Shown in pieces: positions 1-64,000 of a DNA stretch of 64,000 nt (position 1 is the first letter of the stretch; every line of letters starts with the position of its first letter). The notes under the pieces were generated by a model that saw nothing but the letters and a program-made list of their open reading frames with translations, searched no databases and was not told where the DNA came from. The position numbers and the translations under genes are program-made. Source of the stretch: Alloalcanivorax dieselolei B5 (GTDB lineage Bacteria > Pseudomonadota > Gammaproteobacteria > Pseudomonadales > Alcanivoracaceae); the NCBI RefSeq assembly GCF_000300005.1, contig NC_018691.1:2914001-2978000 (forward strand). Reading direction: 5' to 3'.

Positions 1-593
1 TCGTCGTAGCTGGCATGGGCGCGTAACCAGGCCATGGTGTGCCGGTTGATCCGCGCCACGCCCTGCTCCGCGTAATGGGTCATGCCTTTCACCACGCGCT
101 GACTCCATTCGCCGGTGGCCCACTCGATGGCCAGGTTGGTGGCGGCGATGCTTTCTTCCAGCGTGCCGCGCTCGCCGACGGACCAGAGGTAATGGTTCAC
201 CGCGTCCATGGCGGCGGGCGGCACGGTGTTCTCCAGGATGGATTGATCGATGCCGAAGCCGGCGGCCCAGTCCTGATACCAATAGGCGTGCCGCTGCTCC
301 ACCTTGATGTTACCGATCAGCCAGTTCTTGCTTTCCTCGTGACCGGGGAAAATGCCCGGCCGGGTTTTGGCCAATGCCAGGCCCATGTATTTGGGGAAAT
401 TTTCCACCAAGGGGTAGAAGTGCAGCAGCGCGTCACGGAACCGCTCCGGTGCCAAAGTCCCCTCGCCCATTTCCACGAACAACGGATGCTCAACCACCTG
501 GTCCTTGTAGGGCACCAGCGCCTGCCAAAAACGTTGCGCCCAGGGTTCGTGTCCGGTGAGTTGCAGAGCTTCCTTATAACGCGCGACGGACAT
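1..593 (-). CDS. TenA/PqqC-fold (CADD-like) protein, C-terminus cut by window edge
   Basis: About 197 residues are visible from ATG at 593, which follows an AGGGG ribosome site; the gene runs off the left edge. The translation has the all-helical haem-oxygenase-like fold signature of TenA/PqqC proteins. It includes FPKYMGLAL, an E-x2-H pair in VEQRHAYWY, and near the edge HASYDD, which fits the H-x3-D part of the metal-binding motif of chlamydial CADD. CADD-like proteins are non-haem diiron/Mn-Fe enzymes, some of which make p-aminobenzoate for folate. That role here is inference. It could instead be one of the many TenA-like proteins of unknown function. Confidence 0.75.
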   Translation of the reverse strand, partial: MSVARYKEALQLTGHEPWAQRFWQALVPYKDQVVEHPLFVEMGEGTLAPERFRDALLHFYPLVENFPKYMGLALAKTRPGIFPGHEESKNWLIGNIKVEQRHAYWYQDWAAGFGIDQSILENTVPPAAMDAVNHYLWSVGERGTLEESIAATNLAIEWATGEWSQRVVKGMTHYAEQGVARINRHTMAWLRAHASYD

Positions 594-703
594 GCTTTCC
601 CCTTTTGTCGGATCCGTTCCCGTGATCATCGAGGCATAAAGCCTACTGCGCTCTTGGTGGTTGTGCCAGTGACGAGACATGAATTGAAAAGATCGCTACA
701 AGG

Positions 704-780
704 CCGCTGTAGGAGCTTGCCCTGCAAGCGAATTGTGCTGTGCCCCAAGAATTCGCTTGCAGGGCAAGCTCCTACAGCGG
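704..780. repeat. REP-like palindrome, GTAGGAGC family, type A/A
   Basis: A perfect 31-bp inverted repeat (704-734 and 750-780) encloses a 15-nt loop. The arm contains GTAGGAGC followed by the small stem GCTTGC-CCT-GCAAGC and ends in GAATT. It lies between the leftward CADD-like gene and the 3' end of the leftward tgpA gene. The sequence resembles Pseudomonas-type REP elements, which begin with GTAG and are mobilised by RAYT transposases; no RAYT gene is visible in this window. Confidence 0.9.
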
Positions 781-815
781 CTTCGTGGTGCTTTCCCTTG
801 GGTGCCCGATAAGAG

Positions 816-2840
816 TCAACGGCACGCCTTCAACAACCGCCGTCGTTGCCGGCGCAAAGTTCGCAACGCGCCGATGGAAGGCGCCGTGTCCTGTTGATAG
901 GCCAGCCGTTCGAAGGCCTCCCGCCAGGTCCGTGCCGGCGTTTCCGCCGCCGGCCAGCGGCGCGCGATCCGCTCGCACAGTTGGGTGGCGGACAGGCGCT
1001 CCGCCCCCCGTACTCCGCGTTTGCTCAGCCCCCGGGCCAGCCGCCGGTATTCACGGGTCAGCGGCGTGGCGGAACGGGGACCGCGCCCCCGGAACATGAT
1101 CAGCGCCGTGGCCAGCACCAGCAGCGCCGCCAGGGTCAGCAGCAGCATGGCGAGCCGCCAGGGCGTCACCGCGCCTAGCCAACGGGACAGCCATTGGTTC
1201 TGGCGCTCCAGGTCATAGCCCAGCACCCAGCTCTGCCAGCGGAATTCGAGCAGGTCCGCCCATTGCCGCAATTGAAACAGCACCGGCAAACGTCCGATCC
1301 CATCGCCGGGAAGCCGGGCCTCGCCGGCCTGGCTGAGGGAGCCACGCAAGCCCAGTTCCACCCGCTCCGGCGCCACCGCCGCGGTGGGGTCCACTTCCAC
1401 CCAGCCGCGTCCGGGCAGCCACACCTCGGCCCAGGCGTGGGCATCGTACTGACGGATCAACAGGTGCCGGCCCATGGGGTTGGCTTCGCCGCCCTGGTAG
1501 CCCCCCACCACCCGGGCTGGAATACCGGCGGCGCGCATCAGCACCACGAAGCTGCTGGCGTAATGCTCGCAAAACCCCCGGCGGGTATTGAACAGAAAGC
1601 CGTCCACCACATCCGGGCCGACGGCGGGCGGGCTGAGGGTGTAATGAAACGGCTCATTGCCAAACCAGTCCAGGGCGGCGCTCACCAGGGCGCTATCGTC
1701 CTGATATTGCCGGCGCCATTGGCTGGCCAGTTCGCGGGCGCGCGGGAACCCCTGTTCCGGCAAACTCAGCATCAACGCGCGCTGATCCGGCGCCAGCGGT
1801 TCGCTCAGTGGCACCCCGGTGTAACTGCGTACCCGATAGCGGAAATTACCGCTGACCGGTTCGGTGGCGACTAGGTGCCGGTCTCGGGCCAGCACCAGAC
1901 CATCGAACTCCGGCACCGGGGTATTGAGCGCGTACAGCCAGCGCCGCTGGCTCGGCGCCATGATCACCTGGTAGTCCCAGTAAGGGCGGTCCGCGGCTCG
2001 CCGCAGCAGGTCCCGGTACCACAACGGCGGCGTCCCCCGGCCGCTGTAGAAGGTCAGTTCGTCACCCCAGTCGTCCGGGCGCGCCTGGCTCCAGGTGCGG
2101 CCATCGAACCAGCTGTAGGTCAGGCCACGCCAATAGCGTTGCCGATAAGGCGGCACCTCGCCATCGAACTGCACGCGAAAGGCGATCGCGCTGGACTCGG
2201 CCAGATTGCTGACCTGTCCGGGCGCCATCGTGTCGCTCATGCCGGTACGCGCCTGGCCCTGATCGGTATGCACGTTCCACAATGGCGGCAACCGCGGCAC
2301 CAGTACGAACAACACCACCGCCAACGGCACCGCCTGCAGTAACAACACCGCCGCCTTGCCCAGATGCTGGCGCGAACGCGCCTGGGAATCGTTGTAGTGG
2401 ATCCCCACCAGACTGGCGGTGAGCAGCAGCAGACACAGACAGACATAGAGAAAAACGAAGAACCCCTGCTGGAACAGCAGGATGGTGGCGCAGACGAAAT
2501 AGCCGATGATGATCAGCACATAGGCGTCGCGGCGCCCCACCAGCTCCAGATACTTCAAGGCGAACAGGCTGGTGATCAGAGCGGTGCCCGCTTCCGGCCC
2601 GATCAGACGGCCGAAGCTCAGATAAATGCCGCCGACGGTGCCGAGCAACAGCAACACCCGTATCCATCGGCCCGGCAGCGGCGCCCGCTGACGATCCATC
2701 AGCGCCCGCCACAGCAGGATCGCCAGCAACAACAACACCTGCCAGAACGGTCCGCGCAGCAATTGCGGCAGGGAAATGGCGAGAATGGCGGCGGTCAGCC
2801 AGGGCCGGGCGTGACTGGGTACCTGATACAGGCGGGCCAT
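816..2840 (-). CDS. tgpA: TgpA-type membrane transglutaminase-like protein
   Basis: A 674-residue inner-membrane protein. An N-terminal block of five to six hydrophobic segments (about residues 12-185, DUF3488 region) is followed by a periplasmic transglutaminase-core domain with a visible Cys-His-Asp triad: C424 in GFCEHYA, H468 in DAHAW and D484 in VDPTA. A last transmembrane helix lies near 560-580, followed by a DUF4129-like cytoplasmic tail. P. aeruginosa TgpA has this architecture and is required for viability; the substrate is unknown. The start ATG overlaps the TGA of the upstream DUF58 gene (TGATG), so the two are translationally coupled in a moxR-DUF58-tgpA operon. Confidence 0.93.
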   Translation of the reverse strand: MARLYQVPSHARPWLTAAILAISLPQLLRGPFWQVLLLLAILLWRALMDRQRAPLPGRWIRVLLLLGTVGGIYLSFGRLIGPEAGTALITSLFALKYLELVGRRDAYVLIIIGYFVCATILLFQQGFFVFLYVCLCLLLLTASLVGIHYNDSQARSRQHLGKAAVLLLQAVPLAVVLFVLVPRLPPLWNVHTDQGQARTGMSDTMAPGQVSNLAESSAIAFRVQFDGEVPPYRQRYWRGLTYSWFDGRTWSQARPDDWGDELTFYSGRGTPPLWYRDLLRRAADRPYWDYQVIMAPSQRRWLYALNTPVPEFDGLVLARDRHLVATEPVSGNFRYRVRSYTGVPLSEPLAPDQRALMLSLPEQGFPRARELASQWRRQYQDDSALVSAALDWFGNEPFHYTLSPPAVGPDVVDGFLFNTRRGFCEHYASSFVVLMRAAGIPARVVGGYQGGEANPMGRHLLIRQYDAHAWAEVWLPGRGWVEVDPTAAVAPERVELGLRGSLSQAGEARLPGDGIGRLPVLFQLRQWADLLEFRWQSWVLGYDLERQNQWLSRWLGAVTPWRLAMLLLTLAALLVLATALIMFRGRGPRSATPLTREYRRLARGLSKRGVRGAERLSATQLCERIARRWPAAETPARTWREAFERLAYQQDTAPSIGALRTLRRQRRRLLKACR

Positions 2841-3784
2841 CAGCGCTGCCCTCCCTCGTTGCCGTGCAGCGCCAGCAGATCCAGAGCCCGCAAGCGGTGT
2901 TCATCACCGCTGCCCGGCGCCAGTTCCATGGCGGGCAAGCGCAAACCAAAGGGTTGCCCGGCCTCGCTCAGCAGCAACACCCAATGGCACAGCAACGCCA
3001 GGCGTTGTTCCTCAGGCAGGCCTTCCAGACGGTCGTAGCCAAGCCAGAGCCGTTCTCCTTCCTCGGCGTCGAACAGTTTGGTGTTCATACCACGACCGCG
3101 CGCATAACCTTTCCAGTCCACCTGGCGAAGGGAATCCCCCAGCACGTAAGCACGCAGCCCCTGGAACGCTTCACTGCCGTGGCGGCCGATGCCGCCGGAA
3201 CCGCCGCTGCCATCCCAGGGCGAAGGGGCATCTTCCCGGGGCCTGGGCCAGGCCAGACAATGGTGCTCCAGCGCCACCAGTGACCAGGCCCGCAACAGGC
3301 CCAACGGATAGCGGCTTTCCACCCGCAATCGCTGGGGCCGAACCGGGCCGCGCCGCGGCAGCGCCAGATTCAGCCACACGGTTTTTTCTTCTCCGGTTTC
3401 CAGACTGACTTCCTGGGCATCCTGCCCCGGCCAGCTCAACCACACACTGCGATGGGGCTGCCCCAGGGATACCAGCACCACCGCCAGAGCGCCGTGCCCG
3501 CCGACAAAGCCATTGCGGGCGGCACCGGCGCGCAGGGTCAGACCGGAAAGATTGCGAAAAGTATGCAGGATGCCCATCACGAACAACGACACCATCAGGA
3601 AACACAGTGCCAGAATCAGATTGTTCTCGTAATTGACACCACCGAGAAACAACAGCAGCGCCACTACCAAGTACAGCACGCCATAGCCGCTGGGCAGAAT
3701 GAAGATACGACGCTGGTTCAGCTGCACCTGATGGTCGCGGGGCAGACGTCGGGCCAACCAGTTTTGCCAGGCGCGTTTTACCAT
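2840..3784 (-). CDS. DUF58 domain protein
   Basis: A 314-residue protein. Two hydrophobic segments near the N-terminus (about residues 34-75) anchor a cytoplasmic region with the DUF58 core, seen as GSEAFQGLRAYVLGDSLRQV followed by DWKGYARG. DUF58 proteins accompany MoxR AAA+ ATPases and VWA- or transglutaminase-domain partners in many bacteria. The general role appears to be MoxR-assisted maturation of envelope or enzyme complexes, but no biochemical activity is established. The stop overlaps the tgpA start by one base, and the moxR stop lies 25 bp upstream of the DUF58 start. Confidence 0.93.
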   Translation of the reverse strand: MVKRAWQNWLARRLPRDHQVQLNQRRIFILPSGYGVLYLVVALLLFLGGVNYENNLILALCFLMVSLFVMGILHTFRNLSGLTLRAGAARNGFVGGHGALAVVLVSLGQPHRSVWLSWPGQDAQEVSLETGEEKTVWLNLALPRRGPVRPQRLRVESRYPLGLLRAWSLVALEHHCLAWPRPREDAPSPWDGSGGSGGIGRHGSEAFQGLRAYVLGDSLRQVDWKGYARGRGMNTKLFDAEEGERLWLGYDRLEGLPEEQRLALLCHWVLLLSEAGQPFGLRLPAMELAPGSGDEHRLRALDLLALHGNEGGQR

Positions 3785-3809
3785 GGCCGCCCTCCTTCGC
3801 TCGCGCCGG

Positions 3810-4718
3810 TCAGCGCACCACCGGCACGGTCTGCAACAGGGACTGGGTCATCGCCGCCACGTTGCCGCCTTCGCGGGGCTGCAGCCGGTGTTCCGCCACC
3901 GCCGCCCAGACCGACTGCACATCTTCCGGCAGCACATAGTCACGACCGTGCAGCAACGCCCAGGCACGAGCGGCGCGCAGCAGCCCCAGACCGGCACGGG
4001 GCGAAAGGCCGGCGACGAAACGGCTGTCGGCACGGGTGGCGTCCAGCAAACGCTGTACGTAGTCGATCAGTTCCCGGGTGGCACGCAGTTGATCGACGAA
4101 GCGGCAGAGTTTCCGCAGCCCCGAAGGCTCAATCGCCGCTTCCAGTTGCCGTACCCGATCACGCTGGTCACCGCCGGCAAGCAGATCCCGCTCCACTTCC
4201 GGCGACGGATAGCCGAGCGAAATGCGCATCAAAAAACGGTCCAGTTGGGATTCCGGCAAGACGAAGGTGCCGGCCTGGGTCACCGGGTTTTGCGTGGCCA
4301 CCACGAAGAAGGGTTCAGGCAGCGGCCGGGTCAGGCCATCCAGCGACACTTGCTGCTCTTCCATGGCTTCCAGCAACGCCCCCTGGGTTTTGGGCGTGGC
4401 GCGGTTGATCTCGTCGGCCAGCAGCAGTTGCGTGAATACCGGCCCCTCCCGGAGTGTGAATTCACGGCTGTCCGGATCGAATACGGAGACCCCGAGAATG
4501 TCCGCCGGCAGCATGTCGCTGGTGAACTGAACCCGCCGGTAATCGAGCCGGAATACCCGCGCCAGAGCCTGAGCCAGGGTGGTCTTGCCCATGCCGGGCA
4601 GGTCTTCGATCAGCAGATGGCCGCCGGCGAGCATGCAGGCCAGGGCCAGTTTGATTTGTTCCGGTTTCCCCAATACCACCCGGCCCACCTGGGCCAGGGC
4701 TTTTTCCAGTGCCTGCAT
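3810..4718 (-). CDS. MoxR-family AAA+ ATPase
   Basis: A 302-residue AAA+ protein with Walker A GMGKTTLAQ (about residues 43-51), Walker B LLLADEINRA (about 98-107) and a sensor-1-like VVATQNP. The C-terminal helical lid region includes LSPRAGLGLLRAARAWAL. MoxR ATPases act as chaperones for partner proteins. The first position in a three-gene operon with DUF58 and tgpA indicates that these are its partners. Start ATG at 4718. Confidence 0.95.
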   Translation of the reverse strand: MQALEKALAQVGRVVLGKPEQIKLALACMLAGGHLLIEDLPGMGKTTLAQALARVFRLDYRRVQFTSDMLPADILGVSVFDPDSREFTLREGPVFTQLLLADEINRATPKTQGALLEAMEEQQVSLDGLTRPLPEPFFVVATQNPVTQAGTFVLPESQLDRFLMRISLGYPSPEVERDLLAGGDQRDRVRQLEAAIEPSGLRKLCRFVDQLRATRELIDYVQRLLDATRADSRFVAGLSPRAGLGLLRAARAWALLHGRDYVLPEDVQSVWAAVAEHRLQPREGGNVAAMTQSLLQTVPVVR

Positions 4719-4811
4719 GGGTACGGCCTTGTCGTCGTTTTTTAAAACGGCGCTCCCCCCAATTCAGGAGCCCAAAAGAGGCTGGCTACACCCGATGTCG
4801 GATCTCTTCCC

Positions 4812-6023
4812 TCAAAACCCCAGCGTTTTCAGCCCCAGGGACAGATCCGCTTTCAGGTCCGCCAAGTCTTCCAAGCCTACCGCAATACGGATCAGATTTT
4901 CCGTGATGCCGGCCCGTTGTTTGTCTTCTTCCGCCACCCGCCCATGGGTGGTGCTGCCCGGATGGGTGATGGTGGATTTGGTATCGCCCAGATTGGCGGT
5001 GATCGAGATCAACCGGGTGCCATCGATGAAACGCCAGGCGGCCTGACGGTCCCGGTTACCGTCGCTGTCTTCCACTTCGATCGCCAGTACCGCGCCGAAT
5101 CCGCTTTGCTGGCGCGCCGCCAGTTCATGCTGCGGGTGGGATTTGAGTCCGGCGTAATGCACGCGCACGATGCCCGGCTGTTGTTCCAGCCATTCAGCCA
5201 GCACCAGGGTGTTGCGGGAATGCGCTTCCATACGAATGCCGAGGGTCTCCAACCCCTTGAGAAATACCCAGGCATTGAACGGGCTCATGCTCGGACCGGC
5301 GGAGCGGACGAAACCATGCACTTCATCCACCAGTTTGGCCGGGCCCACCACGGCGCCGCCCAGGCAACGCCCCTGCCCGTCCAGGTACTTGGTGGCGCTG
5401 TGGATCACCAGATCCGCGCCGAGCGCCAGCGGCTTCTGCAAGGCGGGCGTACAGAAGCAGTTGTCGACGATAAGAATGGCGCCGTTGTCATGGGCCAGTT
5501 TCGCCAAGGCCGGAATGTCGCCGACTTCGGAGAGCGGATTGGACGGTGTCTCCAGGAACAGCACTTTGGTTTCCGGCCGGATCGCGGCGCGCCATTGCTC
5601 CAGGTCCGCCAGGTCCACCATGGTGGTCTCGACCTGGAATTTTTTCAGGTAGCGGTCGAACACCACATTGGTGGTGCCGAACACACTGCGGGAGCTGACG
5701 ATATGATCGCCGGGGGTCAGCAGCGCGAAAAAGGTACTGCTGATGGCGGCCATGCCGGAAGCCAGGGCCACGCCCTTTTCCGCCCCTTCCATGGCGGCCA
5801 GGCGCTGTTCGAACGCCGCCACCGTGGGATTGGTGAAACGGGAATAGACGTTGCCCGGTTCCTCGCCGGAGAACCGCGCCGCCGCCTGGGCGGCGCTGTC
5901 ATAGACGAAGCTGGAAGTCAGGAACAACGGCTCGGAGTGCGACATCTGATCGGTACGCAACTGCGCCCAGCGAATCGCCAGCGTATCGGTATGCAGTTCG
6001 TTCGGATCAGAAAAATCACTCAT
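4812..6023 (-). CDS. metZ: O-succinylhomoserine sulfhydrylase
   Basis: A 403-residue Cys/Met-metabolism PLP enzyme (fold type I). It makes homocysteine from O-succinylhomoserine and sulfide in methionine biosynthesis. The PLP lysine sits in SATKYLDGQG (about residue 210), and the substrate-binding ETPSNPLSEVGDI segment is clear. It lies 17 bp after purF in the same orientation, as in P. aeruginosa, so cvpA, purF and metZ are probably cotranscribed. O-acetylhomoserine or cystathionine enzymes share the fold; the neighbourhood favours MetZ. Confidence 0.94.
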   Translation of the reverse strand: MSDFSDPNELHTDTLAIRWAQLRTDQMSHSEPLFLTSSFVYDSAAQAAARFSGEEPGNVYSRFTNPTVAAFEQRLAAMEGAEKGVALASGMAAISSTFFALLTPGDHIVSSRSVFGTTNVVFDRYLKKFQVETTMVDLADLEQWRAAIRPETKVLFLETPSNPLSEVGDIPALAKLAHDNGAILIVDNCFCTPALQKPLALGADLVIHSATKYLDGQGRCLGGAVVGPAKLVDEVHGFVRSAGPSMSPFNAWVFLKGLETLGIRMEAHSRNTLVLAEWLEQQPGIVRVHYAGLKSHPQHELAARQQSGFGAVLAIEVEDSDGNRDRQAAWRFIDGTRLISITANLGDTKSTITHPGSTTHGRVAEEDKQRAGITENLIRIAVGLEDLADLKADLSLGLKTLGF

Positions 6024-6040
6024 GATGTTCTCGGTTCACC

Positions 6041-7564
6041 TCAATTGGAGTTGTGCAGGTCGATGACTTCGTTTTCCGCCAGGGCCCGGGCCTGTTCGCG
6101 AGCGGATTTGGCCAGGTCATTGCGGCGTTGCTCCAGATTCTGGAGATAGTCCTGGTCGATGTTACCGGCTAAATAGACGCCATTGAACACGGAACAATCG
6201 AATTCCTTGATCCGCGAATTACCTTCCTTGCAGGCGGACACCAGGTCTTCCAGATCCTGATAGATCAGGCGATCGGCGCCGATGATCCGGCAAACCTCGT
6301 CGACACTGCGGTCGTGGGCGATCAGCTCATCGGCGGCGGGCATGTCGATGCCGTACACGTTCGGGTACTGCACCGCCGGCGCGGCGGAGGCAAAGTAGAC
6401 CTTGCGGGCACCGGCTTCGCGCGCCATCTGGATAATCTCGTGGCAGGTGGTGCCGCGCACGATGGAATCGTCCACCAGCAGCACGTTCTTGCCGGAAAAT
6501 TCCAGTTCGATGGCGTTCAGTTTCTGGCGCACGGATTTCCGCCGCATCTGCTGGCCCGGCATGATGAAGGTGCGGCCGATGTAGCGGTTCTTGATGAAGC
6601 CTTCCCGGTATTTCACGTTGAGCCGGTTGGCCATTTGCAAGGCGGAAGTACGGCTGGTATCGGGAATCGGGATGACCACGTCGATGTCATGATCCGGCCA
6701 TTCCCGCTCGACTTTCTCCGCCAGCTTTTCGCCCATGCGCAGGCGCGCCTTGTACACGGAAATGTCGTCCATGATGGAATCCGGGCGGGCCAGATAAACG
6801 TGCTCGAAAATACACGGGCTCAGTTGCGGGTTGTCGGCGCACTGGCGGGTATGCATCTGGCCATCGGCGGTGATGTAAATCGCTTCACCGGGCTCCAGAT
6901 CCCGTTCCAGATGGAAGCCCAGGGAGGACAGCGCCACCGACTCGGAAGACACCATGTATTCCGGCCCCTGCTCGGTATCCTTCTTGCCGAAGCACACCGG
7001 GCGGATACCGTGCGGGTCGCGGAACGCGAGAATGCCGTAGCCGGTGATCATGGCGACCACCGCGTAGGCGCCCTCCACCCGGCGATGCACCGCCGCCACC
7101 GCGTCGAAGATATCGTCCGGCTCCGGCTGCAGCTTGCCGCGCAGTTGCAGCTCGTGGGCGAACACGTTGAGCAGCACTTCGGAATCCGAGGTGGTGTTGA
7201 TGTGGCGCAGGTCGGCACGGAAGATGTGTTCGGCCAGCGCCTCGGAGTTGGTCAGGTTACCGTTATGCGCCAGCGTGATGCCATAAGGCGAGTTCACATA
7301 AAACGGCTGCGCCTCGGCGGAACTGGAGCTGCCGGCGGTGGGGTAACGCACATGGCCGATGCCCATGTTGCCGACCAGCCGGCGCATATGGCGGTTGCGG
7401 AACACGTCCCGCACCATGCCGTTATCCTTGCGCAGAAACAGCCGGTCGCCGTCACAGGTAACGATGCCCGCGGCATCCTGTCCACGGTGTTGCAGGACCG
7501 TCAAGGCGTCGTAGATCGCCTGGTTCACATGGGAGTGGCCCACGATGCCAACAATGCCGCACAT
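6041..7564 (-). CDS. purF: Amidophosphoribosyltransferase
   Basis: A 507-residue enzyme that catalyses the first committed step of purine synthesis, transferring glutamine nitrogen to PRPP. Residue C2 after Met (MCGIVGIVG) is the Ntn-type glutaminase nucleophile. The PRPP-binding motif [13 protein letters not shown] lies at about residues 364-376. Full length for the family. It is 15 bp downstream of cvpA and 17 bp upstream of metZ, the conserved gammaproteobacterial cvpA-purF pair. Confidence 0.98.
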
Positions 7565-7579
7565 TTGCTTATCCTCGAG

Positions 7580-8086
7580 CTAGCTGGAGCTTGCGCTGAT
7601 GTTGATGAGATAAGTGAGCAGATCCCCGGCCACCTGGCGGGTCCAGTTCTCCAGCATGACGAAATGCGGTACCAGTACCGACGCCTGCCACCAGGGATCC
7701 TCGATGAAAAGCTGGCGGCCCAGTGCGACCAGCACCACCACCAGCAGGACGCCGCGAATGGCGCCGAATACCATGCCCAGTAGCCGGTCGGTCCCGCTCA
7801 GGCCGGTGACCCGGACCAACTCGCCGAGCAAATGATTGATCAGCGCGCCGATCACCAGTGTCAGGACGAACAGCACACCAAACGCCACCGCCAGACGCAG
7901 ACTGGGGGTCTCGATCTGATCCACCAGTAGCGCATCCAGCGCCGGACTGAACAACCGCGCCACCACGAAGGCGGCCACCCACGTCAGCAGAGAAAAGGCT
8001 TCCCGGGTGAAACCGCGGCGGAGGCTGATCAGGGCCGACACAGCGATGATGAACAGGATGATGCCGTCTGCCAGGTTCAGAGTCAT
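7580..8086 (-). CDS. cvpA: CvpA family membrane protein
   Basis: A 168-residue protein with four hydrophobic segments, matching CvpA (colicin V production protein, needed for envelope homeostasis and purF-linked in many bacteria). I start it at ATG 8086 (MTLNLADGII), which matches the usual CvpA N-terminus. The frame stays open to a TTG at 8116, and the ribosome site at 8086 is weak, so the start is less sure than the gene. The RRGFTREAFSLLTWVAA segment after the first helix is typical. Confidence 0.92.
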   Translation of the reverse strand: MTLNLADGIILFIIAVSALISLRRGFTREAFSLLTWVAAFVVARLFSPALDALLVDQIETPSLRLAVAFGVLFVLTLVIGALINHLLGELVRVTGLSGTDRLLGMVFGAIRGVLLVVVLVALGRQLFIEDPWWQASVLVPHFVMLENWTRQVAGDLLTYLINISASSS

Positions 8087-8231
8087 GAGATGGGGCGTGG
8101 GCGGAACAGGCGGCAAAGTTTACCAGAGCGTCCCGCGCTTGCCCATGGATGAACTCGAATGAACGTCATCGTCGGAGCCTATGTGTGTAAGGGCATATCG
8201 GTACAGCTTTGGTATAAAATCCGCAAGGCCG

Positions 8232-8323
8232 TTTCACCCTCCCTCAAGGGAGAGGGGACCGAATAGAGGCTTGTCTTGTCTCCCCTCTCCCTTGAGGGGA
8301 GAGGGGCCGGGGGAGAGGGTGAA
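8232..8323. repeat. CCCTCTCC-type palindromic repeat
   Basis: An imperfect inverted repeat with outer arms TTCACCCTC and GAGGGTGAA. Inside are nested copies of CCCTCAAGGGAGAGGGG and CCCCTCTCCCTTGAGGGG. It sits 6 bp beyond the stop of the leftward SPOR gene and about 145 bp upstream of cvpA. Similar GGGAGAGGG palindromes are dispersed in many proteobacterial genomes. No T-run follows, so I do not call it an intrinsic terminator. Confidence 0.8.
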
Positions 8324-8329
8324 GCAGTA

Positions 8330-8959
8330 TCAAGGCACGAAGGTGCGCACCAGGCCGTCGAGGGCGAAGCGCTTGTCATCGCGCAGGCGCTGTTTCATCG
8401 CCTCGGCGTCCTTACGCTGGATTTCCGGCCCCACGAACACCCGCTGCCAGCGGTTGCCGTCCTGTTCCTGGGCGCGGAAATAGGCGTTGTAGCCGGCCTC
8501 GCGCAGCCGTTCCACCAGGGCCTCGGCATTGGCCTGATCACTGAAACTGGCGACTTGCACGGTGAAGCCCGATTTTGGCAGGGTGCCGTTCCGTGCCGGA
8601 GCGGGCTCGGGTTCCGGCTCGGGATCCGGTTCGGACTGGGGTTCGGGCTGATCGTCCGGGGCCGGTGCCGCCTCGTCCTTGCCGTCCTGCTCTTCAGGCA
8701 AGGGCTTTTGCAGTTCCGCCTGGCCGGCATCGGCCACGGCCTGCTGGTCCGCTTCGATCTCCCGCTCCAGGCTTTCCTGCTCCTGTTCGTCGATGACCGG
8801 CTCCACCTCGGTGGTTTCCAGCGCCGGCGCTTCCGGCAAGGTCATATCCAGCGCCACCCGGACCTGATCCGGGGAGCGCAGAACCAAGGGAGCGAGAATC
8901 GCCGCCAGCAGAAGCAGCAGCAACAGGCCAATCAAGCGATGACGGGTGCGGGACTGCAC
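8330..8959 (-). CDS. SPOR-domain protein (DedD-like)
   Basis: A 209-residue bitopic membrane protein. A short N-terminal cytoplasmic stretch is followed by a TM helix (LIGLLLLLLLAAILAPLVL, about residues 9-27). Next come a long acidic and Pro/Glu-rich periplasmic linker with alternating Pro and Glu (about 100-125) and a C-terminal SPOR domain (about 130-209, starting GFTVQVASFSD). SPOR domains bind denuded septal peptidoglycan, so a division-site role like DedD is likely. GTG start at 8959 preceded by AAGGAGC. It lies between folC and cvpA, as in Pseudomonas. Confidence 0.9.
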   Translation of the reverse strand: MQSRTRHRLIGLLLLLLLAAILAPLVLRSPDQVRVALDMTLPEAPALETTEVEPVIDEQEQESLEREIEADQQAVADAGQAELQKPLPEEQDGKDEAAPAPDDQPEPQSEPDPEPEPEPAPARNGTLPKSGFTVQVASFSDQANAEALVERLREAGYNAYFRAQEQDGNRWQRVFVGPEIQRKDAEAMKQRLRDDKRFALDGLVRTFVP

Positions 8960-9057
8960 GAACGAAAGCTCCTTGCGAATAAAAGGTCCAACAACGGATG
9001 GATCCTGGACTCAGGCCGGCCACCCCCGAAGCGATTCGGCCTGGCGCTGGCGGCATT

Positions 9058-10314
9058 CTAGCGCGCCGGCGGCGGAACCGCTTCGATCACCGTCAGGGCT
9101 TCGGCCACGGTGTAGAAGGATCCCACGATCACCACCTGATCGCCAGTATCGCTGTCGTTCACCGCCGCCACCAGGGCTTCGGCGACGCTGTCGCAAAGAT
9201 GGACCGCTGCTGCCTGCGGGGCCGTCTCCGGTATCGCCGCCGCCAGTCGTTCCACGGTGGCGGCGCGGGGCAGATCCGGCCGGCACAAATACCATTCCAG
9301 CGGCTCGGCGGCGAACAGCGCCACCACCTGCTCCACCGGTTTGTCCGCCATCATGCCCAGCACCAGCCGGCGGCGGCCGGCACAGGCCAGCAACCGCCGC
9401 CGCAGCCGGGTCAGCGCTTCCAGGTTATGACCGACATCAAGGATGCAATCGATGCCGTTGAAACGGCGCCGGTCGCAACGACCGGTAAGCCCGGTATCCA
9501 CCACCTGGGCGGGAATATGCCGGGCCGGCGCCAAACCCGCGGCGGCAAGGGCCTGGATCGCGGTGGCCAGATTGTCATCGCCCAGACGCGCCGGCTCTGG
9601 TATCCGGTAGCGGCGTTGCTCATCGCCAGCCCGCACGGCCACTTCGCCGTCGCCCAGCGTGAACTCCCGCCCTGCCCTTAGCGGCAAGGCCGCCAGCGCC
9701 GCCAGTTCCGAGTCCAGATTAGAAGGCGACGCCGCTTCACCATAGACCAGCGGCCGGCCGGCCCGGCCGATGCCGATTTTTTCCCGCAGAATCGCTTCGC
9801 GGCTGTCGCCGAGCCAGTCCAGATGATCCAGCCCCACCGAGGTGACCACCGCCACATCGGCGTCGATCAGGTTGACCGCGTCCAACCGTCCGCCCAGGCC
9901 GACTTCAAGGATGCACAGGTCGGCGTCACTGCGCTGGAACAGCCACAGCCCGGCCAGAGTGGTGAACTCGAAATAGGTCAGCGCGGTATCGCCGCGCCCC
10001 TGCTCCACCGCCGCGAAAGCCTGGCAAAGCGCCTGGTCCGAGGCGGGGCCATCGGGCAGCCGGATGCGTTCGTTGAAACGCAGCAAATGGGGAGAGGTAT
10101 AAACACAGCAGCGCAGCCCGGCGGCCTCCGCCATGGCGGTAAGCAGGCGCACCACCGAGCCCTTGCCGTTGGTGCCGGCCACGGTGATCACCGGCATCGG
10201 CAGGGTGCGCACGCCCAGATCTCCGGCGACGCGGCGCAAACGCTCCAGCCCCAGCTCGATTTCGCTGGGGTGGAGCCGCTCGATACGTTCGAGCCAGTGT
10301 TGAAGGTCGCTCAT
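9058..10314 (-). CDS. folC: Bifunctional dihydrofolate synthase/folylpolyglutamate synthase
   Basis: A 418-residue Mur-ligase-type ATPase that adds glutamate to dihydropteroate and to folates. The P-loop [14 protein letters not shown] is at about residues 46-59, and the Mur-ligase centre GLDHLDWLG and C-terminal DVGHNLEAL region are present. Its ATG overlaps the accD stop by four bases (ATGA), indicating translational coupling. The gene order accD-folC-SPOR-cvpA-purF is conserved. Confidence 0.97.
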
Positions 10315-11183
10315 TGCGTGGACAGCGGCGCCCGGGTCATGTTGGCGAGAAGACGGTGCAGAGTGTCGCGCATTTGCAGACGCGGCACGATCATGTCGAT
10401 GGCGCCGTGCTCCAGCAGGAACTCGCTGCGCTGGAAGCCTTCCGGCAGCTTTTGCCGCACGGTCTGCTCGATCACCCGCGGACCGGCGAAGCCGATCAGG
10501 GCGTTGGGTTCGGCCACGTTGATGTCACCCAGCATGGCCAGGGAGGCGGACACGCCGCCATAGACCGGATCGGTGAGCACCGAGATGAACGGCAACCCGG
10601 CTTCACGCAAACGCTCCAGGGCGGCGGAGGTCTTGGCCATCTGCATCAGCGAGAACAAACCTTCCTGCATGCGCGCGCCACCACTGGCGGCGAAGCAAAC
10701 CAACGGCAACCGCTGTTCCAGGCACACTTCCACCGCGCGCACGAAGCGCTCACCCACCACCGAGCCCATGGAGCCGCCCATGAATTTGAATTCAAAGGCA
10801 CAGGCCACCAGCGGCAGGCCATGCAGTTTGCCTTTGAGCACCACCAGCGCGTCTTTCTCGCCGGTGTCCTTCTGCGCGCCGGTGAGGCGGTCCTTGTACT
10901 TCTTCGAGTCCCTGAACTTGAGCCGGTCCTCCGGCGCCAGTTCCACACCGATCTCGGAGGTGACGCCTTCATCCAGGAACAGCTTCAGGCGTTTGCGGGC
11001 CCCGATGCGCATATGGTGTTCGCACTTGGGGCACACATCCAGGTTGCGCTCCAGCTCCGGCCGGTACAAAGCGCTGTCACAGCGTGGGCACTTGCGCCAC
11101 AGACCTTCGGGTACGCTGTTGCGACGGTTTTCCTGCGGCCGGCGAACCGCGGGCAAAATCTTTTCCAGCCAGTTGTTGCTCAT
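10311..11183 (-). CDS. accD: Acetyl-CoA carboxylase carboxyltransferase subunit beta
   Basis: A 290-residue beta subunit of the carboxyltransferase that makes malonyl-CoA for fatty-acid synthesis. The N-terminal zinc ribbon has C32, C35, C51 and C54 (CPRC and CPKC). A crotonase-fold core follows, with [20 protein letters not shown] and [12 protein letters not shown]. Full length for the family. It shares a four-base overlap with folC and lies 67 bp after trpA. Confidence 0.98.
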
Positions 11184-11250
11184 TACCTAGACCCTTGTAT
11201 TTGACCCGCTTTATGGGACCCGCTTATCTCCAAGCGAGTACGGCACCGGC

Positions 11251-12054
11251 TTATTCGTCCATGGCGGAGCGCATGTCGGCAAGCACGGCCGCCACCGCCG
11301 GTGCGATGGCTTCGGGGCGTTGCGCGTTGGCGGCGATCTGGTTGACCAGCGCGCTGCCCACCACCACGCCATCGGCGACCCGGCTGACAGCCCGGGCCGA
11401 TGCCGCGTCTTTGATACCAAAGCCTACCCCAATGGGCAATTGGGCAAGGTTGCGAATTGTTTCAACCCGCGACGCCACTTCCTCCACATTGAGGGTGGCG
11501 GCGCCGGTGACGCCCTTCAGGGAGACATAGTAAAGATAACCGCTGGCCGCCTCGCCGATGCGACGGATGCGCTCATCGGTGGTGGTCGGCGCCACCAGGA
11601 AGATCAGATCGACACCGCGCTGGCGAAATTGCGGCGCGATGTCCTCGCATTCCTCCGGCGGCAGGTCCACCAGCAGCACCCCGTCCACGCCGGCGCTGAC
11701 GCAGGCATCGGCGAAGGTCTGGTAACCCATGGCTTCCACCGGGTTCAGATAGCCCATCAGTACCACCGGAGTGCGATCGTCCTGGCGGCGGAAATCGGCG
11801 ACCATGGCGAGCACGTCGCGCAGGCTGGTGCCGGCCTCCAGTGCCCGCTCACAGGCTTTCTGGATCACCGGGCCGTCGGCCATGGGGTCGGAGAACGGCA
11901 CCCCCAGCTCGATGATGTCGGCTCCCGCCTCCACCATCGCGTGCATCACCGGCACGGTCACGGCCTGGTTGGGATCACCGGCGGTGATATAGGGAATCAG
12001 CGCCTTGCGGCCGCTCGTGTTCAGTTGTTCGAAACAGGCTTGAATACGGCTCAT
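11251..12054 (-). CDS. trpA: Tryptophan synthase alpha chain
   Basis: A 267-residue TIM-barrel subunit that cleaves indole-3-glycerol phosphate to indole. The catalytic Glu and Asp are in [17 protein letters not shown] (about residues 49-65). I start at ATG 12054 because GAGGGGG lies a few bases upstream and [11 protein letters not shown] is the usual N-terminus. The frame also stays open to a TTG at 12069 that would overlap the trpB stop. Follows trpB in a trpF-trpB-trpA run. Confidence 0.97.
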
Positions 12055-12065
12055 GGCATTCCCCC

Positions 12066-13277
12066 TCAAAACTCGATGCCGTCGATGTCGGCCACGGTCA
12101 GGATATCCTTGTCACCCCGTCCGGACAGATTGACGATGAGATTCTGGTCCGCGCTCATGGTGGGCGCCAGCTTGCGCGCATAGGCCAGCGCGTGGGCGGA
12201 TTCCAGCGCCGGCATGATGCCCTCCACCCGGGTCAGCTCGCGGAACGCGGCCAGCGCTTCCTGGTCGTCGGCGGCCACGTAATTGACCCGGCCGATGTCC
12301 TTGAGCCAGGAATGCTCGGGGCCGACCCCCGGATAATCCAGACCGGCGGACACCGAGTGGGTCTCGATGATCTGGCCGTTCTCGTCTTCCATCAAATAGG
12401 TGCGGTTGCCGTGCAGCACACCGGGGCGCCCGGCGGTAAGCGGCGCCGCGTGGCGGCCGGTGTCGACGCCATCACCGGCGGCTTCCACGCCGTACATGGC
12501 CACGCCCTCGTCCTCCAGGAACGGGTGGAACAGGCCAATGGCGTTGGAGCCGCCGCCGACACAGGCGACCAGCGCGTCCGGCAGCTTGCCGGCCTGTTTC
12601 AAACTCTGCTCACGGGCCTCGCGGCCGATCACCGACTGGAAGTCCCGCACCAGCATCGGGTACGGGTGCGGCCCGGCCACGGTGCCGATGATGTAGAAGG
12701 TGTCGTCCACGTTGGTGACCCAGTCGCGCATGGCTTCGTTCATGGCGTCCTTGAGGGTGCGTGAGCCGGAGGTCACCGGAATCACGTCGGCGCCGAGCAG
12801 TTTCATGCGGTAGACGTTGAGCCGCTGCCGGCGAATGTCTTCCTCGCCCATGAACACGTGACACTCCAGCCCCAGCCGGGCGGCCACGGTGGCGGAAGCA
12901 ACCCCGTGCTGACCGGCACCGGTTTCCGCGATCACCCGCTTCTTGCCCATGTGTTTGGCCAGCAAGGCCTGGCCGATGGTGTTGTTCACCTTGTGCGCGC
13001 CGGTGTGATTGAGATCCTCACGCTTGAGCCAGACGCGGGCGCCGCCGAGCTGTTCGCTCCAGCGTTCCGCCAGATACAACGGCGAAGGACGCCCCACGTA
13101 GTGGGCCAGGTCGTAATCGAAATCGGCCTGGAATTGGGGGTCATCCTTGAGACGCCGGTACATGGTTTCCAGTTCGTCCAAAGCGGCCATCAGGGTTTCG
13201 GAGACGAACCGTCCGCCGAATTGCCCGAAGTGGCCCCGCTGGTCGGGGAATGCCTTGTAATCAGGACGTTCAGTCAC
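12066..13277 (-). CDS. trpB: Tryptophan synthase beta chain
   Basis: A 403-residue PLP enzyme that condenses indole with serine. The PLP lysine is in [13 protein letters not shown] (about residue 92), and the glycine-rich phosphate loop is [12 protein letters not shown]. Full length. It begins with GTG at 13277, preceded by GAGGAG about eight bases upstream; no in-frame ATG gives a family-like N-terminus. It is 71 bp downstream of trpF and nearly abuts trpA. Confidence 0.97.
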
Positions 13278-13348
13278 CTCATGCTCCTCGTCTGGGATAG
13301 CGTACTGTCAGGATTGTCGCGCCGGGCTCGAAGGGCCCGATCCAAGGG

Positions 13349-13993
13349 CTAGGCCTTGGCCGCGCGCAAAAAGGCCCGCACCGCGTGGCGGTCCTTGATA
13401 CCGCCGAGGGTGGCGCCGGTCACGGCCCGCACCTCCACGCCGCCGCTCACGTCCACCCCCCAGGGGCGTACCTGGCGCACGGCCTCGGCCACGTTGGCCG
13501 GTGTCAAACCACCGGCCAGGATTAACGGCAACGCCGATTCCCGAGGCAGCAGGCCCCAGTCGAAGCGTTCGCCGGTACCGCCGGGGGTGCCCGGCACATA
13601 GCTGTCCACCAATAACCCGCGGGCGCCGGCGGCGGCGTACTCGCGTGCCACCCCGGCCGGGTCGGCGCCGTCACGCATGCGCAGGGCCTTGATCCAGGGA
13701 CGCTGGAAAGCGGCGCCGTATTCCGGCGTCTCGTCACCGTGGAACTGCAGCATGTCCAGGGGCAGCTCACGCAGGTACTCGCGCACCAGCCCGGCGTCGG
13801 CGTTGACGAACAGGCCCACCGTGGTCACGAACGGCGGCAGCGCGGCGAGAATGCGCGCGGCACGTCGCGGATCCACGTAACGGGGACTGGATGGATAAAA
13901 CACCAGGCCGATGGCATCGGCGCCAGCGCGGGCGGCCTGTACCGCGTCTTCCGGACGGGTAATTCCGCAGATTTTAACCCGAGGTGTGCTCAT
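13349..13993 (-). CDS. trpF: Phosphoribosylanthranilate isomerase
   Basis: A 214-residue TIM-barrel enzyme of tryptophan synthesis. The N-terminal [11 protein letters not shown] carries the catalytic Cys, and the catalytic Asp lies in [10 protein letters not shown]-terminal [14 protein letters not shown] and GVDVSGGVE form the phosphate-binding loops. Start chosen at ATG 13993 ([10 protein letters not shown]); the open frame continues 34 codons further with no family-like residues. First gene of trpF-trpB-trpA. Confidence 0.96.
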
Positions 13994-14122
13994 CGAAATC
14001 CTATCAGGAAACGCGGGCCGAAGGACAGCGCCACAGGCGACGCCACCTGCCCCGCGGGGACCGTCCATGTTAGCAAAGCGGCGCGGGTCTGGCACGCGAA
14101 CATGCCATTCAACACTTCCGAA

Positions 14123-14216
14123 CTACGAAGCCGCTGTAGGAGTTAGCCTTGCTGGCGAATCGGCCCTTCCGCGTGGGATATTCGCTTGCAGGCAAGCTCC
14201 TACAGCGGCTTCGTAG
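14123..14216. repeat. REP-like palindrome, GTAGGAGC family, hybrid B/A
   Basis: The outer arms CTACGAAGCCGCTGTAGGAG are perfectly inverted (14123-14142 against the end of the element). The left arm continues as a degenerate type-B inner stem (GTTAGC-CTT-GCTGGC), the right arm as type A (GCTTGC, GCAAGC). It fills the gap between the leftward trpF start and truA stop. The two halves appear to come from different subtypes. Confidence 0.87.
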
Positions 14217-14255
14217 GCAGACCTGGCACGCCAGCGCCAGCGTACCTTCCCTGGC

Positions 14256-15044
14256 CTACTCCAACCAGAGCGGCCCCAACGGCTCCTTCGGCAATTCAAA
14301 CTCGTCCGGATAACCGATATCCACCAGATACAGTCCGTAGGGCGGCGCGGTGACACCGCCTTCGCGGCGATCACGGGCGGCCAACACCTCGGCGGCCCAT
14401 TCCACCGGTTGGTGACCGGCGCCAATGGCCATCAGCACGCCAGCGATGTTGCGCACCATATGCATCAGGAAGGCATTGGCCTCCACTTCCAGGATGATCA
14501 TCCGGCCGCGCTGCTGAATGTCCAGCCGGTGCAGCGTCTTGATCGGCGACTTGGCCTGGCAATGCACACAACGGTAGGAGGTGAAGTCATGGGTCCCCAG
14601 CAGCGCCCGGGCGGCATCGGCCATCCGCTGCACATCCAGCGGCCGGTGGTTCCAGGTGACCTGACGGCGGAACAGCGCCGGCGGCGCGCCGGCATTGTAA
14701 ATCACGTAGCGATAGCAGCGCCGGAAGGCACTGAAACGGGCGTGAAAGTCGTCGCTCACCGGCACCGCCCAGCGAATCGCCACGTCGTCGGGCAAAAAGC
14801 GGTTGCCGCCCATGACCCAGGCCTTCATGTCGCGATTGGCGTTTGAATCGAAATGGCACACCTGGCCGGTAGCATGCACACCGGTATCGGTGCGGCCGGC
14901 ACAGATCAGCGTCACCGGATGATCCGCCACCCGCGACAGGGCCTGCTCCAGGTGCCACTGCACCGTGCGTACGCCGTCCGCCTGGGTCTGCCACCCATGG
15001 AAACGGCTGCCATCGTATTCCACCGCCAACGCGATCCGGGTCAT
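14256..15044 (-). CDS. truA: tRNA pseudouridine(38-40) synthase
   Basis: A 262-residue pseudouridine synthase acting on the tRNA anticodon stem. The catalytic Asp is in CAGRTDTGVHATGQV (about residue 53). The C-terminal MVRNIAGVLMAIGAG segment is typical. It lies between fimV and trpF, the order also found in Pseudomonas. A hairpin at 15075-15100 separates it from fimV, so it may have its own promoter. Confidence 0.97.
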   Translation of the reverse strand: MTRIALAVEYDGSRFHGWQTQADGVRTVQWHLEQALSRVADHPVTLICAGRTDTGVHATGQVCHFDSNANRDMKAWVMGGNRFLPDDVAIRWAVPVSDDFHARFSAFRRCYRYVIYNAGAPPALFRRQVTWNHRPLDVQRMADAARALLGTHDFTSYRCVHCQAKSPIKTLHRLDIQQRGRMIILEVEANAFLMHMVRNIAGVLMAIGAGHQPVEWAAEVLAARDRREGGVTAPPYGLYLVDIGYPDEFELPKEPLGPLWLE

Positions 15045-15074
15045 GATGGGCCTGTTTTTTCACGCCAAAAGGAA

Positions 15075-15108
15075 GGGGCGATACCTTACGGCATCGCCCC
15101 CTTTTTTT
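15075..15108. terminator. Hairpin with T-run between fimV and truA
   Basis: The stem GGGGCGAT/ATCGCCCC (15075-15082 and 15093-15100) has a 10-nt loop and is followed on the plus strand by seven T (15102-15108). On the minus strand, the direction of fimV, only the weaker CTTCCTTTT follows. It could work as a leaky terminator after fimV or mainly against plus-strand read-through. The structure is plain; the function is inferred. Confidence 0.6.
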
Positions 15109-15142
15109 ACAGAACGGCGTTTTCGCTTACACGTAATACGCC

Positions 15143-18100
15143 TTACTCGACGCGCTCCAGCAACTGGCGGGCATCGTCCCGCTGGCTGTCACTGCCTTCG
15201 CTGATCACCTCGTTAAGGATATCCCGGGCGCCTTCCATGTCCCCCATCTCGATGTAGGCGCGGGCCAGATCCAGCTTGGTGGCGTTCTCATCGGTTTCCG
15301 CCAGGAAGTCGAAATCATCGTCCTCGTCGGCGGCCACCGGCGCGGCCGGTTCCTGAACTTCGCTGGCCGGCGGTTCAGCAGGCGCCGGAGCCTCGAAGGC
15401 CTGGTCCCCGAACGCCTCCGTGCCGGCCTCGGCGGCCGCCGGCTCGGTCAGTTCGATCGCCTCCTCCGGAGTTTCATCGGCACCGGCATCGTCCAGATCC
15501 AGGCCATCCAGGGAGAATTCGAAGGTGTCATCCCCCTGATCCTCAATGCCCACTTCGCCCTGGTCGTCGCTCTCCAGTTCGGAGGCCGGCGCAGGGACCG
15601 ACTCGGCAGCGGGCTCGGCCTTGTCGCCGTCCCATTCCAGTTCCAGGTCGTCCAGTTGGAACTCCAGCGAGTCCGATCCTGAAGGCGTCGTCCCGGCCAC
15701 CGGTTCCTCCCGAACGGCGTCCACCGGCGTCGAGTCCAGCTCCAGGCCCTCGATGTCATCGCTGTCGTCGGTGTCATCCGCGCCGGAAGAAAAATCCAGA
15801 TCATCCAGATCCAGGCCATCCGAACTCACCGGGGTATCGTCCCGGACCGTCAGCGTGGAATGGGTCAACGGCTCCTCGTCCAGGGCCAAGGCCTCTTCCG
15901 GGTCGTCGTCGATCAGCACCGGTTCGTCGTCATCGGCCTCGCTCGGCGGCGCCTTGTCATCGTCCAGACTGAACTCGAAGTCATCCAGATTGAGCGGGTC
16001 CTCTTCCCCTGCCCCGTGCTGATCGTGCTCCGACGGGGCCGGCGCGCTGAAATCACCGGCCAGATCCAGTTCCAGATCGTCCAGGGATAACGGGGCGGAC
16101 TCGTCCGTGCCGGCCTGCCCGCCACCGCCCAGCCGTTCGATGGCTCGGTCCAGTTCCACCGCGGTGCCGGCGTACAGCGCCGCCTGCTGCCGGAACGCCG
16201 CCTGATCCCCCATCTCGTTGAGCACTTCCAGCAGCCGCACTTTCAAATCGTTACGGCCCGGCGCCTGATTGATTTCATTACGGAGGAAATCCGCCGCCTG
16301 CGGGTAGCGGCCATAGGCCACATAGACTTCCACCTCTTCCAGCGGATCCTGACTGGCGGCCGCGGCGGTACGGGATTCATCCTCTTCATCGACGTCGCCG
16401 GCGCCGGTCCGCGCCACCATCGGGTCCTGCCCGGACGGCCCTTGGTCTTCGTTGTCGCCGTCATCCGTCAGCGGCATCAATGGCGGCAAAGCGTCCTCCT
16501 CCGGGTCACCCTTGCCGCCCTGGCGGCGGCGCAATGCCAGCAGCAGAAGCAGCAACAGCGCCGCCACGGCGGCCCCCAGATACAGCAGATTGCGCATCAC
16601 CCAGTCCAGCCAGCCGGAGGACGCCGGGGCGGCGGGCTCGGTTGCCGGCGGCAGCGGACGCACGGAAGCGGCACTGTCAGCGCCGCTTGCCGGTTGGGAC
16701 AGAGGTTTCGGCGCGGCCTCGGCGGCGCCGTCGGGCCTCTCCATAGTAGAAGAGTCCATAGTAGAAGAGTCCATGGCGGCGGAGTCGGCCGGCGGCGAGG
16801 TGGCCGCCGCCGGGTCCTCTGTTTCCGCTGACGCCGGCTCTCCCGGGGCCCGTTGCTCAGGGGTTATCTCCGCGGGGGTTATCCGCGCAGGCGCGAGCAA
16901 TGCCTCATCCACATTGCCATCGCCCTCGCCTTCCCGAAGCTGCCGCAAGGCCTCCTGAAGCGCCGCGATCTTCTCGTTTTGCAGACGCAGCATTTCGCCA
17001 CTGGTGCCCAGTTGCTCGTCAAGCTCATCGATGCGGCTGCGCAGCTCATTGTTTTCCCGGCTCAGCCGGTCCAGATTCTCGTCACGGATAGCCAGTTCGT
17101 TCTGCAGCGCGGCGGTGGCCGCCTCGCCATCATCGCCAGTGCCATCACCGTCACGGGCGGCGGCGGTGGCATCCGGCGCCACCAGCGTGACCCGGCCACC
17201 ATCGTCTTCCTGCTCCACTGGCGCGGCATCGCTTTGCTCGGTGGCATCCAGTTGCGCCGCCGCCAGCGTTTCCTCCGCATTGGTGCTAGCCGCCCGCCGC
17301 TGGCGCCATTCGCTGGTCTGATCGGCTACCCGCCGCATGGCTTCGCTGCTGGCGATCGCCGCCGCCTGACGTTCGCTGGGCAGCCGCAGCACCGCGCCTT
17401 CCCGCACCAGATTGATGTTGCCGTCGATGAAGGCTTCCGGGTTCATCTCCTGAATCGCCATCATCATCTGCTGGACGGAGACCCCGCCGCCGGGGCGGTG
17501 ATCAGCGGCGATGCGCCACAGGGTATCGGACGAGCGCACCCGGTAGCGGTCATTGCTTTCGTTCAGAGTGCCACGCCCCGGTGTCGCGCCGCTGGCGGTG
17601 CCGCCCTGGTCCGAGTCCGCTTCCGCTTGCTCCGGTTCCGGCTTCGGTTCCGCGGATTCGGCCACCGGCTCGGCGGCGGTTTCCGTCTCGTCTCCTGGTT
17701 CTCCTTCCGTCTCCTGGTCACTGACGGCGGGCGCCAGGGCTTCGGGCTCCGGCGCGGGCGGTGCCGGTTCCGTCTTCGGCTCCGCTTGCGGCAGAACCGG
17801 CACCGGCGCCGGTTGAACCTGGGCGGCACTGACCGCCTCACCACCGGCATCGTAGCTGGGCGGATCCAGCAATACGGTGTATTCGCGCACCAGACGGCCG
17901 GTGGGCCAGAGGATTTCCACCAGGAAGTTGAGATAGGGCTCACGCACCGGCTGGCGGGAACGGATGTGCAGCACCCCGTCGCCCTCGCCGGTGAAGGTCA
18001 CCTCGAAAGTCAAATCATTGAGGAAATAGCCGCGCTCCACCCCGGCGGTGTCGAATTCCGCTTGCGGGGCCAGATTGACCACGATTTCCTCTGTCGACAG

Positions 18101-18247
18101 CCGTCCGGTTTCATGCAGGACGACGTCCATCTCCAGCGGCTGGTTCAGATAGGAGTTAAGCTCGTATTCCCCCACCCCCAGAGCAGCCGCAAGCCCCGGC
18201 GTCATCGCCGCCAGCGCGACAAACCCTATGCCAAATTTTCGGAGCAT
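15143..18247 (-). CDS. fimV: FimV/HubP-like pole-organising peptidoglycan-binding protein
   Basis: A 1034-residue protein. It has a signal peptide (about 1-22) and the FimV N-terminal domain. A LysM domain follows (about 230-300, starting NDRYRVRSSDTLWRIAADH), then a coiled coil (about 385-440) and low-complexity Ser/Met/Glu/Pro linkers. One TM helix comes next (LGAAVAALLLLLLLALRRR), then a very acidic cytoplasmic region. The C-terminal FimV TPR-like module (ATKLDLARAYIEMGDMEGAR) closes it. FimV organises the pole and supports type IV pilus and cyclic-AMP signalling in P. aeruginosa. Two identical 15-bp tandem units at 16741-16770 encode repeated MDSST. It sits between usg and truA. Confidence 0.93.
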   Translation of the reverse strand: MLRKFGIGFVALAAMTPGLAAALGVGEYELNSYLNQPLEMDVVLHETGRLSTEEIVVNLAPQAEFDTAGVERGYFLNDLTFEVTFTGEGDGVLHIRSRQPVREPYLNFLVEILWPTGRLVREYTVLLDPPSYDAGGEAVSAAQVQPAPVPVLPQAEPKTEPAPPAPEPEALAPAVSDQETEGEPGDETETAAEPVAESAEPKPEPEQAEADSDQGGTASGATPGRGTLNESNDRYRVRSSDTLWRIAADHRPGGGVSVQQMMMAIQEMNPEAFIDGNINLVREGAVLRLPSERQAAAIASSEAMRRVADQTSEWRQRRAASTNAEETLAAAQLDATEQSDAAPVEQEDDGGRVTLVAPDATAAARDGDGTGDDGEAATAALQNELAIRDENLDRLSRENNELRSRIDELDEQLGTSGEMLRLQNEKIAALQEALRQLREGEGDGNVDEALLAPARITPAEITPEQRAPGEPASAETEDPAAATSPPADSAAMDSSTMDSSTMERPDGAAEAAPKPLSQPASGADSAASVRPLPPATEPAAPASSGWLDWVMRNLLYLGAAVAALLLLLLLALRRRQGGKGDPEEDALPPLMPLTDDGDNEDQGPSGQDPMVARTGAGDVDEEDESRTAAAASQDPLEEVEVYVAYGRYPQAADFLRNEINQAPGRNDLKVRLLEVLNEMGDQAAFRQQAALYAGTAVELDRAIERLGGGGQAGTDESAPLSLDDLELDLAGDFSAPAPSEHDQHGAGEEDPLNLDDFEFSLDDDKAPPSEADDDEPVLIDDDPEEALALDEEPLTHSTLTVRDDTPVSSDGLDLDDLDFSSGADDTDDSDDIEGLELDSTPVDAVREEPVAGTTPSGSDSLEFQLDDLELEWDGDKAEPAAESVPAPASELESDDQGEVGIEDQGDDTFEFSLDGLDLDDAGADETPEEAIELTEPAAAEAGTEAFGDQAFEAPAPAEPPASEVQEPAAPVAADEDDDFDFLAETDENATKLDLARAYIEMGDMEGARDILNEVISEGSDSQRDDARQLLERVE
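16741..16770 (-). repeat. Two tandem 15-bp units inside fimV
   Basis: The unit CCATAGTAGAAGAGT occurs twice in direct succession, followed by a partial third copy. On the coding strand it gives repeated Met-Asp-Ser-Ser-Thr in the periplasmic linker. The in-frame length is compatible with slippage expansion and contraction. Confidence 0.85.
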
Positions 18248-18459
18248 GTGGTTGAACCCCAGTTACTTATTCTGTATTCCCCGCCCTCTGAGCCGGCAGG
18301 CACGCTGCGGATTTCTTTCCGCGAGTCTCGGAATAAGGTCTGGAACAATCCAGAGAAAACAAACCTTATTCTGAGACGCTCTGGTCAGAAAGTCCGCATT
18401 CGATTGTGCCCGACGACGGGGTATAAACCTAGAAACTGCGTCACATATTGCTAGTAAGT

Positions 18460-18575
18460 GCGCATTTTTCATGGTTTTTTCGGAAAAATGCGCGCCCAAC
18501 CGTGAATTGAAACGCCCCCATCCCGAGCCGTCAGGGCGGCCCGAGAGCTACGACTTTATTCTGGTGGGATGGGGG
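18460..18575. other. Structured 528-bp gap upstream of fimV: two inverted repeats
   Basis: The gap 18248-18775 holds no convincing gene. Besides the REP at 18648-18715 it has two perfect inverted repeats. The first is GCGCATTTTTC/GAAAAATGCGC (18460-18470 and 18483-18493). The second is CCCCCATCCC/GGGATGGGGG (18515-18524 and 18566-18575), with a 41-nt loop. On the minus strand these lie after usg and about 210-330 bases before the fimV start. They could be a usg terminator or a structured fimV leader. No clear promoter was identified. Confidence 0.55.
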
Positions 18576-18647
18576 TTGTCGAGGGGGTAAGCACTTCCTT
18601 TGCCCGCGAATTGCCTCTGGCCCGCATACACGTCGCTACAAGGCCTT

Positions 18648-18715
18648 TGTAGGAGCCAGCCCTGCTGGCGAATCTTTTGCCGGGCCCTCATTCGCCAGCA
18701 GGGCTGGCTCCTACA
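18648..18715. repeat. REP-like palindrome, GTAGGAGC family, type B/B
   Basis: A perfect 26-bp inverted repeat (18648-18673 and 18690-18715) with a 16-nt loop. The arm reads TGTAGGAG, then the inner stem GCCAGC-CCT-GCTGGC, then GAAT. It lies just downstream of the leftward usg gene. Confidence 0.9.
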
Positions 18716-18775
18716 GGGGCTGAGTGGTCTGGTCCGTGGGAAGCCGCCTTGGCAGCGAATGGTGTGCATGCGGGC

Positions 18776-19789
18776 TCACGCTCCGGCGAGCAGTTGCTCC
18801 ACCAGCAGGACGGCATTGCGGGCGGCGCCGGCCTTGATGTTATCGGCCACGGTCCAGAAGCTCAGTTCGCCCTGCCCGTCCACGTCTTCCCGGGCGCGGG
18901 CCAGCCGCACCAGCGGCTCTTCCTTCACCTGCCGCACCGGGGAGGCACCATCGCCCTCACCGCCGTCATCCTGGGCCAGACCCGGCGCCTCGTCCCAGCA
19001 GGCCTGTGCCTGAGCCAAGCCGATGGGCAAGCTGCCACGCACCACCACCACCTGAGAAAGGCCGTGGAACACCGGCACCTGCACACAGCTGACATCCACG
19101 GCCAGGTCCGGGCGTCCGAGCACCCGCCGGGCTTCCAGCATCAGTTTCAATTCCTCGCTGGTATAGCCGTTGTCCTGCGGACGCCCGACGGTAGGCAGCA
19201 GATTGAAGGCGTATTGCGGTTCCGCGCCTTCGCTGGCCTCCATGCCATTGAGCAAACGCGCGCTCTGGCGGGCCAGACGCTCCACGCCATTGCGCCCCGA
19301 GGAGGAGGCGGCTTGCAACTGGGTCACCGTGACCCGCTGCAATTCGGAGATCGCCATCAGCGGCTTCAACGCCAACATCAGTTGCACGGTGGCGGCGTCG
19401 GCGGCGGCGGCCAGGTTACGCTCGCGGGCGGCGGGAATCTGTTCGTCGTTGACCCCGGCCACCAGCAACGGCACGTCCGGCTCGTAGCGAAACGCCGGCG
19501 ACAGGTCCAGGACCATGGCTCCGGCATCCACCGCGCGCGGCGCCCATTCCTGGGACACCGCGGCGCCGGCGGCGAACACCACCAGCGCCACGCGGGAGAA
19601 GTCGAAGCCATCCAGCCGCTGCACCGTCAGCGAACGGCCGCCCACCCGCAACGACTTGCCTTCGCTCTCTTCGGAGGCCAGCAGGAACAGCTCTCCGTAA
19701 GGCACCTTGTGCTGCGCCAGTTGCTCCAGCAGGGCATCGCCCACCAGGCCGGTGGCACCAACCACCGCCAATCCGGGTTCCATCGACAT
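18776..19789 (-). CDS. usg: Usg-type aspartate-semialdehyde dehydrogenase paralog lacking the active-site Cys
   Basis: A 337-residue protein with the semialdehyde dehydrogenase NAD-binding start (AVVGATGLVGDALLEQL) and dimerisation domain. It corresponds by position to P. aeruginosa PA3116, between asd and fimV. Where true Asd has GNCTVSLM, this protein has ADAATVQLM, so the catalytic Cys is replaced by Ala and dehydrogenase activity is unlikely. Start ATG 19789 follows GGAGGAAAAT; the frame extends upstream through a repeat and should not be used. Function of Usg proteins is unknown. Confidence 0.88.
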   Translation of the reverse strand: MSMEPGLAVVGATGLVGDALLEQLAQHKVPYGELFLLASEESEGKSLRVGGRSLTVQRLDGFDFSRVALVVFAAGAAVSQEWAPRAVDAGAMVLDLSPAFRYEPDVPLLVAGVNDEQIPAARERNLAAAADAATVQLMLALKPLMAISELQRVTVTQLQAASSSGRNGVERLARQSARLLNGMEASEGAEPQYAFNLLPTVGRPQDNGYTSEELKLMLEARRVLGRPDLAVDVSCVQVPVFHGLSQVVVVRGSLPIGLAQAQACWDEAPGLAQDDGGEGDGASPVRQVKEEPLVRLARAREDVDGQGELSFWTVADNIKAGAARNAVLLVEQLLAGA

Positions 19790-19832
19790 TGCATTTTCCT
19801 CCAGGACGACTGCCGTCCCATGGTTGGGAACA

Positions 19833-19945
19833 GCGCTTACACGCAACACGCCGGCACGCCAACACGCCAAACCCGGCTCATGAGGGTCGTGCAACGCCCC
19901 CCGGGTTTTAGCGTGCCAGCGTGCCGGCGTGCAAGCGTGCCAGCG
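19833..19945. repeat. ACGCTGGC-type palindrome between asd and usg
   Basis: Left arm 19833-19876 and right arm 19901-19945 are inverted. Each is built of 7-8 bp units related to ACGCCGGC, ACGCCAAC and ACGCAAC, ending in the inner stem AAACCCGG/CCGGGTTT. It starts about four bases beyond the asd stop and ends about 40 bases before the usg start. A second member lies at 24456-24541. Confidence 0.82.
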
Positions 19946-19949
19946 ATAT

Positions 19950-21062
19950 TTATCTTTCCAGCAGAATCCGCAGCATGCGGCGCAGCGGCTCGGCGGCGCC
20001 CCACAGCAACTGATCACCGACGGTGAAGGCGTTGAGGTATTCGCCGCCCATGTTCAGCTTGCGCAGGCGCCCCACCGGAACGGTCAAGGTGCCGGTTACC
20101 GCCGTCGGCGTCAGATCACGCAGCGTCGCCTCTTTCTCGTTGGGCACCACTTTCACCCAATCGTTGGCTTCGCTGAGCAGCGCATGGACTTCGTCCAGCG
20201 GCACATCCCTGGTCAGTTTGACGGTCAGCGCCTGGGCGTGGCAGCGCATGGCACCGATGCGCACACAGGTGCCGTCCAGCGGGATCGGTTGGTCGCCGCG
20301 CCCGAGGATCTTGTTGGTCTCGGCCTGGGCTTTCCATTCTTCCTTGCTCTGGCCGTTTTCCATTTCCTTGTCGATCCACGGCAGCAACGAGCCGGCCAGC
20401 GGCGCGCCGAAATGCTGTTGCGGCAGATCGCTGGAACGCATGGTGTCCGCCACCTGACGATCAATGTCGAGAATGGCACTGGCCGGGTCCGCCAGTTTGT
20501 CCGCCACGGCACCGTGGATGGTGCCCATCTGCGCGATCAGCTCGCGCATGTTCTGGGCGCCGGCGCCGGAGGCCGCCTGGTAGGTCTGGGCGCTGGCCCA
20601 CTCCACCAGACCGGCGTTGAACAAACCGCCCAGGGCCATCAGCATCAGGCTCACGGTGCAGTTGCCGCCGACGTAATCCTTGACGCCGTTGTCCAGCGCC
20701 TGGTCGATCACCTTGCGGTTCACCGGGTCCAGCACGATGACGCTGTTGTCCTGCATGCGCAGCGCGGAGGCGGCGTCGATCCAGTAACCCTGCCAGCCGG
20801 CTTCGCGCAGTTTGGGATACACCTCATTGGTGTAGTCGCCGCCCTGGCAGGTGACGATGACGTCCAGTTTTTTCAGCTCATCGACGCTTTTGGCGTCGCC
20901 CAGCGCCGGAATTTCCTTGCCCACATCCGGGCCGGCCTGGCCCACCTGGGAGGTGGAGAAGAACACCGGTTCGATGTCCTGGAAATCGTTTTCCTCACGC
21001 ATGCGGTCCATCAATACGGAACCGACCATGCCACGCCAGCCGATAAAACCGACTTTCTTCAT
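19950..21062 (-). CDS. asd: Aspartate-semialdehyde dehydrogenase
   Basis: A 370-residue enzyme that makes aspartate semialdehyde for Lys, Thr, Met and diaminopimelate synthesis. The N-terminal dinucleotide fold starts [15 protein letters not shown]. The active-site Cys is in [13 protein letters not shown] (about residue 135), and the catalytic His-Arg region [12 protein letters not shown] is present. It lies 56 bp after leuB, and usg follows with a palindromic repeat in between. Confidence 0.98.
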
Positions 21063-21118
21063 TGAGACTTGTCTCCCGAAGGGGTTGCCCCTTCTTAATC
21101 TATGGGTTCAGGCGCCGA

Positions 21119-22195
21119 TCAACCGCGAGCCAGTGCTTCGGCCACGGCGGCGCCCATTTCCTCGGTGCTCACTTTGCGCGTGCCCTCGGTGTAAATATCC
21201 GCGGTACGCAGCCCCTGGTCGAGAACCTGCTCCACCGCGGCCTGGATCGCATCCGCCACGTCGCCGCGCTCCAGACTGTAGCGCATCAGCATGGCCAGCG
21301 ACATGATGGTGGCCAGCGGGTTGGCGATGCCCTGGCCGGCGATATCCGGCGCCGAGCCGTGGCAGGGTTCGTACAGGCCCTTGCGGTTTTCGTCCAGGGA
21401 CGCGGAGGGCAGCATGCCGATGGAGCCGGTGAGCATGGCGGCTTCATCGGAGAGGATGTCACCGAACAGGTTGCCGGTGACGATCACGTCGAACTGTTTC
21501 GGCGCGCGCACCAGTTGCATGGCGGCGTTGTCCACGTACATATGGGAAAGTTCGATATTCGGGTAGTCCTTGGCGGCGTCGGTGACCACCTCTTTCCACA
21601 GCTCGGTGACTTCCAGCACATTGGCCTTGTCCACCGAGCAGACCTTGTTGTTGCGCTGGCCGGCCAGTTCGAACGCCACCTTGGCGATACGGCGCATTTC
21701 CGATTCGGAATAAACGTCGGTGTTGAAGCCGACCCGCTCGCCGTTCTCCTCACGGATACCGCGCGGCTGGCCGAAATAGATGCCGCCGGTCAGTTCACGG
21801 ACGATGAGAATATCCAGGCCCGACACCACTTCCGGTTTCAGCGAGGAGGCGTCCGCCAGTTGCGGGAACAGAATCGCCGGGCGCAGATTGGCGAACAGGC
21901 CCAGCGAGGAGCGCAGCCGCAGCAGGCCACGCTCGGGGCGCTTGTCCCGTTCGATGGTGTCCCACTTGGGACCGCCGATGGAACCGAACAGAATGGCGTC
22001 GGCGGCGCGTGCCTTGTCCAGCGTGGACTGCGGCAGCGGATCGCCGTGCAAATCGTAGGCGGCGCCGCCCACCGGCGCCTCGTCCAGGCTGATGTCGAGG
22101 CCGAAACGCTGCTCGGCGGCACGCAGTACGCGCACCGCTTCCTGGACGATTTCCGGGCCGATGCCGTCACCCGGCAGAATCAGAATGTGGCTCAT
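21119..22195 (-). CDS. leuB: 3-Isopropylmalate dehydrogenase
   Basis: A 358-residue NAD-dependent decarboxylating dehydrogenase of leucine synthesis. It shows [12 protein letters not shown] at the N-terminus, the substrate-binding [13 protein letters not shown], the [10 protein letters not shown] region and [16 protein letters not shown] for NAD binding. Follows leuD by 26 bp within the leuCDB run. Confidence 0.98.
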
Positions 22196-22221
22196 GGTTC
22201 GCTTCCGTGGTGTTGTCCTGA

Positions 22222-22875
22222 TCAGTGGTTCGCGTGCTCGGCGAACACCCAGGGCTCGCGGGCCCGGCGGCGTTCCTCGTAGGCACGAATGGTGTCCGCT
22301 TCCTGCAGGGTCAGGCCGATCTCGTCGAGGCCGTTGAGCAGGCAGTGTTTGCGGAACTCATCGATGTCGAAATCGTAGGCCTTGCCGTCCGGCGTGCGCA
22401 CCTGCTGGGCTTCCAGGTCCACGGTCAGACGCAGTCCGGGATTGGCCGCCTCGGCCTGAAACAGTTCTTCCATCTGCGCCTCGGAGAGCACGATGGGCAA
22501 CAGGCCGTTCTTGAAACAGTTGTTGTAGAAGATATCGGCGAAGCTCGGCGCGATCACCGCGCGAAAACCGAAATCCATCAACGCCCAGGGCGCGTGCTCA
22601 CGGCTGGAGCCGCAACCGAAGTTGCGGCGGGCCAGCAGCACCGTGGCACCCTGATAAACCGGCTGATTCAAGACGAAATCCGGGTTCTTCGGCCGCGCGT
22701 CATTGTCCTGGCCCGGGTAGCCCTCGTCCAGATAACGCCACTCATCGAACAGGTTCGGCCCGAAGCCGGTGCGCTTGATCGATTTGAGAAACTGCTTCGG
22801 AATGATCTGGTCGGTGTCCACGTTGGCGCGATCCAACGGCGCCACCAACCCTTCATGCTTGACGAATTTTTCCAT
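22222..22875 (-). CDS. leuD: 3-Isopropylmalate dehydratase small subunit
   Basis: A 217-residue aconitase swivel-domain subunit that pairs with LeuC. The substrate-recognition loop [17 protein letters not shown] (about residues 82-98) is intact. It starts six bases after the leuC stop, so it is cotranscribed with leuC and leuB. Confidence 0.98.
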
Positions 22876-22881
22876 GATCGC

Positions 22882-24294
22882 TTACCCCAATTCCCGCACG
22901 TCGACGAAATGACCGGCCACCGCGGCGGCGGCGGCCATGGCCGGGCTCACCAGATGGGTGCGGCCGCCGTTGCCCTGCCGGCCCTCGAAGTTCCGGTTGG
23001 AGGTGGAGGCGCAGTGCTCACCGGGTTGCAGACGGTCCGGATTCATCGCCAGACACATGGAGCAACCGGGCTCGCGCCACTCGAAGCCGGCTTCGATGAA
23101 GACCTTGTCGAGGCCTTCCTGTTCCGCCTGCTTCTTCACCAGACCGGAGCCCGGCACCACCAGTACCTGCTTCACCGAATCCGCTTTCTTGCGTCCCCTG
23201 GCCACATCGGCGGCGGCGCGCAAATCCTCGATCCGCGAGTTGGTACAGGAGCCGATGAACACCCGGTCCACGGGAATGTCACCGACCTTGATGCCCGGCT
23301 TGAGGCCCATGTACTCGTAGGCGCGCAACATACCGGAGCGTTTCACTTCGTCGTTTTCCGCCTGCGGATCCGGCAGGCTGGCATCCACCGCCACCACCAT
23401 TTCCGGGCTGGTGCCCCAGGAGACCTGCGGGCGAATGTCGGCGGCGTCGATCTCCACCACGGTATCGAATTCGGCGTCGTCATCGGACACCAGGGTGCGC
23501 CAGTAGGCTTCCGCCTGTGCCCATTGTTCACCGGTCGGCGCCATCGGACGGCCCTTGACGTAATCGACGGTGGTGTCGTCCACCGCCACCATGCCGGCAC
23601 GGGCGCCGGCCTCGATGGCCATGTTGCAGACCGTCATGCGGCCTTCCAGGCTCAGCGAGCGGATGGCGCTGCCGGCGAATTCGATGGCGTGGCCGTTGCC
23701 GCCGGCGGTGCCGATCACGCCGATGATGTGCAGCACCACGTCCTTGGCGGTGACACCGGGGCCGAGGTCGCCCTCCACCTTCACCTGCATGTTCTTCATC
23801 TTCTTGGCCACCAGCGTCTGGGTGGCAAGCACATGCTCCACCTCACTGGTGCCGATACCGTGAGCCAGACAAGCCAGAGCGCCGTTGGTGGAGGTGTGGG
23901 AATCGCCGCACACCACGGTCATGCCCGGCACCACCGCGCCCTGCTCCGGCGCCATCACGTGCACGATGCCCTGACGCACGTCACCGATACCGAACTCGGT
24001 GATGCCGAATTCGCGGGTGTTGTCCTGCAGCGTCTGCACCTGAATCCGCGAGGTCTCATCGGTGATGTCGGCGGCGCTTTTGAACGGCGTGGTCGGCACA
24101 TTGTGGTCGATGGTCGCCACCGCCGCGCCGGTCCGCCAGGGCTGCCGCCCGGCCAGACGCAGCCCTTCAAAGGCCTGCGGCGAGGTCACTTCGTGGATGA
24201 TGTGACGATCGATGTAGATCAACGCCGATCCGTCTTCCCGCTGGGCGACGAGATGGGCGTCCCACAACTTGTCGTAGAGGGTCTTGCCTGCCAT
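22882..24294 (-). CDS. leuC: 3-Isopropylmalate dehydratase large subunit
   Basis: A 470-residue aconitase-family subunit that isomerises isopropylmalate. The [4Fe-4S] cysteines are visible in [13 protein letters not shown] and in [12 protein letters not shown]. Start ATG 24294 follows GGAGAAG. First gene of the leftward leuC-leuD-leuB-asd run and divergent from a LysR-type gene, which probably regulates it. Confidence 0.98.
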
Positions 24295-24358
24295 TGATGC
24301 TTCTCCTGGAGCCTTGGGGGGCTATTAATAGGCACACCCTACGCGGGGGCATAAGATA

Positions 24359-24389
24359 AATCCAATTCATCTTTTTTATGGTTTGGATT
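24359..24389. promoter_or_regulatory. Candidate LysR-type operator between leuC and lysR
   Basis: A perfect 7-bp inverted repeat, AATCCAA (24359-24365) and TTGGATT (24383-24389), has an AT-rich 17-bp spacer. It lies about 65-95 bp upstream of leuC and 160-190 bp upstream of the LysR gene, a plausible position for control of leuC. The palindrome CTATTAATAG near 24323-24332 could hold a leuC -10 element. Binding is inferred from position and symmetry only. Confidence 0.45.
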
Positions 24390-24455
24390 CCTGGAGGTTA
24401 TTTGAGAGTATTGCAGAGACCCGGAAAGCAAAGGGCTTCCGGCCAGGCAAGGGAA

Positions 24456-24541
24456 GCGCTGGCACGCTGACACGCAACACGCTGGCACGCTAACCCCCTA
24501 ATTTTTTGCGTGTTGCGTGTCAGCGTGTTGCGTGCAAGCGA
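24456..24541. repeat. ACGCTGGC-type palindrome in the leuC-lysR divergent gap
   Basis: Left arm 24456-24493 consists of tandem ACGCTGGC, ACGCTGAC and ACGCAAC-like units. The right arm 24506-24541 is an imperfect inverted copy. The two are separated by about 12 bases rich in A and T. The right arm ends seven bases before the LysR ATG, so the repeat forms almost all of its immediate 5' leader. Confidence 0.82.
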
Positions 24542-24547
24542 GACTTT

Positions 24548-25420
24548 ATGGACACCCAATCCCTGCAAGCTTTCATGGCCGTGGCTGAGAGCGGTTCCTT
24601 TTCCGGCGCGGCGGAGCGGCTGTTCCTGACCCAGCCGGCGGTGAGCAAGCGCATCGCGGTGCTGGAGCAACAGTTGGGCGCGCGGCTGTTCGACCGGGTC
24701 GGGCGGCGCATCCGCCTCACCGAAGCCGGCGAGGCGCTGTTACCCCGGGCACGGAAAGTGCTTCAGGAACTGGAGGACATGGGCCGCGCCATCAACAACT
24801 TAACCGGCGAGGTCAGCGGTACCCTGCGCATCGGCACCAGTCACCATATCGGTCTGCACCGCCTGCCGCCGGTGCTGCGGCGCTTCTCCCGGGAGTACCC
24901 GCAAGTACGTTTGGACATTCATTTCATTGATTCCGAGGAAGCCTGGGAGTCGGTGCTGCACGGGGATCTGGAGATGGGGGTGGTGACCCTGCCGCCGCAG
25001 CCGGATACCCGCCTGCACAGCCAGGTGATCTGGGACGACCCGCTGGTGTTCATGTGCGCGCCGGAACACCCGCTGGCCCGGCAAGCGGATCTCACCCTGG
25101 AAACCCTGACCCGCTTCAGTGCCATCCTGCCCTCGCCAGTCACTTTCACCCGCCGCATCGTTGAAAGATTATTTCAGGAACACGGCCTGGCGCTGAACAT
25201 CTCCATGTCCACCAACTATCTGGAGACCATCCATATGATGGTGTCCATCGGCCTGGGCTGGAGCGTGCTGCCGGCCACCATGCTGGACCAGAGCGTGATC
25301 GAGCTGGCGGTGGACACGCCGCTGCCGCTACGGCGACTGGGGGTGGTGACGCACCCCGGGCGGAGTCGGTCTAATGCGGCACGGGCCTTCCTGGAGACGG
25401 TGAAGATAGTTGACAGTTGA
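24548..25420 (+). CDS. LysR-family transcriptional regulator
   Basis: A 290-residue regulator with an N-terminal winged HTH (MDTQSLQAFMAVAESGSFSG, then RLFLTQPAVSKRIAVLEQQL) and a C-terminal effector domain. It is divergent from leuC, as PA3122 is from leuC in P. aeruginosa, so it is probably the leu regulator. I use ATG 24548; the open frame upstream is a translation of the palindromic repeat. The last residues IVDS and the TGA stop are encoded by a CAGTTGA-type repeat. No strong Shine-Dalgarno precedes the ATG. Confidence 0.93.
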   Translation: MDTQSLQAFMAVAESGSFSGAAERLFLTQPAVSKRIAVLEQQLGARLFDRVGRRIRLTEAGEALLPRARKVLQELEDMGRAINNLTGEVSGTLRIGTSHHIGLHRLPPVLRRFSREYPQVRLDIHFIDSEEAWESVLHGDLEMGVVTLPPQPDTRLHSQVIWDDPLVFMCAPEHPLARQADLTLETLTRFSAILPSPVTFTRRIVERLFQEHGLALNISMSTNYLETIHMMVSIGLGWSVLPATMLDQSVIELAVDTPLPLRRLGVVTHPGRSRSNAARAFLETVKIVDS

Positions 25421-25445
25421 TAGTGGACAGTTGACAGCGAAAAAA
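25406..25445. repeat. CAGTTGA-type palindrome, left arm (split by IS)
   Basis: Tandem 7-bp-like units TAGTTGA, CAGTTGA, TAGTGGA and CAGTTGA are followed by CAGCGAAAA. The inverted partner arm lies beyond the IS3-family element, at 26826-26860. The first CAGTTGA supplies the LysR stop codon. The intervening original loop (25446-25574) holds an inner hairpin near 25472-25502 (AGGCCGC/GCGGCCT) and no gene. Confidence 0.85.
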
Positions 25446-25603
25446 CAAAACAGGGGCCAGCCCATAATAAGGAGGCCGCACCCTTGGATTGGGAGCGGCC
25501 TTCCGGGAAGAGAAAACAGTAGTCTGCGGATGTGCAAAGTGAGTTTGCGATATCGCAATGTCTTTGACTTTCGCTGGACTGGCCCCATTTAAGTAGACAC
25601 CGA

Positions 25604-26464
25604 TTATAAAGTAGCCGCATAGTCGTTGGGGGTGAGCCCTCCCAACGTCATGTGGCGCCGTACTTTGGGGTAGAAGTGGTCCGTATAGTACTGGATTTCA
25701 TCGGCCATTTCGTCCCGGCCGATCAACCCTAGACGCTTCGTCCACTCCTTCTTCAACAAGGCGAAGAAGCTCTCCGCACAGGCGTTATCCCAGCAGTTGC
25801 CCGGGCGCGACATGCTGATCGTGACATCCCGGTCATTGAGCCAGCCCATCACCGCCTCGTTGCGGTATTGGACGCCCTGATCCGAGTGGAACAGCAGGTC
25901 TTTTCCTCGAGGCTGACGGCACGCCCAGGCCTGCTCCAGAGCACGCAGCACCAGGCCCGAGTCGTTGACCCGCCCCAGCGCTCGACCCACCACCTGACGG
26001 GTGCACAGGTCCAAGATCACCGCCACATACAGCCAACCCTCCTGACACGGCAGTTGGGTAATATCCGACACCCACACCTGGTTGGGGTGAGCTACATTGA
26101 ACTGACGGTTCAGCAGGTTCGGTAGCACTGGCAACCCGCTGCTGGGGCGCCGATGCCCCGGTTTCGTCGCCACGCTAGAACGGTATCCGCAGGCCCGTAG
26201 CAGCCGTTGAACCTGATTCTTGCCGCAGGCAAAGCCTGCCGCCTGCGCATCCAACCACAGCTTGCGGTAACCCGGCACCCCATCCTGTTGTTTCGCCTGC
26301 TCCAGCAGGAACGTCTGCAAGGTCCGCCACCGTTGGCGCCGGGCGCTGGGCCGGCAGGGGGCGTGGCACCACCGGTAATACCCCGCCCGAGATACGTCGA
26401 GTACTTCGCACAACACCGTCACTGGCCAGCGGTCACGGTGCCCGTCAATGAAGGCAAACCTCAT
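25604..26464 (-). CDS. IS3-family transposase OrfB (integrase catalytic domain)
   Basis: A 286-residue product with the rve/DDE catalytic core: first Asp in WVSDITQL, second Asp in FHSDQGVQY and Glu in NACAESFFALLKKEW. The N-terminal HTH_21 region is present (LDVSRAGYYRW). It overlaps the orfA end by four bases and lies in the -1 frame relative to orfA. It is probably made mainly as an OrfAB fusion by frameshifting. Confidence 0.95.
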   Translation of the reverse strand: MRFAFIDGHRDRWPVTVLCEVLDVSRAGYYRWCHAPCRPSARRQRWRTLQTFLLEQAKQQDGVPGYRKLWLDAQAAGFACGKNQVQRLLRACGYRSSVATKPGHRRPSSGLPVLPNLLNRQFNVAHPNQVWVSDITQLPCQEGWLYVAVILDLCTRQVVGRALGRVNDSGLVLRALEQAWACRQPRGKDLLFHSDQGVQYRNEAVMGWLNDRDVTISMSRPGNCWDNACAESFFALLKKEWTKRLGLIGRDEMADEIQYYTDHFYPKVRRHMTLGGLTPNDYAATL

Positions 26465-26778
26465 TTCTGGAGCTTGGCGAAGTACTCGTCCGCCTTTTTT
26501 AGGATGTCCCTCTCCATCTCCGCCCGTTTCAGCTGTTTCTTCAGGCGGGCATTTTCCCGCTCCAGCTCCTCAAGGCTCTTGGTCGGGCCCGCATTACGGA
26601 CCGGTTTCTTGGAGGATGACTTACCCACAATCCACTCCTGCCGCCAGCGGCTCAGTAAGGTCGGATGAACCCCTAGTTTGGCAGCGATCTGTCTTTGTGT
26701 CTGTGGGCTGGACAGCGAGGCCTCAACGGCCTCGCGTTTGAACGCGTCACTAAACCGACGCTTGCTGCGAAATTGCAT
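26461..26778 (-). CDS. IS3-family transposase OrfA (HTH protein)
   Basis: A 105-residue protein with an IS3/HTH_8-type helix-turn-helix (QRQIAAKLGVHPTLLSRWRQ) and a C-terminal leucine-zipper-like coiled coil (LEELERENARLKKQLKRAEM). It binds the IS ends and gives rise to the OrfAB fusion through the slippery A6G near its 3' end. Confidence 0.94.
   Translation of the reverse strand: MQFRSKRRFSDAFKREAVEASLSSPQTQRQIAAKLGVHPTLLSRWRQEWIVGKSSSKKPVRNAGPTKSLEELERENARLKKQLKRAEMERDILKKADEYFAKLQK
26494..26500 (-). promoter_or_regulatory. Programmed -1 frameshift site of the IS
   Basis: The coding strand has A-AAA-AAG in the correct phase in orfA (codons CTA AAA AAG). The -1 frame is open from here into orfB, passing an ATG at 26464. 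This is the classic IS3-family slippery heptamer that produces the OrfAB transposase. Confidence 0.85.
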
Positions 26779-26825
26779 ACACCTTCCTCGTTAATGAAGG
26801 TGTCTACTTTTTTGGGGCCGGTTCA

Positions 26826-26860
26826 CGCTGTCAACTGTCCACTGTCAACTATCAACTGCC
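26826..26860. repeat. CAGTTGA-type palindrome, right arm (split by IS)
   Basis: Inverted partner of 25406-25445. Read on the minus strand it is CAGTTGA, TAGTTGA, CAGTGGA, CAGTTGA, CAGCG. The stop codon of aroC (minus strand, 26854-26852) is the TGA of its first unit. The IS target duplication CGC is at its inner edge. Confidence 0.85.
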
Positions 26861-27955
26861 CTTGTCGCCGGGCACCGGCGACAAGGGCGCCACCACGTCC
26901 GCGTTCTGCGCCCGGTGGCGCAGGTAGTGGTCCATCAGCACCAGCGCCATCATGGCTTCGGCGATGGGGGTGGCGCGCACGCCGACGCAGGGGTCGTGGC
27001 GGCCCTTGGTGACCACTTCGGTGGGCTGGCCGTCCAGGGTCAGGCTGCGGCCCGGGATCAGAATGCTGGAGGTGGGCTTGAGGGCGATGCTGGCGCGCAG
27101 GCGCTGGCCGGAGCTGATGCCGCCGAGGACACCGCCGGCATGGTTGCTGACGAAGCCTTGCGGGGTCATCTCGTCGCGGTGCTGTTCGCCGCGCTGGTTG
27201 ACCACTCCGAAGCCATCGCCCACTTCCACCGCTTTCACCGCGTTGATCGACATCAGAGCCTTGGCCAGATCCGCGTCGAGGCGGTCGAACACCGGCTCAC
27301 CCCAGCCCGGCGGCACACCGTCGGCGAACACCGTGACCCGGGCGCCGATGGAAGAACCGTCCTTGCGCAGGGCGTTGATCAGCGCTTCCAGTTCAGGGAC
27401 TTTGTCGGCGTCCGGAAAGAAGAACGGGTTGTCGTTGACCGTGCTCCAGTCAAACTGTTCGGCACGGATATCGCCGATCTGCTCGACGCCGCCGTAAATC
27501 CGCACCCCGATCCGCTCAGCCAGAAACTTGCGGGCGATGGCGCCGGCGGCCACGCGCATGGCGGTTTCCCGGGCGGAGGAGCGCCCGCCGCCGCGGTAAT
27601 CACGGAAGCCATACTTCTGGGTGTAGGTGTAGTCGGCGTGACCGGGACGGAAGGTGTTGGCGATCTCGCTGTAATCCTTGGATTTCTGATCGGTGTTCTC
27701 GATCAGCAAGCCGATCGGCGTGCCGGTGGTCTTGCCTTCGAACACGCCGGAGAGGATGCGCACCTGATCCGGTTCGCGCCGCTGGGTGGTGTAACGGCTG
27801 GTGCCGGGTTTGCGCCGATCCAGCTCGCCCTGCAGGTCCGCCTCGCTCAACGCCAGCCCCGGCGGGCAGCCGTCGACGATGGCCCCGAGCGCCGGGCCGT
27901 GACTCTCACCGAAGGTGGTCACCCGAAACCGTTCACCAAAACTGTTCCCAGACAT
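26852..27955 (-). CDS. aroC: Chorismate synthase
   Basis: A 367-residue FMN-dependent enzyme that makes chorismate from EPSP. Family motifs are [37 protein letters not shown] and [18 protein letters not shown]. Full length. The final Gly-Ser codons run directly into a repeat-encoded TGA. It lies 27 bp downstream of prmB, a pair conserved in gammaproteobacteria. Confidence 0.98.
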
Positions 27956-27982
27956 TCGTGCTCCTCGATCAGGGGACGCCGG

Positions 27983-28909
27983 TCAGCCGGCGAAATACTC
28001 ACGATGGTCGATCAATTGTTGCCGTGTCAGCAGAAAAACGCCATGGCCGCCGCGCTCGAACTCCAGCCACAGGAACGGCACCTCCGGCCAGGTCGCCATC
28101 ACGTGTTGGTCGCTGTTGCCCACTTCCACGATCAACACACCGTCGTCATTCAGATAATCGGCGGCCCGGGCCAGAATGCGGCGGGTGAAATCCAGGCCAT
28201 CGGCGCCGGAGCCCAGTGCCAGTTCCGGCTCGTGGTGGAATTCCTCGGGCATGCCGGCGAGATCGGCGGCGTCCACGTAAGGCGGGTTGGACACGATCAG
28301 ATCATAACCTCCCCGCAAGCCGTCAAAGCCATCCGCAAGCACCGCCCGCACCCGGTCCCCGAGACCATAGTGGTCGATGTTGGCCTGGCACACCGCCAGT
28401 GCGTCGGCGGAAATATCGCTGGCGTCCACCTCGGCGTCTTCCAGGGCCAAGGCCGTGGCGATGGCGATGCAACCGCCCCCGGTGCACAAATCCAGTGCAC
28501 GCACTGGCTGCTCCGGATCCAACCAGGGCTGGAAACCGGCTTCGATCAGTTCGGCGATGGGCGAACGGGGGATCAGCACCCGCTCGTCCACCTGGAACGG
28601 CAGACCGCAGAACCAGGCCTGGCCGGTCAGATACGGCGTCGGCACCCGCTCGTTGACACGGCGCGCCAGCAGGGCCACGAAGGCTTCCACTTCATGGGGC
28701 AGCAAACGGGCATCGAGCATGCGGGGGTCGCTGTCGTGGGGCAAGGCCAGCACATGCAGCAGCAGCGCCAGCGCCTCGTCACCGTGGTCGTCGGTGCCGT
28801 GGCCCAGAAACACCCCGCCGCGGCGCAGGCAGCTCTCGCCCCAACGCAGACAATCCCGGGGCGTGCGCAGGGTGGCCAGGGCCTGTTGTTGCTGAATCTC
28901 GTCGATCAC
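27983..28909 (-). CDS. prmB: Ribosomal protein uL3 N5-glutamine methyltransferase
   Basis: A 308-residue SAM-dependent methyltransferase that modifies a glutamine of ribosomal protein L3. The SAM motif is ALDLCTGGGCIAIATAL and the catalytic NPPY is in SNPPYVDAADL. It begins with GTG at 28909, with GGAGG seven bases upstream. The pairing with aroC supports PrmB rather than release-factor methylase PrmC. Confidence 0.95.
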   Translation of the reverse strand: MIDEIQQQQALATLRTPRDCLRWGESCLRRGGVFLGHGTDDHGDEALALLLHVLALPHDSDPRMLDARLLPHEVEAFVALLARRVNERVPTPYLTGQAWFCGLPFQVDERVLIPRSPIAELIEAGFQPWLDPEQPVRALDLCTGGGCIAIATALALEDAEVDASDISADALAVCQANIDHYGLGDRVRAVLADGFDGLRGGYDLIVSNPPYVDAADLAGMPEEFHHEPELALGSGADGLDFTRRILARAADYLNDDGVLIVEVGNSDQHVMATWPEVPFLWLEFERGGHGVFLLTRQQLIDHREYFAG

Positions 28910-29074
28910 CTGAGGACCTCCACGAATGGGCGCGCAAGATTAGCATAGAACGGCGCGGGATGGAGGATCGCGGTCCTCTGGCCGCCCACATAGCACTTTC
29001 ACCGGATTGATTTCCCAAGCCCACCTGCGCCACTCTCATAAGGTTGCCCAAAATAAGCAGGATGCGATAACCCC

Positions 29075-29488
29075 ATGCCCTCCCTCACCGTCCGTCAGGA
29101 CGGCCCCTTGACCCTGGTCGAACTGCCCGATGGCATTGATGTGGATCCGGCGGTGCAGTGGCGTATCTACCGTCAGCGACTGGCGCTGTTTCATATGCAT
29201 GGCGAACGGCGTCAGCACGTCATCTACCGCGGCAATATCGGCAGCCTCGACATGCGTGCCGCGCGCTTCGCCTGCGGCAACGATTTCGCGCGGATCACCG
29301 CGCACAAGGTCATCGTGCTGGAAAGCGCGCTCAACCGAACCTTCGCGCACATGATGCTGACACTCAATAAGCCGGCGTTTACCGTCAGCACGGCGTTATC
29401 GCTGGAGCAGGCGAGAACCCGGCTACTCAGTGAACTTCCTCCCGACGCAGGGAATAGCCCCCTTGCCGCCAGTGTCAAAGGCAGGTAG
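29075..29488 (+). CDS. Small protein of unknown function, STAS-like
   Basis: A 137-residue soluble protein with no signal peptide or membrane segment. The central alternation (VIYRGNIGSLDMRAARFACG, then ITAHKVIVLESALNRTFAHM and LNKPAFTVSTALSLEQARTRL) resembles STAS/SpoIIAA-like small proteins, in which a similar GLNKP phrase follows a strand-helix repeat. I regard that as a weak fold guess. Start ATG 29075 has AGGA about 11 bases upstream. It is divergent from prmB and followed by the EVE gene. Confidence 0.7.
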   Translation: MPSLTVRQDGPLTLVELPDGIDVDPAVQWRIYRQRLALFHMHGERRQHVIYRGNIGSLDMRAARFACGNDFARITAHKVIVLESALNRTFAHMMLTLNKPAFTVSTALSLEQARTRLLSELPPDAGNSPLAASVKGR

Positions 29489-29558
29489 TAAAGAAAAAAT
29501 CGCCGCTGCCCATAATAATCACGCCCTCCTTTTTTCGCGGACACTGAATGAGGAAGCC

Positions 29559-30050
29559 ATGCGCATCTGGTTATTCAAAACCGAACCCGACGCCTTCAGC
29601 CTGAACGACTTACAAGCCGCCCCGGACGGCACCTCCGGCTGGGATGGCGTGCGCAACTATCAGGCTCGCAACCGGTTGCGCGATGAAGTGAGCAACGGTG
29701 ACCGCGTTCTGATTTACCATTCCAGTTGCAAGGTACCCGCCATCGTCGGCGAGGCGGAAGTGGTGTCCGACGCCTATCCGGATCCCTCTCAATTCATTAC
29801 CGGCGGCGCCGGCGAGGATCCGCGTAGCCACCCGGACAACCCGCGCTGGTATCAGGTGGATGTGCGCTACCGGCGCCACTTTCCCGAACCGCTCTCCCTG
29901 GCGACCATCCGCGATCACGCGGAGTTTGCCGACATGGAACTGGTGACCCGCCCACGACTGTCGATCCAGCAGATAACGGATCGGCAGTACCGGCAGATTC
30001 TGACCCTGTGCGGAGCCGATGAGCCGCGATCCGCCACCGGCGCGGCCTGA
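29559..30050 (+). CDS. EVE domain-containing protein
   Basis: A 163-residue EVE/thymocyte-protein-like domain covering the whole protein, starting MRIWLFKTEPDAFSLNDL and containing GWDGVRNYQARN and DRVLIYHSSCK. EVE domains are PUA-like folds that read modified nucleotides; the stand-alone bacterial form has no assigned role. ATG 29559 follows GAGGAAG. The open frame upstream is not family-like. Confidence 0.94.
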   Translation: MRIWLFKTEPDAFSLNDLQAAPDGTSGWDGVRNYQARNRLRDEVSNGDRVLIYHSSCKVPAIVGEAEVVSDAYPDPSQFITGGAGEDPRSHPDNPRWYQVDVRYRRHFPEPLSLATIRDHAEFADMELVTRPRLSIQQITDRQYRQILTLCGADEPRSATGAA

Positions 30051-30128
30051 CCGGGCAAGAGGCGGTTTCACTCGCCACCGTTTCCTCCGGTATGCTTAAG
30101 TAAGAAAAACAACGCAGTGGGGCACTTT

Positions 30129-31424
30129 ATGAAACTGCATCACCAGATTTTTCTCGCCATGATTTTGGGCGGGCTGGCGGGCTGGGTGACCAGTGAAGAT
30201 ACCCGGATATTGGGCATCGCCGTTATCGAAGCCTATGACCTGATCGGCACGTTGTTCATCAATGCCTTGAAAATGCTGGTGGTGCCCTTGATCACCACCG
30301 CCATCATCAGTGGTCTGATCAACGTTGGCCAGGGCAAGAACCTGGGCCGACTGGGCGCCAAGACCGTGCTGTTCTATATGAGCACCAGCCTGATCGCCAT
30401 TCTGATCGGTTTGTTGCTGGTGAATCTCATCACCCCGGGCATCATCGACGGCGAACCGGCCCGGGACCTGCTGGGCTTCGCCGCCAACACCCAGGACGTG
30501 CTACAGAAAATCGAAGGCCGGGGCGCCGGCGAGTTCACTCAGATTCTGCTGCAAATGTTACCGCCCAATCTGGTGCAGGCCGCCGCCGATGGCCAGATGC
30601 TGGGGCTGATCGTGTTCTCGCTGCTGTTCGGCTTTTTCCTGCGGACGCTGGCCGGCGCGCCGGGCGACACCCTGCGCAACATGGTCGAGGGGTTCTACGA
30701 GGTGATGGTCAGCATCACCATGCTAATCATCCGTTTCGCCCCGTTGGGCGTGTTCGGCCTGATCGCCGCCACCGTCACCCGCACCGGGCTGGACGCCCTG
30801 GAACCGCTGCTGTGGTTCTTCTTCACGGTACTCGCCGCCCTGTTCCTGCATGCCTTCGTGGTGATGCCACTGCTGATCCGGGTGTTGGCGCAACGCTCCC
30901 CCTGGCGCCATTTCCAGGCCATGTCACCGGCACTGATGACCGCGTTCTCCTCGGCCAGCTCCGCCGCCACCTTGCCGTTGACCATGGATTGCGTGCAAAA
31001 GCGGTCCGGTGTTTCCAAGCGCACCGCCAGTTTCGTGCTGCCGCTGGGCGCCACCGTGAACATGGACGGCACCGCGCTGTACGAATGCGCCGCCGCCATT
31101 TTTATCGCCCAGGCCTATGGTCTGGATTTGTCCTTCGGCATGCAGTTCGCCATTGTGTTCACCGCCCTGATCACTTCCATCGGCGTCGCCAGCATCCCCG
31201 CCGCCAGCCTGGTGGCGATCACCGTGATCCTCGGCATCATCGGCCTGCCGGCGGAAGCGATTGGTTTGATTCTGGTCACCGACCGTATTCTCGACATGTG
31301 CCGTACCGCGGTGAATGTGTGGGGCGACAGCGTCGGCGCCGTCCTGCTGGCCCGCAGTGAAGGCGAGGAAAACGTGCTACAAACCCCGATGCGCCAACTG
31401 GATGGCCAACGCCATGCGGTGTAG
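30129..31424 (+). CDS. Dicarboxylate/amino acid:cation symporter (DAACS family)
   Basis: A 431-residue GltP/DctA-like transporter with about eight membrane segments and two re-entrant loops. Hallmarks are SSAATLPLTMDCV (hairpin 1) and NMDGTALYECAAAIFIAQ (cation/substrate site). It takes up glutamate, aspartate or C4-dicarboxylates with Na+ or H+; the specificity cannot be read here. I use ATG 30129; a GTG at 30117 is in frame and contributes the GTGGGG that looks like the ribosome site. Confidence 0.94.
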   Translation: MKLHHQIFLAMILGGLAGWVTSEDTRILGIAVIEAYDLIGTLFINALKMLVVPLITTAIISGLINVGQGKNLGRLGAKTVLFYMSTSLIAILIGLLLVNLITPGIIDGEPARDLLGFAANTQDVLQKIEGRGAGEFTQILLQMLPPNLVQAAADGQMLGLIVFSLLFGFFLRTLAGAPGDTLRNMVEGFYEVMVSITMLIIRFAPLGVFGLIAATVTRTGLDALEPLLWFFFTVLAALFLHAFVVMPLLIRVLAQRSPWRHFQAMSPALMTAFSSASSAATLPLTMDCVQKRSGVSKRTASFVLPLGATVNMDGTALYECAAAIFIAQAYGLDLSFGMQFAIVFTALITSIGVASIPAASLVAITVILGIIGLPAEAIGLILVTDRILDMCRTAVNVWGDSVGAVLLARSEGEENVLQTPMRQLDGQRHAV

Positions 31425-31451
31425 ACCCGGCCCGCGGCGCGAGCACCGGCC

Positions 31452-32240
31452 ATGAGTCAGAGTAGCCCCGTGATGCTGATCACCGGTGCCGCCCACGGTC
31501 TGGGCGCCGCCCTGGCCCGGGCGGCCGTTGATGATTACCGGCTGGCGCTGCTGGATCGTGATGAACTGGCCGGGCAAACCCTGGCCAACACCTTGCGCGG
31601 CCGTACCGGCGAGGTGTTGTTTCTGCATGCCGACGTCAGTGACGAACGCGCGGTGCGCCAGGCGATGGAACGGATACAGCGGCGCTGGGAGCGGCTGGAC
31701 GTGGTGATCAACAACGCCGGCGTCGCCGACACCGGTCCGTTCGAGGCGCTCGGTAACCACGGCTGGGAAACGCTGTGGCGGACCAATGTAATGGGAACGG
31801 TGTACGTGTGCCGGGCGGCGCTGGCGCAGATGAAACGGCAGAACAGCGGCCATTTGATCAACATCGCGGCGCTGGCGGGTATCACCGGGCCGCCTGGATT
31901 GAGCAGCTACGCCGCCTGCAGCGGCGCCCTGGTGCGCCTCAGCGAGGCGCTGGCGGCGGAGCTGGCTGGCACCGACATCGCCGTCAGCGTGGCCTGCCCC
32001 GACCTGTTCGCCAGCACGCTGCATCAGCGCCTCACCGGCGCCGACCCGCTCAGCCGGGCACGCTTGGAACGGGCCATGCGCCGCGCCGCCGACGACGTTG
32101 ATACGGTGGCACAAGACATTCTCACCGCCGCCGCCAAACGACCGCTGTATATCTTCCCGCAAGCAGAAGCCCGCCGCGCCTGGCGCCGCAAACGACGCAA
32201 CCCCATGCGTTTTTTCCACAAGTGGAAAAAACGCAGTTAA
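31452..32240 (+). CDS. Short-chain dehydrogenase-like protein with degraded catalytic residues
   Basis: A 262-residue classical SDR fold with the nucleotide motif TGAAHGLGAAL (11-21) and NNAG (87-90). The catalytic Tyr is kept (Y153 in SSYAACSG), but the usual Lys four residues later is Ser157. The catalytic Ser position in LINIAALAG is Ala. By SDR rules it should be a poor or inactive oxidoreductase. The C-terminus is very basic (RRAWRRKRRN). It is convergent with the DUF2505 gene, with a CAGTTGA palindrome between them. Confidence 0.88.
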   Translation: MSQSSPVMLITGAAHGLGAALARAAVDDYRLALLDRDELAGQTLANTLRGRTGEVLFLHADVSDERAVRQAMERIQRRWERLDVVINNAGVADTGPFEALGNHGWETLWRTNVMGTVYVCRAALAQMKRQNSGHLINIAALAGITGPPGLSSYAACSGALVRLSEALAAELAGTDIAVSVACPDLFASTLHQRLTGADPLSRARLERAMRRAADDVDTVAQDILTAAAKRPLYIFPQAEARRAWRRKRRNPMRFFHKWKKRS

Positions 32241-32248
32241 CTTTATAA

Positions 32249-32357
32249 GCAGTTGACAGTGGACAGCGAAAACAAGCTTCCCACAGCGGCTAAAGATCGG
32301 GCTTTTTTGTCTTTTTCGCTGTCAACTGTCCACTATCAACTGTCAACTGTCTTTTCT
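32249..32357. repeat. CAGTTGA-type palindrome between convergent genes
   Basis: Left arm 32249-32272 (CAGTTGACAGTGGACAGCG then AAAA) and right arm 32314-32351 are inverted; the right arm has one more unit. The loop includes GGGCTTTTTTGTCTTTTTCG, so either strand meets a stem followed by a T-rich run. The right arm provides the last four residues and the TGA of the leftward DUF2505 gene. Confidence 0.85.
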
Positions 32358-32857
32358 TTTATGTACCGCAGCGTGGCTCGATAGTCCCCTTCCAAGGCCT
32401 GGTCAAAACGCTGGCCGATCAGTTTTTCCAGTTTGCCGCCCACCAGGGGCACCGAGGAGCGCACCGCCACCTGGGTGATCTGGCGGGATTCGCCGCCGCC
32501 ATCGCTGCCGGGTAACAGGGTCATGGTGCCGCTGACTTTCACCGGCACATTGCCGAGGGCGAAGCGGTATTCCGCACGGTAGCCGCCTTCCGGCGCCGGG
32601 TGCCAGCGGAATTCCGTGGTCAGGTCGGCCCGGGTGGGCAGAAAGCGGCGGGCGAAACCGGGAATTTTATCGGCGCGGATGGCAATCGGCTGGACGATGC
32701 GAATCAGCGCGCCGTCCCCGGTCTGCTCAAAGGCATCGAAGCGATAATCCTCCACCCTTCCCCAGGCATAACGCTGCTCGAAAAATGCCTTGCTGGTGAG
32801 AATCGCGTACAACGTTTCCACATCCACCGGATAGCGGCGCTCCACCGTCATTTCCAT
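32336..32857 (-). CDS. DUF2505 domain protein
   Basis: A 173-residue protein of the SRPBCC/START-like fold class, typical of DUF2505, with ERRYPVDVETLYAILTSKAF at the N-terminus. It probably binds a hydrophobic ligand, but no substrate is known. I use ATG 32857 (MEMTVERRYP), preceded by GGGAGA. The C-terminal Thr-Val-Asp-Ser and stop are encoded by the palindromic repeat. Convergent with the SDR-like gene. Confidence 0.88.
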   Translation of the reverse strand: MEMTVERRYPVDVETLYAILTSKAFFEQRYAWGRVEDYRFDAFEQTGDGALIRIVQPIAIRADKIPGFARRFLPTRADLTTEFRWHPAPEGGYRAEYRFALGNVPVKVSGTMTLLPGSDGGGESRQITQVAVRSSVPLVGGKLEKLIGQRFDQALEGDYRATLRYIKEKTVDS

Positions 32858-32980
32858 GTTGTCTCCCGAACGTTTTTTCGTATTGGCCAAAAAGCCGGTG
32901 TGCAAAGAACTCTATGATGGGCCAGAAACGGCGGGGAAGGTACACTGGAATACCAGTTCTGAACAGGATCGGGGGGCAGC

Positions 32981-34174
32981 ATGAGCGACACACGTCCCTA
33001 TGCCTTGGTGTTGTACGGCGCCACCGGTTTCACCGGCGGGCTCACCGCCCGCTATCTGAGCTGTCATTTGCCCCGGGATGTCCGCTGGGCCATCGCCGGA
33101 CGGCACCGTGATCGTCTGGAGAAAATCGCCGCCGCCCTGGAGCAGCGCGGTCACCGTCCGGATCTGCTGATTGCCTGCAGTGACGACGACACCAGCCTTA
33201 ATGCCATGGCCGCCAGGACGCGGGTGCTGGTCAGTACGGTGGGGCCCTATGTCCGTCATGGTGAACCGCTGGTGCGGGCCTGCATCGGCCAGGGTACCCA
33301 CTATTGTGATCTCACCGGTGAACCGGAGTTCGTCAATCGTCTGCTGCTGGAGCACCATGCCGCCGCCCGCGACGCCGGCTGTGCCATCGTCAACAGTTGC
33401 GGCTTCGACTCCATTCCCCACGACGCCGGCGTGCTGTTCACCATCAACCGGCTGATCCAGGCCCACGGCCGCCCGCTGGACCAGCCGGTAACGGTGGAAG
33501 GGGCGCTGACCGCCTCGGCGCAGTTTTCCGGTGGCACCTGGCATTCCGCCCTGGAAGCCTTCGCCCGCCCCGGCGCCAATCGCGACAGCCTGCGCCAGGC
33601 CAACGAGCAACTGCGCCGGGACTATCCGAGACAGGTCGCCACTCTGCCTTTCCGGGCCCGACATGACACGGATCTGGGCGGCTGGCTGGCACCGCTGCCG
33701 ACCATCGACCCGATGGTGGTGCTGCGCTCCGCCCGCGCGCTGGAGCGCTATGGCCCGCAATTCCGCTACGGCCATTATCTGGCCAGCGGCAATCCGCTCA
33801 AGCTGGGCCTGGGTGCCGCCGCCGTCGGCGCGCTGATCGGCGCGGCGCAAGTGGGCCCGCTGCGGCGCTGGCTGCTGCAACGCCGCCCCGCTGGCGACGG
33901 CCCGGACGCGGCCACCCGTGCCCGCTCCTGGTTCCAGGTGCGGCTGCGCGGTCGTTGCGGAGACAGCGAGGTGCTGTGCCAGGTGTCCGGTGGCGATCCC
34001 GGCTATGACGAAACCGCCTGCATGCTCGCCGAAACCGCCATGGCGCTGGCTCTGGATCCGGGCCAACCGCGAGATACCGGCGTCATCACCCCGGTGATGG
34101 CGCTGCGCGACCAATTGCTGGAGCGCCTGATCAAAGCCGGTATCCGTTTCGAACAGATCCATGAAACAGCCTGA
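32981..34174 (+). CDS. Saccharopine dehydrogenase-like / trans-acting enoyl reductase family protein
   Basis: A 397-residue protein with an N-terminal Rossmann domain (VLYGATGFTGGLTARYL, about 9-25) and the family segment STVGPYVRHGEPLVRACIGQ. It then shows GTHYCDLTGE and NSCGFDSIPHDAGV. Relatives include mycobacterial trans-acting enoyl reductases of lipid synthesis and other uncharacterised reductases. The substrate is not evident. ATG 32981 follows GGGGGG. It is divergent from the DUF2505 gene and upstream of the iron cassette, from which it appears separate. Confidence 0.88.
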   Translation: MSDTRPYALVLYGATGFTGGLTARYLSCHLPRDVRWAIAGRHRDRLEKIAAALEQRGHRPDLLIACSDDDTSLNAMAARTRVLVSTVGPYVRHGEPLVRACIGQGTHYCDLTGEPEFVNRLLLEHHAAARDAGCAIVNSCGFDSIPHDAGVLFTINRLIQAHGRPLDQPVTVEGALTASAQFSGGTWHSALEAFARPGANRDSLRQANEQLRRDYPRQVATLPFRARHDTDLGGWLAPLPTIDPMVVLRSARALERYGPQFRYGHYLASGNPLKLGLGAAAVGALIGAAQVGPLRRWLLQRRPAGDGPDAATRARSWFQVRLRGRCGDSEVLCQVSGGDPGYDETACMLAETAMALALDPGQPRDTGVITPVMALRDQLLERLIKAGIRFEQIHETA

Positions 34175-34218
34175 CGGCGGGCCTTCCCCCGATTGCGTGG
34201 CGCGCCGCCAGCCCGCAT

Positions 34219-34240
34219 AATGATAACCATTATTATTATC
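34219..34240. promoter_or_regulatory. Fur box upstream of fecI-like sigma factor
   Basis: The sequence AATGATAACCATTATTATTA (from 34219) contains the 7-1-7 Fur motif TGATAAC-C-ATTATTA at 34221-34235. Further overlapping hexamers run up to 34240. It is about 30-50 bp upstream of the sigma-factor ATG, so iron-replete Fur repression of the whole cassette is expected. Confidence 0.85.
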
Positions 34241-34269
34241 ATGATTGGGCATGGGGAAGACGATCCGCG

Positions 34270-34779
34270 ATGGCGAGTAGCGGCCAGTGGCACCAGCAAA
34301 TCGATCGGCTTTATGGCGACCACCAGCGCTGGCTGGTGAGCTGGTTCCGTCGCAAGCTCGGCTGCCATCAGCGTGCCGATGACCTCACCCACGACACTTT
34401 CATGCGCCTGCTGGTACGCCGGGAGGCCATCACCGTGCGCGAGCCGCGCGCCTTTCTCACCACCCTGGCCAGCCGGGTGCTGTCCAACCACTGGCGCCGC
34501 GAGCAAGTGGAAGCCGCTTACCTGAAGAGTCTGGCGGCGCTGCCCGAGGCGCAGGCGCCCTCGCCGGAGGAGCACGCCCTGCTGCTGGAAGCCTTGCACC
34601 AGGTGGACCGGATGCTGGGCGACCTGCCGTTGCCGGTGAAGCGCGCTTTTCTTTACGCCCAGTTGGACGGCCTCACCCATCAGGCCATCGCCGACAAGCT
34701 GAACCTGTCGATCAGCACGGTGAAGCGCTATCTGATTCGTGCCTCCGCCCAATGCTACTTCGCTCTGGAAAGTGCATGA
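34270..34779 (+). CDS. FecI-like ECF sigma factor
   Basis: A 169-residue iron-starvation-type ECF sigma factor. Region 2 includes DDLTHDTFMRLLVRREA, and region 4 includes LTHQAIADKLNLSISTVKRY. It would direct RNA polymerase to the adjacent TonB-dependent receptor gene once released by the FecR-like anti-sigma partner. A Fur box precedes it and its stop overlaps the fecR start (ATGA). Confidence 0.96.
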   Translation: MASSGQWHQQIDRLYGDHQRWLVSWFRRKLGCHQRADDLTHDTFMRLLVRREAITVREPRAFLTTLASRVLSNHWRREQVEAAYLKSLAALPEAQAPSPEEHALLLEALHQVDRMLGDLPLPVKRAFLYAQLDGLTHQAIADKLNLSISTVKRYLIRASAQCYFALESA

Positions 34780-35792
34780 GTGAGTCCTGGTCCGCCGACG
34801 CCGAGGAAGGGCTGCCCACCCCGCCGGACATTGCCAAGGAGATTGCTCGGCAGGCGGTGGAATGGCTGGTGGAGTGGCAATCCGGTGACATGACCGCCGA
34901 CCGCCAGGAGGCGTTTCGCCGTTGGCACCACGCCAATCCGGATCACCGCCGCGCCTGGCGGCACATCGAGCAGGTCAACCAGCGCCTGCGCGATCTCGGC
35001 GGGCCGCACCGGGCGCCGCTGGCCCGGGCTACCCTGCTCACGCCTCCCCTCTCTTCCCGGTCGCGCACGCGCCGGCGTGTGGTGCAATCGCTGGTCGCCG
35101 CCTTGTTTCTCGGTGGCGGCGCCTGGAGCACCCGTGATGCCTGGCCGGTGTGGCGGGCGGACTTGCGCACCGCGGTGGGCGAGCGTGCCACCCACCGGCT
35201 CGAGGACGGCACCGAACTGACACTGAATACCGACAGCGCCGTGGATGTGCTGTTCGACGATCACGAACGGCGGCTGCGCTTGATTGCCGGCGAAATCATG
35301 GTCACCACCGGCCAGGACCGCCGCCCGCTGGTGGTCGAAACCGGGCAGGGAGAACTGCGCCCTTTGGGCACCCGCTTCACGGTGCGGGTCCTGGAGGATG
35401 CCATTCGTCTCAGCGTGCTCGAAGGCGTGGTGGCGATCCATCCCCGCGACCAGGGGTACCAGGCCGCCAGGGTGCCAGCCGGCCAGCAGCGGCGCTTCAA
35501 CGCCTTTGGCGTGGCGCCGGCGGCTCCGCTGGACGACAACGCCGCGGCCTGGACCCACGGCATGCTGGTGGCCAGCAACCAGCGTCTGGCGGATTTCCTG
35601 GCGGAACTGAGCCGCTACCGCAGTGGCTCTCTGAGTTGCGATCCGGCGGTGGCGGACCTGCGCCTGTCCGGCACCTATCCGCTGGCCGACAGCGACCAGG
35701 TACTGACCGCCCTGCCCGGCATCCTGCCGGTGGAAGTGCGCTTCCTGACCCGCTATTGGGTACGGATTTTGCCAAAATCGTCTTCCGGGTGA
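34776..35792 (+). CDS. FecR-like anti-sigma/sigma regulator
   Basis: A 338-residue single-pass membrane protein. The cytoplasmic N-terminal DUF4880-like domain (AVEWLVEWQSGDMTADRQEA) interacts with the sigma factor. One TM segment lies at about residues 103-120 (VVQSLVAALFLGGGAW). The periplasmic FecR domain (ATHRLEDGTELTLNTDSAVDV and following) and the C-terminal STN-contact region complete it. It relays siderophore binding from the receptor to the sigma factor. ATG 34776 is in a four-base overlap with fecI. Confidence 0.95.
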   Translation: MSESWSADAEEGLPTPPDIAKEIARQAVEWLVEWQSGDMTADRQEAFRRWHHANPDHRRAWRHIEQVNQRLRDLGGPHRAPLARATLLTPPLSSRSRTRRRVVQSLVAALFLGGGAWSTRDAWPVWRADLRTAVGERATHRLEDGTELTLNTDSAVDVLFDDHERRLRLIAGEIMVTTGQDRRPLVVETGQGELRPLGTRFTVRVLEDAIRLSVLEGVVAIHPRDQGYQAARVPAGQQRRFNAFGVAPAAPLDDNAAAWTHGMLVASNQRLADFLAELSRYRSGSLSCDPAVADLRLSGTYPLADSDQVLTALPGILPVEVRFLTRYWVRILPKSSSG

Positions 35793-35811
35793 GCTGTTTT
35801 CGGAAGCTCAC
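35789..35811 (+). promoter_or_regulatory. Hairpin overlapping the fecR stop codon
   Basis: A 7-bp perfect stem GTGAGCT/AGCTCAC (35789-35795 and 35805-35811) with a 9-nt loop includes the fecR TGA (35790-35792). It lies 50 bp before the receptor ATG. It could attenuate read-through from fecIR into the receptor gene or protect an mRNA end. No long T-run follows. Confidence 0.45.
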
Positions 35812-35861
35812 GGGACATAAGAGGTAAACCCACTTATCTCTCCCTTGATCCGGAGTCCCTG

Positions 35862-38282
35862 ATGCCCGTTTCGTTGACCTCCCTTGCTTGCCGGTCCCTT
35901 CCCTCCCTGGGACGGTCCCTGCTGGTTATCCTCAGTCTGGGCCTGCCGCTGCTGCCCGTTGCCGCGCAGGCCCAGAGCGCCGCTGCCAATACGGAAGCAC
36001 GGCAGCGCTACAGCATCCCCGCCGGGCCCCTGGAAGCGGCCCTGAACCGCTTTGGTCAACAGGCGCGGATCCTGCTGTCGTTCTCTCCCGAGTTGGTAAA
36101 GGATCTGCGCAGCCCCGGCCTCAAAGGCAGCTATACGGTGGCGGATGGTCTCCAGCACTTGCTGGCGGGCACGGCGTTGCAAGCACGCACCAACGGCCAG
36201 GGCGGCTATCGAATCCAACCGGCGACGTCACGTCTGGCGCCGATCGACGTCAGCGCCGATGTCCCGGTCTCCAGCGCCGCCATGCCGGTGCCGGTGTACG
36301 CCGGCGGTCAGGTGGCCAGCGGCGGCCGTGTTGGCGTGCTGGGCGACATGGATATGATGGAAGCGCCGTTCAATATCACCGCCTACACCGCCGAACTGGT
36401 GGACGATCAGCAGGCGCGCAGCGTCGCCGATATCCTGGTCAACAACAGCGCCGCGGTACGTCTCACCGGCGCCCGGGGCGACCTCAACGACAGCTACACC
36501 ATTCGCGGCTTTCCGGTGAACAACCATGACGTGGCACTCAATGGCGTCTATGGCCTGCTGCCCTATTGGCGGGTACCGATTGAGTTCGCCGAGCGGGTGG
36601 AACTGATCCGCGGCCCCAACGCCCTGCTCAACGGCATGGCCCCCAGCGGCAGCGTCGGCGGCGCCATCAACGTGGTGCCCAAACGGGCGGCGGCGCAGCC
36701 GCTGACCCGGCTCAGCGTGGACTACACCTCCGACAGTCAGGTCGGCACTCATGTGGATGTGGGGCGACGGTTCGGTGACGAAAAGCGTTTCGGCGTGCGC
36801 TTCAACGGCGTCTATCGTCAGGGTGACACCGCTCTGGAAGACCAGAGCCGGGAATTCCCGTTGATGACTCTGGCGCTGGATTATCAGGGCGAGCGTTTGC
36901 GACTGTCCTCCGATCTGCTGTTCCAGAAGGAGAAACTCAACGGTGTGATCCGGCCGATCCAGGTGGCGGAAGGCGTGTCGATGCCGGACGCACCGGACGC
37001 CGATCGCCTGTTCGGCATGAAAAACTCCTACTCCGACGCCCAGACCTTATCCATCGCCAACAACGCCGAGTACGACTTCAATGACCATATCACCGGCTTT
37101 CTTACCTTCGGTGGTCGCGAAAATGAATGGGACACCGAAGCCGCCAATGTTGTGGTTACCGATGGGGACAGCGGCGCGTCGAACTTCGGCTCCGCGCGCC
37201 AACGCGCCGAACGGCGCACCCTGGTGGCCCAGACGGGCCTGCGCGGGCGCTTCGCCACCGGCGCCGTGAACCATCAGTGGTCGGTGAGCGTGAATCGTCT
37301 TAAACATCGCGAAGGCGTCGTTTATCAATTTGGCGCACCGGTAAGCGGCAATCTCTACGATCCAGCCAGGGATCTGGAGGTGGACTACTCCTCCCTGGAT
37401 GGCCACATCCCCACCACTCAGGAATACGTATTCAGCGGTCTGACTCTCACCGATCGCTTGTTGATGCTGGACGACCGCCTGCAATTGACCCTGGGAGCTC
37501 GCCGTCAGTGGATCAAGACTGATAACTACGACCAGAACACCGGCGCCAAAACCAGCGACTACAACGAACAACTGTGGACGCCCCTGATTGGCCTGGCGGT
37601 GATGCCACTGAACAACCTGACCTTCTATGCCAACGCCATCCAGGGGCTGAGTCCCGGCGATGCCGCGCCGCTCACCGCCAGCAATCCAGGCACCATTCTG
37701 GCCCCCTATAAAACCAAACAGTTCGAAGTAGGCGCGAAGTACGACAGCGGCCGGTTTGGTGCCACCCTCGCCGCTTTCCAGATCAAAAAACCCAGCGCCT
37801 ACGTGAACAGTGACAATGTTTTCAAAGCCGATGGCGAACAGCGTAATCGGGGCGTTGAAGTGAGTCTTTTCGGTGAGCCCGTGAAGGGCCTGCGCGTACT
37901 TTCCGGCCTGAGTTATATCCAGCCTCGCCTGACCGATACCCAGGGCGGCGACAATGACGACAACGATGCCCCCGGCGTTTCCCGCAAGCAAGCCAACCTG
38001 GGTTTCGACTGGGACCTGTCCGGCCAAATCAGTCTCGGCGCCCGCTGGATTTACACCGGCGAAGCTTATCTGGACGCCGCCAACACCCGCACTATTCCCG
38101 ACTGGCACCGGGTGGATCTGGGCGCCCGCTATCGTCTCAATCTTTCCGGCACGCCGGTGGTGCTGCGCGCCAATCTGGAAAACGCGCTCGGCGAGGATTA
38201 CTGGCAAGGGGCGAGTGGCTATGAAGGGGTGAACATCGGCGTGCCGCGCACCTTCACCCTGTCCGTGACCATGGATCTGTAA
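35862..38282 (+). CDS. TonB-dependent siderophore receptor with STN signalling domain
   Basis: An 806-residue outer-membrane receptor. It has a signal peptide (about 1-38, cleaved after AAQAQ), a STN domain for FecR contact (about 46-120) and a plug domain with SYTIRGFPVNNHDVALNGV and VELIRGPNALLNGMAPSGSV. The 22-strand barrel ends PRTFTLSVTMDL, with the terminal aromatic-x-hydrophobic pattern relaxed to Leu. The FpvA/FhuE-type layout plus fecIR indicates a transducing ferric-siderophore receptor; the ligand is unknown. A CGGAG site precedes the ATG. Confidence 0.95.
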   Translation: MPVSLTSLACRSLPSLGRSLLVILSLGLPLLPVAAQAQSAAANTEARQRYSIPAGPLEAALNRFGQQARILLSFSPELVKDLRSPGLKGSYTVADGLQHLLAGTALQARTNGQGGYRIQPATSRLAPIDVSADVPVSSAAMPVPVYAGGQVASGGRVGVLGDMDMMEAPFNITAYTAELVDDQQARSVADILVNNSAAVRLTGARGDLNDSYTIRGFPVNNHDVALNGVYGLLPYWRVPIEFAERVELIRGPNALLNGMAPSGSVGGAINVVPKRAAAQPLTRLSVDYTSDSQVGTHVDVGRRFGDEKRFGVRFNGVYRQGDTALEDQSREFPLMTLALDYQGERLRLSSDLLFQKEKLNGVIRPIQVAEGVSMPDAPDADRLFGMKNSYSDAQTLSIANNAEYDFNDHITGFLTFGGRENEWDTEAANVVVTDGDSGASNFGSARQRAERRTLVAQTGLRGRFATGAVNHQWSVSVNRLKHREGVVYQFGAPVSGNLYDPARDLEVDYSSLDGHIPTTQEYVFSGLTLTDRLLMLDDRLQLTLGARRQWIKTDNYDQNTGAKTSDYNEQLWTPLIGLAVMPLNNLTFYANAIQGLSPGDAAPLTASNPGTILAPYKTKQFEVGAKYDSGRFGATLAAFQIKKPSAYVNSDNVFKADGEQRNRGVEVSLFGEPVKGLRVLSGLSYIQPRLTDTQGGDNDDNDAPGVSRKQANLGFDWDLSGQISLGARWIYTGEAYLDAANTRTIPDWHRVDLGARYRLNLSGTPVVLRANLENALGEDYWQGASGYEGVNIGVPRTFTLSVTMDL

Positions 38283-38305
38283 GGCCACCGGCGGAGATAA
38301 GAACC

Positions 38306-39442
38306 ATGACATCCCGAGCTTTTCGCATCTGGTCCTTCGTGCACAAGTGGACCAGCCTGGTCGCCACCGTCTTCATGCTGATGCTGTGCCTGACCGGTCT
38401 GCCGCTGATCTTTCATCATGAGATCGAACATCTGACGCTGCCGGAACTGGAAACCCTGCCCGAGGACCACACGGCGGTGCCGGTACAGAGCATCATCGAC
38501 CGGGCGGACCGCAACCGCCCGGATGAACACGTCCTCTATGCGTTCTTCGACGACGAGGATCCTCTGGTCATCGTAGCCACCGGCGCCTCGCCGATGAGCG
38601 CCCCGGAAACCTTCCACTACCAGACCTTCGATCTGCGTAATGGCCGGCAACTGCAGGTGGCCCAGCCCACGGAAGGCTTCATGTATGTAATGAGGCGTCT
38701 GCACGTGGACTTGTTCGCCGCGCTGCCGGGCATGCTGTTCCTGGGATTGATGGGACTGCTGGTGATGATCGCCATCGTCAGCGGCGTGGTGCTGTACGCG
38801 CCGTTCATGCGCAAACAGCCTTTTGCCACGGTACGTACTCAACGCAGCCGGCGTCTGCGCTGGCTGGATCTGCACAACCTGCTGGGCATCGTCACCGTGG
38901 TCTGGCTCGCGGTGGTCACCCTGACTGGAATGATCAATACCCTGGCGGTGCCCATCGAGCGCATGTGGCAGGCCAGCGAGCTGGCGGCGATGAGCGCCTC
39001 CCATCGGGACCGGCCGGTGCCGGAACACTACGCCGCCGCGGACCGGGTTACCGGCGAAGTGCGGGCCGCTTTCCCGAACAGCCATCTGCTCACCCTGGCC
39101 TTTCCCGGCACGCCGTTCGCCAGCCCGCATCACTACGGCGTCTATCTGGTGGGCAATACCCCGGTGACCAGCCGCGTGCTGACTCCGGTGCTGGCGGACG
39201 CCGCCAGCGGCGAGATCACCGCCACCCGCGCCATGCCCTGGTACGCCCAGACCCTGTTTCTGTCACAACCGCTGCACTTCGGTGACTACGGCGGCCTGCC
39301 GTTGAAACTGCTGTGGACGGTGCTGGATCTGATCACCATCGTGGTGCTCGTTAGCGGATTGTACTTGTGGCTCGGCAAAAGACGCGGCAACAAACGAGCC
39401 ACGGAAGAAGAACCGGATTACCTGCTGGAGGACACCGCATGA
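38306..39442 (+). CDS. PepSY-associated TM protein, ferric-siderophore reductase-like
   Basis: A 378-residue inner-membrane protein with four TM helices (about 20-42, 145-167, 195-215 and 335-355) and PepSY domains. Conserved His residues occur in FVHKWTSLVATVFML, FHHEIEHLTL, RLHVDLFA and DLHNLLG, as in haem-binding PiuB/FoxB-like siderophore reductases. Such proteins release iron after siderophore import. It is 24 bp after the receptor and its stop overlaps the next gene (ATGA). Confidence 0.92.
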   Translation: MTSRAFRIWSFVHKWTSLVATVFMLMLCLTGLPLIFHHEIEHLTLPELETLPEDHTAVPVQSIIDRADRNRPDEHVLYAFFDDEDPLVIVATGASPMSAPETFHYQTFDLRNGRQLQVAQPTEGFMYVMRRLHVDLFAALPGMLFLGLMGLLVMIAIVSGVVLYAPFMRKQPFATVRTQRSRRLRWLDLHNLLGIVTVVWLAVVTLTGMINTLAVPIERMWQASELAAMSASHRDRPVPEHYAAADRVTGEVRAAFPNSHLLTLAFPGTPFASPHHYGVYLVGNTPVTSRVLTPVLADAASGEITATRAMPWYAQTLFLSQPLHFGDYGGLPLKLLWTVLDLITIVVLVSGLYLWLGKRRGNKRATEEEPDYLLEDTA

Positions 39443-39630
39443 ACACGCAGCAACGAGCCGTGGCAAAACCCACCGGGTTATGGGGCATTTTCCGCATCCC
39501 GTTCTGGATCGGTGTGATCAGCGCGGTGGGGCTGGTGTCCGCCCTGCTTGCCGACGGCGTGTGGGATGCCTTGTCCTGGCTGTGCCTGGCGGTGCCGGTC
39601 ATCATCGCCCTGCGTCCGCGGCGCGTCTGA
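39439..39630 (+). CDS. Small two-helix membrane protein of the iron cassette
   Basis: A 63-residue protein with two hydrophobic segments (FWIGVISAVGLVSALLAD and ALSWLCLAVPVIIAL) and a basic C-terminal RPRRV. Its ATG overlaps the PepSY gene stop by four bases, so it is translated with it and is likely an accessory to the reductase-like protein. I do not recognise a named family with confidence. Confidence 0.82.
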   Translation: MNTQQRAVAKPTGLWGIFRIPFWIGVISAVGLVSALLADGVWDALSWLCLAVPVIIALRPRRV

Positions 39631-39718
39631 TCCGTCGCGGTCCTTCCCCGTATGAAGCACCGTTGTGGGCCAACTGGCTTATGCGCATCGCTACTAAAGC
39701 AGCTTCCCACAGACCGAA

Positions 39719-39810
39719 CTACGAAGCCTCTGTAGGAGCCAGCCCTGCTGGCGAATCTTTTCTTTGTGCCCTATTCGCCAGCAGGGCTGGCTCCCACAGC
39801 GGCCTTGTAG
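39719..39810. repeat. REP-like palindrome, GTAGGAGC family, type B/B
   Basis: Inner arms 39731-39756 and 39773-39798 are inverted with one mismatch (TGTAGGAG against TGTGGGAG when reversed). They are extended by CTACGAAGCCTC on the left and GCGGCCTTGTAG on the right. It lies between the convergent small membrane protein and the TRAP permease gene. The rest of this 256-bp gap holds no gene. Confidence 0.88.
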
Positions 39811-39886
39811 CGACTTCTAATTTCATGTTCCCGAGGTCCGGCGCTTGCGAAAAGAACCGCGATCTTTTTTGTGCAAGGCCGGCGAA

Positions 39887-41206
39887 TCACCAACCGATGG
39901 CCTTGGGCAGCCAGGTGGCCACCTCGGGTACGAAAAACAGGATCATCACCGCCAGCATCTGCAACAACACAAACGGCAAGGCACCGAGATAGATGTGACG
40001 GGTGGTGATCCCCGGCGGTGCCACACCCTTGAGGAAGAACAGCGCCCAGCCAAACGGCGGCGTCAGGAACGACATTTGCAGATTCATCGCCACCAGCGTC
40101 GCCAGCCACACCATGTCGGTGCCGTAGCCATGGAACACCGGCAGAAACATGGGCAACGCGATATAGGAAATCTCGATCCACTCGAGAAAGAAGCCGAGCA
40201 CGAACAACAGCAACATCAGAAACAATACGGCGCCGATTTCGCCCCCGGGCAGCAGCGCGAACAGCTCATGCACCAGGTTATCGCCTCCGAGCCCACGGAA
40301 GGCCAGCGCGAAGGGCTGAGCGCACAACAGGATGAAGAACACCATGGCGGTGATGGTCAAGGTGCCGTGCAGCGTTTCGCGTAGCAACGTGGCGTTCATA
40401 CGGCGGGCGGCGAGCGCGATCAAGGCGCTGCCGAGCGCCCCCATGGAGGCCGCTTCGGTGGGCGCGGCGATACCGGCGATGATCGATCCCAGCACCGCCA
40501 TCATCAGCAGCAACGGCGGTAAAACGGTACGCAGCAGGTCACGGCCCAGCCCGCCCGATGTCGCCCGTTCCCCGGCGGGAATCGCCGGCACCCAGGATGG
40601 CCGCCACCGGCCCAGTATCAGCAGAAACACGACGTACACCAGCGCCAGCACCAAGCCGGGCAGGAACGCCGCGGCGAACAGCGTGCCCACCGATTCACCG
40701 ACGATCTCGGCAAGCAGAATCAGCACCAGACTGGGAGGAATGATTTGCCCCAGCGTGCCCGACGCGCAGATTGTGCCGGAGGCGATGGACGGGGCGTAAC
40801 CGCGACGCATCAGCGTCGGCAGGGTCAGCATCGCCACGGTCACCACGGTGGCGCCGACAATACCGGTGGACGCCCCCATCAGCACGCCGACAATGACGAT
40901 GGCGATGCCCATGCCGCCATTCACCGGCCCCATCAAACGGCCGATGGTTTCCAGCATATCCTCCGCCACCCGCGATTTTTCCAGCATCACGCCCATGAAC
41001 ACGAACAGTGGGATCGCCAGCATGGTGTAGTTGGTGACCACGCCGTAGAGGCGCGCGGGCAACAGTGAAAACAGCATGGGACCGAAGCCGATGAAGCCGA
41101 CGGTGAATCCCGATACCGCCAGTGAAATGGCCACCGGTACGCCGATCATCATCAGCGTCAGAAAGCCGCCGATCAGTGCCAGTATCAACCACTCATTACC
41201 GCTCAT
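39887..41206 (-). CDS. TRAP transporter large permease (DctM-type)
   Basis: A 439-residue protein with about 12 hydrophobic segments of the TRAP DctM family (GVPVAISLAVSGFTVGFIG near the start, GTLGQIIPPSLVLILLAE in the middle). It forms the Na+-coupled channel of a tripartite uptake system. The start overlaps the small-permease stop (ATGA). Last gene of dctP-dctQ-dctM. Confidence 0.95.
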   Translation of the reverse strand: MSGNEWLILALIGGFLTLMMIGVPVAISLAVSGFTVGFIGFGPMLFSLLPARLYGVVTNYTMLAIPLFVFMGVMLEKSRVAEDMLETIGRLMGPVNGGMGIAIVIVGVLMGASTGIVGATVVTVAMLTLPTLMRRGYAPSIASGTICASGTLGQIIPPSLVLILLAEIVGESVGTLFAAAFLPGLVLALVYVVFLLILGRWRPSWVPAIPAGERATSGGLGRDLLRTVLPPLLLMMAVLGSIIAGIAAPTEAASMGALGSALIALAARRMNATLLRETLHGTLTITAMVFFILLCAQPFALAFRGLGGDNLVHELFALLPGGEIGAVLFLMLLLFVLGFFLEWIEISYIALPMFLPVFHGYGTDMVWLATLVAMNLQMSFLTPPFGWALFFLKGVAPPGITTRHIYLGALPFVLLQMLAVMILFFVPEVATWLPKAIGW

Positions 41207-41760
41207 GGGCGGGGCTCCCGGCTATCCTCGGGTGCTGCGCGGGAAAACAACCGCGCCCCGGCACGCAGCACGTCGATCAATCCCTGCAACGCCAGTAACG
41301 CGAATCCCAATGGAATGAATACTTTGAGCAAATAGCGGTAAGGCAGGCCGCCAGGATCCGGCGATCCCTCACCGGTGTGATAGGACTGCATCACATAGGG
41401 TATCGCCAGCGTGGCGATAAGTACGCCGACGGCCAGGGTTAGCAGACTGGCGAGCAAATCGATCCCTTCACGCGTGCGCGGCCCGAAGCGTTCATAGAGA
41501 AAATCCACCCGCACATCCGCACGGTGATAGACCGCGTAGGCCATGCCGAGCAACGCGATCGGCGAGACCAGATGCCATTCGGCTTCCTGCATGCCCACCG
41601 GGCTCCAGGACAACACATAACGCAGCAGCACATTGGTGGCGACCAGAACCACCAGCATCAGCACGGCGGCACGGGCCACCCAGCCTGCGGCCCGCACCAC
41701 GGGCTCAAGGCGGTTCACTACAAAACGGTTCAACAACCCATCCATCAGCAAGGCTCTCAC
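41203..41760 (-). CDS. TRAP transporter small permease (DctQ-type)
   Basis: A 185-residue protein with four membrane helices and the DctQ signature region (WHLVSPIALLGMAYAVYHRA, ADVRVDFLYERF). It joins the large permease. A GTG start at 41760 overlaps the dctP stop (GTGA), which I take as the start; an in-frame ATG at 41745 is the alternative and shortens it by five residues. Confidence 0.92.
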   Translation of the reverse strand: MRALLMDGLLNRFVVNRLEPVVRAAGWVARAAVLMLVVLVATNVLLRYVLSWSPVGMQEAEWHLVSPIALLGMAYAVYHRADVRVDFLYERFGPRTREGIDLLASLLTLAVGVLIATLAIPYVMQSYHTGEGSPDPGGLPYRYLLKVFIPLGFALLALQGLIDVLRAGARLFSRAAPEDSREPRP

Positions 41761-42845
41761 AGCATCATGAAGGCTTTTTCGCTCACCGCTGCCCAGGACT
41801 CGTGTTTGCCACGGAAATCCATGAAGGCGTCGTGCACCTTGCGTGTGGTCTTATCCGCCTTGGCCAGACTTTCCAGGGTTTCGGCGGTGACCTCCTTCAA
41901 CTTCGCCACCACGTCCGCCGGCAACGGGCGGGCATCGACGCCTTCATTGGTGACCAGGTCGGTAAGGGCATCGGCGTTGACCGCTTCACACCAGGCGTGG
42001 CTCTCCACATTGCATGCCTGCGCGGCGGTCCGTACCACCGCCCGCAGGTCCTCGGGCAGGCTGTCCCAGGCTTTTTTGTTGATGATCAGTTCGGTGACGT
42101 TGGTCGGCTCGTGCCAACCGGTGGTGTAATAGTATTTGGCCGCCTTGTGCAGCCCGAGACGCCGGTCCTGATAAGGACCAACAAATTCGGCGGCGTCGAT
42201 CACGCCCCGTTCCAGCGCCGGAAAGATTTCCCCGCCGGGCAACAGGCGCACGGTCACGCCAAGCTCGGCGTAGACCCGGCCCGCCAACCCCGGGATACGC
42301 ATCTTGAGCCCATCCAGATCACCGACATTTTCAATCGGCTTGCGGAACCAGCCCGTCATTTGAGTACCGGTGTTGCCCATGGGCATGGCCACCAGCCCGT
42401 GCTCGGCGTAGATCTGGTTCCATAATTCGAGGCCGCCACCGTGGTAAATCCAGGCGTTCATGCCCTGTGTGTTCATACCAAAAGGGACCGTGGTGAAGTA
42501 CTGCGCGGCGGGAATTCTGCCGGCCCAGAAATAGGCATTGGCCGCGTTCATCTCCACCAACCCCTTGGACACCGCGTCAAACCCTTCCATGGCGGGAATC
42601 AATTCGCCAGCGGCGAAATGCTGGATCTTCAGACGCCCGCCGGAAAGGATTTCCACTTTCTTGCAAAAGTCAGTGGGGCTGCCCGGCCCCTGCACATAGA
42701 ACGGCGCGCCCGGCGGGTAGGCGTTGGTCATCTTCCAGTTGAAGGTGGTTTGCGACTCCGCCCGAACGATGGCGGGGGCGCCCAGTATCGCACCGGACGC
42801 GGCGGCCCCGGCGGTGGCGAGGAACTTGCGGCGATTCAGGGTCAT
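41757..42845 (-). CDS. TRAP transporter periplasmic solute-binding protein (DctP-type)
   Basis: A 362-residue binding protein with a twin-arginine signal peptide (NRRKFLATAGAAASGAILG, cleavage after about residue 29). The DctP core includes LKMRIPGLAGRVYAELGV with the conserved carboxylate-binding Arg. GWHEPTNVTELIINKKAW resembles the 2-oxoacid/lactate-binding subgroup (TakP-like), so a monocarboxylate or keto acid is a reasonable but unproven ligand. First gene of the three-gene operon. Confidence 0.92.
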   Translation of the reverse strand: MTLNRRKFLATAGAAASGAILGAPAIVRAESQTTFNWKMTNAYPPGAPFYVQGPGSPTDFCKKVEILSGGRLKIQHFAAGELIPAMEGFDAVSKGLVEMNAANAYFWAGRIPAAQYFTTVPFGMNTQGMNAWIYHGGGLELWNQIYAEHGLVAMPMGNTGTQMTGWFRKPIENVGDLDGLKMRIPGLAGRVYAELGVTVRLLPGGEIFPALERGVIDAAEFVGPYQDRRLGLHKAAKYYYTTGWHEPTNVTELIINKKAWDSLPEDLRAVVRTAAQACNVESHAWCEAVNADALTDLVTNEGVDARPLPADVVAKLKEVTAETLESLAKADKTTRKVHDAFMDFRGKHESWAAVSEKAFMML

Positions 42846-43028
42846 GGTGGTCTGCTCCTGTTTCCGTGATCAGCGCCCGAAGGCATTTGTAATGCCGACC
42901 TCAGCAAGGCTCATGCCAAACCATAGCTAACCGTAACGCTATGATTTTTATCTTTTTTCTTTTACGGCGAGCCATTCTCCATGAGCACCGGCATCGCCCA
43001 GTACGGAGCCGGACAACCGCACAAACGA

Positions 43029-43072
43029 ATGACAAATGGCGTATCACCACGGGCCGGGAAGCCATTTGTCAT
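43029..43072. promoter_or_regulatory. Perfect 12-bp inverted repeat upstream of the TRAP operon
   Basis: ATGACAAATGGC (43029-43040) and GCCATTTGTCAT (43061-43072) are separated by 20 bp. It lies about 185 bp upstream of dctP in a 337-bp gap (42846-43182) that otherwise holds no recognisable gene. It has the form of a regulator-binding dyad, perhaps for the neighbouring Lrp/AsnC protein. It could also be an RNA hairpin. No strong sigma-70 promoter was evident to me. Confidence 0.55.
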
Positions 43073-43182
43073 CTGGCGGCAAACATTGGTGTCCGATCGT
43101 CAGTCCGGGGGCCGCCATCGCTGACAGATGTATGGCGCGCACCGCTTGAGTACCCGCGCACCCGCACAGTGCGAAGCCGACG

Positions 43183-43629
43183 CTACAGACGCGGGCCGCC
43201 ACGCCGGTGCTTGACGCGGGACATCAGCATTTTGCAGTCGACGGAGAGGACCTCCGGACGGTTGAAGATGCGGCGGCGGGCAAAGGCGTCAAAGCTTTCG
43301 AAGCTGTCGGTGAGGGTGTGAATATGCAGGCTCTGCAAATCACTCATGATGTAAAGGCTGACCACTTCCTGGCAGTCCGCCAGTTCCTGGGACACCGTTT
43401 CCAACTGCGCCGGCGCCACTTTCAGATCGATAAAGAGGGAAATCACCTTGCCCAGCTTCTCCGGATTGACCACGGCGGAGAATTGCTCAATGACGCCGCT
43501 GGTCACCAGCCCCTGTACCCGGGTGCGGGCATGGGCACGGGAAATACCGAGCTGGCGGGCGATATCGGCGTAGGAGGCGCGCGCGTCCTTGATCAGGATA
43601 TTCAGCAGAGCACTGTCGAGTTTGTTCAT
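43183..43629 (-). CDS. Lrp/AsnC-family transcriptional regulator
   Basis: A 148-residue protein with an N-terminal HTH (LDSALLNILIKDARASYADI, then ARQLGISRAHARTRVQGL) and a C-terminal RAM/AsnC ligand-binding domain. It lies upstream of the TRAP operon in the same orientation, so it is the natural candidate for controlling it. Such regulators sense amino or keto acids. The C-terminus RVKHRRGGPRL is basic. Confidence 0.93.
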   Translation of the reverse strand: MNKLDSALLNILIKDARASYADIARQLGISRAHARTRVQGLVTSGVIEQFSAVVNPEKLGKVISLFIDLKVAPAQLETVSQELADCQEVVSLYIMSDLQSLHIHTLTDSFESFDAFARRRIFNRPEVLSVDCKMLMSRVKHRRGGPRL

Positions 43630-43692
43630 GACCGGTCCACATCACCATGTGCCACCGGTCATGCAGGGTTCATGCCCTTCGGACCGCCGGGC

Positions 43693-44568
43693 TCAATCGC
43701 CGGATCTCTCCAGATCCAGGAAAGCGCGGATCCGTGCCGCCACCGGCTCCGGCGTGTCCATGTGCAGATGATGCCGTCCCGGCAGAACAACTTTGCGGCC
43801 ATCCTTGAGCCACTCGAAGCGATGCTCGAACTTCGCTTTCCCGGCCAACCCCTGCTCACCCAGAATCACCATGGTGGGCGCTTCAATGGCACGGACAAAG
43901 CCCTCCACCTGCTCCTCGGTAAAGCGCACCGAGGAAGCGATGCGCAGGCGCATGTCGGTACGCCAGGTCCAGCCGCCTTCCACCGCCACCAGACCACGTT
44001 CGCACAGCAGCCGCGCGGACTCGGTTTCCAGACCACCGAGCGCCGGCTGGCGTACCGCCACGGCGTCGTCGATGTGACGGTAAACCGGCTTGCGCTTCTC
44101 CGGCAGGGTGTGCATTTGATCGATGGCGGTGCGCAGTGTGCTGGCCACTTCATTGGCGGGCGTGGCGGGCGGGCCCAGTCCTTCGATCAGCACCAGTTTG
44201 CTGACCCGCTCGGGGAAAGTGGCGGCGAACAGGCAGGCCACGCCGGCGCCCATGGAATGCCCCATCAGCACGAAACGGTCCCAGCCCAGTTGATCGGCCA
44301 CTGCCAGCACGTCACGCACATGGTCCACGTAATGGGTGGCCAGCTCCGCCGGACGGTGCTCGGAATGGCCATGGCCGGCGAAGTCCAGCGCCACCATGGG
44401 CCGGTGCAAATGCGCGGACAGCGGCAGATAGGAAGCGGCATTGTCGAGCCAGCCATGCAGCGCGAGAATCGGTTCACCCTCGCCATCCCAATACAGCGCC
44501 GCCAGGGTTTGTCCGTAGGCGGAAAAGCGGCGTTCTTCAGGCACTCTTTTGGTTGGCGGGGAGGGCAT
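43693..44568 (-). CDS. Alpha/beta hydrolase
   Basis: A 291-residue alpha/beta-hydrolase-fold protein. The oxyanion motif is LHGWLDNA, the nucleophile elbow is GHSMGAG (about S108), an acid lies in LVLIEGLG and the catalytic His is in GRHHLHMDTP. Likely an esterase or lipase; the substrate is unknown. It overlaps the preceding hydrolase by 32 bp, implying coupled expression of two different hydrolases. Confidence 0.92.
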   Translation of the reverse strand: MPSPPTKRVPEERRFSAYGQTLAALYWDGEGEPILALHGWLDNAASYLPLSAHLHRPMVALDFAGHGHSEHRPAELATHYVDHVRDVLAVADQLGWDRFVLMGHSMGAGVACLFAATFPERVSKLVLIEGLGPPATPANEVASTLRTAIDQMHTLPEKRKPVYRHIDDAVAVRQPALGGLETESARLLCERGLVAVEGGWTWRTDMRLRIASSVRFTEEQVEGFVRAIEAPTMVILGEQGLAGKAKFEHRFEWLKDGRKVVLPGRHHLHMDTPEPVAARIRAFLDLERSGD

Positions 44569-45388
44569 GCTCGGCTCCGGTCAGTTCCACGATCAGTTCC
44601 CGCACCATTTCAGCGGTACGCTCCGGGTATTGCAACGGGTACATGTGCCCTCCCGGCGAGAACAGCCGGCGCAGACGGTGACGGCGCGCGTGACGCCCGC
44701 CGCTGTGATGAAACGGCGGCGGCGAATCCTGGCCGGTGACCAGGGCGCCGGGCACCTTGAGGCGGGGCATGCGCGTGAGGCCGGTGGGGACCTCACGGAA
44801 GATCGCCACTTCGATTGCCGGGCGGAAGCGCAGCCGCCAGCCGTCACCGTGACGCTCCAGACCGGCCCGCAGATAATCCCGCAGACAGCGCGGATCGAAC
44901 GCCTTGAAGAAGCCACGGGAGCCGAAATAGCTCTCCACGTCCTCCCAGTTATCCCAATGATCGAGCCGGGTTTTGCTGAGGCCGGCGGGGGTGAACCTGT
45001 CCTGCAGGCCCAGCGCCTTGATGCCGCGCATGAGCACGCCCCGGAACCCGTTGGCCATGGGCGGATCCAGCATGATCAGCGCCTTGAACCAGTCCGGGTG
45101 GCGCTGGGCCACGTGAAACATCAGCACCGAGCCCATGGAATGGCCCAGACCGATCAGCGGCTTGGGCAGATCCCGCATCCACTCTTCCAGCTCCAGGCTC
45201 AGGCTTTTCCAGTCGGCGTCCACCGGGAAGCGCGCATCGTGCGCCAGACACTCGATAATCCGCACGTCATAGTGCGCCGCCAGCGGCGCCAGGAAAGTGT
45301 CGTAACTGTGACCGGGCACACCGTTGGCATGGGCGAACGCGAGCGTGGTTTTGCGCCCGGCTTCACCGGTGTTATCGGTATCCGTCAT
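44537..45388 (-). CDS. Alpha/beta hydrolase
   Basis: A 283-residue alpha/beta-hydrolase. HANGVPGHSYDTFLAPLA precedes the nucleophile elbow GLGHSMGSVLMF (about S104), and LDPPMANGF follows. The catalytic His is probably in SPGGHMYPL. It resembles uncharacterised Pseudomonas hydrolases next to a second hydrolase gene, here overlapping by 32 bp. The two proteins are only distantly similar, so this is not a recent duplication. Confidence 0.9.
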   Translation of the reverse strand: MTDTDNTGEAGRKTTLAFAHANGVPGHSYDTFLAPLAAHYDVRIIECLAHDARFPVDADWKSLSLELEEWMRDLPKPLIGLGHSMGSVLMFHVAQRHPDWFKALIMLDPPMANGFRGVLMRGIKALGLQDRFTPAGLSKTRLDHWDNWEDVESYFGSRGFFKAFDPRCLRDYLRAGLERHGDGWRLRFRPAIEVAIFREVPTGLTRMPRLKVPGALVTGQDSPPPFHHSGGRHARRHRLRRLFSPGGHMYPLQYPERTAEMVRELIVELTGAEHALPANQKSA

Positions 45389-45580
45389 GTATGAACCTCA
45401 GAACCAGCGTGGCGAGCCGGACATCATAGCCACACCAACGGGGAAACACATGGACCGATTACGACATCATGGGGGGCGGATTCGGTCAGATGGGGGCCCA
45501 GCGCAACCCATGCCCGCTCGTGTACAATGCCCCGATGGCCGACGGCCGCCAGCGGCCGGGTATTGATCCGAGGAAAAGGC

Positions 45581-46402
45581 ATGACTCTGATTTCTTTCAA
45601 CATCAACGGTATTCGCGCCCGTCTGCATCAGTTGGAGGCGGTGATCAACAAGTACCAGCCGGCACTGATCGGTCTGCAGGAAACCAAGGTTCAGGACAGC
45701 GAGTTTCCCGAGCAGGCGGTGCGGGATATGGGTTATCACCCCTATTATTTCGGTCAGAAGGGCCACTACGGCGTTGCCCTGATCACCCGCGAGCCGCTGG
45801 CGGATATTCGCTATGGCTTTCCCGGCGATGACGAGGACGCGCAAAAGCGCATGATCATCGGCCGTCTGCATGATCGCGACGGCGCGCCGGTGACGGTGCT
45901 CAACGGCTACTTTCCGCAGGGCGAGAACCGCACCCACCCGACCAAGTTCCCGGCCAAGCAGAAGTTCTACGAGGACCTGCAACAGTATCTGGAAAGCGAA
46001 CACAGGCCGGATGAGCAGTTGGTGATCATGGGCGATTTCAATATTTCCTCCACCGATCTGGATATCGGCATTGGCGAGGACAATCGCAAACGCTGGCTGC
46101 GCGAAGGCAAAACCAGCTTCCTGCCGGAAGAGCGCGAATGGTGGCAGCGGCTGGTGGACTGGGGTCTGGTGGATACCTTCCGCCACCTGAATCCGCAAAC
46201 CAACGACGTGTTCTCCTGGTTCGATTACCGCTCCAAGGGCTTCCACCGTGATCCACGACGCGGCCTGCGTATCGACACCCTGCTGGCGACCCGGCCGTTG
46301 CTTGACAAGCTCAAGGACTGCGGTGTGGATTACGACATCCGCGCCATGGAAAAACCCTCCGACCATTGCCCGGTGTGGAGCCGCTTCGACCCGATCTCAT
46401 GA
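45581..46402 (+). CDS. xthA: Exodeoxyribonuclease III
   Basis: A 273-residue EEP-fold AP endonuclease/3' exonuclease of base-excision repair. Motifs: [19 protein letters not shown] (metal Glu), [15 protein letters not shown] and PSDHCPVW (catalytic Asp-His). ATG 45581 follows GAGGAAAAGG. Its stop overlaps the start of a membrane-protein gene (ATGA). Confidence 0.97.
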
Positions 46403-47490
46403 ACGTGCGTCTGAATCTGAAACAGCTGCGTCCGGATCTGGACAGCCTGGGCTATCTGGTCGATCTGGCGATGATCGGCCTGATTCTGCTCAATCTGGGA
46501 CTGATCCTGTTCGACTGGCTGTTCCGCATCCCCGCCGTGCAGGATTTTCTGCACATGCTGTCACCGGCGTTTTTCGGCTTCTACCGGGACACCGTGCACG
46601 CCAATTTTCTCGAGATCGACCTCTGGTTCGTGGCGATTTTCCTTACCGAGTTCGTGATTCGCTGGGGCGTCGCCATCGGCCGGCGCACCTACCATCGCTG
46701 GTTCTTCTACCCGTTCGCGCATTGGTACGATCTGCTCGGCTGTATCCCGGTGGGCAGCTTCCGCTGGTTGCGGATCCTGCGTGTGATCAGCCTCATGTAC
46801 CGGCTGCAGAAGCGGGGCGTGGTGGATTTCACCGAGACCTATCTGGGCCGCACCGTGCTCAAGTATTACCGGATCCTGGTGGAGGAGATTTCCGACCGGG
46901 TGGTGATCAACATCCTGGAAGGCGCCCAGCGGGAGATCGTCAGCGGCGGCCAGTTGATGCACCGTATTGAGCAGGACGTGCTGCTGCCACGCCGCGACGA
47001 GTTGGTGGACTATCTCGGCGGACGCATCGCCGATGCCACCCGGCGCAGTCACGACCAGTACCGGGACCAACTCGGAGATTATCTCAGCCATCTCACCAAC
47101 GAGGCGGTGAACCGCACCCCGGCGGGCCGCCGGCTGGCGGCGATTCCGGTGGCCGGCCCCCGGGCCGTCGCCCTGCTCGGCGAGACCGTGCGCGATGCCG
47201 GCGACGCTCTGGTGGAGCAATTGGTGGAGGACATCAGCGCGCCGGCCAACCGCGAGAGGCTGGATCGTCTGATCAATGATCTGATCAATACCGCCACCAG
47301 CGGCCAACAGCAACAACTGAATACGCTGATTCGCGAAACCCTGCTCGATATTCTCGAGGAAGTGAAGGCGCAAATTGCCGTGCAGCATTGGAAACACGAG
47401 GAAGCGGATGAGCGCATGCTCGAGGAGAAGCGCCGGCAGCAAGCCCGCCAAGCGCGCCGTGAAAGGCGCGAACGGGAAGCCGGGCAATAA
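46399..47490 (+). CDS. Membrane protein with voltage-sensor-like S1-S4 region and long cytoplasmic tail
   Basis: A 363-residue protein. Residues about 15-40 form a first helix ([19 protein letters not shown]). Residues about 70-92 form a second ([19 protein letters not shown]). A short [11 protein letters not shown] segment and then [18 protein letters not shown], with Arg every third position, follow like S3 and S4 of an ion-channel voltage sensor. No pore helix or selectivity filter follows. The remaining ~230 residues are soluble, mostly helical, ending in a Glu/Arg-rich coil. The ATG overlaps the xthA stop. Pseudomonas homologs are usually labelled only as ion transporter; the function is unknown. 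Confidence 0.82.
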
Positions 47491-47573
47491 TGGGCGAGAA
47501 TGCGGGTTGGTCGAGCTACCGCCCCAGGGTTTTGGCCGACCCGGCTGGCGAACGGTCTCCCCGTGTTGGAAGT

Positions 47574-47705
47574 ATTCGCTTGCAGGGCAAGCTCCTACAG
47601 CGGCTTCGTGGCATGGTCTGTAGGAGCCAGCCCTGCTGGCGAATAGGGCTCCCGGCGTTTTCGGGTATTCGCTTGCAGGCAAGCTTCCCACAGTGGCTCC
47701 GTGGG
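47574..47705. repeat. Cluster of three REP-like arms, GTAGGAGC family
   Basis: Three arms stand in a row. A type-A right arm runs 47574-47610 (ATTCGCTTGCAGGGCAAGC onward), a type-B left arm 47619-47644 (TGTAGGAG, GCCAGC, GCTGGC), and a type-A right arm with variations 47667-47705. They fill most of the 268-bp gap between convergent genes (VSD-like protein and sixA). Rearrangement or decay of two elements is likely. Confidence 0.83.
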
Positions 47706-47758
47706 AAACGGTCGGATGGCGCTCTGCTTTAGCCGCGAAGGGCGTGGGGTATCGTGGA

Positions 47759-48229
47759 TCAGCAGGGCCGTTCTGGCCCGCGCAGCCATAGCAGGCGGGC
47801 GCCGTTGGCGGCGGCCACGTCCACATCCAGCGCCGCCACCGAGCCGACCCGGAACGCCGGACGGGAGCACGGCTCACCAATCCAGGTGGCGGTGAGCAAG
47901 GACACCAGCGGCATGTGGCTGACCAGGACCAGGTTTTCCTGCTCCGGCTGCAGCATCAACCACTCCAGAAACCGCTCCGGCTGCGCCTCGGGCACCAGGT
48001 AACCGCAGGATTCCTGTTCCATGCCGCCGAACGCCTGAGCGATGCACAGCGCGGTCTGCTGCGCGCGCCGGTAGGGGCTGGCCACCATGCGGCCCACGCT
48101 GACCCCTTCCTCACGCAAGGTTTGCCACAGGGACAACACTTCCGCCCGGCCCCGTTCGGTCAGCGGGCGCTCCGCGTCGGTGGGGGCCTTGGCCACCGCT
48201 TCACCATGACGGCACAGGTACACTCTCAA
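47759..48229 (-). CDS. sixA: Phosphohistidine phosphatase
   Basis: A 156-residue histidine-phosphatase-superfamily enzyme with the catalytic RHG (CRHGEA, H8), [10 protein letters not shown] and [10 protein letters not shown]. SixA removes phosphate from HPt domains or from the nitrogen PTS protein. The start is probably TTG at 48229, overlapping the gpsA stop (TTGA), because [11 protein letters not shown] has the family length; a GTG two codons later is the alternative. Confidence 0.93.
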
Positions 48230-49251
48230 GACGAGGCTCCGTGGAAACTGAATTCCACATCGTGTTTGTGTTCACCGCTCATCAGCCGCACCACCATGGT
48301 CTCCAGCGGCTGATGATCGTAAATGATGTCGTAGAGCGCGGTGGCCAGCGGCATATAGACCTGCAGTTCCCTGGCCCGCTCCGCCACCAGCTTGATGGTG
48401 TTGATCCCTTCCGCGGTCTGTCCAAGGTCCGCCACCGCCTGTTCCAGCGACTTGCCCTGCCCCAGCTCGTAACCGACCCGGTAATTGCGCGACAACGACG
48501 AGGAGCAGGTGGCGATCAGATCGCCTACCCCGGCCAACCCCAGGAAGGTCAGTGGATTGGCGCCCAACCCCACGGCGAAGCGGCTCATCTCCGCCAACGC
48601 CCGGGTCAGCATGAAACTGCGGCTGTTCTCGCCAACGCCAATGGCCGCCGCCATCCCGGACGCCACCGCGTAGATGTTCTTGAGCGCCCCGCCCAGTTCC
48701 ACACCATACAGGTCCGGATTGTCGTAGACACGAAAGTAATCGCAGCTCAGGGCTTTCTGGATGGTGGCGCGCAGTGCCTCGTCACCACTGGCGATGACGG
48801 TGCCGGTGAATTTGCGTTCGACGATCTCCCGCGCCAGGTTGGGGCCACTGAGTACCCCGACCCGGGTGTGCGGCCATTCGCGCTGCAACACCTGGCTCAT
48901 CAGCAGGAAACCGTCCTCCAGGATACCCTTGGTGCAACTGACCACGATGGTGCCGTCCGGCACCCAATGGCGGGCCTGGCCGAGGACCTCGACAAAGGCA
49001 CTGCTGGGGACGGCGACGAACACCAGATCGGCGCCCTTGAGCACTTCTTCCAGGCTCTCGGAAGCCACCACTCCGGCCGGCAGGGCCTGCCCTGGCAGAT
49101 AGCGCGGGTTCTCACGGTCCTCATTGATGGCCGCGGCGGTTTCCGGATCGCGCACCCAGAGCCGGGTGCCGTGGCCGTTTTCCGCCAGGATACTGGCCAT
49201 GGCGGTACCGAAGCTGCCGCCACCGAGAATGGCCGCGGTATGTTGCGTCAT
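48226..49251 (-). CDS. gpsA: Glycerol-3-phosphate dehydrogenase [NAD(P)+]
   Basis: A 341-residue enzyme that makes sn-glycerol 3-phosphate for phospholipids. The N-terminal Rossmann motif is [15 protein letters not shown], and the catalytic Lys region is [21 protein letters not shown] start at ATG 49251 ([10 protein letters not shown]) with AAGGA upstream; the open frame extends further without family residues. Coupled to sixA by a four-base overlap. Confidence 0.96.
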
Positions 49252-49379
49252 GCAGGGCATCCTTTGTCCGGCGGCACGACCCCGGCCGCGCCGCGAATTT
49301 CCGGCATCATAAGAGCCTGGGCCGGATCTTTCCACCTTAGGCCACTTTCCTGCTCCCGGTCCGTCGTCCGGCCTTCCTA

Positions 49380-51257
49380 TCAGGCCCGTTCGGCGCGATC
49401 CTGCAGCAGTTGATTCAAGCGCCGCGCGGTGGCCGCCGGATCCTTCGGCAACTGCCCCTCGGCCAGCAGCGCCTGATCCAGCAGTAGCTGAGTCAGTTCG
49501 GCAAAGGTATCGCCGTCCTCGATCTCGGCCATGCGCTGCATCAACGGATGGGACAGATTCACCTCCAGGACCGGCTTGCTCTCCGGCACCGGCTGCCCGG
49601 CGGCTTCCAGCATCATGCGCATCTGCGGGCCCAGCTCGTCGGCACCGAGCACCAGACAGGCCGGGGACTCCACCAGCCGAGCGGTGGCGCGCACCGCTTC
49701 CACCTGCTCGTTGAGCACGTCGCCCAGACGACCCAGCACCGGCGCATCCTGCTGCGGATCTTCCGCTTTGTCGTCTTCATCGCCGGGCATGTCCAGCTCA
49801 CCGCGCGCGGCGTTGACCAGGGTGTAGCCCTTGTACTCGGTGAGGAAGCCCATCATCCATTCGTCCACCCGCTCGGCCAGCAGCAGCACCTCGACACCTT
49901 TCTTGCGGAACACTTCTAGGTGCGGGCTGTTCTGCGCGGCGCTCAGGCTGTCGCCCAGCAGGTAGTAAATCCGTTTGTTCTCTTCGCCGGCACGTTCGAT
50001 GTAGTCATCCAGCCCCACGCTCCCCGGCGTTGGCGAGGTGGAGGAAGCAAAGCGCAGCAAACCGGCGATGGCTTCACGGTTATCGCCGTCCTCGCCGATC
50101 CCTTCCTTGAGCACCTGGCCGAATTGTTGCCAGAACGTGGCGTAGGCTTCCTGGTCACCGCTCAGCTTGCGCAGCATCTGCAGTACCCGCTTGGTCAGCG
50201 CCGCGCGGATCTTGCGCACCGGACCATAGTCCTGCAGCAATTCACGGCTGACATTCAACGGCAAGCCCGGCGCATCCACCACGCCTTTGATGAAACGCAG
50301 ATACAGGGGCAGAAACTGTTCGGCGTCGTCCATGATGAACACGCGCTGAACGTAGAGCTTGAGCCCCCGGCTGGCTTCCCGGTGGTACAGATCGAACGGT
50401 GCCCGCGGCGGTACGTACAACAGGCTGGTGTACTCCAGGTTGCCTTCCACCCGGTTGTGACTCCAGGTCAGTGGATCCTGGAAGTCATGGCTGACGTGAC
50501 GATAGAAGCTCTGGTATTCGTCGTCGCTGATCTCCTGGCGGGGGCGCTGCCACAGGGCGATGGCGGAATTGAGGGTTTCCAGCTCGGTGGCGCCCTCCTC
50601 TTTCTCGTCACCGGCCGGCACCGCCATGCGGATCGGGAAGGCCACGTGGTCGGAATACTGCCGTACTATGTTGCGCAACTTGCCGGTGTCGACGAAGTCC
50701 TTGGCGTCGTCACGCAGATGCAGGGTAATGCGGGTACCACGGTGCGGCACCGTCAGAGTTTCCACACTGAACTCGCCCTGGCCGTCGCTTTCCCAGCGCA
50801 CGCCCTGCTCCGCGCTGTCTCCGGCCCGGCGGCTTTCCACGGTGACCTTGTCGGCGACGATAAAAGCGGAATAGAAACCGACGCCGAACTGGCCGATCAG
50901 TTGCGCGTCTTTCTTCTGATCACCGGTGAGACTGGCGAGGAATTTCTCGGTGCCGGAACGGGCGATGGTGCCCAGGTTCTCCACCACTTCCTCGCGGTTC
51001 ATGCCGATGCCGTTGTCACTGATGGTCAGGGTGCCGGCGTCGGCGTCCACCGCCAGATCGATGGCCGGCTCCGGGTCTTCCTCCAACCACTCCGGGTGAT
51101 CCAGCGCGGCGAAGCGCAGCTTGTCACAGGCGTCGGAGGCGTTGGATACCAGCTCACGCAGGAAAATTTCCCGGTTGCTGTACAGGGAATGAATCATCAA
51201 GTGCAACAGGCGGGACACTTCCGCCTGAAAACCACGGGTCTCGCGGTCACTGCTCAT
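49380..51257 (-). CDS. htpG: Molecular chaperone HtpG (Hsp90)
   Basis: A 625-residue Hsp90 with an N-terminal GHKL ATPase ([44 protein letters not shown]), middle domain and C-terminal dimerisation domain. Start ATG 51257 ([20 protein letters not shown]) matches the family; a longer open frame adds 25 unrelated residues. No clear sigma-32 promoter could be assigned with confidence. Confidence 0.98.
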
Positions 51258-51409
51258 CGAGGGGTTCTCCGTTTTGTTGTGGGGTTCCGCCTTGGGATGG
51301 GAGAAAAATAGGGGTGGCGGCCAGTATTTCAAGGGGGTGGGCGCCGAACCAGCACATCATGGTCCGCTTACCCGTTATTGGCTGCCAAGGCAGCTTGCCA
51401 CTGACGGGT

Positions 51410-51502
51410 CTACGAAGCCGCTGTAGGAGCCAGCCCTGCTGGCGAATCGGGCTGCTTCCAAAGAATTCGCCAGCAGGGCTGGCTCCTACAGCGGCCTTGT
51501 AG
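51410..51502. repeat. REP-like palindrome, GTAGGAGC family, type B/B
   Basis: Left arm 51410-51447 and right arm 51465-51502 are inverted over about 38 bp with few mismatches near the outer ends (CTACGAAGCCGCTGTAGGAG against GCGGCCTTGTAG). The inner stems are GCCAGC-CCT-GCTGGC. It lies in the 349-bp gap 51258-51606 between the htpG start and a YfcH-like gene end. Nothing else recognisable is in that gap. Confidence 0.9.
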
Positions 51503-51606
51503 CGACCTCTGAGTACATGTTTCCAAGGCCGGTAGGCAGGCTCTAAGCGTACCAGCGAATTGTGAGACCGCCGAGGCCACGAACCACAATGCCCTCTCCA
51601 CCGGAG

Positions 51607-52506
51607 TCACACCAGATCGGCCAGGGCCTGCTCAAGATGGGGATAGCGGAACACGAACCCCTGCTCTTCCAGTCGGCGGGGATAAGCGCGCTGCCCGCCG
51701 AGCATCAGCTGCGACATCTCGCCCAGTGCCAGTCTCAGCACTGGCGCCGGCATGACCCAGGGCGCCGGCCGCCGCACCGCCCGGGCCAGGGTGTGATGAA
51801 ATTCGCGCTGGGTCACCGGCTCCGGTGCGGTACCGTTGAACACCCCTTCGACGCCGGGAGCGGCCAGCGCCCGGGTCAGAATCGCCACCAGATCATCCCG
51901 GTGGATCCAGCTCAGCCATTGTTCCCCGTTGCCCAGACGCATCCCCAGGCCGAGCCGGTAAGCGGGCAACAGCCTGGCCAGCATGCCGCCGTTGGCGCCC
52001 AGCACCACGCCGGTACGGACGATCGCCAACCGTATGCCCAGACCGGTGACCTCACGGGCCGCCTGCTCCCAGGCATCGCAGAGCCGGTAACCGAAGTCCT
52101 TGCGCCGGGCGGAGCTGCGTTCGGTCAGCTCGGCGTCACCGGCATCGCCATAGAAGCCCACCGCCGAACCGCTGACCATCACCGCCGGCGGCTGCCGCAG
52201 ACGGCGCATCAGCGGCACCAGGTCCCGGGTAAGGCCGACCCGGGAGTCCAGCAACCGCTGTTTGCGCGCCGCACTCCAGCGACGGCTGAACAGGCTTTCG
52301 CCAGCCAGATTGACCACCGCATCCAGCGCCTCGTCGTCGGCGATGTCATCGAACGAGGCGATGATCCGGGTGCCGGGCGGGCATGACGCCAGCGCCCGTT
52401 GCTGGCTCTGGCGACTGAGCACCACCAGCCGGTGACCGAGACTGTGCAGATGATGTCCCAGGGCGCCACCGATAAAACCGGTGCCGCCGGTCATCAGGAT
52501 ATTCAC
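51607..52506 (-). CDS. TIGR01777-family epimerase (SDR39U1/YfcH-like)
   Basis: A 299-residue atypical SDR starting MNILMTGGTGFIGGALGHHL, with NLAGESLFSRRWSAARKQ and a C-terminal DUF1731 region (APVLRLALGEMSQLMLGGQR). Function unknown in bacteria. It begins with GTG at 52506, overlapping the stop of the preceding gene (GTGA). Confidence 0.94.
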   Translation of the reverse strand: MNILMTGGTGFIGGALGHHLHSLGHRLVVLSRQSQQRALASCPPGTRIIASFDDIADDEALDAVVNLAGESLFSRRWSAARKQRLLDSRVGLTRDLVPLMRRLRQPPAVMVSGSAVGFYGDAGDAELTERSSARRKDFGYRLCDAWEQAAREVTGLGIRLAIVRTGVVLGANGGMLARLLPAYRLGLGMRLGNGEQWLSWIHRDDLVAILTRALAAPGVEGVFNGTAPEPVTQREFHHTLARAVRRPAPWVMPAPVLRLALGEMSQLMLGGQRAYPRRLEEQGFVFRYPHLEQALADLV

Positions 52507-54032
52507 CGAACCGCCTCCATGGACACAATGTCGGGTAGTGCATGGAAGTATTCCACTGTGCCGGCACCCACCGGCACAGTCAAAGTAATACGCCCGCCTT
52601 CCACCGCCTGCAAGCGTCCCTCCTGGGTTTTGCCGTCCCCGGTGGTAACCCGTACCTGACGCCCCAGCAGCGCCTGATAAGGCACCTCCGGGGCCACCGG
52701 GTCATCGCCCGGCGCCACCGCCGACGGCGTATCGGCAACGGAGGGCGTCGCCACTTGCCAGCGGCGGCCATCGTGGCTGCCCAGGCTGTCGATGTGGGCG
52801 CCGTCCACGGCGATTTCGGCGTTGCCGGCACCCAGCGCCAGGCGCAGCCAGAGCCGATCGCTGGCGACCCGGGTCAGCACACCGGTGCGCTCCCGGCCAC
52901 TGCTTTCGCGCACCGTCAGTTCGGTGCCGGTCAGTGGCGCTAGCGCTAGCAAGTCGGTCAGCGGCTCCGAGGTGTCCGGTCCCCGGGGTTCGGCCGATTC
53001 CGGCGGCCGTGACGGTTCCGGCGACGGCTGGCGGCCCCCGGTCATGGAGCCCGGTGTCACCGCCCACCCCACCGGGTTCTTCTCCAGGCCGAGCTGACGC
53101 CGCCCACCGCCGCCATCGGAGCGGGTCAGACGAACCTCCACCCGGCCCTCGCCGGCGGCACGGCGCAGGGTCACATTTTCCACTTCCACGTTTTGCAGTA
53201 CCCCGGCGGGGAACTGGGTCTGCAAATACTGCTCCGCCACCCAGGCCAGGGTGTCCGGGTGATCAAACGCGGCGTCCACCTTGCCGTCCCGGTAGCGCAA
53301 GTGATTGGGGCGGGCGGTGAAGTCCCCCACCAGATAGCTGTTTTTCTCATCCGGCAAGACCAGTTGAATGGTGCCGCTGAAGCCGCTGCGATCCCGTGGC
53401 GCCAGCGCCAGATCAAGGCGGTAGCCGTTACGGATGATGCGCGTTTCCGGGTATTGCTGGCCGGCGGGCGTCCAGGAAAGATGCACTTCCGGTCCCTGTT
53501 CTTCCCAGGGCGACACCAGCAAGGTACGGCGTTCGCGGATCGCCTCCGCCGGCCAGTTCAAAAGCAGACTGACGGACAGCTCCGGCAGCACACCGTCCCC
53601 CTGGTGTACCGTCAAAACACCGTTGACCAGGGTCACCTGAGGGGTTTTCAGATCGGTGCCGTGCAACCGGCCGGTGAGCGGATGCCCCTCGCCACGGGCC
53701 ATCAGCAGTGCCGCTTCCGAGGAGCGTACGAAGGGGCTGCTGGTAATGTCGGCGCCGCCGCTCACCACCTGGCCGGGCATCAGGGGAATCGTTGCGTTTT
53801 CGCGGTAGTCCACGTACATCAGCCCCAGGCCCGCCAGGGTGATCACCAGCCCCGCCACCCGCAGCAACGCGAGCCGGCCATAGGCCTCCCAGTTCTCCTG
53901 CACTTGTTGCAGGCCCGCCACCGGCAATACGAACAGGACCAGGCTGTGGCCGCGCCAGGCCGCCTGCCTGATCAGCCCCACCGTGGCCATGACCGCCATG
54001 CTGACGCCCACTACCACCAGCCAATCCGCCAT
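52503..54032 (-). CDS. Uncharacterised membrane-anchored protein
   Basis: A 509-residue protein. Two to three hydrophobic segments lie at the N-terminus (about 3-20, 28-45 and 57-76), then a mostly beta, presumably periplasmic region. A Pro/Ser/Glu-rich linker sits at about residues 335-365 (SPEPSRPPESAEPRGPDTSE). Two similar small beta modules follow (LTGTELTVRESSGRERTGVL and LLGRQVRVTTGDGKTQEGRL), like SH3/Sm-type barrels. No family recognised. Its stop overlaps the epimerase start. Confidence 0.75.
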   Translation of the reverse strand: MADWLVVVGVSMAVMATVGLIRQAAWRGHSLVLFVLPVAGLQQVQENWEAYGRLALLRVAGLVITLAGLGLMYVDYRENATIPLMPGQVVSGGADITSSPFVRSSEAALLMARGEGHPLTGRLHGTDLKTPQVTLVNGVLTVHQGDGVLPELSVSLLLNWPAEAIRERRTLLVSPWEEQGPEVHLSWTPAGQQYPETRIIRNGYRLDLALAPRDRSGFSGTIQLVLPDEKNSYLVGDFTARPNHLRYRDGKVDAAFDHPDTLAWVAEQYLQTQFPAGVLQNVEVENVTLRRAAGEGRVEVRLTRSDGGGGRRQLGLEKNPVGWAVTPGSMTGGRQPSPEPSRPPESAEPRGPDTSEPLTDLLALAPLTGTELTVRESSGRERTGVLTRVASDRLWLRLALGAGNAEIAVDGAHIDSLGSHDGRRWQVATPSVADTPSAVAPGDDPVAPEVPYQALLGRQVRVTTGDGKTQEGRLQAVEGGRITLTVPVGAGTVEYFHALPDIVSMEAVR

Positions 54033-54263
54033 TGTCTTTTATCTCCCCAAATCCCGGGTCCATGCCGCTCGCGACCGCCCAAAAGGCCAGCTTACAAAGC
54101 CTCCCCGGAGCCCGCCAGCGTTTCCCCCGCCATCGGGGGGTGGAGATCCCGGGCTTATGACCAGGGTCACATAGCGCCGGCACCGGAAGGCCTCCGTACA
54201 GACCCGTGTCCCCCCGATGGAGACACCCATCCCCGGTTGATCCGCGATGAACAAAAAAAATAC

Positions 54264-54292
54264 TTGTATCGGGGAAAAACAGAAGTTATATA
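54264..54292 (+). promoter_or_regulatory. Putative sigma-70 promoter of the PA3496-like gene
   Basis: TTGTAT (54264-54269) and TATATA (54287-54292) are separated by exactly 17 bp in an AT-rich patch. They lie about 90 bp upstream of the small gene in the 352-bp gap 54033-54384. The rest of the gap shows no gene; it includes GC-rich direct and inverted fragments around 54110-54165. Confidence 0.6.
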
Positions 54293-54384
54293 GGCGCTGA
54301 GGTCGTCGGGTTGGGAGTTCCGTTCACGAAGTCCCCCTTGGCACCCGGTTGTTTACGGCGCTTTCGTTACCGAAAGGAGGCCCC

Positions 54385-54624
54385 ATGAGTAACCGCCGCG
54401 CTGACCGTGACTATGAATCGGAAGATCTGCTGATGAATGATGATTTTGACCTTGTCGATGACGACAACGATGAGGAACTCCAGGAGGAACGCAGCGCCCG
54501 CGCTCGCAGTTTCAACATGGATATGCGTCATCGTATCGAGGATCGGCTGGAGGAGCGCCGTCTGAAACGGGAGCTTAGCGAGTACGAGTTCCTTGATTTT
54601 GAAGACGACGATACTCTGCACTGA
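54385..54624 (+). CDS. PA3496-family small acidic protein
   Basis: A 79-residue protein rich in Asp, Glu and Arg. It has an acidic N-terminal half (LLMNDDFDLVDDDNDEELQE) and a helical charged C-terminal half (RHRIEDRLEERRLKRELSEY). This matches the small PA3496 family, which has been labelled a putative envelope-integrity protein. An excellent ribosome site, AAAGGAGG, is four bases from the ATG, and a strong hairpin terminator follows, so it is a monocistronic, probably well-expressed gene. Confidence 0.85.
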   Translation: MSNRRADRDYESEDLLMNDDFDLVDDDNDEELQEERSARARSFNMDMRHRIEDRLEERRLKRELSEYEFLDFEDDDTLH

Positions 54625-54630
54625 ACCTCA

Positions 54631-54685
54631 CCGGCCTCCGTCGCCCTTCGGGGCTGACGGAGCCCGCCGGTATCCTTCATTTTTT
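54631..54685 (+). terminator. Intrinsic terminator with UUCG tetraloop
   Basis: CTCCGTC (54636-54642) pairs with GACGGAG (54656-54662), and an inner GCCC-TTCG-GGGC (54643-54654) gives a UUCG-capped stem. A T-rich tract follows (from 54675, ATTTTTTG, then CTTTTTCTG). It starts seven bases after the PA3496-like stop. Confidence 0.85.
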
Positions 54686-54736
54686 GTTCATCTTTTTCTG
54701 TTTTTTCGCAGGGTTGCCCTGCCATGGCGCCGTGAC

Positions 54737-55144
54737 CTAAAAACGCTCGTTGTCCGCCTTGCCAAGGTTATTGATTTTGCTTTTCCGTAATGCCTTGAGT
54801 AACAAGTTACGCAGGGCACGCAGCACCGGGTACAACACGGATGCCATCCTGGGAGAACGGAACATCCAGTAATTCAAGCGGTTGAACAGCCCGGAACGGC
54901 TGCCCATCAACGCCAGCGCGTGGATGGCGTCGGCACCATAATAGAGTTGCTCTCCGACCTTCAACACCATGCCCTGATCAATGTCCCAGCCACGGGCGGT
55001 GATCTCACTCAGAATCTCAGTGTCCTCGCGCGCGTCCACCAGTTGCAAGGGGCCGACGGCATCGCGCAGGCGAACCCAGCGGCAATAGTTGTCGCAGGCG
55101 GGACATTGTTTGTCATAGACCAGCACCACATTCGGTTCCGCCAT
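54737..55144 (-). CDS. DCC-family thiol-disulfide oxidoreductase-like protein (DUF393)
   Basis: A 135-residue protein with the DCC motif VYDKQCPACDNYCRWVRLRD near the N-terminus, where the CPAC pair would be redox-active. A C-terminal hydrophobic-basic stretch follows (LYPVLRALRNLLLKALRKSK). Family members are small predicted thioredoxin-fold proteins without a settled role. Convergent with the PA3496-like gene across the terminator. Confidence 0.9.
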   Translation of the reverse strand: MAEPNVVLVYDKQCPACDNYCRWVRLRDAVGPLQLVDAREDTEILSEITARGWDIDQGMVLKVGEQLYYGADAIHALALMGSRSGLFNRLNYWMFRSPRMASVLYPVLRALRNLLLKALRKSKINNLGKADNERF

Positions 55145-55217
55145 AATCCCCTCCAGCGTCTGTCTTTCTCACATTGTCAAAACAACGTTCGTGCAGGGCA
55201 ATGGCAGAGCCGGTTCT

Positions 55218-55970
55218 TCACGCCGTACGATTTACCCCCCATGCCTGCTCGGCGGACATGGCGCCGGACCGCTGCATGGCATGGATACGCCGGATCAATA
55301 CGATCAACGCGAAAGCCAGCGGTATCTCCAGAAAGTCGGCCACCAGCGTCACTTGACCAAGGAGCAGGTAATCATCCACGGAATCCGCATGACGAGCCAG
55401 TTGTATGATGGCCGACCCGAGCATCAGGGACAGCAGCCACATCCCCCACCATACCGGCATCAGCATTGGCGTGGATTGACGCCGCCAATCGGCGGGGGCG
55501 GCACTGGCGCGCCAGATTTCCTTCATCGCCTGAAACGGCTTCCACATACTGAGCACGGGAATGAAGTACCAGCCCACCGCCCAGCCCGGCGTGAATCGCA
55601 TGTCCCGCGCCCCCAGCCTGCGGCAGTTCTGATTGGCGCGGTAGATCCAACGGGCCACCAGAATCACGGCGGTGAACAGAACGAGGGTTTGCACCAGGCC
55701 AACCACGCCCTGGCGAATGGCCGTGGTCTGAATAGCCTGATCGCTTAACACCACGCCGTCGCGGATCCGGATCAACAGTCGATATTCCAGCAATCCGGAG
55801 ATGACCGCCACCGCCGCCATGGCCATATCCGCGTACAACAAGCGTATGGCCCATTTGGTCAGCCCACCGGTGTCAATCAACGCCTCCGGTTGCAGCGGTT
55901 TTTCCGACAGATCCGCCCGCGGCGGTGCGTAAGGCGTCCCCTCCCCCTGATTCGGGCTTCCCTGTTCCAT
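55218..55970 (-). CDS. DUF4328 membrane protein
   Basis: A 250-residue protein with five to six membrane segments and the DUF4328 core, seen as RWIYRANQNCRRLGARDMRF followed by TPGWAVGWYFIPV and MWKPFQAMKEIWRA. The N-terminal 30 residues are Pro/Gly-rich. Function unknown. ATG 55970. Confidence 0.92.
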   Translation of the reverse strand: MEQGSPNQGEGTPYAPPRADLSEKPLQPEALIDTGGLTKWAIRLLYADMAMAAVAVISGLLEYRLLIRIRDGVVLSDQAIQTTAIRQGVVGLVQTLVLFTAVILVARWIYRANQNCRRLGARDMRFTPGWAVGWYFIPVLSMWKPFQAMKEIWRASAAPADWRRQSTPMLMPVWWGMWLLSLMLGSAIIQLARHADSVDDYLLLGQVTLVADFLEIPLAFALIVLIRRIHAMQRSGAMSAEQAWGVNRTA

Positions 55971-56001
55971 TTATCCGCTTCCCTTTTGGTTCGACTATTC
56001 G

Positions 56002-56562
56002 CTAGCGTCGGCGCCAGTGCCCGGCGGACAGCCGGTAAAGACAGTGCTCCCGTATTGGCATGCCTTCCGGCACGCTGGGATGGTCGAAGGTTTCCTCCTG
56101 CCGCTCCATGCCCAGCCGCTCCATCACTGCCTGGGAGCGGTAATTCAGTACGCTGGTGAAGGCAACGATTTCCTCCAGCTCCAGGTTGTTAAAACCGAAC
56201 TCGAGCACCGCTCTGGCGGCTTCCGTGGCATAGCCGTTACCCCAGGCATCGCGGCGCAGACGCCAGCCGATTTCCACGCAGGGCTGGAACGGCAGCATGA
56301 CGTTGGGGATATTGAGGCCGACAAAGCCCAGAAACCGCTTCTGTTGCTGTTGCTCCAGCGCCCAGAAGCCCCAGCCGCGTTCGGCGATCAATGCCTCGCA
56401 ATGATCCGCCATGGCCTGGCTCTGCGCCTCGTTCATGGTCTCGGGGAAGAATTGCATCACTTCCGGGTCCGCGTTCATAGCCGCGAACGGAGCACGATCC
56501 GCGGGCCGCCACTGGCGCAAACGCAGACGCTCGGTGTTCAGTTCGGCAACCGGTTGTTTCAT
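56002..56562 (-). CDS. GNAT-family N-acetyltransferase (RimJ/RimL-like)
   Basis: A 186-residue acetyltransferase of the Acetyltransf_3 type. TERLRLRQWRPADRAPFAAM opens it, and the acetyl-CoA loop region is GWRLRRDAWGNGYATEAARA, with FTSVLNYRSQAVMERLGM at the end. The acceptor is unknown. ATG 56562 sits after GGAGGGAGTG; a GTG one codon earlier is also open. Confidence 0.92.
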   Translation of the reverse strand: MKQPVAELNTERLRLRQWRPADRAPFAAMNADPEVMQFFPETMNEAQSQAMADHCEALIAERGWGFWALEQQQQKRFLGFVGLNIPNVMLPFQPCVEIGWRLRRDAWGNGYATEAARAVLEFGFNNLELEEIVAFTSVLNYRSQAVMERLGMERQEETFDHPSVPEGMPIREHCLYRLSAGHWRRR

Positions 56563-56588
56563 CACTCCCTCCGAGGCAATAGTCTCTC

Positions 56589-57380
56589 TCAGGCGTTTCC
56601 AGCCTTGAAAAAAATGCGCGGCCGGGATCCCCGGCGACGCTGATAAAACGGCTCCACCTGCTCCACGAAATAGCGGCTGAGCCGTTCGTCATTCTCCGCG
56701 ATCCGATACAGATCCACCGCCTTCCCTTCGCTCACGGTGTCACCAATGACCTGACCGCATTCGCGCATCACCGGCTCGATGTCGCCTTCCGCCTCGATAC
56801 CGACCACCAAGGAGGGGTGCTCGCTGACGGAGCGATCATGCATCAGTGTCAGAAAGGCGCGTTTCACATTGCCGTGCTTGACCAGAAGTTGGGTCAGGGA
56901 ATCCACTATTCTGGCCGGATATTCGGCCGGCTGTCCCAACAGCACCTCGGTATCCTGCTCCACCGTGCGTTGCTCCGGCGCACCGCCAACACCGCCGTTC
57001 AGCAGCCCCCGCACTTCCGCCGACACGAACTCCTTGCCGTGGGGCAGGCGCGGGTTGAGATAGAGAGTCGCGCCCTCGGTCATCTCGAACAAGGAACGGG
57101 CCGGCAGCGCCAGGTAGGATTGCTCCTCCTCAATGGCTTGCTGCAACAGCTCCAGGGACGAGAAGAACGGAATCGCCGAGCTCCCGTCCTGCTTCTCCCA
57201 TTGCGCCAGATTGACCTGACTGCCGGCCTCCAGGGTGGTCTGCCCACCACCGCCATTGGCGGTGCCCAGCACATAGACCGTGGATTCCAGCAGCCGCTGG
57301 TAGAACTCCGGCCGGTGAGCCGGTTCGCTGGCTGCCAGCCGCAGCAGGCGTTCCAGATCGTTTTCTTCCCTTTCCGTCAT
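56589..57380 (-). CDS. SseB-domain protein (enhanced serine sensitivity family)
   Basis: A 263-residue protein with an N-terminal SseB domain (NDLERLLRLAASEPAHRPEF, then YQRLLESTVYVLG) and an SseB C-terminal domain (AFLTLMHDRSVSEHPSLVVG). E. coli SseB is linked to serine sensitivity, but its mechanism is unclear. Start uncertain: ATG 57380 has AGGA at fair spacing, while ATG at 57389 and 57401 are in frame and would add three or seven residues. Confidence 0.9.
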   Translation of the reverse strand: MTEREENDLERLLRLAASEPAHRPEFYQRLLESTVYVLGTANGGGGQTTLEAGSQVNLAQWEKQDGSSAIPFFSSLELLQQAIEEEQSYLALPARSLFEMTEGATLYLNPRLPHGKEFVSAEVRGLLNGGVGGAPEQRTVEQDTEVLLGQPAEYPARIVDSLTQLLVKHGNVKRAFLTLMHDRSVSEHPSLVVGIEAEGDIEPVMRECGQVIGDTVSEGKAVDLYRIAENDERLSRYFVEQVEPFYQRRRGSRPRIFFKAGNA

Positions 57381-57518
57381 CAACGACATCCTGTATGTCA
57401 TGCCGACAAAGGAAGGACATTAGCATAAACCGTCCGTTTCTCGCCTCATGGTGCCCGCACCAGCCTCCCCGGACCATTGCATGGCAAGGAAAAACGTCCG
57501 CCAAGCGGAGAAAAGTAG

Positions 57519-57722
57519 TACGAGAGCATCAAGGAAACGCAAACCGTTCTCGACAACTATCTGACGCGCCACAACAGCAAATGCTCTTATCAAGGGAGCG
57601 ACATGAAGGGACAAACACTCAATGCCGTGTTCTTAAAAGACTTCCCAAATAAGAAAATCGTTGCAAAACGCCGTGCAAACGGCACAACTGAAACTGCCCG
57701 TCAGAAGGGGGCTGTCAGGTAA
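57519..57722 (+). pseudogene. Transposase C-terminal remnant
   Basis: A 67-codon stretch ending in TAA translates as YESIKETQTVLDNYLTRHNS followed by KCSYQGSDMKGQTLNAVFLK. It mirrors the C-terminus of IS481/IS3-type transposases (Y-E-S-I ... L-x-x-Y-L-x-x-x-N-x-K-x-x-x-Q-G-x-x-x-x-G-x-T). A TAG immediately precedes it in frame, and no upstream catalytic domain survives. It lies at the left edge of the AT-rich island in the 374-bp gap between the SseB gene and the unknown AT-rich gene. Confidence 0.55.
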
Positions 57723-57754
57723 TAACCATCACTGTACAAACCATCACAGCACAC

Positions 57755-58606
57755 TTATAGCAGAACTTTATTTTCTCTAACAAAATCAATGTTACTCCTC
57801 CCCAAGAAACGATTACATTCACTCATAATCCTCTTTGTTTCATTGATTTTTTTCTCAAACTGACTCGCCCAGCGATTCCATTTTCGCAACTCTTCATAAC
57901 TCAAAAGCTCGGACTTTAGACTTTTAAAGGCTTCCAGGTCTTGGCCAAGATCATGAAGAACATATCGACGCATGGTTTTATATTCTGCAACTGCTGACAA
58001 GCCTTGAATCACGCCGACCATTTCTCTTTTAGTTGAGGTGTTACCGCCAAGCTCCTGTGCGACCTCCCTTTCCTTACTCGTTAGTAATATCTCTTCATAA
58101 AGGAACGGGTCTTTCCGTTTCGCTCTTTGAATAAGAGCTGATGAAATTTTTTCATCAAATAGCCTTGTCAAGTATGAGTTAACTCTTTCATATAGATATT
58201 CAGCTTTCCCTTCACCATCTCTTAGCTTTGATATTTCCTCAATGACCCTCTTGGTGATTTCGTTCTGTTTTTTATCAATATTTTCTCTGAACCGTTGAGC
58301 ATTAGTGTCTTTCTTGAACGTTGTTTCAAGCTCTTTAAACTCAACACCAAATATTCTTTGTCCACACTTGTTGCCAATATTTGTCTCAACACCTCCTTCA
58401 CATACAACCAAATAGCCCTTGCTGTGAGGAGTCCTGCAACTACTAATGCCACAGGGCTCTTTAGTTTCAATGTGATATCGTCCGATAATACTTTTCAGTT
58501 TCACTTTATCAGCATTGATTGTTTCCACATATCCAGGCCTTTCTAGAACCTCTTGCCACCTCTCAATCTTTACAAGTGACTTTCCTTCCTCGCTAATCAA
58601 AATCAT
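57755..58606 (-). CDS. AT-rich gene of unknown function with Cys/His cluster
   Basis: A 283-residue soluble protein that I do not recognise. N-terminal part: C52, C57, H61, C69 and C81, in PCGISSCRTPHSKGYLVVCE and NIGNKCGQRIFG, suggest a zinc-binding knuckle. The remaining two thirds are charged and helical, with coiled-coil character at about 90-140 and 225-270. G+C is roughly 40% by eye against about 64% around it, and AGA and ATA codons are common, so it is clearly foreign. ATG 58606 follows GGAGGGACGTT; a TTG at 58627 is less likely. A near-palindrome lies just upstream. Confidence 0.8.
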   Translation of the reverse strand: MILISEEGKSLVKIERWQEVLERPGYVETINADKVKLKSIIGRYHIETKEPCGISSCRTPHSKGYLVVCEGGVETNIGNKCGQRIFGVEFKELETTFKKDTNAQRFRENIDKKQNEITKRVIEEISKLRDGEGKAEYLYERVNSYLTRLFDEKISSALIQRAKRKDPFLYEEILLTSKEREVAQELGGNTSTKREMVGVIQGLSAVAEYKTMRRYVLHDLGQDLEAFKSLKSELLSYEELRKWNRWASQFEKKINETKRIMSECNRFLGRSNIDFVRENKVLL

Positions 58607-58629
58607 AACGTCCCTCCACAATTCCAAAG

Positions 58630-58649
58630 GGACACTATAAATACTGTCC
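58630..58649. promoter_or_regulatory. Palindromic operator-like site upstream of the AT-rich gene
   Basis: GGACACTATAAATACTGTCC is a 20-bp dyad with 8 of 10 paired positions, 24 bp upstream of the ATG at 58606. A second short dyad overlaps its end (ACTGT/ACAGT, 58643-58660). The AT-rich centre could also contain a -10 element. It looks like a repressor or autoregulator site; no regulator gene is adjacent. Confidence 0.5.
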
Positions 58650-58735
58650 TAACGTACAGTCCAGTCAGTTGCTATAACTTTTCTTTAGACTTACATTTTT
58701 ATGATATAAAATGCATAAAAATACCTTACCCAAGT

Positions 58736-59521
58736 TTAGGCTTTCCCTGAGCCGGGGAAGGCAATGATATTGTTGGGGAACTCACGGGAGGCCACCTCAC
58801 CGGCGAAGTCCTCCGCCACCTGCAAAATGGTACGGCTGACGTGGGCGTACTGCTTGGAGAACGGCGGCCAGTAATCGCCCAGTCCCAGGGCATCATTGAT
58901 CACCAGCACCTGGCCGTCGCAGTCCGGACCGGCACCGATACCGATGGTGGGAATCCCCAGGGTGTCGGTGAGCGTCGCGCCCAGATCGTAGGGAATGTGT
59001 TCCAGCACGATCATGAAGGCACCCGCCTCCTGGATGGCGATGGCATCCTCCAGCACCTGCCTGGCTTCCTGTTCCGTGCGTCCCACCTTGGTGAAGCTCT
59101 TGGCGGTTTGCGGAGTCAGGCCGGTGTGTCCGACCACCGCGATACCGTTGTCCACCAGATGCCGGATCACCTCGGTCTTGGCGCCCTCCAGTTTTACGCT
59201 GTCCGCGCCGGCGGCGATCAGGCGGCGGGCGTTCCACAGCGCGGTGTCCGGATCCTTGTCGGTCAGGTAGGGCAAGTCACCGATGATGTGGGTTTCCGGC
59301 GCGCCACGGCGTACGGCACCGACGTGATAGGTCATGTGGTCGATGGTCACGTCACGGGTGCTCTCGAAGCCCATCTCCACCATGCCCACGGTATCCCCCA
59401 CCAGGATCACCGGAATCGATGCCCGTTCCACCGCCCGGGCCACCGGGCAGGTATAGGCGGTCAACATGGCGATGGGCGTCCGCCCTTTCATTTCCATCAA
59501 AGCCTGTGCGTGCTTTTTCAT
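58736..59521 (-). CDS. panB: 3-Methyl-2-oxobutanoate hydroxymethyltransferase
   Basis: A 261-residue TIM-barrel enzyme that makes ketopantoate for pantothenate/CoA. Motifs: AMLTAYTCPVARAVERA, GDLPYLTDKD, SVKLEGAKTEV and GHTGLTPQ. I start at ATG 59521 (MKKHAQALMEMKGR) after AGGAGGAG. The usual downstream panC is not next to it; the AT-rich island begins directly after its stop, so panB stands alone here. Confidence 0.96.
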   Translation of the reverse strand: MKKHAQALMEMKGRTPIAMLTAYTCPVARAVERASIPVILVGDTVGMVEMGFESTRDVTIDHMTYHVGAVRRGAPETHIIGDLPYLTDKDPDTALWNARRLIAAGADSVKLEGAKTEVIRHLVDNGIAVVGHTGLTPQTAKSFTKVGRTEQEARQVLEDAIAIQEAGAFMIVLEHIPYDLGATLTDTLGIPTIGIGAGPDCDGQVLVINDALGLGDYWPPFSKQYAHVSRTILQVAEDFAGEVASREFPNNIIAFPGSGKA

Positions 59522-59746
59522 CACAAACCACTCCTCCTGAAAACCGGAGCTTGAGCTAATCATGTTCCGCCGCGACAGACAATACGGGTGCGCCACCGCC
59601 CGTTGAAAAGCATGGAGACAGCCTTATCGCCCTATCTTCACGACGCCGATATCGTGCAAAATGCTTGCACGATGGCGGCTGATTCCCCAGCGCGGCCAGC
59701 AATTCCACGATGGCCACGCCGTCGTCATGAGTTGGAGAAAAACAAT

Positions 59747-61018
59747 ATGTTCGATCTGGTGACACCGGAGCTGGTGGGAATCTCAAGCAATCGATTGGAG
59801 CGCGTGGCCGACTGGATGCGGACGCTGGTGGCATCGCGGCGGCTGGCCGGTATCAGCGTACTGGTTTACCGGCGCGGGCACTGCGCCTGGTTTGGCGGTG
59901 CAGGCCACCTGAAAACGGATCAGCAGCAAAAGATCGCCGAAGATACCCTCTTTCGTATCTACTCGATGACCAAGCCGATCACCAGCGTCGCCGCTATGAT
60001 GCTCTACGAGCAGGGCCTGTTTCAGCTCGATGATCCGATAGCAAAATTTTTGCCTGAGTTCACCGACATGCAGGTCTGTGTGGGCGGGGACGAGGAGAAT
60101 CCCAAGCTGGAACCGGCGCGCAGCCTGATCACCATGCGGCAACTGCTGACACACACTTCCGGGCTGGCCTACGATTTCACCAGCATTCCACCGGTGGATG
60201 CCCTGTATCGCAAGCACGGCATCAACTTCAGCCGACATCACGGTTCACTGGCGGAAATGACCCGGCAGGCGGCACGAATGCCGCTGCTCTTCCACCCCGG
60301 CACGAAGTGGAACTACAGCATCTCCACGGATGTGCTGGGGCGGGTGGTGGAGGTGATTTCCGGACAATCACTGGATCGCTATTTCGAGGAACATATCTTT
60401 GCTCCTCTGGGCATGAACGATACCGCCTTCTGGGTCGCCGAAGATAAATTGCACCGGCTGGCGGAGATGTACACCCTGGCTGGCGCCACGCCGCCACGCA
60501 TCAAGGGCGAGCCCACCGAAGTCACCCCTGACCCGCGGGGCACGCTGGAAGTCAGTGGTGCGTCCGGTGGCCGGCAATTCACTCAGCCACCCAAAATTTT
60601 CTCCGGCGGCGGTGGTCTGACCTCCACCACCGGCGACTACCTGCGTTTCGCTCTGATGCTACGCAATGGTGGCAACTTCAACGGAGCACGCCTGCTGGGC
60701 CGCAAGACCGTGGAATTGATGCACAGCAATCACCTGCCCGGCTCGATGGCCGACATGGGCGAACCCCGTTTCAACAATACTCACATGGGGGCCGGGTTGG
60801 GATTCGGTCTGGGTTTTGGCGTGGTACTCAATCCGGCCTTGGCTCAAACCATGGGTTCGGTGGGCGAGTATTTCTGGACCGGCATGGCCAATACCCAGTT
60901 CTGGATCGACCCCAGTGAAGACCTGATCGTCATCCAGATGGCCCAGATGATGCCGTCCACGCTGGTACCGATCCGGCAAACCCTGCGCTCACTGGTCTAT
61001 CAGGCGCTGATTGACTGA
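59747..61018 (+). CDS. Serine hydrolase of the class C beta-lactamase family (EstB-like)
   Basis: A 423-residue beta-lactamase-related hydrolase without a signal peptide. The nucleophile is S73 with K76 (YSMTKPITS), and the Tyr motif is in WNYSISTDVLG. LLTHTSGLAYDF and a C-terminal VYQALI region are family-like. Cytoplasmic relatives are mostly esterases (EstB type), so antibiotic hydrolysis is not implied. ATG 59747 follows GGAG; the longer open frame upstream is not family-like. Divergent from panB. Confidence 0.92.
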   Translation: MFDLVTPELVGISSNRLERVADWMRTLVASRRLAGISVLVYRRGHCAWFGGAGHLKTDQQQKIAEDTLFRIYSMTKPITSVAAMMLYEQGLFQLDDPIAKFLPEFTDMQVCVGGDEENPKLEPARSLITMRQLLTHTSGLAYDFTSIPPVDALYRKHGINFSRHHGSLAEMTRQAARMPLLFHPGTKWNYSISTDVLGRVVEVISGQSLDRYFEEHIFAPLGMNDTAFWVAEDKLHRLAEMYTLAGATPPRIKGEPTEVTPDPRGTLEVSGASGGRQFTQPPKIFSGGGGLTSTTGDYLRFALMLRNGGNFNGARLLGRKTVELMHSNHLPGSMADMGEPRFNNTHMGAGLGFGLGFGVVLNPALAQTMGSVGEYFWTGMANTQFWIDPSEDLIVIQMAQMMPSTLVPIRQTLRSLVYQALID

Positions 61019-61029
61019 ACCTCAAAAAG

Positions 61030-61099
61030 CATCGCGGCCCGTGGGCCGCTCCCGCGAGAGGTCGAAATCTCCTGCGGGAGCGGCCCACGGGCCGCGATG
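61030..61099. repeat. Perfect 26-bp palindrome between convergent genes
   Basis: Arms 61030-61055 and 61074-61099 are perfectly inverted around an 18-nt loop. The arm contains GCGGCCCGTGGGCCGC, itself a palindrome, then TCCCGC. It resembles the Pseudomonas-type REP with CGGCCCGTGGGCCG. It lies 11 bp after the serine hydrolase stop and 45 bp before the sucD end. It differs in sequence from the GTAGGAGC family. Confidence 0.9.
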
Positions 61100-61144
61100 A
61101 CATTGGCGCTGGCGGCCGGACTCAAGGTCCGGCACCACCTGGCC

Positions 61145-62020
61145 TTACCAGCCAGTGGCTTTCTTCACGCCTTCGCCGATTTCCGCCGGGTTGCGCACGG
61201 TGACGACACCGGCGGCTTCCAGGGCAGCGAATTTTTCGTCCGCGGTGCCCTTGCCACCAGCGATGATCGCACCGGCGTGCCCCATGCGCTTGCCCGGAGG
61301 CGCGGTGACACCGGCGATGTAGCTGACCACCGGCTTGGTCACGTGCTCCTTGATGTAGGCAGCGGCTTCATCTTCCGCGGTACCGCCGATCTCACCCACC
61401 ATGACGATGGCTTCGGTCTGCGGATCGTTCTGGAACATTTCCAGCGCATCGATGAAGGTGGTGCCCGGAATCGGATCACCACCAATACCGATACAGGTGG
61501 ACTGACCGTAACCCAGCTTGGTGGTCTGGTTGACCGCTTCGTAGGTCAGGGTACCGGAACGGGAGACGATGCCCACTTTACCCGGCTTGTGAATGTGACC
61601 GGGCATGATACCGATCTTGCACTCGCCCGGAGTGATCACGCCGGGGCAGTTCGGGCCGATCAGACGCACACCGCCCTTGCGGGTGATGTATTCCTTCACG
61701 TACAGCATATCGAGAGCCGGAATGCCCTCGGTGATGCAGACGATCAGCTCGATACCCGCGTCGGCCGCTTCCAGAATGGAGTCCTTGCAGAACGGTGCCG
61801 GTACGTAGATCACGGAGGCGGTGGCGCCGGTTTCCTTGACCGCGTCGGCCACGGTGTTGAAGACCGGCAGGCCCAGATGGGTCTGACCGCCCTTGCCCGG
61901 AGTCACGCCGCCGACCATCTGGGTACCGTACTCGATCGCCTGCTCGGAGTGGAAGGTGCCCTGACTGCCGGTGAAACCCTGGCAGATCACTTTGGTGTTC
62001 TTGTCGATCAATACGCTCAT
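61145..62020 (-). CDS. sucD: Succinyl-CoA synthetase subunit alpha
   Basis: A 291-residue TCA-cycle subunit. The N-terminal CoA-binding fold includes [20 protein letters not shown]. The active-site His is in [17 protein letters not shown], and [20 protein letters not shown] is diagnostic. The ATG overlaps the sucC stop by four bases. Full length. Confidence 0.98.
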
Positions 62021-63186
62021 TTGGCACCTCCCGCCGCTTTCACCACCTGCTCGGCGGCGTCATCAAAACTCTTGGCGGCGATGATGTTCATGCCGCTGTC
62101 GGCCAGCTTCTGCGCACCCAGCTCGGCGTTGTTGCCTTCCAGACGCACCACCACCGGCACCTCGACGCCCACTTCTTCCACGGCACCAATGATGCCTTCG
62201 GCGATCAGGTCACAACGGACGATACCGCCGAAGATGTTCACCAGAACCGCTTGTACCTGGTCGTCGGAGAGGATGATCTTGAACGCTTCGGTGACACGCT
62301 CTTTGGTGGCACCGCCGCCCACATCCAGGAAGTTGGCGGGCTGGCCGCCTTTGAGTTTGACCAGATCCATGGTGCCCATGGCCAGACCGGCGCCGTTCAC
62401 CATGCAGCCGATGTTGCCTTCCAGGGCCACGTAGTTGAGTTCCCACTCGGCGGCGCGACGCTCACGCTCGTCTTCCTGGGAAGGATCTTCCAGCGCCTTG
62501 ATGTCCGGGTGGCGGAACAGCGCGCTGCCGTCCACGTTGATCTTGGCGTCCAGGCAGTGCAGATCACCCTGCTCGGTGACCACCAGCGGGTTGACCTCGA
62601 TCAGCGCCAGGTCCTTGTCGTCGAACAGTTTGGCCAGGCCGGTGAAGATCTTGGCGAACTGGTTGACCTGCTTGCCTTCCAGACCCAGCTGGAACGCGAT
62701 TTGACGGGCCTGATACGGCTGCGCGCCGACCAGCGGATCCACTTCCGCCTTGAGGATTTTCTCGGGGGTTTCCTCGGCGACTTTCTCGATTTCCACGCCG
62801 CCCTCGGTGGACGCCATGAACACCACCCGGCGGGTGGCGCGATCCAGTACCGCGCTCAGGTACAGTTCCCGGGCGATGTCGGTGCAGGTTTCCACCAGAA
62901 TTTTGGAAACCGGCTGACCGTGCTCGTCGGTCTGGAAGGTGACCAGACGCTGGCCCAGCCATTTTTTGGCGAATTCAGCCGCTTCTTCCGCGCTGTCCAC
63001 CAATTTCACACCACCGGCCTTACCACGGCCGCCGGCGTGTACCTGGGCCTTGACGACCCATTTGTCACCACCAATTTCCTTCGTTTTGGCGGCTACCTCT
63101 TCGGGGGTGTCGCAGGCGAAGCCTTTGGAAACCGGCAGGCCGTAATCAGCAAACAGCTGTTTCGACTGATACTCGTGGAGGTTCAT
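62017..63186 (-). CDS. sucC: Succinyl-CoA synthetase subunit beta
   Basis: A 389-residue subunit starting [20 protein letters not shown], with an ATP-grasp domain ([20 protein letters not shown]) and the C-terminal [16 protein letters not shown]. It works with SucD to interconvert succinyl-CoA and succinate with NTP formation. It lies 161 bp downstream of lpd, in the usual suc operon order. Confidence 0.98.
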
Positions 63187-63347
63187 GCCATTAATTCCGT
63201 CGTTGATGAAAGATCAAAAGGCGGGACGGCGTGGCACGCCAACAACCGACCAAGTTCCGCGTTTGCGCCGACGGCTCCCGCGGGAGCGCGGCGGTGCAAA
63301 CACACTAAGTCCGGTATCGGCCAGCGCGGCACGCCGGGGCCCGACTC

Positions 63348-64000
<653 letters not shown>

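Follow-up and report, generated by a model that had tools for sequence, protein, structure and literature searches.

The window analysed here, a stretch of 64,000 nucleotides from Alloalcanivorax dieselolei B5, contains two palindromes of CAGTTGA-type units, each situated between two convergent genes. The question raised by this arrangement is what the repeat is and whether it merely lies next to gene ends or also supplies them.

Palindromes at gene ends in the window

Palindrome 1 is located between a LysR-type regulator gene (24548–25420, plus strand) and aroC (26852–27955, minus strand). Its left arm (25406–25441, plus strand) consists of TAGTTGA CAGTTGA TAGTGGA CAGTTGA followed by CAGCGAAAA, its centre (25442–25574) contains a GGCCGC hairpin (type B) and GCGATATCGC, and its right arm (26826–26858) is on the minus strand. 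It is interrupted by a 1251 bp IS3-type insertion sequence (25575–26825, minus strand; ORFs 26461–26778 and 25604–26464) flanked by a CGC target duplication; the genome holds four copies of this element, each within or immediately adjoining heptad arms. LysR ends with ATA GTT GAC AGT TGA (IVDS-stop), its final codons GTT GAC AGT TGA being derived from the arm and its stop (25418–25420) lying within a heptad unit. aroC ends with GAC AAG GGC AGT TGA (DKGS-stop), again with an arm-derived TGA (26852–26854, minus strand) inside a unit.

Palindrome 2 separates an SDR gene (31452–32240, plus strand) from a DUF2505 gene (32336–32905, minus strand), with a left arm (32250–32272, plus strand) of CAGTTGA CAGTGGA CAGCGAAAA, a centre (32273–32312) with one half of a type A (REP-like) hairpin and a right arm (32313–32349, minus strand). 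DUF2505 terminates in KTVDS-stop, the last residues being encoded by ACA GTT GAC AGT TGA (TVDS-stop), and its arm-derived TGA (32336–32338, minus strand) falls within a heptad unit. The sequences of all three ends bear out the first-pass annotation, in which the TGA of a CAGTTGA unit was taken as the stop of LysR, aroC and DUF2505 and the IVDS and TVDS termini were attributed to repeat bases. The SDR gene ends with CGC AGT TAA (stop TAA, 32238–32240), which had been put down as a possible decayed unit of the same kind. It does contain a unit (CAGTTAA, 32234–32240, plus strand), but this is the lone remnant of an older array of a different, T2-type heptad, because two relatives keep a heptad array at that place: in G006 the CAGTTAA of the SDR end continues directly into CAGTGAATAGGGAACAGTGAATAG, and G008 has CGGTTAA followed by the same array. 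A search of the window against Rfam gave no match at the gathering score.

Orthologues without this repeat end differently, in line with the suggestion that the element alters C-termini. The LysR orthologues of G006 and G008 end in INSE-stop instead of KIVDS-stop, and DUF2505 ends in KQ-stop in G006 and G008, HHQA-stop in G002 and HHDAG-stop in G012. In G006 and G008 aroC ends in DKGSE-stop (TAG), with the stop supplied by their own arm. The description of the palindrome as a portable gene end is largely right, because orthologous C-termini change with the heptad type.

A genome-wide family of heptad-armed palindromes

About sixty palindromes with seven-base-repeat arms are present at gene ends in the genome of this marine bacterium. 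Each arm consists of 3–5 heptads, inverted around a variable centre (a REP-like hairpin, a GGCCGC hairpin, an IVP gene or an IS), and array lengths differ in steps of 7. The abundance of the heptad repeats is not due to chance: GTKGAYAGCGAAAA, with at most one mismatch, has 85 genomic matches compared with one for the reversed control, and GTTGACAGTGGACAG has 12 compared with none. In some of the other heptad counts the reversed-pattern control is high, since a heptad read backwards looks like a different phase of the repeat. The arm set was obtained from 117 matches by removal of 17 with scores of 20–21 and of an inner duplicate (1633910), and the resulting 99 arms include one weak match inside a gene (4719514). 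For the count of 58 sites, 1501777 and 1503216 were merged by hand and two gene-spanned matches were left out. Heptad-only sites lacking the core were taken from the first 100 places in the genome, and some of them beyond 3.17 Mb may be missed. Genes were called with our own codon-usage script and are not curated.

Most arms are located at gene 3' ends, as the first-pass annotation had anticipated, with 79 of the 99 facing a 3' end and 20 a 5' end. Among the former, the stop lies within the arm or 1–19 nt before it in 74 cases. The proposal that the element adjoins gene ends and supplies their stops is upheld by 31 arms with an internal stop (the heptad's own TGA in 26, a stop straddling the outer arm edge in five), but an internal stop is not the usual state, since stops just before the arm are commoner (43 arms); five lie farther away. 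The common T1 arm carries TGA in two of the three frames and leaves the third open, so that stops in every frame do not constitute a general rule, although sample arms of types T2, T3 and T4 have them in all three. Since the heptad sequence itself is rich in stops, a stop inside the arm is what landing at a gene end would produce in any case, and it does not have to reflect targeting.

The placement between convergent genes seen in the window does not extend to the whole family, and a restriction to such gaps was rejected: 29 of the 58 sites are convergent and 27 codirectional, compared with 15% convergent among background gaps. The excess of convergent sites would suit bidirectional terminators of the host that never were mobile and that selection maintains between genes, but the many codirectional sites would not. 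The centres are similarly divided. Of the 38 paired elements, 19 have a REP-like (type A) centre and 18 do not (11 type B and seven other), one element having both. A terminator-like hairpin is present in 7 of the 11 type-B centres, as terminators would require, yet in type-A centres it occurs at the background level (3/19 versus 6/39), for which reason the terminator function once ascribed to the palindrome was discarded as its main role. A GC stem with a T run on both strands, the test for a bidirectional intrinsic terminator, was found in only one of the 38 elements, and the sole terminator-like hairpin in a palindrome centre of the window (25545–25558) is on one strand. Furthermore, in the relatives G002, G003 and G012, which do not have the IVP gene described below, the same gene pairs are separated by short unrelated gaps, and 0 of 25 of these contain T1 or T2 heptads. 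We consider an origin as host terminators highly improbable.

Nearly all compared sites are occupied in common in G000, G006 and G008. Heptads are present at 29 of 30 sites in G008 and 25 of 27 in G006, and among these near relatives neither a clean insertion nor a transposition event was seen; occupied sites are shared, and no clean empty site was found in close relatives from which a target duplication of the palindromes could be read. The occupied sites of G006, which has a T2 IVP, are mainly T2 (17 of 25), and those of G008, which has a T1 IVP, mainly T1 (21 of 29). Three centres are cleanly inverted between G000 and G008. At shared sites, arms have been swapped and centres inverted; the arm inversion could be the work of RecA.

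The IVP gene and its flanking arrays

One copy of the family (869083–869532) encloses an ORF for an IVP protein of the S23 family (PF05635), a small and widespread four-helix bundle. The ORF matches TIGR02436 (9.6e-29) and PF05635 (9.9e-26) above the curated cut-offs (99.8 bits versus 24 and 90.5 versus 33.8). Its structure model has a pLDDT of 96.3, with 2rld as the best PDB match (TM 0.93; four-helix bundle, 2rld/2gsc) and a sequence match to 2rld of 1.7e-44. Of 46 family genomes, 24 have the glyA–IVP–nrdR locus, and in these both of its flanks carry heptads. Each genome with the locus has at least 24 summed T1–T4 matches, whereas the other 22 have 0–5; three heptad-bearing gaps in genomes without this IVP contain heptads of other kinds. 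The type found at the locus is the commonest genome-wide in only 15 of the 24 and fails as a strict law in G010, G027, G031, G040, G041, G019, G033, G036 and G039. Rank tests that ignore kinship give p values of 0.001 for T1, 0.14 for T2 (not significant), 0.002 for T3 and 0.01 for T4.

Neisseria and Haemophilus carry DNA uptake sequences as inverted pairs at gene ends, and the inverted pairs at gene 3' ends described here resemble them in placement. Such a function is extremely improbable for a family that includes a protein gene, whose arms are arrays instead of a single fixed word and whose heptad differs both among sister genomes and among paralogues of one genome.

In 24 of 24 glyA loci, the base at heptad position 6 is told apart by several IVP residues, including 54, 66, 76 and 79; position 3 gave a mixed call in T4 loci. 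At 61 other loci, an aromatic residue 54 accompanies A at position 6 in 4 of 4 cases and Gln, His or Asn accompanies G in 53 of 57. Among the aromatic cases, L233 resembles the same glyA locus, and p is 0.001 when it is left out. For residues 76 and 79 the association with position 6 did not hold outside the family. Simple linkage may account for the covariation of IVP with the arrays beside it.

In 54 of 63 diverse loci, IVP lies between two lag-7 arrays (control windows, 35/701). The set of 80 IVP loci represents the best 80 of 430 and hence those nearest to the B5 protein. The same holds for 14 of 14 plasmid loci (control 3/78), picked for spread from 25 records, and 16 of 25 other IVP paralogues (control 13/294). 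Two-sided arrays are absent at the threshold used in nine of the diverse loci and nine of the paralogues. For 44 of 59 upstream arrays, an ORF of at least 80 codons in the same direction has its end within the array or shortly ahead of it (control windows, 204/1912), and a convergent one does so at 20 of 63 downstream arrays; as the arrays are stop-rich, these counts do not separate intact from cut genes.

The facing, inverted arrangement bears on a further alternative, in which replication slippage makes the arrays, recombination spreads them and IVP genes are bystanders. Slippage would explain length changes in steps of 7, the arms are able to recombine as inverted repeats, and the available text of PMC4679880 describes heptad repeats from numerous genomes and names no protein for them. 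It would, however, yield direct arrays and not facing inverted pairs, which surround this one gene family in 54 of 63 loci compared with about 5% of control windows, and it leaves the residue 54 pattern unexplained; we regard it as unlikely.

Relation to known systems and implications

We lean towards a reading in which the IVP gene between inverted heptad arrays is the gene-carrying form of the repeat family and the palindromes are its non-autonomous members. This suggests a repeat system that resembles RAYT/REP but has IVP at its core. A RAYT gene is present in one copy and bordered by two inverted repeats, which also occur without the gene at many places in the genome, and BIMEs have been proposed as non-autonomous elements moved by it (PMC2817692, available text). 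The B5 family likewise has a gene copy (at glyA) flanked by the repeat and many gene-less inverted copies (99 arms, 38 paired), but its protein is an S23/IVP four-helix bundle instead of a tyrosine transposase, its ends are heptad arrays instead of a short hairpin and its copies sit on gene ends. An actual RAYT/REP or BIME family, with the REP-like centre mobile via RAYT and the heptads as passengers, would fit the type-A centres in half of the paired elements and the heptad-free REP arrays that occur in G008 gaps and once stand-alone in the window. This has a low probability in our view, as nearly half of the elements have no such centre and it is the heptads, not REP, that track the IVP locus and that also border IVP genes of other phyla; between the arms there is no RAYT (IS200/IS605-like) gene, the gene there being PF05635. 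The elements share terminal inverted repeats with MITEs but have no parent transposon with a transposase: the parent-like copy carries IVP, with no transposase between its arms and no recognized transposase motif in IVP itself.

As to mechanism, we infer that the palindromes are mobile, with IVP as their mover. IVP would recognize its own heptad, in DNA or transcript, via the bundle end bearing residue 54, and in this way would cause arms to be copied or exchanged. Survival of the copies would be chiefly at gene ends, because stop-rich heptads would there cost few residues and elsewhere a gene. The first guess for a catalytic partner is the host or a reverse transcriptase, because no transposase motif is recognized in IVP, and Avd, its relative in fold and a part of diversity-generating retroelements, works with a reverse transcriptase (available text of PMC10053308; PDB 4dwl, 8ub7). 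Avd has the same fold, with a weak structural match (E 0.12–0.5, TM about 0.7), but unlike in the Avd system neither a reverse transcriptase nor a variable repeat was seen at the glyA–IVP–nrdR locus.

In the accessible part of PMC4990558, the Coxiella 23S rRNA intervening sequence, called a selfish element, has tandem heptamers (GACAGAT) upstream of an ORF of the same S23/IVP family; the present loci differ in lying between protein genes (glyA–nrdR intergenic in 24/24) and in having dispersed gene-less copies. This remark was the only link between IVP and flanking heptads in the literature searched, with subscription papers and preprints mostly outside the search, and no paper came up in a text search for GTTGACAGTTGACAG. 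The heptanucleotide repeats of Beggiatoaceae, cyanobacteria and Bacteroidetes, TAACTGA among them, are also stop-rich seven-base units that overlap gene ends (13 sets overlap the upstream stop), but they are described as direct repeats that mostly precede start codons, the candidate binders are different, and the available text does not mention IVP among these (PMC4679880).

IVP (S23) proteins entered the databases decades ago and, to our knowledge, have no assigned function. Nor do we know of an accepted source of bacterial heptanucleotide repeats; the STRR heptads of cyanobacteria may be linked to IVP-type repeats. A broader interpretation, which we put forward tentatively and as a whole give somewhat less than an even chance, is that IVP/S23 proteins confer specificity on a mobile-repeat system found across bacteria, each protein reading its own heptad (an aromatic residue 54 for A and Gln, His or Asn for G at position 6), that the heptad arrays which cyanobacteria, Bacteroidetes and other groups have been known to carry for decades are footprints of IVP and that gene-less copies are portable gene ends which rewrite stops and C-termini. 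If the link between IVP and heptad is fixed, both would become testable, one protein per seven-base word. One repeat family would then edit the ends of many proteins at once, and the C-termini of orthologues would follow the heptad type of the genome and not selection on the protein.

Heptad palindromes in the window and across the genome

The two palindromes of the window, palindrome 1 (LysR–aroC) and palindrome 2 (SDR–DUF2505), each consist of two inverted arms of heptads around a variable centre. Their locations, as reported in the first-pass annotation, were confirmed on the sequence, as were the use of the TGA of the heptad as the stop codon of LysR, aroC and DUF2505 and the splitting of palindrome 1 by an IS (IS3-type, 1251 bp, CGC duplication; window 25575–26825). 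The suggestion that the SDR stop is a decayed unit stands in part: the stop does lie inside a single CAGTTAA, which is the remnant of an array of another heptad type, since two relatives carry such an array there (CAGTTAA continuing into CAGTGAATAGGGAACAGTGAATAG in G006 and CGGTTAA with the same CAGTGAATAGGGAACAGTGAATAG array in G008). The last SDR codons form a perfect 13-pair hairpin (TGCGTTTTTTCCAC AAGTGGAAAAAACGCA; window 32206–32235) within the coding end. The IS end matches four positions in the genome (504468, 1501955, 2940799 and 4033602), all four inside or directly beside heptad arms and three between paired arms; the heptad elements seem to be a target of this IS3-type IS.

The degenerate arm end GTKGAYAGCGAAAA, with at most one mismatch, has 85 matches in the genome compared with one for the control (the contig containing the window is 4.93 Mb). 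Among 99 arms followed genome-wide, 79 face the 3′ end of a gene (p = 1.8e-9 against one half, with arms treated as independent) and 20 face a 5′ end, in agreement with the proposed association with gene ends. A gene stop falls within 31 of the 99 arms, five straddling the edge and 26 being the heptad's own TGA, in the second or third frame in every case (offsets 7 and 14); the stop lies 1–19 nt ahead of the arm in 43 cases and further away in five. The claim that the palindromes lie between convergent genes holds for 29 of 58 merged sites and not for the remainder (27 codirectional, two divergent); background gaps are 17 convergent, 80 codirectional and 17 divergent. The 38 paired elements span 72–450 bp, with centres that are REP-like (19), a GGCCGC hairpin (11), both (one) or neither (seven).

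IVP genes and their flanks

The copy between glyA and nrdR (869083–869532) contains an ORF of 118 residues that belongs to the IVP family (four-helix-bundle S23-family proteins; PF05635). PF05635 is present in 29 of 46 family genomes, and the order glyA–IVP–nrdR was verified in 24, with heptads of four types in both flanks: CAGTTGA (T1), CAGTTAA (T2), TAATTGA and TAATTAA. Summed searches for the four types gave at least 24 hits in each of these 24 genomes and only 0–5 in the other 22, five of which carry only other IVP paralogues.

The IVP alignment was scanned over 84,980 genomes and the best 80 of 430 loci were kept, 64 of them without an Alcanivorax-or-kin label. Among these 64, L233 seems to be the glyA locus again; the diverse set scored comprises 63 loci. 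With tandem heptads scored as self-matches at a 7-nt shift (lag 7 the best lag, ≥15/21 matches on each side), arrays flank 54/63 diverse loci versus 35/701 control windows, 14/14 plasmid loci versus 3/78 and 16/25 other IVP paralogues in the family versus 13/294. At a stricter threshold of 17/21, 32 of the 63 diverse loci retain arrays on both sides (control, 8/809), and their flanks gave zero arrays at lags 5, 6, 8 or 9. The plasmid loci (from cyanobacteria, Bacteroidota, Treponema, Chloroflexota and a Clostridium-like host) carry very different heptads, e.g. AAGTCGC, AATTCGT and AATCCCC. An hsdS-like gene (type I restriction) often precedes the IVP element; it is annotated as hsdS at L416 and looks like hsdS by its motif at L238, L243, L268, L284 and L298. 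At L418 and L422, on cyanobacterial plasmids, the IVP gene adjoins cas1 or cas2. PMC3936711 also mentions IVP genes within cas loci.

Change at shared sites in relatives

Orthologous gaps were compared at 30 sites picked for T1 in the own genome, G000. T1 or T2 heptads are present in 29/30 gaps of G008 and 25/27 of G006, and in 0/10, 0/7 and 0/8 gaps of three genomes lacking this IVP (G002, G003 and G012, respectively); three gaps among the latter genomes hold other lag-7 arrays. T2 predominates at 17/25 sites in G006, which has a T2 IVP, and T1 at 21/29 in G008, which has a T1 IVP (contrast p = 0.006). Three element centres are cleanly inverted between G000 and G008 (identities of 98.6% over 140 bp, 95.0% over 120 bp, and 98.5% over 68 bp plus 97.1% over 34 bp). 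As had been suspected, the C-termini of orthologues differ, the residues before the stop being IVDS or INSE in LysR, DKGS or DKGSE in aroC and KTVDS or KQ in DUF2505; judged from these sequences, the C-termini follow the arm change. No insertion event was caught at these sites.

Other heptads occur at gene ends in genomes without this IVP (GGATACA in the SDR–DUF2505 gap of G002, L335; CTGCAAG in G003, L366), in inverted or direct arrays like those beside other paralogues of IVP (L150 and L143). Separately, a T1 element at G000 4741581 is nearly identical to G006 C1:125750–126710, in a genome whose elements are otherwise mostly T2, and the end of the adjacent gene, where compared, matches at 100% identity; a recent transfer is possible.

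IVP residue 54 and possible heptad recognition

Across all 24 glyA loci, eight IVP columns invariably tell heptads with G at position 6 from those with A, and two columns separate the variants of position 3. This match proves little alone because IVP and heptads are linked on the DNA, and the covariation is inflated by linkage and shared descent. Column 54 was examined in 61 other loci, each with at least four recognised units: an aromatic residue accompanies A at position 6 in 4/4 loci, and Gln, His or Asn accompanies G in 53/57 (p = 1.3e-4; 0.001 without L233), the four exceptions having a GGTGAAT-like heptad of uncertain phase. The separation fails for columns 76 and 79 in these 61 loci. 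In the structure model, residue 54 directly follows helix 2 (33–53), at the bundle end where helix 1 begins and helix 4 ends, a placement by topology rather than computed distances. A code relating residue 54 to heptad position 6 is possible.

Avd is a fold relative of IVP with weak scores (E of 0.12–0.5). The arrangement resembles RAYT/REP systems: inverted ends enclose a single gene, copies lacking the gene lie at other places, and the ends vary with the gene; but both the protein and the ends are of another kind. We infer that IVP recognises the heptad and drives arm exchange, and that copies persist mainly at gene ends since that is where arms rich in stops can be tolerated. Two results count against this reading: the own heptad type is the commonest in only 15 of the 24 genomes, and no insertion was caught.
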